From the NCBI GenBank assembly GCA_027576995.1, contig JANBQC010000149.1, forward strand, positions 1-51,426: a stretch of 51,426 nucleotides of DNA. The letters run 5' to 3'. Below the pieces are notes generated by a model. It was not told the origin of the DNA. It saw only the letters and a program-made list of their open reading frames with translations, and searched no databases. A program made the translations under genes and the position numbers. Positions 1-51,426 of this stretch are shown piece by piece. This DNA comes from Dimargaris cristalligena (taxonomy: Eukaryota > Kickxellomycota > Dimargaritomycetes > Dimargaritales > Dimargaritaceae). Position 1 is the first letter of the stretch, and the number at the start of each line of letters is the position of its first letter.

Positions 1-2171
1 TATCTTTTCTTTTATAATAAAACCTATCTTTATTACTACACTAGTTATTGGGATTTTATACTTCAAGTTGTGGTTGCCAAGGACCGACCTTTTGAGTTTC
101 CAAACAAATATTTTTTATATTGGATTACTTTGGTTAAAAACTTTATAAAGTTGGTTTTATTAATATTTTCATTTGAGTGACAAACTAGTTTACCTGGAGA
201 AGCCACCCTGCCCTTTTGATATATTTTTGTTGTTTATTTTAATGGCCTGACACTACCACACTGTGACACCGGAGGCTGGTTATTCCCAAGCCCTATTCAT
301 AAAGGATTGTCAATAGCATAAAAGTGGTAATATGAGGTCATCAATTGTCATAGTTTTAAAATCATCATTGACTTTGATGACCTATAACTTCGTCAATAAT
401 GGACGGAAAAGCAAATGGAAGTATGATTTGGAAAGCTGAAGGAAAAAAAAATCAGCTAGCATAAAAAAATAAAATAACATTAATGACCCTGGACTGTTCC
501 CATGGAAATAACTCATCAATCATCCGGGGACCTTGAATTCATCCAAAGTATGACTACTTCTTGGATTAGTAATGTGTACTGGGGCTTACGCGGCCTCTGG
601 CCAGCTGCCCATGGTAGCACATATGGCTTATTCAGCAATACATCTATATAAGTTTGCCTATAATTAGTATTCTATACTTGGGTATCCATAATACTACAGT
701 TTCATCCTTAGATAATACCACATCCTGGTTGATGAGGTCCCTAGTCTAATACCAACCTGTCTAATGCTATCTGGGGTAGGTATTTAAGAGGTGGTAAATC
801 ACTGGAGCAACTCTGCAAGCTAGACTGGAGCTAGTTAGTTGGATAACCAGGCAAACAATAAGTTCTATTAGTAATGGGGATAATGCATTTAAATCCCCTA
901 GTTATACTCCATTAATAATGCTTTACAGCTGTACCCAATCATCTCTATATGCATATATTTAACTCTTTACAGTTATTATTAACTACCATAATTATGTTGC
1001 TAAAGTAAAGCATGCTATGGCAAGTAGATAGTTTCTTTTCTCACATATTTTTAGACTGTGGCCTCTCATTGGCTAATAGATATATAATATTATACCACAA
1101 AAAGTCTAAAATTCTTATGAGGTAGTTTCTATTTCTAATCTACAGCATTAAATTTCTTTATATTTCTTGGTATACTGCTGCAGAGAGAGCCTACAGCTGA
1201 TTATAGTGCACCATTCATTTGAGGCCTTGGAGAGCTGGATGAAATATCAAACAATTCTATAAACAGATATGGTATTTATATATTCTCTTGTATACTTTAT
1301 CCCATCATAGCACCCAGCTATACTAAGCAAAAACAGGGTTTTTACCAACACATATTACATTATCTGTGTGGTACCATTTCCCCTTGCATTATTGGTCTTA
1401 TCTAAGACGGACCTGTAATTCAAATTACTGTCTATAAAGACTGCTGAGTTGGCTCACTTGTTATTGCCTGACCAGACACTAGTTATTTTCCCCAACTGCA
1501 TTCCTAAGGAATCCCCTTCAGGCCCTATGCATCAATTGGCCTTAAGTTCTCTATAACAGGAACATCCAACAACATTGGAGTCCCTCAGTATTGCCAATAT
1601 TACCTATTTTATTCAACCACTTATGGTAAAATCTATCAGCCACTCTGGTTATGTATATTGGATAGCACCCCTTTCCTCAGCCCACTGAGGGCGCTGCTAA
1701 CCTTGTTCCCAATTATTAGCCGCCCCCTATCCCCTACTACCTTCCCCAAATTGGCATTATTGCTACATAATAGGATCAAGGACAACACCTGCTCAACTCC
1801 CATGGAATCCACAGTGTATTAATGTTGAAACCCCTCTAATTTTATAGCAATGTGGTTCCAAAAATGTTGTTAATATTAAGTATAAACCGAGACACCCCTT
1901 TTAATATGGGATTAAAATTCAACAAACACCAAATATTTTATTAGTCTAAATGGTAATTATATTTCTGTGAAATCTCAATATTTTAGAATAAACGGAGCCC
2001 GTTCTATCTAAATGATAAATATGGACAACCTAGGAAAATGAGAAGGTCATAGATGTCAATGCCAGAAAACATATGGAAATGTATCAATATCGGAAGGTGA
2101 AGATAACTAGTGCGTGCCTTTACCATTCTGGTGGCCAATTAAAGTGTGGCGATGGCCATCATTTACGGTTA
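1..2171. other. AT-rich gene-poor stretch, probable decayed repeat DNA
   Basis: No open frame here has GC-rich codon use, a recognisable domain or a convincing start. CpG is scarce by eye between about 600 and 1900, as in the retroelement block at the right end of the window, so old mobile-element sequence is the likeliest content. I could not assign a family. Confidence 0.4.
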
Positions 2172-2399
2172 TTAATCCACGGTTGCAGTGCGAAGGGCGC
2201 GGGGCGGGTTGGCTGCGGTTACTATAAGTCCTATTGAACCTAGGGGATGCTCGTACACAGGGCTGGGGCCGTCAAGGGCAACTCCCCGGCGCTCGAGATA
2301 AGGTGTAGGTTGGGGAAAGGCGGCAGGATCGGCCTGGGCCGTAGTGCTAATGTCGATGACCGTGATGAGGAGGACCTTGGTAAACGAGAGGCAGTGCAT
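2172..2399 (-). CDS. Candidate small secreted precursor protein (75 aa)
   Basis: This is a single-exon frame of 75 residues that I do not recognise as a family. Residues 1-23 look like a signal peptide: a short basic start with Lys8, a hydrophobic run VLLITVI, then Ala-Gln-Ala at 21-23, which fits a signal peptidase site before Asp24. A proline-rich stretch follows, then a dibasic ERRG at 36-39 that would suit a Kex2-type protease, leaving a mature peptide of about 37 residues. It has no cysteine pairs after the signal peptide. The frame is distinctly GC-rich against AT-rich flanks, as the real genes here are. A TATA-like box lies about 100 nt upstream and a pyrimidine-rich leader precedes the ATG. 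A secreted peptide or effector is plausible but unproven. Confidence 0.45.
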   Translation of the reverse strand: MHCLSFTKVLLITVIDISTTAQADPAAFPQPTPYLERRGVALDGPSPVYEHPLGSIGLIVTAANPPRALRTATVD

Positions 2400-2498
2400 G
2401 GTAAGGGTGGGTGGGGATGAGAGGGGCGGATTGGTTGAGATGGAGGCAAGCGGTGCTGGGAGGGAAGATACTGTAACCTGGGTGGCGGGCCAATAGGG

Positions 2499-2506
2499 TT
2501 TTTATA
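2499..2506 (-). promoter_or_regulatory. TATA-like box upstream of the small secreted ORF
   Basis: The minus strand reads TATAAAAA about 100 nt before the ATG at 2399. A C/T-rich leader lies between the two. The position suits a core promoter for the 75-residue frame. Confidence 0.35.
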
Positions 2507-5500
2507 TTCTCCCAAAGATGTATCGCAGTTTATTGACGCTCACTTGCTGTGCCAAGTTTAATGCGGCGAACTTGGCTAAATACCGCCTGAATTAGATGTA
2601 GCCCATGTCTGGACCTTTCTAGCCGTCGTCCAATGAAGCACTCAATAAAGCCCTTGACTATATCCCCCCTTCTTCCTCGGTATATCGTGTGACGCTGCCG
2701 CGGTTTCCACGAGTATAATGTATAAATACTATGTTGATCTTGGCCTTTTTAATGGCATTTCCCCAACATCGACCTAACAGATTGCACTATTAACAGTGGA
2801 GCGTGTTACCTACATTGGTTAAATGTGCTCCGGCCTTTGTAAGTAGATGTCGCTGTGTTTAGTTGTCCATGTTTCTGAGAAATCGGTCATTCGTTATGTA
2901 ATGGTTGGGTAGTTTCCTATCCAATGTTGACTATAAAATCGCCAAAAAAAATGGGGCACTGATATGAAGACGCAATTAGATTTGTGATGCCACGAGATAA
3001 CTAAAGTAGAAGTCATATTTCTACGTAGTCCACAGGTAAAGCCATTGGTACTAACCAGAGATGAGAAACACGATATAGCTTCTTCAAAATGTCCTCCTGG
3101 GGATTATAAATATTCACCGAGGCCATTGGGCTACTGTTGGGAAAACAAACAAAATTATAGCTGGGTGGCCTTCTGTAAATAACTTTAAGTGACATGAATT
3201 AATTCAACTATCAGCTATCTATTAGAATTTCTTTTCCCGCGTCCCACTGATTCCGTATAATTGGTTACATCATCCCATACTCGGGACATTGGTTTGTCTT
3301 GATTACTTCTTTTATCTAAATCATTAAAACTAGCCGCGGGCGTCTAGCTTTGCCCCTTGCGACTCCTTCTCTCTTTTATATTTTTTTAAGTTGCATTAGA
3401 AAGTGCTTACGTTTATCCTTCAAATTCATCGTCTCAACACTATCACTATCTTGACCGAAATAGCCCTTTCAGTGTTTCGGAAATTGAATGGCTAGTCTAA
3501 GCTTCCGGATAGCCGCTCTAACACCCGTTTCCTTGGCCCGACGTTGCTAAGGGGCTCAGGATGTTCACAACACGCTACTAGGTAGCCGGTAGTGAATACC
3601 ATGTTTTGCCTAATTGGATATCGTAGGTTCAGGAGATCGAATGTGCCGAATATAGTTGAGTCTCTTATCCCTATTCTTAAGAATATCCTCTATTTACTGG
3701 AGATACACCACGCATGTCAACTTGAATGAATAAATAAATTGTCAAAGGGGAAGGGGCAGCTGCATGGTGGGTCTCTCGGGGCCCATGTACCAGTATTATT
3801 GAATGGGGACTTTTAAACACAATACAGGATTAGGTATGTGTCCAGATAAGAAAAGAAAAAAGAGATAAGGTAATCATACTTTCTTTCCTGAGGTAGTTAT
3901 AAAGGTAAGGTAATCCCACCCCATAAAGAGAATGATTATGTTCAACGAGTAAGAATATCGCTTAGTTCACGGTCTAATAGGGCGGAAATCTCATTGGGGA
4001 TGGTTTTGGTGTTTTTTTCGCTGGTATTGACTTAATGAACCACTTTGATAGCGCTCCGATATTCCTAGATATAGATCAACCCATTGACAACAGTCGACTG
4101 TTTAGGGATCAGTAATGCCCGGGGGAAATCTCTTGCTCTCCAGCATCCACAGTTTACTCTTCAATGGTGACACTGGGAGGAATGTTTTTGGTAGGAGTGG
4201 ATTGTCTAGGAGTAAGTACGCTTTATGACTCCGTATGCCTATGTATGAGCCGGTGGGTGACACTAACTACATTGGGTAATGACCAGGGGTGGCTTGATCA
4301 GAAAGGAATACGCATGGGGGAGGCATGGCAGGCGCCTGTCGGTATTTAGTTGGAAGAAACTGAAACATTTTTAGTGACTTATGGTAGCACAATTCGGCTG
4401 GTACGTGGGTAGCTATCAAAATCAAGGAAGTGGAAGTGATGCCGAAGAAGTCTTGCTGCTAATACGGCCTCTTATTCGCCCTACTACTGACCAACCGATC
4501 CATTGTCAGAACCGTAAAACCCACAAGCAAGCAAGGCCCCGGTATGTGATGCCGACAGAAGCAAGAGTATGATACAAAATGGCGCACAGGTGGGAAAATC
4601 AACCCAATCGGTGCCACCAATTGACCCAACGTAGTTGGGATGATTTTAAGGAAACAAACTGGCCTGTCCGGTGGCTAAGGACTATAGTATCCCGAGTAGC
4701 CATTATTCGATAGGTCTTTAGCAGTTTTAAAGTTTTGGGAACCAGGGACTGGGAGGGCCAACATCGCTATTATTTGCGGGTTTAGATCATGCTAGTGAGC
4801 AAAATCAAATACAACTGGAATAATAGCTATTGGGTTAATGGTTGAGCTTGCCATTAACCCAGCCATGTCTTAAATCAGCTCATTCTGAAGACCAATCCAG
4901 CAATATCTAAATAGGATAGAGTTTTAGGCATGTGTGGTGCTGGCTTGGATATTACAAATGAATAGACACCAAGGGCCTGGCTTCCTCGATTGGGGGATGT
5001 TGAGATGGAACAGCCAACTTGCAATTATTCGGGTATATCTCTTTCAAGGGTGATGGGCACACTCCCCTAAGGCCTTCTGCCTGACTAGTATTTCAATTTC
5101 GAGCCCTTTTCCATGGTATTTTCAGCTAGAGATATCCGACCATGTGCGGCTGTGGTACAGTTGGGGCGATACTGAGTGGTTAATGCCGATAATGGTTGAC
5201 AGGGTTGGCGCTGTCTCGAGTAGACATGTCATTATGGTATGCATTAGTTTAAAGAAGTCATACATAGTATGTACTTACTGTCCACGGGAATCCCACTTTC
5301 TTGGTACAACATGGCATAGCCTTTTTTTATACTTGCGTGTGCATCCCATTAGCTTTTGGACATGTAAGTCTAGAAATAATACAGCCATGTCCAAAAAAAA
5401 TGAGAGAGTGTATCTCTTTTTTCCCAGTGTGTGGTTGAACAAGCAGTGAAAATGAGTGTGAAATGGGAATTCACTTACTTTCTCCTTTGATGAATACCAT

Positions 5501-5994
5501 TAATTTTTTCTTTTAATTGGCATTACATGTGCTGCTGCTACAAGCACCACTGCATTCCTGAGCCTCTCTTCCACTAAACCACGTGGTAGAGGGTCACAAG
5601 TACAACCTGCAAGCCTGGATACCAGTGAATTAAACTGACCCAAGCCCCTGCCAGTCACTTTGTAAAACATCCGGCTTTTGAATATGTGTTGGGATGTACA
5701 CCCCATTTCATGTAGTTTGCTCAGCAACCTCCGGCTAGTCCTGACTCCAGCATAATACAGACTGCGAGTGAATAGTCAGTCCAAGTTGCCTTGGCTTACT
5801 TAGTTCACTAAGCTGAAATATCTAAGCCATATGGTGGAGGTCTCTAAGCTATAAAAAGCAACAGCCAGTCTCTAATCCTATGAATGGTAGCCCACCTAAT
5901 AGTCAATAGCAAGCCTCTCTCTTTTTATCTGACCTTACTGACCACCAGTGAGTACCCCCACACTCTTTCTGTCATCCCACTTGCCCTACCTACT
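2507..5994. other. Intergenic, no gene supported
   Basis: Only short frames without homology, splice support or coding-like composition occur here. From about 4900 rightward CpG becomes scarce, suggesting decayed repeat sequence. Nothing else is recognised. Confidence 0.4.
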
Positions 5995-6237
5995 ATGCAA
6001 CTTCCCACCTTTGCCCTTGCTATTATTACTGTTGTGGCATTGAAATCAGTACAGGACTGCCAAGCTCACTCTGGGGGTTCAGACACACCTCATGGTGATA
6101 TTATTGTCTCATCCTCTTCCACAAGCCATACCCACCTTGTTCATCATGGAAAAGCTCCCTCACCAAAACAACAGATTTGTCCCTATTGTGAATACATGGC
6201 CATGTCTACTGCTATGACTGCACACTTGAAAACCTGA
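5995..6237 (+). CDS. Doubtful small ORF with hydrophobic N-terminus and half zinc-finger-like end
   Basis: An 80-residue frame starts at the ATG at 5995; an in-frame ATG at 5884 would lengthen it. The first residues form a hydrophobic segment resembling a signal peptide. The C-terminus holds CPYC followed by HLKT, like the first part of a C2H2 finger cut off by the stop. After the stop another CxxC (CSHC) can be read, hinting at an interrupted finger-bearing ORF. A TATAAAAA lies at 5850-5857. The surroundings are CpG-poor like the degenerate repeats, so a fragment of a decayed element is as likely as a gene. Confidence 0.2.
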   Translation: MQLPTFALAIITVVALKSVQDCQAHSGGSDTPHGDIIVSSSSTSHTHLVHHGKAPSPKQQICPYCEYMAMSTAMTAHLKT

Positions 6238-7836
6238 TCCAAGAACCCTTACAAATAATAGCAGGGAATGTATCATATCCCTGCAGCCACTGTAGGCCCA
6301 TTGGTGGCAATACCCCTAACTATCAGTACCTCTGACTCACTAGGCCTTGAGTGTAGATGACTTTATATACACTGTACATCATACTCCACAAGGCTGCTTT
6401 TCTAGGTCTTCAGCCCCACTGCCTTACCCTCCTCTTTTTTACATACCCAAGAATACACTTTAATAAGAGTAAAATGTCTGTGATCTAATTTACATATAGT
6501 ATAGTATTTTGGTTTAACAGTAGGAAGTGCCATGGATTGTTATTGTAGTTACCTCACTACTTGATTTTAGCTTGAGTTTAGGGCTCAACCATTAGCCAGA
6601 ATCCCTGACACTAGGTTAAGGTAGTTAAAGCCAATGTAATTATTACACAATGGCAGTGCTCAACTGGGTGATGTGTATCTGGTTGGTGATATCTCCTACC
6701 CTTATTATTACCATGTCTTCCTACTGCACCTTGGAATAGGCCAACTGGTCAAGTATTGCTGCTGCATCTAGTGATCTACTCCATTGGCTAACCTACGCAA
6801 ATATCCAGGTCCCCCACTCCTCTGGTAGCTCAAGAAGGCCCCCTATTTATTAGGTTAACCATTGTATAACTCTTTATCAACTAAGTTGTCTAATGGGATG
6901 TTCAGAGTGAGGTGGTTTATAAAGATATTCTGCAGCCCGCCTTTGTGGGTATGGTTTTGGCCCCATGATTTGGATACTAATGAAACATGGTTGTTTTAAA
7001 ACTTATAGCTGAAGCAATTTACACAAATGTGGATAGCAGTCTGTGGGGCCATAGCTATTTGGGCATAAGGGGTATCGCCATTGCCCTTGGGGATGTGATA
7101 TTTGTGATTGTACCACCCATTCCAATCACCCTTAAATCATCTTCACTTGTGGAATTGGCCAGGTATCCATCCGTGCTAGCTTATTAAATGAAAGATGTAG
7201 GTTTAGGGCTCTATTTCATGGGTTCCAATGCAGATATCTGGCACCCCGAGAATTTAGTAAGGGTCCGTAGATTGAAATCTATGACTGCAAGCTATAACGG
7301 TATGAAGACTACTCACTCGCACAAGCTTTCATGGAACGGTGTTTGGCATCACCGGGGCCTTAGCTTAGTCTGGGATAGTGTACATTGTCGACAAATCATG
7401 TCGTAGTATCCACCTCTTAAGCCCCTTTGGCTAGCGTAAAAGATATTTGGGCAGCCCCCTTTGCGCCTATGCTCGCTTATAGGAAACCAATACCCACTAC
7501 TCCCCAATTAAGGTGCCCCCCCCCCCCCTGTGGGGACTAACTTGGGGAAAGAGGGGGGTGGAAGTGGCGTAACCTGAATAGGGTAGTCCAGTTGGGTCGC
7601 ACTACCCATTTTTGTTGAATGAGGAGGACCATGCTGAAAGTTCTGTTAAGTCAGCAATACCTGAAATGTGGCGCAGACCTCCTCCACACGGCACCCTCCT
7701 CATTCGTTTGTAACCCAAGTTTTAATCCCGTTTCATAACACCGTCACTTCGGCCGGTGGGGCAATCTCTTGTCGCAATACTCTTTCCCCTTACCTCCCTT
7801 TTCCCAAGCTATTGCCTGTAACGAGCGGTACCAACC
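6238..7836. other. Intergenic; includes a C13 homopolymer and the pantothenate synthetase promoter
   Basis: 6238-7100 is CpG-poor with no credible ORF. A run of 13 C lies at 7516-7528. The last few hundred bases become pyrimidine-rich before the pantothenate synthetase ATG and are the likely promoter and leader. I see no convincing TATA box. Confidence 0.4.
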
Positions 7837-8808
7837 ATGTCCACTACTGGCTCTCCCGTTCTGGTGTTCCACCGTATCGCTGAGTTGCGCGCCTGGCGCC
7901 GGGAGCAAGTCCTCCAGGGCCGGACGATTGGTTTCGTGCCCACCATGGGTGCCCTCCATGAGGGCCACCTGAACCTAGTGCGCGCAGCCCGCTCGTCGTG
8001 CGACCGGGTGGTGGTGAGTATTTTCGTGAATCCGGCCCAGTTCGCCCCCCACGAGGACTTACACGCCTACCCACGCACGCTAGACCGCGATGTGGCCTTA
8101 CTTAGTTCACCACCACCCTCGCCACCCCCGCTCGCGACGGCGGGATCAACGGATTCCCCCGCTTTCGTCTCAGCGTCGGCTTCGGCCCATGTGGTCTTCG
8201 CCCCCACCGTCGCCGAAATGTACCCCAGCGGAATTACCCTGGACGTGCATGCCCAACGGGGCACCTTTGTCGAAGTCTTGGGTAAGTCGCACCAAATGGA
8301 AGGTGGTCCCCGTCCGCATTTCTTCCGGGGGGTGGCCACCGTGGTGTTAAAACTGCTCAATGCGGTCCAACCCGACCGGGCCTATTTCGGCCAAAAGGAC
8401 GCCCAGCAGTGCGTGGTGGTCAAAACCATGGTACGGGACCTCTTGCTGCCCGTGGAAATCGTGACTGGTCCCACCACGCGCGCGGCTAACCAGCTGGCCC
8501 TGAGTAGTCGGAATAAATACTTGAGTCCCGACCAAATACCTGCCGCTTTGACTCTCCAACGGAGTCTGGCCGCAGCGCAAACCCTGTACGAGCAACAGGG
8601 TGAACGGAACCGGGAGGCCCTTTTGGGCGCCGCCCAGCGCGTGTTTGATGACCAGCCGGACGCCCAGTTGGAATACCTCAGCTTGGCTCACCCGGAAACC
8701 CTGGACGAGCTGGAGCAAATCGGTGAGGATGGCGCTATTATATCAGGGGCCTTCCGGGTAGGTAGTGCTCGATTGATCGACAACATTCTACTCGGGTGTA
8801 CTCTCTAG
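7837..8808 (+). CDS. PAN6: Pantothenate synthetase (pantoate--beta-alanine ligase)
   Basis: The enzyme condenses pantoate and beta-alanine with ATP, the last step of pantothenate synthesis that feeds CoA. The single exon encodes 323 residues, near the family length of about 280-310. Diagnostic motifs are PTMGALHEGH at 35-44 (nucleotidyl-transferase HxGH signature), VSIFVNPAQF at 61-70, FGQKDAQQ near 186-193 (ATP and pantoate contacts) and LSSRNKYLSP near 224-233. Residues 91-118 are a Pro/Ser/Ala-rich insert just before the VFAP strand, absent from bacterial enzymes. The usual DG before LALSSRN reads NQ here. The start at 7837 fits the usual short N-terminus. An AATAAA lies at 8942-8947. The gene is convergent with RVB2. 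Identification is secure. Confidence 0.96.
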   Translation: MSTTGSPVLVFHRIAELRAWRREQVLQGRTIGFVPTMGALHEGHLNLVRAARSSCDRVVVSIFVNPAQFAPHEDLHAYPRTLDRDVALLSSPPPSPPPLATAGSTDSPAFVSASASAHVVFAPTVAEMYPSGITLDVHAQRGTFVEVLGKSHQMEGGPRPHFFRGVATVVLKLLNAVQPDRAYFGQKDAQQCVVVKTMVRDLLLPVEIVTGPTTRAANQLALSSRNKYLSPDQIPAALTLQRSLAAAQTLYEQQGERNREALLGAAQRVFDDQPDAQLEYLSLAHPETLDELEQIGEDGAIISGAFRVGSARLIDNILLGCTL

Positions 8809-9138
8809 CCCTTCCGCTTATTATGAGGGGTTATATATATATATATATAGCACATATATCCTGATAAGGATGCACCGTACCCTTACTGATCAATGAAACC
8901 CATTTTGTTTTGCAAATGTATATAATTATATGATTTGCCCAAATAAAATATTACATGAATCCTGCTTTATAGTTTATTATGGTATCGATCATTGAATAAA
9001 TGGAGGTAAAACAAAAAAGGGACATTGACTTGGCCTGATCAGTCGAAAGGTATGTCTTCTAGGGTATAATAAAACAATGTCGAGTCGGTCGAATTAGGAA
9101 TTGCCCGGTCCACTATAAGGGAATGTGACATGGCCCGT
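8809..9138. other. Convergent 3' intergenic region with TA microsatellite
   Basis: This lies between the stops of pantothenate synthetase (+) and RVB2 (-). It contains a (TA)n tract near 8831-8849 and AATAAA-type signals for the plus-strand gene (8942-8947). No gene is seen. Confidence 0.6.
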
Positions 9139-10986
<1,848 letters not shown>

Positions 10987-11543
10987 CTAATCCCTCCAGT
11001 CGCCTCTTGATTCCTAGTTGTACAAGTTGGTAAATGGCTTTGGTGTTTAGGTCGCCTGGTTCAAATTTAATAATATAGGTGCTAAAGACTCTGCAATAGT
11101 GGCTTATGGCGAGTTACCCATGCCATAGTTACTCGGTATCGCCGATCATCTTTCGTTAATTAGACTTTTTGGCTGGCATAATAGTAACTCCAAGACCAGT
11201 CTGAACAGATTACTAACTACTATCAGTATTATGGTAAAAATAACAACAATATCTTATAATCTCTGTGTGGTAAGTGTGTGCCACATACCCCCCTCTAATG
11301 TTAGTGGCGGTATCAAGGTAGTCTCCATCAGTAGTAGTTAGTTATTACTCTGGGCCAACGGGAGCCCGCACATCTAAATGCCACTCTTTAGTAAACCCAG
11401 GGGGAGCCACCATCTCCTTTGCCTGATATCATCCAATATTCACTGATGCCCTAGCCCAGTGGGATAGTGACATCATTTAAGTGTGCGAATGGCGCGGGGA
11501 GTTCGACTGGCTGGTCCAAGCCAGGCCAATCGGCTCACCTAAA

Positions 11544-11550
11544 TGAGTCA
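11544..11550 (+). promoter_or_regulatory. Gcn4/AP-1-type site (TGAGTCA) upstream of LYS9
   Basis: A perfect TGAGTCA palindrome lies about 300 nt before the LYS9 ATG. Near-matches (CGAGTCA, CGACTCA) lie closer in, around 11707-11725. In yeast and other fungi Gcn4/CpcA bZIP factors bind this sequence at amino-acid biosynthesis genes. Regulation here is inferred from sequence only. Confidence 0.5.
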
Positions 11551-11669
11551 GATAAGGCCTGCGCATATACCCCACCCTACCCTCTCGCATTAGCTAAGCT
11601 ATATTCGCCCGCTTCAACGTGTATACTCTCCCGCAAATAGCCCCGTGGGCGCATTAAGGGTAATAATTG

Positions 11670-11681
11670 TATATATATATA
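11670..11681 (+). promoter_or_regulatory. TATA tract of the LYS9 promoter
   Basis: An uninterrupted TATATATATATA lies about 170 nt upstream of the ATG and just before the pyrimidine-rich leader, a typical place for a fungal TATA element. Confidence 0.45.
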
Positions 11682-11852
11682 GCCACTCCGGCACGCCCCT
11701 CTCAGCCGAGTCACACAGGCGACTCACTCCTTCCTATCCCTTTGTCCCTCCTCTCCTCTGTTTCTTGCTTTTAAGGCGCCTTCCACTCGCTTTGATAGCT
11801 TACGTGACTGTCCTTTTGTTCCTTTGTACTTTCAAACTCCAAATACCCCACC

Positions 11853-13739
11853 ATGGTTGCTGATCGGTAAGTCTCCTTCCCCTGGTATAACCCCAGACTG
11901 TCTTGTTTTGGTACTATAGTCGAGTTTCTAGATTGAACGAGTGTCGGCTTGGGGTCCATCAGACCCTTATCTTCGGACAAGAGCCCGACTCCCTGTCCCA
12001 TTCGGAGGTACCGGGAGGCCACCTTACATGCTCCTTCCCGTAGTTTCTTCGAGATCAGGGCGCGCCATCGACTGTTTCGGTATACCACCTGTATAGGGTG
12101 ACTGTAGATTCTCCTGTGACTTCTCTTCCAGCCACCCCTAGTATACCATGGATTTCACTGACGTGACTTATTTTTATATATATATAATAATGCATAAATG
12201 ACTACCTAATGCACCAAAACTCGACTCTTCACCATTACGTAGCAAAATCCTGCTCTTGGGCTCCGGCTTCGTGGCTGGCCCCTGCGCCGAGTACCTTGTG
12301 CGTCGCCCCGAAAACAAACTCACTATCGGTAGGTACTCCATCCACTCGAAAGATACTGATGCAACCAAATATATTGCTGAATATTCCACCAGACCCTGTA
12401 TGACCGCCTAACCTCCCTTATTTCTATGTATTTTATCACACCCCCCCGCACGGATACTGTCTACTTCTTAGCGAGCCGTAGCCTAGAAAACGCCCAGGCC
12501 TTGGCCAAACAGTTCCCTCAGGCTACCGCCACTTCATTCGACATCTCGGATGAGGCCGCCTTCGACGCTCTGGTTGCTGACCACGACCTGGTCATCAGTC
12601 TGATCCCCTACACCCAGCACGCCAAGGTGATCAAGTCCGCCATCAAGAGCAAGAAGAACGTAGTTACCACTAGCTACGTCTCTCCCGCCATGATGGAGTA
12701 CGACGCCGCCGCCAAGGATGCCGGCGTGATCGTCATGAACGAAATCGGCCTGGACCCCGGTATCGACCACCTGTACGCCATCAAGACCATCCGTGAAGTG
12801 CAGGCTGAAGGTGGCAAGGTCGTTTCCTTCCTGTCCTACTGCGGTGGTCTGCCAGCCCCCGAGTGCTCCAACAACCCCCTAGGTTACAAATTCAGCTGGT
12901 CCTCCCGTGGTGTGCTCCTGGCCCTCCGCAACACCGCCCGCTACCTCGAAAATGGCGAGGTCGTCGAGGTGTCCGGTAAGGATCTCATGAATTCGGCTAA
13001 ACGTATCCACGTCTATCCCGCCTTCGCCCTGGTAGGTTACGCTAACCGCGACTCCACCCCCTACCCCGAGCGCTACCAGATGCCTGAGGCCCACACTGTG
13101 CTCCGTGGCAGTCTGCGCTACGAGGGTTTCTGCGAGTTCGTCAAGGCCCTGGTCGATCTGGGGTTCCTCGATGACACTGAACGCGATTTCCTGGCCTCCA
13201 GTGCCGCTGATATGCCCTGGAAACAACTTCTGGCCCAGCTCGTCGACATTGATGCCACTAAGCTCAAGACCCTGAGCCAGGAGGATTTCGAAAAGGCCGT
13301 TTCCGACCGTTTCGCCATCGAGGATGCCGGCGAGAAGGAGCGTATCATCCACGGCATGAAGTGGTTGGGTCTGTTCTCCGATAAGCTCATCGCCAAACGT
13401 GGTACCTACCTGGACGTGCTGTGCGCCGCCCTGGAAGACAAGATGATGTACGGACCCAGCGAACGTGACATGATCATCCTTCAGCATCGCTTCGAGTGTG
13501 TGCTGAAGGACGGTACCAAACAGACCCGTACCTCCACCCTGCTCGAATACGGTGAACCCAACGGTGTCATGGCCATGGCCAAGACCGTCGGTGTGCCCTG
13601 TGGTATTGCCGTACAGCTCATTCTTGACGGTAAGATCACCCAAACCGGTGTGATTGCCCCTATGGACCCCGTCATCAACGACCCCATCATGGAACTGCTC
13701 GAGAAGGAGAACATCCACATCATTGAAGAGATCTTGTAA
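11853..13739 (+). CDS. LYS9: Saccharopine dehydrogenase (NADP+, L-glutamate-forming)
   Basis: This enzyme joins alpha-aminoadipate semialdehyde and glutamate into saccharopine, the penultimate step of fungal lysine synthesis. Three exons: 11853-11866 (14 nt), 12243-12328 (86 nt) and 12472-13739, giving 455 aa against 446 in yeast Lys9. Donors are GTAAGT and GTAGGT; the introns are 376 and 143 nt. Exon 2 carries the Rossmann motif LLLGSGFVAGP; the exon 2/3 junction restores TIASRSLENAQ, which matches the family. Further signatures are SLIPYTQH, GLDPGIDHLYA, SYCGGLPAPE and LGYKFSWSSRGVLLALRN. The ATG at 12426 lies inside intron 2, so a single-exon model starting there would lose the NADP-binding loop. 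The upstream TGAGTCA suggests amino-acid control. An AATAAA lies at 13893-13898. Confidence 0.95.
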
Positions 13740-14134
13740 ATTGGTCGGATAACCTGTCTTTCGCTTGTACCGCTTGTAGCAGTCCCTAAAATGATTTACT
13801 AGGCTACAACCATTATCCCTTATCATGGAATATATACACCATGCATAATCTCCACCTTGGTTGGTATGCTGGCCATAGTTTTCCTTTATCATAATAAAAA
13901 TATGCCCATGAGTGTGCTATTATTATGACCAAGTTGCCACTTTTTATTTGCGGGGTCTTGAAACATGGATGAAATCAGCCCAGCCATATTCTGGCTTTTG
14001 TTCCTTTTGAATTGCGAGCAAGATCTCTTTAAGGGTAAATCAATATTAAGACGAAGACCTAACTTTATTTTAGACGTACCTTTCAGGTAGACAATGTGGA
14101 ACTGCGGTATCTTTGAAGAAGCACCAGCCTTAGT
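13740..14134. other. Convergent 3' intergenic region between LYS9 and the BRAT1-like gene
   Basis: This contains AATAAA for LYS9 at 13893-13898 and, on the minus strand, AATAAA at 14069-14064 for the BRAT1-like gene. No ORF is supported. Confidence 0.6.
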
Positions 14135-17100
14135 TTAGTAGCAATCGAGGATATTATTACCACAGTTTTCGGCTTCAGTTTCCACCATATCCATTTTGAT
14201 TTCCACCGCATCTCCACCGGGCACCCTACCATCCGGACCATCACCCTTGTCGAACCGAAAGTCGGACTCAATGGCCTCATGGTAGAGGTGTTCGCACGAG
14301 GTGGTGGCCCACAATCGATCAAAGTCCATATCCTGAATCTTGCGGTAGAACCGCTGGTGGCAGTTTCGAAGGGCCTCCCCCGTTTGACACCATGTGCACA
14401 CCTCCATCGCATGTTGAGCCTCTCTGGTATTGCCGTTTGCAGCAGCATCATCATCATCATCATCAGCAGCAGTATGTTCCTCAGCGTTCTTATCACTACT
14501 ACTAGGGGTATCTCGCTCCTTGGCAAACGAGCAGCCGTGGAGCCCCTGGGTCGGCGGGGTCGGCTCGCTTGTCGGCGGTGGGGGTTCGGTAGCTGCCGGC
14601 GGACCGGCCAACCAGGTGCCTAATATAGTTTGAAGTCGGTGGAGACAGTGAGCGGCCCGGGCCCGAACAAAACGGGATGAGTCCTGGGTGGCCTGGATGA
14701 GTAGACTGTCAATCCGCAAACAGTAGGGGCAGTGCAGACCCGGTGGGGGATACGGAAGGGTAGACGTTGGTGACGACACAGACTTCCCCGATGCGGACGA
14801 AGTGTCTGTTGGATGCTGGCAGGGCGCCAGGTCAGATGGGGATGGCCAGCGGGGAACAAGGGACTGAAACAGCCGCTCCGATGGACAGTCGTTCGCTGCC
14901 AGTGGTAGGGATGAGGCGTCTGATGTAAATCGGGTATACTGCGTGATGGTTTCTTCGATGGGACCAACAGATATTACGAACCACAATAGATACACGAGTT
15001 GGCAGGCCCGAACTCGAACCTCGTAATCCGAATCATCAATGAGTGAACGTAGCATAGATGGCGTTAAACAGCGAACCACCGGTTGCAGTACAATGAATGG
15101 GGTAATGGCGGGGTACTTCTCGATTAATGTCTGGATCAGGTCTACCGTGGCTCGACGGACAAAGGCTTCACTATCAGTGAGTAAAGTGAACCATGTGGCG
15201 TGATCCCAAGTATCAGCCAGGCGCTGCATTAAGAGGGGGGCGATAGTATTACTACTACTACTATTACTGCTTGAACGGTTCACTGTAGTAGGGGCTGCTG
15301 AATTAAGATCTTGCTCGAATGCTGAACTAGCCGGATGGATCAAGTAAGTCAGTGTATCGAGGGCACTCATACGGGCATACGGCTCGGCGTCCCCGGTCAT
15401 GGCCAGTAGAGGCGACACCAAATCATATTGGGGAATAAGGTAGGCTAAACTACAACTACTAGTCATCTGCTTCCCACTCTCCACTTTGGATCCGGGTGGG
15501 GGAGTAATAAGGAGGATGGGTTCTTCCACCAAACGGCGGATTAAGGTGGCACAGGCATCTTTCATTTCCCAGCGCTCGTCGGCGAATCTAATATGTACGG
15601 ATTCCATAAGGCAGCGCTCGAGAGTTCCGGTTGACTGGTGGGGAGAAGTCGCTACTACGCTGGGATGGCGACGGGCTAAGATGGCAGCGCCCAAAGCGAA
15701 CGCACGCTGGGCCACTAGGCCACAGCACCCCGGCGTTGCACTATCCAGAAGTCGGAGTAGAAAGGCTTCAATCGACGGGTAGAGCGTGCACCGAGGGGCC
15801 CCATCATCAATAGTAGTATCACGTGCCGTTTGCTGCACAATCGAGTCGGCCAGATCAAGCAGTTGGATGGTGACTTGCCGTTCGGGGTGAACCAGTTCAC
15901 TTTGGGCTACCTGTAGAAGATTGGCGAATCGGCTGGCTAAGCCGGGAAATGCCTCTTCCTGAGTTTCGCCGGGCGCACGGGTATGCTCAGTGATAATGGC
16001 CGCCGTGGTAGATACCCAGGCCGTAAAGACACTCCGTTTGGCACCGCGCGACTGTTTGCTATCTTGGAGTTGACTGAGAAGGGCCTTGGCAAGTGGATCC
16101 AGCCCCGAATTAGAGGCGGTGGTTGGGTTACCCGCTGTACCTGCTGCTACCCAGGCAGTAAATCCCTGCTCAACCGTGAGCAGCAAATCGCTCAGCTGAG
16201 ACTGTACCCAAAGTCGGTTGGCCGGATCCGACTGCGTCCGGCTCCATTGGAGACATAGTTTAGCTGCTTCCAGGGCAGTCTGGAACGCCGGGAGTGGGGG
16301 AAGTTCCCCGGCAAGGGTCTTGGTCACCAGGGTATCCCACAGGTAGTGGGAATGGGGCTGTGGATCCGACGACCCCGAGTCAGGGCCACTTTGGAGTAGA
16401 GGAATCAGCCCCGGTTCGTCCTCCGGTATGTCCAGTAAGCTGGTAAGGATGGCCATGAGTTGGCTTCGGTGCATACGTTGGGGGAGTTGGAGCCACCCCT
16501 GCACGGTGGTTGCCCGAAGCAATCCGGCGGTCTGAATAAAGGCCAGGCAGACGTAGTCCCGGGTCGCTGCCAAGGTCCAGATTAATTCGAAAACGTAGGC
16601 CGGGGGTTCGTTCCGGAACCGCTTGATCGCAAAGGGTGAAGTGGTGCGTTCGTCCAGTTCCCTTTGAATGGTGGCGCCTAAATTCGCACGCCACTGGATC
16701 CAACGGGTCGTGGTGGAGGGACCCTCGATATTATCCATACTATTGGATGCCGAAATTTTCTCCATCTGGCTTAAGATGCGCTGAGCTAAGCGACAGGTGG
16801 CTTGGACGGTCTGTTTATGGAAATAGGTTCGCATAGAAAGGCATTGGGTATATTAGGTTAGGTTACTTTCTTCATACCCTAAACCATCTGGTGCCCGCTC
16901 GCATGAATAAAGGGGTCATCAGTGATGGCTAATTGACGGAAATTCTGAGTCCATGGTGTAATCCCGTTTTAATCAAGTAGAATGTACAAATTGTGCTTAC
17001 ATAGAAAGAGGAGTGGCGGAAACCGAACATCATGGCCGGTATACTGGCGTGCCAAGCGCAGAACCTAGTAGGGGATATAATATATGCATGTCATAGATAC

Positions 17101-17860
17101 TCGGTCATTAGAGGTTATCGGAAATCTAGCCGGTTTGGAGGGTAGGTCCCAACCTTTCGTAATCGCCGAATCGTTCAATAGAATTACACGAAATAGCACT
17201 TGGCCCCAAATAACAACCCAATATTAGGCAGATAATTCAATGCGAAAAGACGACCAGTGTACCATTGTAGGGCTGCCGGGTCAATGATCATGTCAGCCAA
17301 TGCCTGAAGGCAAGCGTAGCGGACTCGGGGTGATGTAACCGAACCGGCCAGTTGCTCGCTAAAGAACTGAAATAGCTGGGGCACTCGTTCCCGCAATGAT
17401 GGAAATACGGACGGGGCCTCGGTTCGGGTAGCCGCGCCGACCAATTGTCCGACGAAGCGTAGGGCCACGCTCCAAATACGCTCATCTTTTTGCCCGGTTA
17501 TGCATTCCTGGACCATGGTAAGGTGTGTTTTTACGCACGGGAAATCAAGCAAGCCTATCGATTAGTGAGTGGCCCGGTGTAATATTGGTGTAATTGATAA
17601 TATACAATTGGGCGGCTGGTTTTCAGCGAGTCAACTGGGCGTAGGGGAATAGTGCAGCAGTGGTGCGGAGAGGAGGAGCTTACCTGGCACCAGTCGAGAG
17701 GGGCCTCATCGGCCAACCACTCGCCAAGGACGGGGGCCTGCTGGATATCGGAGGTGAGGTACGACAGGATCTTCTCGTGGCGGGCATCGTCGACGATATT
17801 AGGGGACATATGCCAGAGTCGTTTTAGGACTTGGCGACGGCTGGGAAGGGACAGGGCCAT
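14135..17860 (-). CDS. BRAT1-like HEAT-repeat protein with C-terminal Asp-Cys-Tyr tail
   Basis: The predicted protein is 1056 aa from three exons: 17860-17684, 17507-17190 and 16810-14135. Introns are 176 and 379 nt, both phase 0; the second uses a weak GTGTAA donor. It resembles animal BRAT1 (821 aa in human), a scaffold linked to ATM/PIKK signalling and to the INTS9-INTS11 endonuclease. Support: an N-terminal VDDARHEKIL block; an ungapped fit at both exon joins against the recalled human protein; WEMKDA, SEAFVRRA and DYEVRVRA HEAT helices in the right order; and a chain ending ILDCY, like the BRAT1 terminus. A CxxC (CPYC) and an acidic Asp run (about 948-953) precede the tail domain. An alternative exon-2 acceptor at 17555 breaks frame. 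The orthology is inferred from memory of the family. Confidence 0.72.
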
Positions 17861-18287
17861 GGTGTTAGTAAAAGGACTTTGGTGGAATATACGGCAAAAT
17901 GAGAAGAAGAGTAGAATGAGGAAGGGCGACTGGTCTGGAACTAGACTCGGTTGGGACTACTGGGAAAGAACATTCCCCGCATGTCCTGAAATAGGGGGGG
18001 TGGCGGTTTCCAAGGGAAGTATTACCCCTTTCAGTCCTTTCGACTTGGCCAGAGTGTATGCTATGCGCATATGTGTGCTAAGTAGTCCATCAGCCTAAAA
18101 AAATCCATGCCAGCCTTTGGTTTCACGCTCAATATATTCGACCTAGTCGCTTAGCCCGTGGTACTTCCCTCCCCTCACTTGCTCTTGGTTCCGCTTTGTC
18201 TTATTTGACATCTCCACCACTACTTCCCGGTCTTTTTTTACCTCTGTTTTATTATTTCTTTTAACAGATTAACCCTTTATCGACACT
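17861..18287. promoter_or_regulatory. Bidirectional promoter between the BRAT1-like gene and ARC1
   Basis: Only 427 nt separate the two divergent ATGs. The ARC1 side is pyrimidine-rich and includes CTTTTAACAG just before the start, which could be a leader-intron acceptor. No TATA box in a convincing position was found. Confidence 0.5.
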
Positions 18288-19925
18288 ATGGCTTCCCACC
18301 AAGTTGAAGTGAAGGACTCCGACCTCAGCCTTAAACTCGTCATTGGCTACCTCGGGGATGCCCTCAAGGAAGTCGACGTCCAGACCGCTTCGGTGGAGCA
18401 CGATGTAAGTAGCAGTGATATCTGGGTGGGAAGTGCCCCGGGGAACTGGAATGTAAGGGAATGAGAATTTCACGCTGCCAGCTAAGCCAACGGTAAAAGA
18501 CTGCTAGCTCTATATATTGCGCAAGATTCACCTTGACCAGTCCATTCCAATCGCATAGTACTTAAACGGTTTCAGCCGAAGCCCACCGATTCACCCCATA
18601 GCGCTTAATCTCAAGGCTTAGGTTGAGCCCCGAAGCCTCCACCAATCCCCCGGGTCTTTGAATCTCCGTTCATTTTATTTTTAAAAAATTGATTTCCTCA
18701 TTCCTCATTCCTCCTACCTATCCTATTATATCCCTATTTCAATATGTTTGCCCTCCATCGTGGCCTCGCCCACCTATCCATTTCCCCTACCCGTGCCGTG
18801 ACCCGTCAGCTCTCTAAGCTCACCATCGGTTCCGGTGAGACTGTCGAGGGGGCCGATGCCCTGGCCTTGTACCTGTGCGAGAAAGCCGGGCTCCTTGACC
18901 TTCTGGGCCGCACCGACGTCGAAAGTGCTCTCGTGCACCAGTGGGTGACTGCCTCCGCCCGTAGCCGCAACGCCGCTGATCGTACCCTGTACGCCCAGGA
19001 GGCCAACGACGAACTGGCCAATAACACCTACCTGGTCAACAACTCTTTTTCCGTGGCCGATATTATCGCTTTTGCCAACATCCACGCCTGGATCGCCGCC
19101 CTCTCCCGCCCCAAGCAAATCACCTTCTGCAACCTCGTCCGTTGGTTTGATCTCATCCAACACTCCATTCCCGAGGCCGTCCTGAAGAGTGTGGGTCTAA
19201 GCCAGGTCCCAATTGATCTCAACGCCCCCAAGGAAAACGCTGCCCCTGCCGCCGAATCTGCCAAGTCGGATAACAAGACCACCGCCGCCGCCTCGACTCC
19301 TGCTGCCGACGGTGCTGCCGCTGGTGACAAGAAGCAGAGCAAAAAGGAAAAGAAGGCCAAGGGCGAGGGGTCCGCTAAGCCCAAGGCTAAGCCGGCCAAC
19401 GAACCCAAGCCCATTGTGCCCTCCCAGATCGACCTCCGGGTGGGTAAGATTATTGAATGTGGAAAGCACCCCGATGCCGATTCCCTTTACGTCGAAAAGA
19501 TTGACCTGGGCGAGGAGGAACCCCGTACCGTTGTGTCGGGTCTGGTCAAATTCATTCCCCTGGAGAACATGCAGGGTCGGGAGGTGGTGTGCGTGTGCAA
19601 CTTGAAGCCCGTGGCTATGCGCGGTGTCAAGTCGTTCGCCATGGTGCTCTGCGCTTCGTCGGCCGACGGTAACACCGTGGAATTCGTCGAACCCCCCCAG
19701 GGTAGCCAACCCGGCCAAAAGGTCTACTTCGAAGGATTCGCCACCGGTGAACCCGAGGCCGTGCTTAACCCCAAGAAGAAGATCTGGGAAACCATCCAGC
19801 CCGGCCTTCTCACTGATGAATCCCGCCAGGCCCTGTACCAGAGCCCCGAGGGTGTCGCTCATTTGCTCAAGACTGACGCCGGTATCTGTACCGTCAAGAG
19901 CGTAACTAAGGGAACCATTAAATAA
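18288..19925 (+). CDS. ARC1: Arc1/AIMP1-type aminoacyl-tRNA synthetase cofactor
   Basis: Yeast Arc1p holds cytosolic GluRS and MetRS in a complex and delivers tRNA to them. Two exons, 18288-18404 (39 codons) and 18810-19925, encode 410 aa; yeast Arc1p has 376. Residues 1-170 form a GST-C-like domain including GSGETVEGADALALYL. Residues 180-240 are an Ala- then Lys-rich linker, like the basic tRNA-contacting middle domain. Residues 241-410 are the EMAP-II/tRBD OB-fold, with IDLRVGKIIECGKHPDADSLYVE at its start and the extended C-terminal part. The 405-nt intron has GTAAGT and TCAG borders in phase 0. An in-frame ATG inside the intron (18744) could give an alternative N-terminus. An AATAAA lies at 20043-20048. 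Confidence 0.9.
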
Positions 19926-21118
19926 GCCCCCGAAAATCGATTCCTCTATTGCGACTGGTTGTTCTTTCTTACTCGTGGTTTTAAATCAAGTGGGAGTAAG
20001 GTTCTAAACCAATATTGGCAGGATTTATTGCCCACTTTAGTAAATAAATCCGCGTTGTTTTTCTAGCTATATGGCTAAGCTTTTGCCGTGCATTAAGCGT
20101 ATCTGGCCTTCCAGAACAAATAGGGGGATTAGTAATGGCGTACCAAATGCCTCGATACACACGAGGTGAGTCCGACTTATCAATTATTGATAGATTGGAT
20201 AAGAGCTTTGGTAATTCCTTATTTTCGAGCCTTGTTCGTTATATTTTTTATAAAATCTATGGCACACTACGCCTAGATATATCAAATTAAGCGATTGTAG
20301 ACGTCACTTAAAGGGCGTTGCCATTATTGGCGAGTATTCTGTATATAATATACAGGCCAGATGGATTGTCAGGTGTATTATGTGTGAAACTCTACAGAAG
20401 GAGCAGAGATGCTAATACTCTATAAGTTAGTCACTAGCATACCTTTCTTGGTGGATTATGATTATTACCATTTGTATTATACTTAATCATTAAAGTGTTT
20501 AAAGCGAACCCCCCTCTATTCGTACTCTAGTTATAGCCATGGCCTAGTTATGTTAATGGGGCGTGTAAATCGAATCGCCAAAGGTGCTACCACCATTCTG
20601 ACATTCCTACCGCCCTTATTGGTCTGTTCAGCTCTCCCATATTGTTAACCACCCTTCACTCCTCACTATCCTTAGGTTCCATCCTATACCCAGGTCTTCC
20701 AGAATACTCCCAGCTGGCCCTGCGTTTACACTCTTAGTTTGTTTGGCTATAAAAATCTATGCCATATTTTTGTTTTTCCTCAATAAAACAACCGACTACC
20801 TGATGCCAGTAAACTACTAATCTTTAAATTGGCATATGGGTGGAATTCAGTGCAGCTGTATAAGCTTTTGAATGATGCACGTATGGGGAAATATGTGAGA
20901 GATTCATTTATAACCAGTGATTTTTGCCACATCCAACGGATTTATCGTTATGCAGCCTGGTTGAATTTTTCCCATATGAAGTATGCTAAAAAAAAAAATT
21001 ATGTCGCCCCATACAGATTATCATGCATCAAATTATCCAAAATTAGAGTTTCATGAATTTTTCTATTTGTTTAGACTACAATTGACCACACGATTATCAA
21101 AATTAGAGAATCCGGTTT
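19926..21118. other. Intergenic after ARC1; includes one copy of a dispersed repeat
   Basis: The first about 150 nt are the ARC1 3' region with AATAAA. The rest is AT-rich without a credible gene. 20832-20982 is one copy of a repeat seen again near 31.7 kb. Confidence 0.45.
20832..20982 (+). repeat. Dispersed repeat C, copy 1
   Basis: About 150 nt resemble 31651-31800 in the same orientation, with shared blocks such as CTGTATAAG, the TATGTG/GGGA region, and TTCGTTATACAGCCTGG-like sequence. The similarity is moderate and interrupted, consistent with an old dispersed element of unknown class. Confidence 0.5.
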
Positions 21119-21133
21119 AAAAAAATAAAAAAA
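21119..21133 (-). terminator. RNA polymerase III terminator of tRNA-Tyr
   Basis: On the minus strand the tRNA is followed within 5 nt by T7, A, T7, a strong Pol III stop signal. Confidence 0.8.
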
Positions 21134-21137
21134 GGTG

Positions 21138-21221
21138 TCCGAGAACCCGGATTTGAACCAGGGACCTAGAGATATCTTTAGAAACTACAGTCTCCCGCTC
21201 TACCAACTGAGCTATTCTCGG
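21138..21221 (-). tRNA. tRNA-Tyr(GUA) with an 11-nt intron
   Basis: The cloverleaf is complete. The acceptor stem CCGAGAA/TTCTCGG has the eukaryotic tRNA-Tyr identity pair C1-G72 and discriminator A. The D arm is GCTC/GAGC. The anticodon stem GGAGA/TCTCT flanks a loop with GTA and G37. The T arm is CCTGG/CCGGG with loop TTCAAAT. The intron TTTCTAAAGAT sits between positions 37 and 38, the standard nuclear site; tRNA-Tyr commonly carries an intron in eukaryotes. The mature tRNA is 73 nt before CCA addition. Confidence 0.93.
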
Positions 21222-21820
21222 CCTTAATTTTTTGTAGTGAATTGCTATATACCAAAAAAAAACATGGGCGGGGTTTTTGCCAATGGTCCAAACCAATAAT
21301 GACCTTTTTGGTGGCCTTCTGCTACCCCGAAAATAGAGGAAGTACCACCTTGAACTCCTGAAACAATTTCTTCGAATTGATATTAACCAATAGCTATAGG
21401 TAAAGCCAACTTCTATTAGAACTTCCAACATTCAATAATCTAACATGCTGATTGAAGACCTTATATGTTTCTACTAAGGGAAGATACATTAACCTTCCCC
21501 CTATTCCTTCATGTTAATATAATGAGGTAGTGAACACCCTTTTGGAAGCATTAGTATTTACTGATGTCTTTTATTTTATATAGCACCATGGTAATTAATT
21601 AACCCAGCACTTGGAGAACATGGTTCAAGCCCAGTATAAAACCCGACCTTATTGCATCTATGCTAAGCTATTAGCTATTGAGACCACTCTTTTAAGACTC
21701 ACACTATTTCTATATTTTCTTTTAACTTGGTGATACAAAGTTATATTTATCATTAATCTATAATTTCCTTAATTTTGGACATCTCAAATCCTTTTTTATC
21801 TCTAGCTATATGGGTAGTAC
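21222..21820. other. AT-rich intergenic sequence
   Basis: No gene, RNA or clear repeat is recognised between the tRNA and the repeat block that follows. Confidence 0.4.
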
Positions 21821-21935
21821 CCAGGTTAACCACTCTTAGTCTGTCAAGAGTCCTTTGGATAGGCTTCCAACAATAGGTTGGGCTTAGGCTTGGCTAAGCA
21901 GGCTACTAGTATCAGGTACAGGGTACAGGTACTAA
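21821..21935 (+). repeat. Repeat A, copy 1
   Basis: The sequence with core CTCTTAGTCTGTCAAGAGTCC, followed by TAGGCTTC and a CTTGGC(T/C)AAG block, recurs at 23213-23330 in direct orientation. It lies about 80 nt left of repeat B copy 1, so A and B are probably parts of one element. Confidence 0.6.
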
Positions 21936-22016
21936 CTAATAAAGGCTACAATAGGTATATGTAAGGGACATACAGTGGGCACACTTATTAGTAGGTATAT
22001 GGGGGGGGGGTAAGTA

Positions 22017-22726
22017 TACTACCTGGGAGGTCCAACCTATTGCCAGTGGCCTTTGGGTTTTACAAGGAGGTAGCAGCCTCCTTATCAGCACAGCCAAAAG
22101 TTGTGGCAGCTAGCTCCCTGGTTGTCAAAGACAGGAGGTTTATGGAGTTAGAGGAGACAGGGGCAGAGTTGGGTGTCATCATGCAGGGGTAACAAAGGGG
22201 CAGATAGTTAGTAAACCAGATGGGGAACAGAGGGATAAACAAGGGGTGTCAATATTTATTGAGAAATGATAGAACTAAGGGAGTTAATAATTAATAATTA
22301 ATAAAAGTCATGGTTGAGTTCAAAGAATAGTAGAAATGAGTTTGAAATTTAAAATGAGTGATGATTATTCTTTCTCTAAATAAACAGGAATTTGCTGGTT
22401 ACTTATGTAACTATCCTGTGGGCCTTAGGGGCTGCTGGATACAAGGAAAGGGACATAGAAAAAAGGTCAATAATGGAATGACAAGGAATCCACTGAAAAA
22501 TAGGTCAAACTTTTAAATACAAGGAAGAACAGTGGACTTTTTAATGTAAACCATGAGTATAAGATATATTTTTTTGTGTATGCCACAGTATAGGAGGTAA
22601 TTTCAGTGGGAAAATGCTGGGAATAATACCACCATTGTATATTATGGTATATTCTTCCCCCTGATGAGGATAACTGGCTGTCCATAGTCTGGGGATAAGT
22701 GCCAACCTCTGGATGGTACTATATAA
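22017..22726 (-). repeat. Repeat B, copy 1 (mobile-element remnant)
   Basis: About 710 nt match 24230-24992 in direct orientation from TACTACCTGGG to GGATGGTACTA. Read on the minus strand both copies encode a related start (Met, then NSA(P/L)VSS.S(I/V)NL and TRELA), suggesting a gag-like N-terminus after an LTR- or leader-like segment, but no diagnostic domain is visible. Copy 1 carries TA or TG/CA at many places where copy 2 has CA/TG or CG. Confidence 0.65.
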
Positions 22727-23212
22727 GTATATATAGAGTTTTATTAGGGTAAACTAAGAGGTAAGAAATAAGCTAAGCTATCTAACTGGTCCCAATGGGG
22801 CCTGGTTATATATACATAGGGATAACTCCAGAGGTAGGTCCCTGGAGGGGGATACTACTAAACTAAGGTATAGGTAAATGGGCTAGTTGGATAGTCATAA
22901 GTATTCAGAAAACTCGAAGGGTAACCAGAAGAGTCTTCAGATTAGCACTTGAGTAATTAGTATGAATAGGCAGAGTCCAGAAGGGGGAGGGTTATATAAT
23001 ATAGGATAATCCCATAGTACCAGGGGTGACTATAGGAAAGCTAATATGGTACTATAGGGCCTAATATAGTTAGACATCTAAGCTAGCTAGATTAAGGTGG
23101 ATTAGAAGGTCTAATATTAGGGAAGATATATTAATATTAGAGTAGGAAGTTTGCAATTAATAAGTTAGGTATAAATAATAATAAGAGTTTAATATATATA
23201 TTAATTAATATC

Positions 23213-23330
23213 ACCTGGGATATCTACTCTTAGTCTGTCAAGAGTCCTGGGGGTAGGCTTCTAATAGTCAGACAGGACTTAGACTTGGCCAAGTGGGTCC
23301 TAGTGTTAGGTAAGGGTATAATGCTAACTG
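23213..23330 (+). repeat. Repeat A, copy 2
   Basis: Direct repeat of 21821-21935. In this copy about 900 nt of unrelated sequence separate A from B, whereas copy 1 has about 80 nt. Confidence 0.6.
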
Positions 23331-24229
23331 TAAAGAACTGAAATCAAATCCTTAAAAACCAAACTTTATTTGAAAAGATAGATGATAAAAAGGGAAAGGC
23401 GATGATAGACTTGCTGTTCCAAGAGGTGACAGCAAGTGTGAGTATTTATACTTGAAAGAGGAAGCCTAAATGAAAAGATAGATAGATAATAGAGAAAGGG
23501 AGGGGAGTTCCCAGAAGATTGGATGACTAAGCAAAAGGAAAGGGAAGGGAGTTCCCAGACAATCATATTAGTGATCACAAAGGATAGGTAATACTCAGGT
23601 AACTAATAAATTCAATGTAAAATAATAGAAGGGATAAAAAGAAAGGGAGAAAGCTATTATTAGCTATTCTTTGAACAGGGGTGTAGTCGGGCCAGGGGCA
23701 GTGTGAATGCAGGGGTATCATCCGGTCAGGGGCAGGGGTGCATCACAGTCAAGGGTATAAAATATAATAATAGAAAAAACAATATAATAATGAAAATGGA
23801 GGAAAAATGACTATACTCATCAGGGGCAGGGGCTCATTCACTCGTCAGGGGCATACTTCCAATAAGTGCGAAAAATGGATTAAAAATAAAAGTAGGTAAA
23901 AAATGTGGTAAGGTCACCACAATAGCCTTCATGATATAGTGGGAATTGGTAAGAATGGTTGTGGGTGATCTATAAGTAGGAAAATGAAAACAGTAAATAT
24001 ATTTTGACAAAATAGTCAACTCACAATGATGTAATAAAATAAAGGGGATTTAAATAGCTGTTGGGTAAAGGCTCAAAGAAACTTTGTTTTTGAGAACTGG
24101 GGAGAGCAGGGGGGACCTTTAAATACATTGCCTAATCCACTTTGGAAAGGGCAGGATATGTTTGAATTTTCCTATGAAGGGTATCATTAGTTAGCTTCAG
24201 TTGCTGTCAAGCCCATTGTTTCATATATG
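23331..24229. mobile_element. Probable nested insertion between repeat A and repeat B, copy 2
   Basis: This segment is missing from copy 1 of the A-B arrangement. It contains short internal duplications (GGGAG(G)GGAGTTCCCAGA twice near 23505-23560) and several CAGGGGCAG-type motifs at about 23690-23860. Bases 23799-23921 match the right end of the window in inverted orientation. It looks like an inserted element remnant of unknown class. Confidence 0.45.
23799..23921 (+). repeat. Inverted copy of the sequence at the right window edge
   Basis: The stretch starts GAGGAAAAATGAC, contains TCAGGGGCAGGGG and CTCATTCACTC, and ends near GTGGTAAGGTCACCACA. It matches the reverse complement of 51426-51302 closely, with a few transitions and one fewer GGGGCA unit. 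Confidence 0.75.
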
Positions 24230-24992
24230 TACTACCTGGGATGTCCGGCCTATTGTTAGCAGCCTTCAGGATTTGCGAGGAGGCAGTGGCCTCCTTATCA
24301 CTATGGCCTGAAGTCGCAGTGGCTAGCTCCCTAGTGGCAGAAGATGGGAGGTTCACAGAGTGGGATGAGACTAGGGCAGAATTGGACATTGATATGGTGG
24401 GTTTTCGGAGGGGGTGGGTAGTCAGTGGATTGGATGGAGGATGGGGGGAGGATATAATGAGTGACACAAGAGTTTTATTGAAAATAAATATAACAAACAG
24501 TGGTGTTAAACAATAAGAAATAATTAATAAAAAAATCAGGACTGAGTTCAAGGAATCATGGAATTTGAGTTTGAAATAAAATGAGTGATGATTGATTCCT
24601 CTAATAAGTGGGAATTTGCTGGTTACTTATATAGCCATCCCAAGGGCCTTAGGGGCTGCTAGGTGCAAGAAAAAGGACGTAGAGAAAGGTCAATAAATGG
24701 AATAAGATGGAATAACTGAGAATCTGCCAAAAAATAGGTCGGACTTTTAAAAGCAAGGAAAAAATGGCAGGCTTTTTAATGCAAACTACGAGTATAAAGG
24801 AATGAATAATATTTTTGTTAGCTTTTGTGTATGCCACAGTGTAGGCGGTATATATATATATATATATATTCATGGGTAAATGGCGGGAGTGATACTGCCA
24901 TTGCATGTCATGGCATATTCTGCCCTCTGACAATGAGGACTGGCTGCCCATAGTCCGGGGATAAATGCCGACCTCCGGATGGCACTACACAT
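24230..24992 (-). repeat. Repeat B, copy 2 (mobile-element remnant)
   Basis: This is the less decayed copy of repeat B and retains more CG. Its minus strand carries a frame (24551-24207) with a Ser/Ala/Asn-rich start. A (TA)n microsatellite at about 24850-24868 interrupts the alignment with copy 1. Confidence 0.65.
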
Positions 24993-27220
24993 ACATAGTA
25001 TAAAACTTGTAGCCGTGTCCACAGATTGAATGAACCCAGCATCTTAGGCCACTGCTATGATCTGCCAAATGGGGAACTGCCCCATATACCCTTTTTTACG
25101 ATGGTTGGTCCGAGGTGCTTTTCCCTTCGGATGACTTTCATTGGCCAGAAATCGATCTACTCGGGAAATTTGCTGCTGCGCTTGTGACGACCCGCGAATA
25201 CAAGCGAAGCGTTGCTATATACCGAAGTGACAAGTCTAACTACAAGCTTGGGGATATATCATATATTGGCACTCAATTAGATACAATTCGCCCTATCATT
25301 CAGCCTCTGTGTTATTTTTGGAAGCTTCGATACCTCTTTTGGTACGAGGGTATTTCGTGTATGGTCCGATGAACCCTAGTCTAGAATCATCTCAAATGTC
25401 CACGGCGTATAGGTCACCCCAAGTATCGCAAGTACACTATTGGTCATATAATGGAAAAACGTCGCGATTGGAGCGGTGTATATCGGGTTAAGGTTGTACA
25501 GGTAATTTTTACTTGACATGTCTACGTACTTGTAGAGGTATTTACCATGTTAAATATATAACAATGGGGGATGCGGGCGCCGAGGTCGTATACTTTAGTA
25601 CAACTTCTCAATAAGAATACGCGTACAGGTGGGACACAGATTTCCAGCTGTGAAGGGTCGCCACAACCAACGAACACAAAAACACAATTGCTTCCTCCGG
25701 ATGAGTTCCCCCCTCATAATATTTAAGCACAGTTTTGGGGTTGCGAGTAGTGGGGGATTTTATCAGTCAAGCCAATCTAAAATGGGAACCTGGAGCATCC
25801 CACCCGTGTAATTATGACCAATTACCGGCATCACTGCACCTGTCCATTTTGGCCTTACAGCGGTTAACATTGTCAGTTAACGAAGCCAGATGCTATCATA
25901 ACCGGCGTAGCCTTTATATACGATGGCTATAACGCATTTTAATTGACTCAGTATGGTGGTCCAAAAGGTTGTTTTATTTTTAAAATATTGTACGGGATTT
26001 TTTGAGCCGTAGGCTAACAGAAGACTAAAAATATGCGGGGTTATCAAAATAGGATGATTTAATACAGGACTACATGTGTGATTGCTGCAAAAGGGAATTC
26101 CAAAACAACTGGTCCTGTCATCACCGGCATTGTTAAAGACATGGGACGTAGGCACATCTGGGTGCGTCCAGGTGGTTGACCGCATGGTAGATTCTCAATA
26201 CGACTGGAGTGGACCTCGCCTACTATAATACCTATTATGTCTCGATATATATGAACGTATCCCAAGTGCCCACCTCGCATGGTGTACGTATCCACTATAA
26301 TTGGTGTAGTGTTTTTGGCTGTGTTACAGCAGGTTGCCATTCCAAAAAAAAACGAACAGATAATAGATAAGGGTGCAATACCCCCTTAGCTAACCATTTT
26401 CCCCTTTCTGACATTCCACAGGGCACTGGTCTGGGCCAAAGAATGAAAAGTCAAGTTCCGCTGTGGCACACCTCACAGTCGGGTTATTCATCCGAGTGTT
26501 ATATATGAGTCCATAGAATAGTTCCACAGAAGAGCGCGGCGTCCGCCAATCGGATTTATGATAGAAGGGAAGGGTAAAATGAGAGGGGTGGTACTAGATA
26601 TATAGAAGCGCACTAATATGGGGTATTGGCAAGGGGCGGGGAAATAATGATGATATATGTATATAATGAACATAAGCTATAGGTTCCCAGGGGGACGACA
26701 GTAGAGTACTAATATGGACCCTAATAAATGTCCCAAAATTGGACACTTGCGCCACTCCCAGATGCAGAGCATTCTGGGGGTTGGCACTAAGCCGTTCATC
26801 ACTATGGCCCACATTCCTACTAATAAACCCAGACTCCTGGACTTGCTAGTCCGATCCTTATAGATACCTGCACAAACACACTACGTTTGCCGTTTCCATT
26901 ATGACAGGGGGTATATTTAGTGCTAGTGCACCTGTCTAATTATTGACCAACCCAGTCAACTAGATAATACCTCTCTATCATCATTGGCCTAATTTAACGA
27001 AATACGAAGGTTGGGTAGCGCCGCCATTTACGTTATCGAAATGGCCTGATGCACCAAATCTTCACCACCATAGGACTGGGCACTAGCTATTCAGTTGTGT
27101 TCATTATATTAAATTATTTCATAGCGAAAGTCCACGTCTTTACAGAAATCATAGATAGAACAAATCTCAACACAATGTCGTTAGGGTATTCAATTGATTA
27201 GTATATTACAATAAGTTGAC
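24993..27220. other. Intergenic, no gene supported
   Basis: Several frames of 60-100 codons exist, such as 25115-25372 (+), but none shows a domain, splice structure or clear codon bias. They are treated as chance. Confidence 0.4.
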
Positions 27221-29650
27221 CTAAACCTCTTTACCCACATCTTCGGTGGGGTCATCCACCCAGGTCACGTTCAAGTCAGCCGCATGCCTCCGTAGCCATC
27301 CGATGATATTGTTATTGAAGGGATAGTAAATGGCATGAACGCGCAGAAAATCCAAAATCACTTTAAGAAGAATCCGGGCCTTCTGAGCCCGGGTGGACGG
27401 TGGATTGGAGGGGATCTCTTCCGCGGGCAAGAAAGGAGGATGGTGCGCAGGAACGGGGATGGGTGAAACAGGTGAATCGTCCTTTTCTATTTCGACGAGG
27501 CATACCATGCCGGTCAAGTAAAGACACCCGGCCACCGATAAATTGTGACAGGGCATGGGGACAAATTTGGCACGGTGTATTAAGGCACCAACCGCCCACG
27601 CGGTGATCCAGCAAATATCCCGACATTCGGTTCGGGTTTTTTTATCTAGCCTAGCAGTAGCCTCGGCACTGGCACTAATACTGGTCATTCGTTCGGATTT
27701 CTCCATGGCTTTTTCCTCACCTACGTTGTCGAACCCGGGGGACAGTAGGCCGCTCGTATCATTGAGGCGGATACGGATGGTATAAATTTCGGTAAGGCGC
27801 ATGAGTAGAGCACCTTTTAAAACATGTTCTTCGCGGGCCTGGGGACGGGATAGACCAGGGAAATATTCCGCATACTTCTGGTGGTTAAAATTCAGTAACC
27901 AGTTATCCAGCTGGTGGTTGAGGTAGGGTCGTTTATGGATCCACTGCTCCCAATTGCCCAGCTTTCGCTGTTGTATTAGCTCACAAGTTGTATAGAGGGC
28001 ATTTAGAACGACCCGGTCGTCCGGGAGCCACTGGTACATGTCGGTGTATTCCGGGAGAATAGACGGGAGGTAGTGTAGTGCGGCCGGGGCGCTATGCGTA
28101 GCCCTCGGCACGGAAAAGCTGGTATGGGTGTGATCGCGAGGGGGCGGGGCTGTGTAGTCAGTCTGGGAAAGCAACTGGCGGTTATATTCAACCAGCCGGA
28201 TACGCTGGTTCGGGAGTTTCACCCGGCACTCGACTGGATTAACGGTGGGGCTGGTACCTAGAATTAGGGAAGCGCCAAGCTGGAACATATAGACTATCCA
28301 CCACACCACACGCTTGGACTCTTGGTAGGTATCCTCATCAATACCCGCCAAAATCGGGACATTGCCGTTTAGACCGATGGGGCGCACGGGGCCGGGTGCG
28401 TCCGTTAGATGGAGACCAAGGCGTTGGCCTAGGCGTAGGGCCGCCGAAAAGTAAAAGTCGCCGGCATCCCAATTACCAAAGGCCATTTCATTGTCACCCA
28501 TTAGGAAGAGGGTGAATACATCATCCAGGGAGGACCCCTCCAAATTTTCCAGGACGGACACCCGGGCCCGCTGCTGATAGATGAGGCCAGTAGCATAGGC
28601 CGGGTCACTATACACCACGGGGTGATCCGAGTAGGCCGCCTCGTACGCCATCAGAGCACACACCAAGCTGGCGGGGACGGCGTTGCGTTCGTAGCGGTCA
28701 ATTAGGCGGCGGTAGTACAGGGAGCCCAAGACAGGGTAGATGCGCTGGCAGTAGCGATGGAGCAATTCACAAACAATCGTAGAGTGGAATAGCAAATCGA
28801 CTTGGGGTACGGGGGGGGTGACGAAAAGGGGGTAGTTAATGGAAATGTTGGGGGGAGCTCGGTGTGGTACAGCGGCCGGGGGCCGTGGGATATGGGATCC
28901 CACGCTAGTGCCAAGGAGAAGCCACGGCGTCTCGATTGATACCGCCTGAAGGGTCGAAGGATTAGGATACACCCATATGGGGCGGTGACGCTCGGTCCTC
29001 AGTAACGGGGCGTAGCTCCGGATAATGGGTGACAAGGCGATGGAATCATCAGTCAATGATAGTGCGGGTTCCTCGATGTCCTTTAGGATGTCGGGGGAGA
29101 AGGGTCCGGTCGACACAGCTGAGCCGTTGGAGGAAAACAATACCACGTTCGACTCCGAAGGCACCACTGGTTCGTCTTGAAACCCCCTTTCTTCGGGATC
29201 GGGGGTCGGTCGATTGAGAAACTGAAGGAGGGTGTCCGCCGCAACCCCGGCGTTGGCACACAGTTCCTTGAACATCCATTCGGGGAGGGTGACTTGGCCA
29301 CCCGATACCGTAAGGGAATCGTTCAACTGGTAGGCCGGTGACGTGCGGCCGCTGGAGGGGGTCGACGAAGAGCGGGACAGCGGCGGCACCGAGTCCGCGG
29401 GGAGACGTTCGGCAACGAAGGTAGTTTTGAAGGCGGCCTGGGCATCGCTTTCTTTAGGTTTCCGGGGCTTCGGGCGGGGCCGCTGGAAGTTACTAAAGGT
29501 GCATGGTGGGGTGTCGGGGCGTCGGCGTTGACGTTGGCGGCAGTTCCCACACGGTTGTCCGCCTTTGCAGGCGATTTTGCGGATGCGGCAATAGTCACAG
29601 GCCTTGTGCGTGCGAATGGGTTGGAGTAGTAAAGGCGAATTAGGTTCCAT
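27221..29650 (-). CDS. Zn2Cys6 transcription factor with fungal-specific TF domain
   Basis: This is a fungal binuclear-zinc regulator of 809 aa in one exon. The start is the first ATG (29650); the frame is open farther upstream but without another ATG. The zinc cluster is at residues 18-50: Cys18, 21, 28, 34, 37 and 50, with basic residues RIRK between Cys21 and Cys28. The last spacing is 12 residues, longer than the usual 6-9. A Pro/Lys-rich linker follows. The middle-homology region (PF04082-like), about 310-510, includes LHRYCQRIYPVLG, a tetrapeptide LGQRLGLHL and ESKRVVWWIVYMFQLGAS. Target genes cannot be told from sequence. A TATA-like box lies about 240 nt upstream. Confidence 0.9.
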   Translation of the reverse strand: MEPNSPLLLQPIRTHKACDYCRIRKIACKGGQPCGNCRQRQRRRPDTPPCTFSNFQRPRPKPRKPKESDAQAAFKTTFVAERLPADSVPPLSRSSSTPSSGRTSPAYQLNDSLTVSGGQVTLPEWMFKELCANAGVAADTLLQFLNRPTPDPEERGFQDEPVVPSESNVVLFSSNGSAVSTGPFSPDILKDIEEPALSLTDDSIALSPIIRSYAPLLRTERHRPIWVYPNPSTLQAVSIETPWLLLGTSVGSHIPRPPAAVPHRAPPNISINYPLFVTPPVPQVDLLFHSTIVCELLHRYCQRIYPVLGSLYYRRLIDRYERNAVPASLVCALMAYEAAYSDHPVVYSDPAYATGLIYQQRARVSVLENLEGSSLDDVFTLFLMGDNEMAFGNWDAGDFYFSAALRLGQRLGLHLTDAPGPVRPIGLNGNVPILAGIDEDTYQESKRVVWWIVYMFQLGASLILGTSPTVNPVECRVKLPNQRIRLVEYNRQLLSQTDYTAPPPRDHTHTSFSVPRATHSAPAALHYLPSILPEYTDMYQWLPDDRVVLNALYTTCELIQQRKLGNWEQWIHKRPYLNHQLDNWLLNFNHQKYAEYFPGLSRPQAREEHVLKGALLMRLTEIYTIRIRLNDTSGLLSPGFDNVGEEKAMEKSERMTSISASAEATARLDKKTRTECRDICWITAWAVGALIHRAKFVPMPCHNLSVAGCLYLTGMVCLVEIEKDDSPVSPIPVPAHHPPFLPAEEIPSNPPSTRAQKARILLKVILDFLRVHAIYYPFNNNIIGWLRRHAADLNVTWVDDPTEDVGKEV

Positions 29651-29887
29651 AGTTACAGTCGACTCAGTAGGGATAATGAGGGGACATGGTGAGGTCCCCT
29701 CAAGCAAGGTGAAATAAAATAAAATCGGGGTGGTAATTGAGGGGAAGAAGCGGGAAACTGGTTTGTGAATGTGGGCTGGTGGTCAGCCTACCGAGATATA
29801 ACCATGAAGAAACTGTACAAGTCGGAATGATGGATGAAATGTAAAGTCATGTGTAAGTGGACCAAAAGCGACCACAGGAAGCGCGTC

Positions 29888-29895
29888 AATTTATA
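29888..29895 (-). promoter_or_regulatory. TATA-like box of the Zn2Cys6 gene
   Basis: The minus strand reads TATAAATT about 240 nt upstream of the ATG at 29650. Confidence 0.35.
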
Positions 29896-32800
29896 GAGCA
29901 GGAGGAATGGGGGGAGCTAGTACACCTTCCGTGGGACCAGCGTCGCAAAAAAAATCGCTAGAAATTGGCGGTTGAATATTGTTGCTTTGGAACACCCTCG
30001 TTACCCGCTGACTCTCGGTTTTGTAACAACGATTAGAATGGCCCCGGGCCTAATGTACGGGAATCATTCAGGTATAGTCAATAGTCACATGGCGCTTCTT
30101 GCTAGTGTGCAACAGACCTTATCTTGGGGGCGTGGGGGTTTTTCTAACTATAAACAGTGCAGTGAGTAAAATTAGACGGGCAGCAACGCACAGGCATCAC
30201 TTAGTAGAAATGCTTGCCCGCCAGCACCTCGAGATACTGTGTCAAGCCAAAACTAAGAATTGGGGCCTTGTTATCTATCTCATTTCGTTCATTTTCGAAC
30301 CGATCATCATAAAGACCGATTATCCTCAGTTGCGTGATACCAAGATACTGCCGTTGATCCGAAACTTACATCGGCGGAATGAAATAAAAGCATCCCGTGG
30401 TGTGAACTATTTATTGACGCCCCCAACTTGCCAACTACTCGCACGGGTATAAATCCACCAAGAGTAAACCGTCCCCAGTCTATACAAAACGAAATGGCAC
30501 TGTACCAAAACTGGATATATACTTCGGCCGAAGTCCCTTTTTGTGATCTTGTCTTAACCAAATCAGCCCCATTCGGTAGCTATGCTTTGTAAATGTCGAC
30601 AAAATAATATGTATTGCCCTGGGAACTTCACTCGCAGGTACTGTTGGAAATATAAATACAATGGTAAACGCAAGTACCTTCAATTGTAACTATAAAGATT
30701 TAAAGAAGAGAAAATGAACCGCAAGGGGCAAAGTTAGATGCCTGCGGCTGGTTTTATTGTATTGGAAATAGCAGTAATGATGATAAAAACGTTGTTCCGA
30801 GTATGGGGTGATATAATCATAGATAGAGAATAGTCCCGGGTATAGGACGGACCAATCAGAGTGATGGAAATGGTTGGGCGGGAAAATGAATTTCCAACAA
30901 GTACAATACAGTGGGGAAGGGGGGGGGGGTCACGGTCCCCCAGTCTAAAACATTACTTTCGCTTGCTTGGTATATTTCAAATCCCCAAATTTATTTTCCA
31001 GCTACATACATGCTATGTAAACTTTGTAGCCATTTCTATTTTCACCAAGGTATGGTATGGGTTAGTCGAACGGCAAATATGGTTTCAAATAGATCCAGAC
31101 CGTGTAGGATCAGGATAGTCGCCAGCAATAAATGGAAGCCCACATCTTTTAATGAATGATTGTGCAATTGTTTCACATTCACAGGATGGTGTGGGCAACT
31201 TACTTGGCTAGAACCACCCCCATAACATGTGGTGCCCCTTATTTGTATTTTTTACATTTTTACTAATTGGCTTACCACTCAGCACACCACGCCTGCTTGA
31301 GGCTGCTCTTGATTGTTTTCCAAGTTTTTGGTGGGAGTCTTCCACGGTTCCAGCGAGCCCCCGTAGTGTAAAGTCTTGCTTACCGACACAAACATTCCCC
31401 AACACCAAAATATGAATAAGTCGAGGCACACCATTGTAGCACCATTCCCACCTTTAGACCCGCCCTCATCAACCTATTAAAATCACAATCAAAGTGACGA
31501 CCACCTAATAAACGGTAAGACTAAATCAGGCCATGCCCTTACTTAGCCGGTCTCCCCAACAACTCCCGTTGGCGGCATGAGCAACAGGACACGATGATTT
31601 GCATCTCTAACGGAAGGTCATGCCATGAATGAGTCAACGGACTCCTTGTTGATATGGGTGAACTTCAACCCAACTGTATAAGATTTTACACAATATGTGT
31701 ATGGGATAATATGTGGGAGAATAACTTTTGACCAGTAATATTTACCTCATCAAATGGATTATTCGTTATACAGCCTGGATGAATATCTGCCATATTGTTC
31801 ACCGTGAGACTTTAGTCTCAGCAGTATAATGGAAAATCCGCTCGCTGACATAGTTTTCCCAGACTGAACTAAACACTAAATCCTACTTCCCACCCATCGC
31901 TCTTTAAAACCCCAAAACGAATAGATTGTCTTTTCCGTCGCGTGATCTGGCCAAATAGGACCACAGACCGGTAGCCATGTTGTATTTATCTGAAACTCCC
32001 CAAATATTGCATCGAATCCTCGGATAAAAAATAATATTTAGTTTTGTTCTCGTTACTGCGATGTGGGGAAACCAGTAGCTGGTTTAATGAAATAACCGAC
32101 AACCCTTTTGCGCTTACCGGAGATTGGTAATACCCAAGTCCAATACGACATGGGCGAAGTATGTATTTTCTAATGCAATTAAAAGGTTCGATTGAATCAA
32201 ACCAAATACTACTTCGTTCATTACTTACCATAGACATACACCATACAACAGCGTACCAGTGTCTACGTGCCCCTCAGGAATGCCAAATAAAATTAAAGAA
32301 ACAATAAAAAACGTACCGATTTTGGGGATGGCCGCCAAGAGTATGGTGGCAAAGGTATGAGCGTGCTTTGTCCATAAAAAATACCGTCCCCTCTACTAGG
32401 TGGGCTGCCATCCACTTAATCTGCGCAATGTCGTCTATTCGGCTAAGAATACCATCGCATCTGGTGCACTAGGTGAATAGTATGGGAGTGTCGCCCGGGA
32501 TATCCGGCCAAAAACAATAGCCAATATACAATGACAACTTCGTTAAGCAACATTGTAAACCATCAAAATCTCTAAGGTGTAGCCAGCGAGGGTATTGTTT
32601 GGAACCGATGATGCTATTGTTCGACAAGTCCGTAATCACATACCCTAAATCACAATCATTTCACAATCACGGATTTATCGGGAGGCGCCAACACCGCCTG
32701 CCCCATCTACTCAAATATTCATAAACCCAGCAATAATTGCATATCTAGTCGCGGGCCTAACATGAAGGGCACACCTATTGTCTGGTTCAAAACATGGCAT

Positions 32801-33060
32801 CAATATATAACCGTCTGTCCACTGATTCGGCTAACGACTTCATCATTTTGGACCTCACTGTTTACCCCTATTTGTATCCTCGAATACCGCACGAAAAGCT
32901 CTACTTTTTTGCCATTAACCTATACTATTCGCAGTGTAAAAAATCACCCAAACCAGATTATATCAATTTTGTTGAATTGTCGATTTTGCTAAAATACCAT
33001 TTTAAACAGCTACCGGTCCCATTTTTTTTTATTCGTCTCGTAAAAATACAGCATTTTCAA
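29896..33060. other. Gene-poor intergenic region
   Basis: No frame here has a recognisable domain. The only structure seen is repeat C copy 2 at 31651-31800 and a run of 10 G near 30919. Frames such as 30099-30452 and 32794-33135 lack other support. Confidence 0.4.
31651..31800 (+). repeat. Dispersed repeat C, copy 2
   Basis: Direct-orientation relative of 20832-20982, sharing the ATATGGGTG, CTGTATAAG, GGATTATTCGTTATACAGCCTGG and GAAT..T..CCATAT blocks. No coding capacity is evident. Confidence 0.5.
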
Positions 33061-35172
33061 ATGCGGCTCTTCACTCTCCTCATTCCTCCGGTGGCTATTA
33101 CTGCCGCGTATCAACTAGGTAAATGTGAATTATAGCCGCACCTAACCGCTAGCTGGCTGTATTAAATTATGCGGTTATTTGCCCTTCTCAACTTTACCAA
33201 TCATTACATGTATTTTAACAAATGGGTTCCACTGTTGAGCCTATGCGCTTGTTGAAAGGCTATGGGAGTCCAATCGTCAACTAATTTGTAGTTATTACCA
33301 ATTCTACCATTTCTATTAAATCCAACCAGCTGGACAGGATCGAGATCTCTTCAATTCCAACCATCGAAAATAAGATATTCAACTCGCCAGCCGCTTTAGG
33401 TCGAGGTATGCTAGGGATGATAGCGTTGGGTACCCCGGCATTATGGGCCCGGAAGCAGCTCCTGCTCTTCGAGACCTATCCGATAACACACAGCCATCTC
33501 CCCCTAATGCCCCGACGACTGGAGCTGGTCCCGAACAAACACCAACCAGCAATCTGACCAAGGTTACCCCCATCATCACACTCCTCGGCACTACTTCCGC
33601 TCCCCTCACCCCGATCGGAACCCCATCAGAGAGTACACCTGGAGCTATGCCCGACAGCACACCCATCGGTACCCCACTCACAGACACGCCTGGATCCATT
33701 ATATCCACCACTCCAGTAGTTTCCACACCAGGTGCTACACCTAGCAACTCGCCGGTCATATCCAACCCAGTTGAAACCCCCTCTGGTACTTCCCCCGGGG
33801 CCACACCAGTCTCTGTCCCCACCAACGTAGCTCACGGGGTGTGACCCGAAACAACACCGCCTACTACACCTAAAATTACCATACCAGGCATTCACCTTCG
33901 GATATTCCTCCTACCACCCCAAGTGGTTTATTTACCGGCACTACCCCGGATGCGGTCCCCCATACCCCAATTCCAGATACTCTTGTAACCATGAGCCCCG
34001 CAGCTACTCCAACGGGTCTCCCCGGACCAACACCATTTGAGCATCCCCCCGTTAAGCCATCGTTTAATTCCCAGTCAAATACTTGGGGGCCAGCTACCAC
34101 CCTCCTTATCTCTCCTTCGCAACCAACCACCCCGTCCATTTTCCCCACGGCCACTCCAACCACAAGTCCCGAAGTAATTAAAATTACTTCGGCACCCGGG
34201 ACAATTACACCCATTATTTCAAACCCCGTTACGGCATCATCTGCTATGGGTTTTCCGAATACCATTACTCGCAGACTATCAACTATCCCCGGGGATCCGT
34301 TCACCTCGGAGAAATCGGCTTCGACGGGTCCATCTTATTCGCCGTCTGAGGTCACATCCATCCCCATCATCACCGACTTTGAACCAAGCAGAGTCCCGGC
34401 AACAACCGAAACAATATACAGTCTAAATTCTTGGGCAACTTCTCCGACAACAAATGGTGGAATATCTTCCCACGCGCCAATGCCCGCATCCTCGTATATA
34501 ACATCAGCCCCCTCGATCAATTCAACTAGCCCCAATACGAACGATTCATTGGTTTTCGTATCGGTGACAAATAAATATCCGTTGGTCACTATTTCATCCC
34601 GAATCTCTGGGTCGCCACGGTCGCATCCTAACGATAATACCTCGACTTCAGGGAATAATGATCAATCAGAAGGGATAATATTAACTTCGCCACCGCCATC
34701 AGAAACGCAGTCCCCTTCATCCACCAATTACTCAACCGATACACCTTTCATCCATCTGAGTCTTCCAACTTATAATGGACATCCAGCCCCAGCAGAAATT
34801 AGTACAGTTAGAGATACTTCAATTCTCTCCGAATTCGCAACTCCGACCCCTACTCCAGTATCAACCATTGTTGACCTTACTACTACTACAGCTACTTCAA
34901 CCCAGACCCAGACCCAGACCCACATCTCGTCACGAACTTCCCATTTCAAGAGCCGCAGTAATCCGGTTTCGAATGTCTCGTCTTCGTTGGGACTCTCCGC
35001 TGGCAAACCAAAAACCTCCATCATTACCATGTCTGCACCGGCCCCGACCAGCTAAAGTGGAGCGACGATCGTCCGACTGGGATCACTAATCTTCCCCGCC
35101 CTCGGGTGGGACGTGTTGGCGGTGGTCCTACCCTTAGTCACCCTCGGTATTTCGGTAGCTAACTATGTTTAA
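33061..35172 (+). pseudogene. Broken Ser/Thr/Pro-rich GPI-type cell-surface protein gene
   Basis: 33061 begins MRLFTLLIPPVAITAA, a good signal peptide, ending at a GTAAAT donor. From about 33392 a long Thr/Pro/Ser-rich, mucin-like frame with TP-rich repeats runs to a TGA at 33842. The same bias continues past the TGA, then shifts frame near 33890. It runs on from 33873 to a TAA at 35053. In frame after that TAA, 35056-35172 encodes Ser-Gly-Ala followed by a hydrophobic tail (LAVVLPLVTLGISVA) and a stop, just like a GPI-anchor signal. The first intron's phases also do not match. So the gene seems to have lost its frame at several points. A 46-nt intron (33836-33890 region) could hide one lesion but not the TAA. 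No folded domain is seen. Confidence 0.55.
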
Positions 35173-36213
35173 ATACCTCCCAGTATGTTCCAAGTAGGTA
35201 TTACGGAATTCGCCCGCCGGTAGGCATTGGGATACCAATGCCTATTTTGATACCACCCCTCCCCACACACACATGTGTATATATATAAAACGAAAGAAAC
35301 CTGGCTCGTATCCAATAAATAGGCGGACTTGGCCCCGATTGGGGCATCCTATTGGAAGGTGCATCTTGGTGATCCAGGCCGGCTGGTCTTTTTTTCTCAT
35401 TTTCGTTCTCGTATTTGCTTGCGGCTATCCACTATTCTCATGGTGTACCCAACCGACTTGTAAGATCTCCTCCGGTCGCAGGCACGTATGGCGATCGTAA
35501 CATCTAAGCTTCACCCAGTTAAATATAACACGTGTCGATGGGCGTATTCACGTTGTGACAATCCGTGTGTGCTCTCCTCATTGGTTTAATCACACAGGCA
35601 TGTAATATATTTGTCTCCGTTTCAGCTGTTGACGCCTAAATAAATATACGTAATGAAATAATGATTGTACATGACTGATGAGCATTCTAATTCCGCCAAC
35701 CCAGTTATGGATGGAATGCCAATCCACTGAAATCATTTTTGCATTATTGGGCATCCACACGGCCGATCACTTTTGCCTATTAATGAAAAGTCCTCTTAAA
35801 TCAAGGGGAGGAGAGGATGTATACTGCTCCACCCGCCCAGGCTTAATGGTAAACTAGCGAACAATCGGGGAACTTCCAGGTAATCTCAATATTATTGACC
35901 GCACCACGATACAAACTCAATACCGAGGGTTTTTTTTGCCATACTTTAATCCTCGGCTGAAATGCCACCTCGCGGAACTATTGCAACAGGTTCTATATAA
36001 AATGAGAAAATAATGGGCTTCAATTAAGCAATATCTACGAATATTCTATCAGGTCGAAGTACGTAGAGAATGGAACAGATGATTAGACAGTATAATTACA
36101 GTTAATTTCCACAAATTTAACATACGGGCAAAAGATAGGAAATATAATGAAGAGGTCAGGGATAGGTGGAGGGGATGCTGTGAACCAGTAGCTCAACAAA
36201 GACATCGCCACGT
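35173..36213. other. Intergenic, no gene supported
   Basis: AT-rich sequence with only short frames. It includes the 3' region of the RhoGEF gene on the minus strand. Confidence 0.5.
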
Positions 36214-39200
36214 TTAAATGAACGATGAACAGGACGAGCTCGGGATGAATTTGCTTAATTGGCATTTGGTGATTTGCTCTTCAAGGGCCTTGCTGAAGGT
36301 CTTCTGCGCCTCCGCCGTGGCATGTTGGAGAGTGTAGAACAGGGGGTCTTGATTAGACTGACCGACTTGTTTCTCGCCGTTCGGACTGATGGTAAAGCTT
36401 AGGGTCCGGCCCAAAAAGAGGGACAGCTGTGGGGCCGTATCGCCAATAGACCGGGTAGATGCGACACTGCGACCTCCTACCGACCGGCTTCCGATGGTGG
36501 TGGACCGGGAGACGGATGCGCTAATTGGCTCGGGGACACTGGAAGCCCGGGCCATACTATGCGAGGCCGGGATTTGTTGGAGTGGAAATACAGGTTCGTC
36601 GTGGGGCGGGGAGGGTAGCAAACGGGGTGAGACAAAGGGACTTTTCATTTGTGACGCCGGTAGAGGGGAATCCCCCCGCTGATCGGTCCCATTGGTGGTT
36701 ACACTAGGAAGAAAATTTCGGATAAGGGTCGCGTCGGGATCGGGCATGGCCGACCGAGTTGAAATTCGTCGGTCGAGAGAGTGTGCCACATGTGGACGGG
36801 AACCTAGCTCAGGGTTACCAAGGTAGCCCCCGCCCAGAGAAAGGATAGTAACGTGTTTGTTGCCCTCCACACAGGCCTGGACAATGACCGAAAGCTCCGT
36901 CAAGTCAATGGCACGAACGCAGACCCAGGTGCGCTTGGTCATACTGCCCCAGCTCCGCGTGGCCGGACTAGTGGAAATCAGCAACACGTCATTGAAGAGC
37001 AGGAGCCGCATTGAGCTCTCAATCCGGACCTCATAGGCTATAGTCTCACTAATGAAAGTCCGACCCGGCCGGTACACCATCATGGGAACATTACGTAGTT
37101 GTTTGGAGAAATTCTGGACGGGAATGGTGTCCTTATCAGTCTCGGTGGGAAGATTGCTCTGATTAGCGTATTTCTCAAGCAGCGTAATGGCCTGCTTCAC
37201 TTGGTCGTGTTCCCAGTGCGAAGATGGGGTTTGCTTGAGCAGTTGACGCAAAAGTAGGGGGTACCGAGTTATGCGCTGCACCGGTAGGATGAGTAGAGAA
37301 GAAAGCGCATCATTCTTCGCGTGGTTGCTTGTCAAAATTTCTTGGTAGAACTTGGAAAAAGGTTTGGTGCCCATGGCCCGCTTCAGCACGTCTTGAGCTG
37401 CCTCGATATTCTGGATGAACTTGGGGAAGATGCACCACTGGCGGTGCTTTTCCAAAAAGATGCGTGCTAATCCGGAGTAGTTGGCGAAATTATCAAGAAC
37501 TTCCTGCAATTCATCCCGGAGTGTAAGCGAGTGTTCCAAAAGCTGATCGACCCACTTGAATACAGTGCGTGCATCTAAGGGATCCATGACGGAGTTTTGG
37601 GTATGGATTCCATCAAATATAGCGTTCATCCAAAGCTAACGGATAAGACGGATGGTAACAGAATGTGTGTATATTCAAAAACAAAAACAAATCAGCCTTC
37701 AACTCAAATTCGATCCAAGCGATAATCGGAATAGAGCGCACTGTACCCAAAATACTGAAAGGCGAACAAACGCCAATGATGCCCCTTTATCAACATTCCT
37801 CGGACAGCTAATTCGTAGAGGGGAACAGGGCATTTGGCCAAGCGTGGGGTTGGGGAACCAGGGTACTTACCTCCTGAGTAGCTTTGAACATTTCGTAAAA
37901 GGATCGCTCGGTGGACACAATTTCCGAAATAATGTGAAGGCGGATATCGCGTCGGCGAATGGTAGCCCGCCGAAACTCACTAACAGTACGGCTGGATTTG
38001 CGAACTAAAGAAGGTGTAGCTGTAGCATCGGTCGGGTGTGGATCCAGAGCCAGGAATTTTTCGGTTGGATCAGTGAAGGGGGGAGTGGGCGCATTTTTGC
38101 TACCCAATATCGGGGCAGGGGGCATGGAAGAAGCGGGGTGTTGCATCGCAGGCGGTACGGGAAGGCTCTTGCGCAAATAGATTTCGATGAATCTGGAGTC
38201 GGAACTGATATCCGGCTCTTGATCGACGTCCACATCACCGTCACCCGATTGGAAGTAAATGTTGCCGTCTTCATCGACCAGTGCTTCCAGTTCGTCGTTC
38301 ATGGCTAACCCGTCTTCAGGACTAATGGAGGAGACCCGGGATCGGCCCTGGTCGCTGCTGTGGTCACTCGGGGGTGGAGATGATGGGGCGACCACAGATT
38401 GGCGGGTCGATGGGAAAATGTTCGGGGCAAAGATAGACATAGTCGCCATGCGGGGTATTGCAGGGGATGGGGCTGAGCTTTTAGGTGCTATGGCTGAGGG
38501 CTCAGACAAGGGAGGAGAGCGTGGAAGGGTGGGGGAGTCAAGATCTTCAATAGGATGAGGTGCAGAAATAGCCGCCATATCCAAAGGTGGCGGAACTACA
38601 TTGGGACCACCTCCGTAAATAGAAGGCGTGGACTCTGGTTCCTTTAGAGTAGCAGTAGTAGGGGGAGTTGGTGGCAGTGTAGCAATATCCGTTGTTTCGG
38701 AGGATTGGGGGTTGGGCTGGGAGGCAGAGGACGTCTCAGGGGTTGTGCGGATCTCTGGCGGCGGATCATTGGAAAGGGTCGGGCGGTCTGTTGAGTCGGA
38801 ACCCGGGGCACTGAGGGATGCGAAAGCGGTGATAATATTGGGCCGCACAGGGCCAGACGTAGGTTGGGGAGTAGAGCTCGGTAGAGTGGCGTAGATGGAG
38901 GAAGTACGGGGTCTAAACTTCGCACCGTTGAGTGAGCCGCTTTTCGCTGAGATACTCGATAGTCTAGCTGACCCTAGAGGCTCCGGTACGGGGAGACCCG
39001 GTGGTTCGGTCGCTAACGGGGATAGGTGCGAAGTGGGAGACGCGACTAAGCCAGTACCCGCAGCTGTCAGAGAGTTAAGACGCACAATTTTGGCAGGGAC
39101 TAATCGAAAGGGCATGGTGGGCCGGTTGGGGCGAGGTGGCACTCGGTCAATAGGGGGCGGGGGCTTTAGCAGTTCCGAGGCGGACGTGGGGTTGATATTA

Positions 39201-39856
39201 ATGTTTTGCAGGCTGGATTTCCGGGGTAAGCTGATGGTAGAATTCTGGGAGCCCGTCGAATAATTGGATGTGGCCGAGCGGGAAGTTAGCACAGAAACAC
39301 GAGAGCGACTAGTCGGTGGACGGGGAGGAGGGGGTGGGGGTGGACCGGCATCAACCAAAGCGGGCAGGGAGCTGCTACCCAGATCACCACGGTAACTATG
39401 GGTTCCAGTGGAGGCGGGAGGAAGGCCACGAATCCACGGGGCAGTTACCCCACCATCAAGTGACTGTGTAAGCTTAGCCCGGCCAGCAGTGGTCGACTGA
39501 GAGGGACCAGGCAAGGGGGCGGCAGGGGGCTGCCCGCTCGACCCGCGGCGGCGCTGAAGGAGCAAACGGAGCCGGAAGACGATTTCAAAGGTGGGCACGT
39601 CGGTTTCGCGCAAGGACGGCGTGGTGCTGGCAGGATCGGTTTGCAAACATGTGCAGTAGGCTCGAATATCCTCTACAAAAATGTGGATTCGGGTGTCACC
39701 CAAGCCGTTGTATTTGACCTCCGCGAGGTACTCATCGGGGGGAGTGGCGCGTTGGAGGGGTATGAGCTCTTTAACGACGGCCGGGAGGGGTTTGTGGTAT
39801 GTGAACGTAAAGGGTAGGCTGAGGGTGGCCACAAAGGCCGTGTGTATAGCACCCAT
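36214..39856 (-). CDS. RhoGEF (DH-PH) protein with long disordered N-terminus
   Basis: Two exons, 39856-37871 (662 codons) and 37635-36214, encode 1135 aa; the 235-nt intron has GTAAGT and TTAG borders in phase 0 and cuts the DH domain after ERSFYEMFKATQE. Residues 1-110 form a short globular-looking start that I cannot name. Residues 110-600 are Pro/Ser-rich with PPPPPPRPP, a likely SH3 ligand. The DH domain is about 640-830 and includes the CR3 motif LILPVQRITRYPLLLRQLL at 777-795. A PH domain follows from about 846 (MMVYRPGRTF, RLLLFNDVLLIS), with a Ser-rich insert of about 120 residues before its last helix near 1090-1125. It should activate a Rho-family GTPase for polarity or wall growth; which one is unknown. 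Confidence 0.88.
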
Positions 39857-40640
39857 CTGGGTCTATTGTAACGTGACTATGTGTGGCGGAGAATGAGAGG
39901 GTTCCTGAAATAAAAAAACTTGGTGCGGGAGTGGGGCCTGTACCTGGTGAGAAAGAGATACAAGCGAGAACACAAATAGGCCACGCCTGGGGTGACGATA
40001 TAAATACAAATTATATAATGGGAGACAGTATATATATAGATATTGGAGCTAATAAAAAAAACACTGCTGTCTCGAGTAAAATAACAGACAAAAGGCGTTT
40101 TCTTGCGCAGGCTTGGGGACGTATAATATTATATCACAGAACGTTAAGCAGACAATAGGCACAATATAACTATTGGGACACTGGCAGTTAGGCCATACAG
40201 AGAGAGAGAACAAAAATACCGCCGGTCAACAATAATAGTAGCCGGTACAAGCAAAAGTGTAGGTAGAAATAAATAGAACGAGCCGGTCTTTAAACAAGAA
40301 GGCACGGGTTGGACACCGGTGTAAAAACGCTGGGAGAACCCAAACCAGTGGTGTTGTACTGCGAATAGACCAGGGGGCAGCGAAGTGAATAAGAAAAAAA
40401 AAACTAGAGCGGAGTTCAAAGTCAATGGAGAGGCATATAGGGCACTGAGGAGTGGAGGTGGCTAAGTAAGAATGAGAGTACAAAAATAATAGAATAGAAT
40501 GCTAAAGGGGAGTAAAAGACGGAGCTAAGCAAGGAGTAGTTTTTTTTGGGCTTGGGCGGTGGAGGGTCAGATAGAACGAGGAAACGGAAGTTGGGTAGAG
40601 ATGAGAAGAGGTTAGGACGCCAATTTGGTTCAACAAGACA
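39857..40640 (-). promoter_or_regulatory. Pyrimidine-rich upstream region of the RhoGEF gene
   Basis: Read on the minus strand, about 40640 to 40150 is strongly C/T-rich, as fungal promoters and leaders often are, while 40150-39857 is A/T-mixed with repeated TATATA. This suggests a long 5' leader or an extended promoter. The frames inside it are low-complexity products of the C/T bias. Confidence 0.35.
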
Positions 40641-42163
40641 CATTATATCCCACCAATGTCAGTTGGTGGGAACAGGCACCGGCGATTTCCCAGAGCGGCG
40701 GAATGTGGAGGGATGGCCATAAAAGGAAATCCACCAACAAGTTAAATAATGAACTTCAGGAAAACAAGTGCGTTGCCGGAAGCCGTGGCGCGCCTCCCCT
40801 TATATCCCCCCTTCCCGTCGCTTCCCTATATGCGCATACACCCCACTTGGACCTGTCTGCCCGTCCTAGAGGATCTTCCAGCCTATTATGCCCCTTAGGT
40901 AATATTAAATGCGTATGCGGTCGGAAAAGTCAGTCTGGCCTGTCCCTCAATGAAGTTGTTAAATGTAGGGCGCTGGGACTTACATTCGAAACCAGTGAGT
41001 ATACCCCTATTAGACATGTCCTCATGTGTATTTGACCGTTTATGAACAAGGAGCATAGAGTGTGGCCCATGGTGTATTTATGTATTCCCAGTGGTGCTGT
41101 AACCAAACCGCCTGAGCCTACCGTTAAACCCAGCCGAAACGAAAATCAGGGTTAGGTACGGATTGGCCGTCTTGCGTGTCAGGAACCATCAGCTCAGCAA
41201 CAATGTCTTTCTGTAAGTGTACGGTCTATATATAGTTGGCCAGACTACACATTCATGCTGACCAATGTTATTCTTCCATGCAGAATGACTATGTAGATCA
41301 ACTTGACATCACAACAATCGGGTGCACTGTGATAGGTTCCCCCACTGCTCCTAATTTCGCCCTTATTGGCACTGGGCCCCCAATTGACCCTCGATTTCAC
41401 AGGCATAATGCAAAACGGTTAGTCACTGGCATTATCTTATCAGCGCTCTTGTATACTGATCACTGTCCTAATTTTCCGCCTATTCTATTTGCTATGACAG
41501 ATCCCAATAACTCATTTTCACATCTGATTGTAGCACCACCTGGACTTATTGCCATTTTATCCTTATGGAATCTCTCTATTAGTAATGGCTTTCGGTAGTC
41601 GGCAACCTTAATAGTAGCTAGAATGGCCTACAAAACAAAAGCGTGAACTTACGAATGTCTGTAATAAAGTTGGGGAATTCCCTTTATAATGGATATGAAA
41701 AGCCGGCAATTTAAATAGACGAGTTAACTGGCAAAGGTGTATTATAAAATCGACCAATGAAATACAGGGTAGGTAGTAGAACCTCATCCAGCTTTATATA
41801 GTCGAGCTGACTTGAAACGTCGGTATAGGAATGTGACTAAATTGATGCTAAACTATGCTACTAGAGTATATGGTATATAAGGAATAAGGGACATCAAACA
41901 TTATCGAATTATAACATAAAAGTATAGGAGAAATGGATAAGAAAAACGGTGATCCTAAAGATGAATAGATAGATCCACTTTCGGTTATTAGTTTCCCGCG
42001 CTTCATCGGTGGAAATAGGGCAGTTTGGAGACTGCAGCTCATGAGGCGTTGGGTTTAATCGCCACCATTGTTAAGCGCTAAACTGCCTAAAAATAATTAC
42101 AGGCCGCTGTAATTAATAGTGTCGTCCGAAAATTCTCGAATCGCTTAAAAGCCTCCCAAACTA
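40641..42163. other. Intergenic; one unassigned plus-strand ORF (41236-41598)
   Basis: The 120-codon frame at 41236-41598 has no recognisable domain. A tempting splice from an ATG at 41203 (donor at 41213) to an acceptor ending at 41283 creates an immediate stop, so it is not supported. Nothing else is seen. Confidence 0.35.
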
Positions 42164-44752
42164 TCAGCGACTAAGCTTGAATGTGGGTGACTGCCAAATA
42201 ATAAAATCGCTATCTTTGCGGGAGGCATAATCGGCCAGAGGTCGCTTCCACTGAACCCGGAATTGGTAGGAACCGTTGGGGGCGGCGGTGAGCGAGTCAG
42301 CACCACCATTGCTAGCCGTTTTAACCATGTTGCCGGACCATACGAAATTGCGGAAGTCCGAGCCAGGTATAAAACTGTGGGCCAAAAACGACTGTTGCCC
42401 CTGGTCCACTAGGTAGCGCGGTTGGCTCGTTTGATCCACCCGTACCACATAAATGAGCAGCAGATCGGTGGTAAACTGGAGGAAATACTGGAACGCCGGG
42501 TATTTCTTCTTAGATAGCTGATATGTGGTCTGCGTAGATGCCGGAATTGCGCTCAACGAAACGGAATCAATGAGCTGGGGGTAGTATGTGGTGGTGCTCG
42601 GTGGTACAATGGGAATTTGGGAAAAGTTGTCGTCCATGGCCAGGAAAGGGAAGGTGAACCGGATTGACCGGGTACCGCTAAGGAAGTTAAACGTAATATA
42701 CCCTCCATAGATCCATTGTCTCGGCGCCATATCGTTGAGGGTGAGGGTCATACGGTGAGTAAAGTTCGAATTAGGCGTGGTCCAAGTAGGAAGGGGCTCG
42801 ATATTTTTAGGCGTAAAGGTCCCGTTAACGCGAAGGCGTGGCGCGATGAGGGTTCCGCTAGGGGTGAACATGGTGACGTCCTCGGAGGTGAGCCAGCCCC
42901 ATGAAGTCAGGTATTTTGCATATGAATCGACCTTGAATTGAATTTCAAAATTGAAGTTCTTTCCGTTATCCACATTTTGGTTATCGCCCAGACTAGAGTT
43001 GTAGGAAAAGAAAAAATCGGGCGAATTAAAGACATTCTGCATTTGGAGGGCCCCGTAGCCTTGTTGCACTGGTGAGCAGTGTAAATTGGTATACCGCGAA
43101 GGTTGCAGGTCCTGTTTCGGCAGCAACATCATGACGTATTGCTCACTAGTCAACTTAGGGTTAAACTCCCGCAGGAGAGCAAATGCCCCCGTAACGAACG
43201 CGCTCGACATGGCCGTGCCGGTAGCGATCCCGTAGCTGCCCATTTCGAGTGGTAGGGCTGAATAGATGTAACGACCCGGAGCAATGAGATTGGGTTTGAG
43301 TGATAAATCGGGACCGGGTCCCCAGGACGAGAAGTCGGATACACCAACTTTTTCCGTTTGCTTACGAGCAGTCATATTGTCGTCGCTCGAAATGATTACT
43401 TGTTGACCGGATTGGAGGGCGGAAAGAAGAAATGTGCCAGCGGAGTACTCAACCATCACCGTTGGGATAAGGCCCTTGCTCTTAAAGGCTGGGATATCGA
43501 TGACTTTCCAGGTGACGTCGTACACAATCAAGGCAACTGCCCCGGCCGCCTGCGCATTGGCCGCTTTGGTTTCGATGGAGCAAACGCCGTTTTGGGCCAG
43601 AGCAATTTTTCCATTCACGTTCGCCGTAATGGGGCGACAGCCGACCCACGCATTTTGGGCGTCTGTGGCCAGAACCAGGGTTTGCTTACTGAAGTTAAAG
43701 GCCAGCTCGGGGGACTGGGTGTACGACCGGGGGAAGTTTTTACCGGGGGTACTATCCACATTGATAGACTTGGAGTAAAAGGAGGGTTGGTCGAAACTTC
43801 CAACGGCCACTGCACCGGTTCCCACCCCGGGTGAGTTGACGGTGAACAGGGAGTATTGACCTTCATCTCCAGCCGCGGCAACAACAATCACCCCCTTGCT
43901 GGTCATCTGAGTCGCCATGCGCGACAAAAGGGAATTCGGCGAGCCTGCCGAAACGCCGAGGGACACGTTAATGATGTTCATACCGTCAGTGTAGGCCATC
44001 TCCATTGCCGCCATCAGAAGATCGACTGTGGTCGAACCCCCACAGCCTATGGCCCTATAGGCGCCAATTTGGGCTTGGGGAGCGGCGCCCTGGAACACGC
44101 CAACATTGCCCGCTGCGATACCGGACACATGGGTGCCGTGACCATTGCATTTATCCAAAGGGTCCTTGTCCGGCTTAGGGGTGTTGTATCCGGTGAATTG
44201 ATCGCCAACAAAGTCATAGCCGGCAACCACCCGGGCCCCACTGCAGGTCTTGAAACAGCCACCGAACATCGGATGGCGGTAGTCCAGGCCGCTGTCCACG
44301 AACCCAATTTTAACGCCCCGACCGTAAAGATTTTTTTCAATCTGGGTTTCCACGATGTAGTTATCTTTGAGATAGACATTTTCCTTCGGTTCGAGTGTCA
44401 AGCCCGGAATGGTCGAGGCGTGGATGGTGGTCGATTGGTTTAGGACTTGGTTGGGGGACATGTTCAAGACGATGGAGAGCTTTTGGGCCATGGCGGAATA
44501 CTTGTCGTCCAGTTTAATATGTGCGCCTTTTACGACCGTAGTGTAGTTCCTGGCAAACGTGAAAGGGACTTTCAACTTGGCCATTTGTGAAGAAAACAGC
44601 TCGAATGGTTCGGTACCGGTGGCTTGGCTGGCATCGCTAGTGTCGAACTGAACCAGGTAGGACCCCGATATGACGCTCTCACCGGAACAGCCCGAATTAG
44701 CGGTTAGGACCGCCAACGAAAGGAGCCCCCAGAGGCTCAGTGAGCGATGCAT
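42164..44752 (-). CDS. Secreted subtilase-family (S8A, Vpr-like) protein, predicted catalytically dead
   Basis: The single exon encodes 862 aa. Residues 1-23 form a signal peptide, followed by a propeptide with an I9-like region (about 30-115). The peptidase fold follows: catalytic Asp153 in FVDSGLD and His205 in GHGTHVSG are intact. The oxyanion position reads AAAGDEG with Asp296 instead of Asn. The serine motif, normally GTSMASP, reads GTAMSSA at 512-518, so the nucleophile is Ala514 (codon GCC). A PA domain (about 380-455, QAAGAVALIVYD) is inserted between His and Ser as in Vpr-type proteases, and a beta-rich Fn3-like C-terminal half follows. Several NxS/T sites suit secretion. Intact frame and good codon use argue for a maintained pseudoprotease rather than a pseudogene. 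TATATAAATA lies 230 nt upstream. Confidence 0.9.
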   Translation of the reverse strand: MHRSLSLWGLLSLAVLTANSGCSGESVISGSYLVQFDTSDASQATGTEPFELFSSQMAKLKVPFTFARNYTTVVKGAHIKLDDKYSAMAQKLSIVLNMSPNQVLNQSTTIHASTIPGLTLEPKENVYLKDNYIVETQIEKNLYGRGVKIGFVDSGLDYRHPMFGGCFKTCSGARVVAGYDFVGDQFTGYNTPKPDKDPLDKCNGHGTHVSGIAAGNVGVFQGAAPQAQIGAYRAIGCGGSTTVDLLMAAMEMAYTDGMNIINVSLGVSAGSPNSLLSRMATQMTSKGVIVVAAAGDEGQYSLFTVNSPGVGTGAVAVGSFDQPSFYSKSINVDSTPGKNFPRSYTQSPELAFNFSKQTLVLATDAQNAWVGCRPITANVNGKIALAQNGVCSIETKAANAQAAGAVALIVYDVTWKVIDIPAFKSKGLIPTVMVEYSAGTFLLSALQSGQQVIISSDDNMTARKQTEKVGVSDFSSWGPGPDLSLKPNLIAPGRYIYSALPLEMGSYGIATGTAMSSAFVTGAFALLREFNPKLTSEQYVMMLLPKQDLQPSRYTNLHCSPVQQGYGALQMQNVFNSPDFFFSYNSSLGDNQNVDNGKNFNFEIQFKVDSYAKYLTSWGWLTSEDVTMFTPSGTLIAPRLRVNGTFTPKNIEPLPTWTTPNSNFTHRMTLTLNDMAPRQWIYGGYITFNFLSGTRSIRFTFPFLAMDDNFSQIPIVPPSTTTYYPQLIDSVSLSAIPASTQTTYQLSKKKYPAFQYFLQFTTDLLLIYVVRVDQTSQPRYLVDQGQQSFLAHSFIPGSDFRNFVWSGNMVKTASNGGADSLTAAPNGSYQFRVQWKRPLADYASRKDSDFIIWQSPTFKLSR

Positions 44753-44982
44753 GGTGTCGTAGCGTTTGGATTCAAGGTGAATAATTGGGTGACGGTGATT
44801 CCGGATGGCTTTAGAGGACTAATGATACCCGCGCGGTCAACAGCAGCGGATACAAGAAGTGTGACAGAAATATGGCAATGAAATAAGAGATCTCGGGTTA
44901 AAGAGAATATGTAACAATGTATTAAACTAGTAAACCGATTAGTAGTGGCGATATTGAGTCAATGGATAGTGGAATGTCCACG

Positions 44983-44992
44983 TATTTATATA
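44983..44992 (-). promoter_or_regulatory. TATA box of the subtilase-family gene
   Basis: The minus strand reads TATATAAATA about 230 nt before the ATG at 44752. Confidence 0.45.
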
Positions 44993-46607
44993 CCAAGCTG
45001 GGGTGGGCATGGGCATGTGTAAAATTTATCAATTACGGGTTTTCAACAGGGGCATACGGTTACCGTACACCCTAAAGATTATCCTTATGGCCTTATCGAC
45101 CAGGTGGTCGAATGAAGAAGTCTGGCGAGGTCACTTTGTTTTCGCCGCATGCTTTTCGTATGCTCCATTACCAATCACCGTCATCGTGATTGGAAGGTCC
45201 TGCTATGACCGACGTTCTCCAACTGGCTCACGGGTTTTTTTATACACATGAAGTTAGTCGCTCACAACAGGCTTGAGAAGTTCTTAACCATATAAGGAAA
45301 ATGGAGTGGATCACTCCGTTTGGAGTATGCTTTAATCGACACATGAGCGGCATCTCAAATTGGTCTACTTATCCCAACTGTCTCTAATTTTGAGTGCTCG
45401 AATGATACCGCGGAGAGAGTAACATCCAGGCAATCGAGACGATCTATGCTCATCAGTCGGCATCAACGCCGCTGGCCCCCACCACATCCTGCAGCCGCTG
45501 GGTGAGACTAATCACCTAGAGCCCAGCACATCGCCAGCTCCCACCAATAGATACACACTATCGGGTCGGCATATGGCAATCGCTCTTGACCCTGCAAGTT
45601 TCAAACAGTTAATACACCAGTCATCTGACCAAGGAATGGGAGTGAGTAGCAAAAGCGACGAAAATGATTGGCATCGGATAAATTAATACCCTCCCCCCTA
45701 TCATATTCAAATAATATTATTCACCTAAAAACAGCATCTCACAAGGTAAATATGGTCGAGTTGAAACGCCACAATATGCAAGTACACCTTCCCTTCCTAC
45801 TGGGTTGGGATCTTCTCCCTTCGCAGTGATCACAACCGTAATTCTATCGAACATGTCCATAAAATAAGGCAATTGGCAGTCGATATCTATGACCCCCCTA
45901 TGCAGTTGAATTATCGCGCCGCGTGCCTTCTTTTGAGCGGTAACTTGGCTATTACTTATCCGGACTGAACTTCATCTTATCACATATAGGCAATGAAGTT
46001 CAAATCCAGGTTTTGAACAGGCAAATGTAGGATGCGGCTGTGCTTCTTGGCTAGCCAAGTCTGGACAAGGATTATAAAAAAGAAAACTGCCCCTAACGCT
46101 ATGAGCTCTTTATGTATCAGCAAAATAATAATTATAGTCCTTAAGTCCCTTCCGACATTGTAGGTATTTGGCCCAACTAGGTTTGCCTATTCCAATAGGT
46201 CCCCACTGTTTCTATTTTCGAATTTTTAGCATAGAGTGCCCAATTGATTCTACAATGCCTAGACATGAGCCAAGTAACTGGGTACTGACATTACCATAAA
46301 CGGCATTTTAAACCAACCGCCGTTCTTAATATACGCAAATTCAATTTTGAATGCCTGCCCCTAAATATATGTTCCTAAATCTGTTTGTTGCATTACTTGG
46401 GCTACTTTTTGATATTGTATCCATCTGAAAAATTTCTTTCTGTACTTGCTTTCATTAGACCTGGTTATCCCGCTCAATACAATTAAGCCCTGCTATAAAA
46501 GAACCATTGTAAGAATGTTTACAATAAAATTGAGAAGGGCTCCTAATGAGAAAAATGGTCTACCAGCCAGAAATATAAAATATACAAGTTAACTGCTTCC
46601 ACTGGCG
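44993..46607. other. Intergenic, no gene supported
   Basis: The frame at 45003-45251 has no domain or bias. No RNA gene or repeat was recognised before the retroelement boundary. Confidence 0.4.
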
Positions 46608-46790
46608 GACCAGCGGAAGTTTGTTGATGATAGTAGGCCTCTTGAGGCCGCGATAGGCTTTATTTTGTCAGATTTGATGTATGATGTTAATAGTTTATTG
46701 TAAAAGACGAATCCTTGCCTCGGCAGGTTATATGTACTGCTGCTCTAGTCCGGGGCATGCCCTCCCTTTTCTTCCTTGGACCTTTTGTGA
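46608..46790 (+). repeat. Inverted terminal repeat of the DIRS-like element, 3' side
   Basis: Matches the reverse complement of 50560-50736 with mostly C/T and G/A differences. Similarity stops abruptly at GAAGTTTG, giving the inferred element edge. Confidence 0.75.
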
Positions 46791-46949
46791 GCAACGAGTA
46801 TTAAGTTTTCTAATGCCTAAATTCGTGATTGAATTGAATGAGCAATTAACTAAATCAACCATACTGTACTTATTGAAGTGGATTGATGCTAAATACCAAT
46901 ATTTCCGGGTGGGCTTACAAATGATATTATTTGCCAGATAGTCCCGAAG

Positions 46950-48012
46950 GGATGTGTTCCAGGGATGGTTATGGCCAGTAATAATAACATTGGAAGGGGG
47001 TTACTGAGGACCAATTGTCACATTGTAGGATATCCTCATCCTTTACTCCATGGAGCTTTGCCACTGTTGATGACTCCACATGAAATGAGTGGGCTGTAAA
47101 TTAGGATGTATCAATCTCTACCTCTTGTAACAATGATTTAAGCCATTGGGCTAGAGTATCCCCTGAGGCATTGTGGTGACCATTAAATACTGCAAATGGA
47201 TTTTGTTGGTCCTGTGGAAGGCGCTGTAGAGGCAGTGACCATTCCAGTTATTTAGCCAGATGACAGACTGGGCAGATGGTTGGATCTTCCTGTAGGGCCC
47301 GGAGACTTAATTGTTTGTAATCTCCCTCCTTGACCTGAATGGCCACTAAATTCACTAGGATTGGTGATTCACAGTTGGGTTCAAATTGAGTATTTGTTAA
47401 AGTAATCTTGGTAAGATCACTATGCAGGTGCCACATTGTTGCTAGAGCTAATAAGCCCAGGGTTTTGAGCCTTAATTAGCAAATTGTCAAGTCCTCCATT
47501 GGCCTCATGCCTTGTAAGTAATCTAGGACCTGTTTGACGTCCCAAACTGGTGGTTTAGGGACCAAGGGTTGTTTTTTATGGACCCCTTGCATGAATTGTT
47601 ATAGGAAATGGTCTTCAGTTACTGGTGGGTTGTTTGGATAAAATAATTTCCAAGTGGAGGTAATTACTGACTGGTGAATACAGATTGTTGTCCAGGTTCA
47701 GTTTTGGGCCATATCCACTAAGTAATTTATTAGGTGAGGATAATTGTACTTGGCTGGATCATATGCTCATGTTTGGTACCAAGTGTCAAAGCTTTGCCAG
47801 GCATATTCATAAGTTTTCCAAGTTAACAACTGCCGACTGCATATAATGTTGTCAATAGCTTTGGGTTTGATGGCCATTTTCCCCAGCCAGTTGCGGATAA
47901 GGGCCACACAAACCATCTGAACTTCTGGTGGACTTTCTTGACCACCATTGGATTCCCTGTCACATGGGAATAGTGTTGGGAACCAGGGTTGGCTTGGCCA
48001 ATTTGGTGTCAC
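46950..48012 (-). pseudogene. DIRS tyrosine recombinase remnant
   Basis: It starts with the typical NWPSQPWFPTLF block (about 48010-47975), followed by LTWKTYEYAWQSFDTWYQ (about 47830-47770), the N-terminal core-binding part. The catalytic part has LALATMWHLHSDLTKI near 47440, ICPVCHL near 47255 and TAHSFHVESSTVAKLHG near 47090, ending with FQCYYYW near 46990. Both positions expected to be catalytic Arg read His; the central His (AHS) and the Tyr remain. Stops occur at several places. Confidence 0.8.
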
Positions 48013-48259
48013 TAGTATCAGTTAATGGAGTTGTTCTCAGTGGAGTTTCTGAATGACCAGTGGTATCAATTTCCATGGGGGAGAGGCGTATCCCCCAGTC
48101 TTGGGCCAGGGAATTATCCAAGCATTGAAATTTATCACTCCTTATTCTGGGAATTGAGTAAAAAAGTGGCAACACTTTGCATTTCTGTGGGACACAAAGA
48201 GGTCTAAGTGAATGGACCCATACAGGCATCAAAGGAGAGGTATAATGGCCTGTGGTATC

Positions 48260-49670
48260 TCCTCATCCTGATACAAAATGTTCAGGTAACTGAGTATGTC
48301 TGCTGTCTGATTCTCCAGACCTGTAATAAATTAGACTCGGATTTTGATCTGGTGTTGATGGCAGTACCCATGAATCTGTTTGGCTAGATGATAAAGGTGT
48401 GGATAGGCTGGGGAGCCTTCCTGGTTCACATTCTTGATTGCTGTGGTATTGTCCGACTAAATTAAGAGTCACTTGCTCTTCCAACATATCCTTTGGTATT
48501 GCAGGGTCATTAGAATCACCTTCAGTTTATGGTAGTTGTTGGATTGGTTCTGATTGTTTTTGTCCCAGTGACCATATGTGGTAGCAGTATTGGAGTAAAA
48601 CCCCAAACTGCTTTCAGACACATCAGTAAATACTGTTACCTCAGGTGACTTTGGCAAGCCTAGGGGTTTTCTGTTGGCATCTGGTGGTAGAGTATTCCAC
48701 CAATGGAGGGCTATTGTTGTATCTTTATTTATGGGACACAGTCCATTCTAGCCCCCTTGTAGTACCACTTGGTGAATGCCTCATTGAAGGTACCAGGTGT
48801 TTAATAGACTGGTCTGTATTGCCAGAATGCAAGAGGGTATGGTCCCCACAATTGCCACTGCTTTGCAGGCTGTTACTATTTTGGTGAGGAGAAGGTGACT
48901 GTCTTCTTTGACTATTTGTACCTTTGTTTTGGGTAGGGTAATAGCTATAGCCTGTGTATTGAGGCTGAATCCCAAGAATTCCTGCACTTAACTGGGAATC
49001 ATGATGGATTTCTTGTCATTGAACAGAAACCCCAGTTTCTCCAGATATTGCCATACCCATTGGATATGTCATTTTGTTTCCTTAGCTATCCAGTCTAGTA
49101 CACAAATATTGTCAAGATAAAATGACAGGCAGATCCCCTATAGGCGTAGGGGTGTTAGAGCAGCTTTGATCATCCAGGTAAATACCTGGGGAGAGCTGCT
49201 CAGTCCAAATGGTAGGCATTGGAACTAGTATAATTACTGGTAGAATTGTACTGTTAAGTACTTCCATGACCTTGGGTGGATGGGGACCATCAGGTAAGCA
49301 TCCTTTAGGTCCAGCTTGGGCATGTAATTCCCTGGTAAAATGGTAGAGCTCAAGACTAGTAATCCCTCTGTTTTGAAATGCTCCAGTTGAATGAGCTAGT
49401 TAATGTGACATATATCTAAGCAGGGCTGTTTTTTGGGAGGCCTCCTGCTTGGTGAACATGTTTGAGGCAAAGGGTTAGGCTGATTTGTGGCCTGCCTCCA
49501 GGGCCCCACAGGCTAATAGTTTCTGCAGGGCTCTGTCCACTGCTTCCATGTCCTCCTGGTTCAGGTGGTGTCTGGAATTATAATCAGTACCCATTTTGAA
49601 TTACCAAGAGGACCCAACAGTCTGTAGTTATCTTCCTCCATTGGGGGTAGAAGTGGCTAAGTTGCCCCCC
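48260..49670 (-). pseudogene. DIRS reverse transcriptase-RNase H remnant
   Basis: The start block GGQLSHFYPQWRKITTD (near 49660-49610) is typical of DIRS RT. Palm motifs PKLDLKDAYLMVPIHP (about 49322-49275), CLPFGLSSSP, and FYLDN near 49122-49108 follow; the last replaces the usual YLDD. EFLGFSLNTQ and ITLPKTKV (about 48985-48920) follow, then the RNase H start VTVFTDVSESSLGFYS near 48640 and a VGQYHSN..CEPG segment near 48440. Frameshifts and stops are frequent. Confidence 0.8.
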
Positions 49671-49779
49671 TAAGAGGGATCTGGTCAACTGGCATCACAT
49701 AGTTTGCTATTAAAAGGGCTACTGGTTGCCTGTAGGGGGTTGGTGTTGGACCCCCATTGTTATTTCAGTTGGTGGCTGT

Positions 49780-50437
49780 TGACCTTGGTCTTGTCTTCCA
49801 GGATTGAATTTGCAGCCATAGCCTCAGTTGCCTATTCCAAAATGGTTGCAACATCCCATGTTTCCCCACACCATTTGGGCTAATAGATGCTGTTGGAATT
49901 GTTGTGCATTTGCTTGTTCCAACAGTTCTTTGATGGCTATACCAAAGAGGAAGTCCTGTTCTTCATTCACAATGAAAGGGACCTGCTGTTAGAGTTTGGT
50001 AGGGAGTTTAATAGCCCTGGCAGCCTGATGGTAGAATTCAGTTATACACTCCATGAAAAGGTTGACCTGGAAGTCAAACAGGTGGGCCAAACAATTATGG
50101 ATGAATGTAGGGTCTTCCCTTTTGTCAATTGATTGTGCTAAGTCACCAATGGCTTGGATGTTATATCTAAAGTATCACTGGTATTTTACTAGGGTTTTGT
50201 CAGTGGCCATGTTGGTTTGTGCCATTTTAATGGCTGTAAAAGGGTTGAGGTGTGGTAGTTTAGTGACGAATGTTGGGTACTGCAGTCCTTGTTGAATAGA
50301 CCAATTAACCCAGCCGCTGTTGGCCAGGTGTGGGATGTGGTGTTCCTCCATCCATTATGTAAGGTACTCTGGGATTTGGAACTCCTTGGTGGTACAGGTA
50401 AGGACACAGGGGGCCACATTATCAAGTTGTGTATCAA
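49780..50437 (-). pseudogene. DIRS gag-like ORF remnant
   Basis: Upstream of RT on the minus strand, a mostly open frame contains WVNWSIQQGLQYPTFVTKLP, IQAIGDLAQSIDKRED and a run ending in a Cys/Gly-rich segment (CNHFGIGN.GYGCKFNPG) that may be a nucleic-acid-binding tail. It is interrupted by stops. The gag assignment rests on position and composition, not on a known domain. Confidence 0.5.
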
Positions 50438-50461
50438 CTGGATTATTAATTTGAATGTCAG

Positions 50462-50492
50462 AATCTTCTATATATATATATATATATATAAC
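50462..50492. repeat. (TA)n microsatellite
   Basis: An uninterrupted TA tract lies between the gag-like frame and the terminal repeat of the DIRS-like element. Confidence 0.8.
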
Positions 50493-50559
50493 CAGGTAAT
50501 ATTTTTATTTAAATACAAAATATAGGGATGGAAATGTAAATGTGTGAGTCACAGCCTTC

Positions 50560-50736
50560 AAAAGGTCTGAGAAAGAAAAGGGTGGGTATGCCCCAGACTA
50601 GAGCAGTAGTATATATAACCTGCCAAGGCAAGGATTCATCTTTTACAAAAAATTATTCACATCATATATCAAATCGGATGAAATAAAGCCTATCATGGCC
50701 TCAAGAGGCCTACTATTATCAACAAACTTCTACTGG
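50560..50736 (-). repeat. Inverted terminal repeat of the DIRS-like element, 5' side
   Basis: Partner of 46608-46790 in inverted orientation. It carries more TA/CA where the partner has CG (for example GGCCATGAT against GGCCGCGAT). Confidence 0.75.
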
Positions 50737-51301
50737 GGATGCCCAGCACAAGTTGTCTAAGGGGGAGCAACATTCCCATGAAGGACAACTCAAGGTTGTC
50801 CCTGAGTGAAATATGTGGAGGCATAAGTCCCCTGACAAGTGGTGACTGGACCACTGACACCCTCCTTCTAGATGGTACTGATTGGACAAACATCTACCAG
50901 ATGGATGATATCTTTCAGGGTCAACTATCAGCTTTTTGAATGGCATTGTGGAAGAACTCAGACCACCACATGCATTTCCAGTTGTGGGTGAACCAACTCT
51001 TCCACCAACATAGAGCCAACTTAGTGGTACCAGCTCTCCTTTTTGCTCTAGTGTATGGTATACCATTGGGCTGTTTCTGCATCAAATTTTTCACCAGCCT
51101 CTGGGAATATGATTGTGCCCAACTGGTCAGCTTGGAGGCTATCCTCAGTGACTGGCCCACTTAGTTGGTTTTGTGGTTCCCCCCAGGTCTGGACCTTGAA
51201 CACAACCAGGCTAAATTTGGGGTGGTACTAGAAGAGATTAAAGGAACCCTGATTAGACAAGTTGCCAATACCAACTCACCATACTGTACAACCCTGGTGT
51301 G
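50737..51301. other. CpG-poor sequence, probable second element remnant
   Basis: A minus-strand frame at 51160-50921 (79 codons, Trp/Lys-rich) is open but I cannot assign it. The composition matches the neighbouring retroelement, and the next segment is a repeat, so this is likely part of another mobile element that continues past the window. Confidence 0.35.
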
Positions 51302-51426
51302 GTGAACTTACCACATTTTTTACCTACTTTTATTTTTTATCTATTTTTCGCACTTATCAGAAGTACGCCCCTGATGAGTGAATGAGCCCCTGCCCCTGCC
51401 CCTGACGAGTATGGTCATTTTTCCTC
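51302..51426 (-). repeat. Repeat with GGGGCA-type tandem units, cut by the window edge
   Basis: Reverse-complement match of 23799-23921, including the CAGGGGCAGGGGCAGGGG tract. Similarity runs to the last base of the window, so the repeat extends beyond it. Confidence 0.75.

Follow-up and report, generated by a model that had tools for sequence, protein, structure and literature searches.

BRAT1 and analogous nuclease partners in animals

BRAT1 is a human disease protein. Structural papers on BRAT1 with INTS11 are those of Lin et al. (2024) and Sabath et al. (2024); in the former, the BRAT1 tail is reported to enter the active site of INTS11, where its cysteine contacts the metal ions. Animal BRAT1 binds the INTS9-INTS11 dimer, and loss of BRAT1 lowers INTS11 levels (PMC9418311, PMC13335351). 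An analogous cysteine in a nuclease active site, working alike in animals, is that of UBE3D (Ipa1 in yeast): Cys144 of UBE3D sits in the active site of CPSF3 and is able to coordinate metal ions (PMC11904178). However, UBE3D/Ipa1 belongs to another Pfam family (HECT_2), and its cysteine is internal, with no C-terminal Asp-Cys-Tyr (DCY). Integrator is described as restricted to metazoans in a 2022 review (PMC9006982), although INTS3-, INTS4-, and INTS9-like proteins had by then been reported in plants (PMC5079582). A literature search, thin in subscription papers, returned no paper title on fungal BRAT1 or fungal Integrator among the matches listed.

Here, we describe a fungal member of the BRAT1 family, a family that, like its mechanism, is already known from animals. 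The window, i.e., the whole stretch of DNA that was analyzed, is a contig of 51,426 bases (C149) from the 27.1-Mb, 779-contig assembly of Dimargaris cristalligena (Kickxellomycota, Dimargaritales).

A four-exon gene encoding a HEAT-repeat protein

The BRAT1-like gene lies on the minus strand of the window, with its start codon at 17860 and its stop codon at 14135-14137. The corresponding GenBank protein (H4R33_002806, here P0001; 1053 aa) maps exactly to four minus-strand exons separated by GT...AG introns. Exon 1 (17684..17860; 59 codons) opens with the ATG at 17860 and ends at a GTAAGC donor. Exon 2 (17263..17507; acceptor CCAG, donor GTACAC) encodes part of the N-terminal HEAT region and matches P0001 exactly. 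It is followed by exon 3 (17001..17064; acceptor CTAG, donor GTAAGC), which is 64 bases long, and by exon 4 (14135..16810), which encodes the remaining HEAT solenoid, a low-confidence linker, and the C-terminal tail with the stop codon. An earlier note on this DNA had described a 1056-aa HEAT protein, corresponding to a three-exon model in which exon 3 is missing. Because the 64 bases of exon 3 can be aligned to the protein P0036 of Tieghemiomyces (WFCAWHASIPAMMFGFRHSSFYTVQATC versus WFFNWSDSLQAVTLSLSDRSCYTTQATC), we prefer the deposited four-exon model and reject the three-exon one as wrongly joined around exon 3. Thus, the length given in that note had to be revised, whereas its description of a HEAT protein and of the tail is unaffected, the terminal GNNILDCY and the stop codon being identical in both readings.

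The gene is flanked by a saccharopine dehydrogenase gene (12381-13736, plus strand) and a gene for an Arc1p-like/tRNA-binding cofactor (18693-19922, plus strand). Farther away are a pantoate-beta-alanine ligase of the panC type (7822-8805, plus strand; Pfam E = 8.6e-96), a RuvB-like (TIP49) helicase gene in two large frames (9142-10986, minus strand), and a large S8 subtilase carrying a PA domain (42167-44818, minus strand), which by eye has an apparent signal peptide and is possibly a secreted protease. A Pfam scan of eight large frames of the window recovered no Integrator subunit among them.

Homology to BRAT1 in sequence and fold

Pfam searches with the Dimargaris protein recovered only HEAT-type families, and in a single-sequence search of the PDB it did not by itself reach BRAT1; its relatives were needed for the link. 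The C-terminal part of P0001 matches the Actinomortierella protein P0002 (E = 1.3e-9), and a protein search with P0002 in turn matched fish BRAT1 at 6.7e-4. A profile built solely from fungal proteins (23 of the 36 recovered) placed human BRAT1 first among PDB matches with an E value of 2.7e-17. The earlier note had proposed a profile search with BRAT1 as a check; this search, run from the fungal side, agrees with the BRAT1 homology claimed there.

The fold points in the same direction. An AlphaFold2 model of the Dimargaris protein (mean pLDDT, 70.2) was compared with PDB chains by VIA-align, in which BRAT1/CG7044 chains are the four best entries of the 934 aligned, and by Foldseek. Both lists include other HEAT families at a lower rank, which by itself does not exclude them, and a structure search matched the model to 189 PDB chains at E <= 0.001. 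Nevertheless, the sequence profile and both structure comparisons put BRAT1 at the top, and the match spans nearly the full length of the protein, which disfavors generic HEAT similarity. The HEAT solenoid of animal BRAT1 (human; CG7044 in Drosophila) is thus matched almost end to end, and fish BRAT1 shares an N-terminal block and HEAT motifs with the fungal proteins in the alignment. The fungal protein differs from animal BRAT1 in its low identity (12-16% in the fold matches) and in its longer low-confidence inserts. Hence, the Dimargaris protein is a BRAT1 homologue; we infer that it is also an ortholog in the strict sense.

Distribution of the family in fungi

The BRAT1 family is not confined to Dimargaris. 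Its extent became visible with the Actinomortierella query, two earlier protein searches having given only one and two proteins, respectively. Relatives were recovered from Tieghemiomyces (Dimargaritales), Calcarisporiella, and many Mortierellomycotina, several of the last being automatically named BRAT1 or "BRCA1-associated ATM activator 1" in GenBank. These BRAT1-named proteins are 22-25% identical to the Dimargaris protein and, where the C terminus is complete, share with it the ending N-(I/V)-L-D-C-Y. Among the 7994 scored candidates that share most words, no family protein came from Dikarya, Mucorales, Glomeromycotina, or chytrids. A tree was computed from 29 of 37 proteins, with P0009, P0011, P0016, P0020, P0024, P0032, P0033, and P0034 omitted as short, truncated, or near-duplicate. 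With midpoint rooting and very long outer branches, of 3.4 to 10 changes per column, this tree is of little use on the question of horizontal transfer from animals.

Conservation of the C-terminal Asp-Cys-Tyr tail

The minus-strand frame terminates in GAT TGC TAC TAA and encodes a protein ending in CGNNILDCY, in agreement with the ILDCY end read in the earlier note; the eight terminal residues, GNNILDCY, are encoded at 14138..14161. Conservation of the last three residues, likewise raised in the earlier note as a point to check, is extensive: DCY forms the end of 29 of the 36 fungal homologues, three others end in DCYA, and in four the sequence is incomplete or departs from the rest ahead of the tail. 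With one fish protein added (n=37), these counts become 30, 3, and 4, such that DCY is terminal or one residue short of the end in 33 of 37 proteins. The same tripeptide ends fish BRAT1 and, at residues 819-821 of the PDB chain 8uib_T, human BRAT1.

Two of the four proteins with other ends, P0032 and P0034, are labeled partial. The remaining two, P0024 and P0033 from Mortierellomycotina, depart after ...ND, directly ahead of the position of GNN(V/I)LDCY, as if a short last exon had been left unannotated. Because P0013, from the same species as P0024, ends in DCY, the last exon of P0024 was likely missed in annotation. The DCYA end occurs in the Podila proteins P0022, P0023, and P0026; DCY is terminal in the proteins from P. 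verticillata (P0025) and P. epigama (P0017). The additional alanine suggests either that the exact C-terminal carboxylate may be unneeded or that capping differs in these proteins. The DCYA proteins are natural tests of the need for a terminal carboxylate.

Several measures set the tail apart. An exact DCY end is expected by chance, from composition, with a probability of 2e-5 to 3e-5. In an alignment of 23 fungal sequences, the final stretch of eight residues is surpassed in conservation by just 8 of the 1046 windows of that length. The Dimargaris and Tieghemiomyces proteins are 35% identical overall, and yet their last 8 residues are identical, these forming one of only two fully identical eight-residue windows in the pair. 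In a 14-row alignment that includes the fish protein, the D, C, and Y are invariant, as is an upstream Arg-Leu pair. On the composition odds and the window conservation, we reject a chance tail. In the AlphaFold2 model, residues 1002-1053 have a pLDDT of < 50, as expected of a flexible arm.

Integrator subunits and beta-CASP nucleases in the assembly

The search for other Integrator subunits in the same genome, also suggested in the earlier note, recovered two. INTS2 (PF14750; E = 1.4e-86; C291:14599-17067) is encoded by a single open frame of 1117 codons (187-3540 of locus L020), the only PDB match of which is Integrator complex subunit 2 (8.8e-36). INTS3 was recovered as five matched pieces of its N-terminal region (PF10189; E = 5.9e-43; C288:19198-21040, locus L013), and its identity is confirmed by a PDB match to INTS3 (3.4e-35) and by a Pfam search. 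Thus, parts of Integrator persist in Dimargaris, although INTS3 by itself could belong to either Integrator or a SOSS-like complex. The INTS1 (RPB2-binding part), INTS5, and INTS13 families gave no match in the assembly, in searches that lacked a working positive control.

The earlier note had proposed that this lineage kept an INTS11-BRAT1 module or uses the tail on the related nuclease CPSF73. Neither INTS11 nor INTS9, the animal client pair, was found in the 27.1-Mb assembly by beta-CASP and MBL family searches and human queries. The family searches recovered two genes only: CPSF73, on contig C146 (467 bits to CPSF73 versus 223 to INTS11), and CPSF100, on contig C231. Of these, CPSF73 alone keeps the HxHxDH motif (HFHLDH, versus HPTVEH in CPSF100). 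A human INTS11 query matched only the CPSF73 and CPSF100 loci at E <= 10, and a human INTS9 query matched only the CPSF73 locus. The genome additionally encodes a HECT_2 protein of the UBE3D/Ipa1 type (C41:73328-74071), in which the profile is matched over its first half.

We gauged completeness by two families, against the locus numbers generally expected. The assembly contains 8 of the 9 expected CCT and HSP60 loci (leaving out a frame of 2229 codons on C290 that is probably Fab1-like) and 12 of the 14 expected proteasome loci, i.e., 20 of 23 together. An assembly gap is therefore possible. For a pair of unlinked genes, the probability of missing both by chance is ~1.7% (range, 0.1-11%). Because these searches of the assembly give scores to the top candidates only and read each exon separately, the absence of INTS11 and INTS9 is unproved.

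A proposed capping role and the alternatives to it

The reading that we consider to have good support is that the fungal BRAT1 ortholog is, by analogy with the animal protein, an assembly chaperone that caps an MBL/beta-CASP nuclease with its DCY tail. The HEAT-repeat scaffold, with its flexible C-terminal linker, would bind a newly made metallo-beta-lactamase/beta-CASP RNA endonuclease, and the tail would thread into the active site, where its cysteine may hold the metal ions. The bound nuclease would thereby be kept stable and silent until its release upon assembly into a fungal Integrator. We infer binding, capping, chaperone function, and release from the animal system; capping during assembly is the best reading because the scaffold and the tail are the same as those of animal BRAT1. 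We know of no role of INTS2 outside Integrator, and its presence therefore suggests that Dimargaris has an Integrator to be assembled. Against this reading stand the absence of both animal clients from the assembly searches and the lack of matches to the INTS1, INTS5, and INTS13 families, with the reservation about controls given above. The need for relatives to reach BRAT1 by sequence, the 12-16% identity in the fold matches, and the extra alanine of the three Podila proteins also count against it. As to the client, there is about an even chance that it is an INTS11 missing from the assembly. CPSF73, the second option of the earlier note and the one recovered beta-CASP gene with the HxHxDH motif, is appreciably less probable, and a different metallo-nuclease, or the lack of any active-site client, is unlikely.

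In one alternative, INTS9 and INTS11 were both lost, and an Integrator-like complex with INTS2 and INTS3 came to use CPSF73 as its nuclease, BRAT1 capping CPSF73 beside UBE3D or in its place. This would amount to a move between two paralogous RNA endonucleases. It is consistent with the recovery of CPSF73 and CPSF100 as the only beta-CASP proteins and with the small chance that both missing genes fell into assembly gaps. Moreover, snRNA processing in Arabidopsis involves CPSF73-I together with INTS3-, INTS4-, and INTS9-like proteins (PMC5079582). However, plants retain an INTS9-like protein (PMC5079582), and none was found in the Dimargaris assembly. Losing both genes while keeping INTS2, INTS3, and BRAT1 would be unusual, and the UBE3D-type gene weighs somewhat against such a switch, UBE3D being a known CPSF73 partner in animals. 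Given also that the absence is unproved, we regard this alternative as possible but rather doubtful.

A role apart from nucleases, such that the ortholog lost its nuclease function with INTS11 and acts via other animal partners, e.g., DNA-damage kinases, would accord with the first description of animal BRAT1 as a BRCA1/ATM-associated protein (titles cited in PMC9418311) and with INTS3 being also a component of the SOSS DNA-damage complex (PMC9006982). The presence of INTS2 speaks against it, and the cysteine-bearing tail, one of the best-conserved parts of the sequence, points to constraint on the end that would cap a nuclease; we therefore hold such a role to be improbable. Still less credible, and in our judgment very improbable indeed, is a HEAT protein functionally unrelated to BRAT1 that resembles it in repeats and tail by chance or convergence. 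HEAT repeats do match widely, as the exclusively HEAT-type Pfam hits and the many PDB chains matched by the model attest, but the first rank of BRAT1, the match over nearly the full length, and the position of DCY at or next to the end in 33 of 37 proteins all speak against it.

Implications

The fungal INTS2 and INTS3 genes argue against the restriction of Integrator to metazoans stated in PMC9006982, just as the plant proteins already did. Because the tail is conserved between fungi and humans, its Asp-Cys-Tyr end can be taken as constrained, which may help in reading human BRAT1 variants. Barring transfer, the co-occurrence of BRAT1, INTS2, and INTS3 in a fungal genome suggests that Integrator and the chaperone with its tail are no younger than the last ancestor shared by animals and fungi, and fungi offer a place to ask whether BRAT1 requires INTS11.
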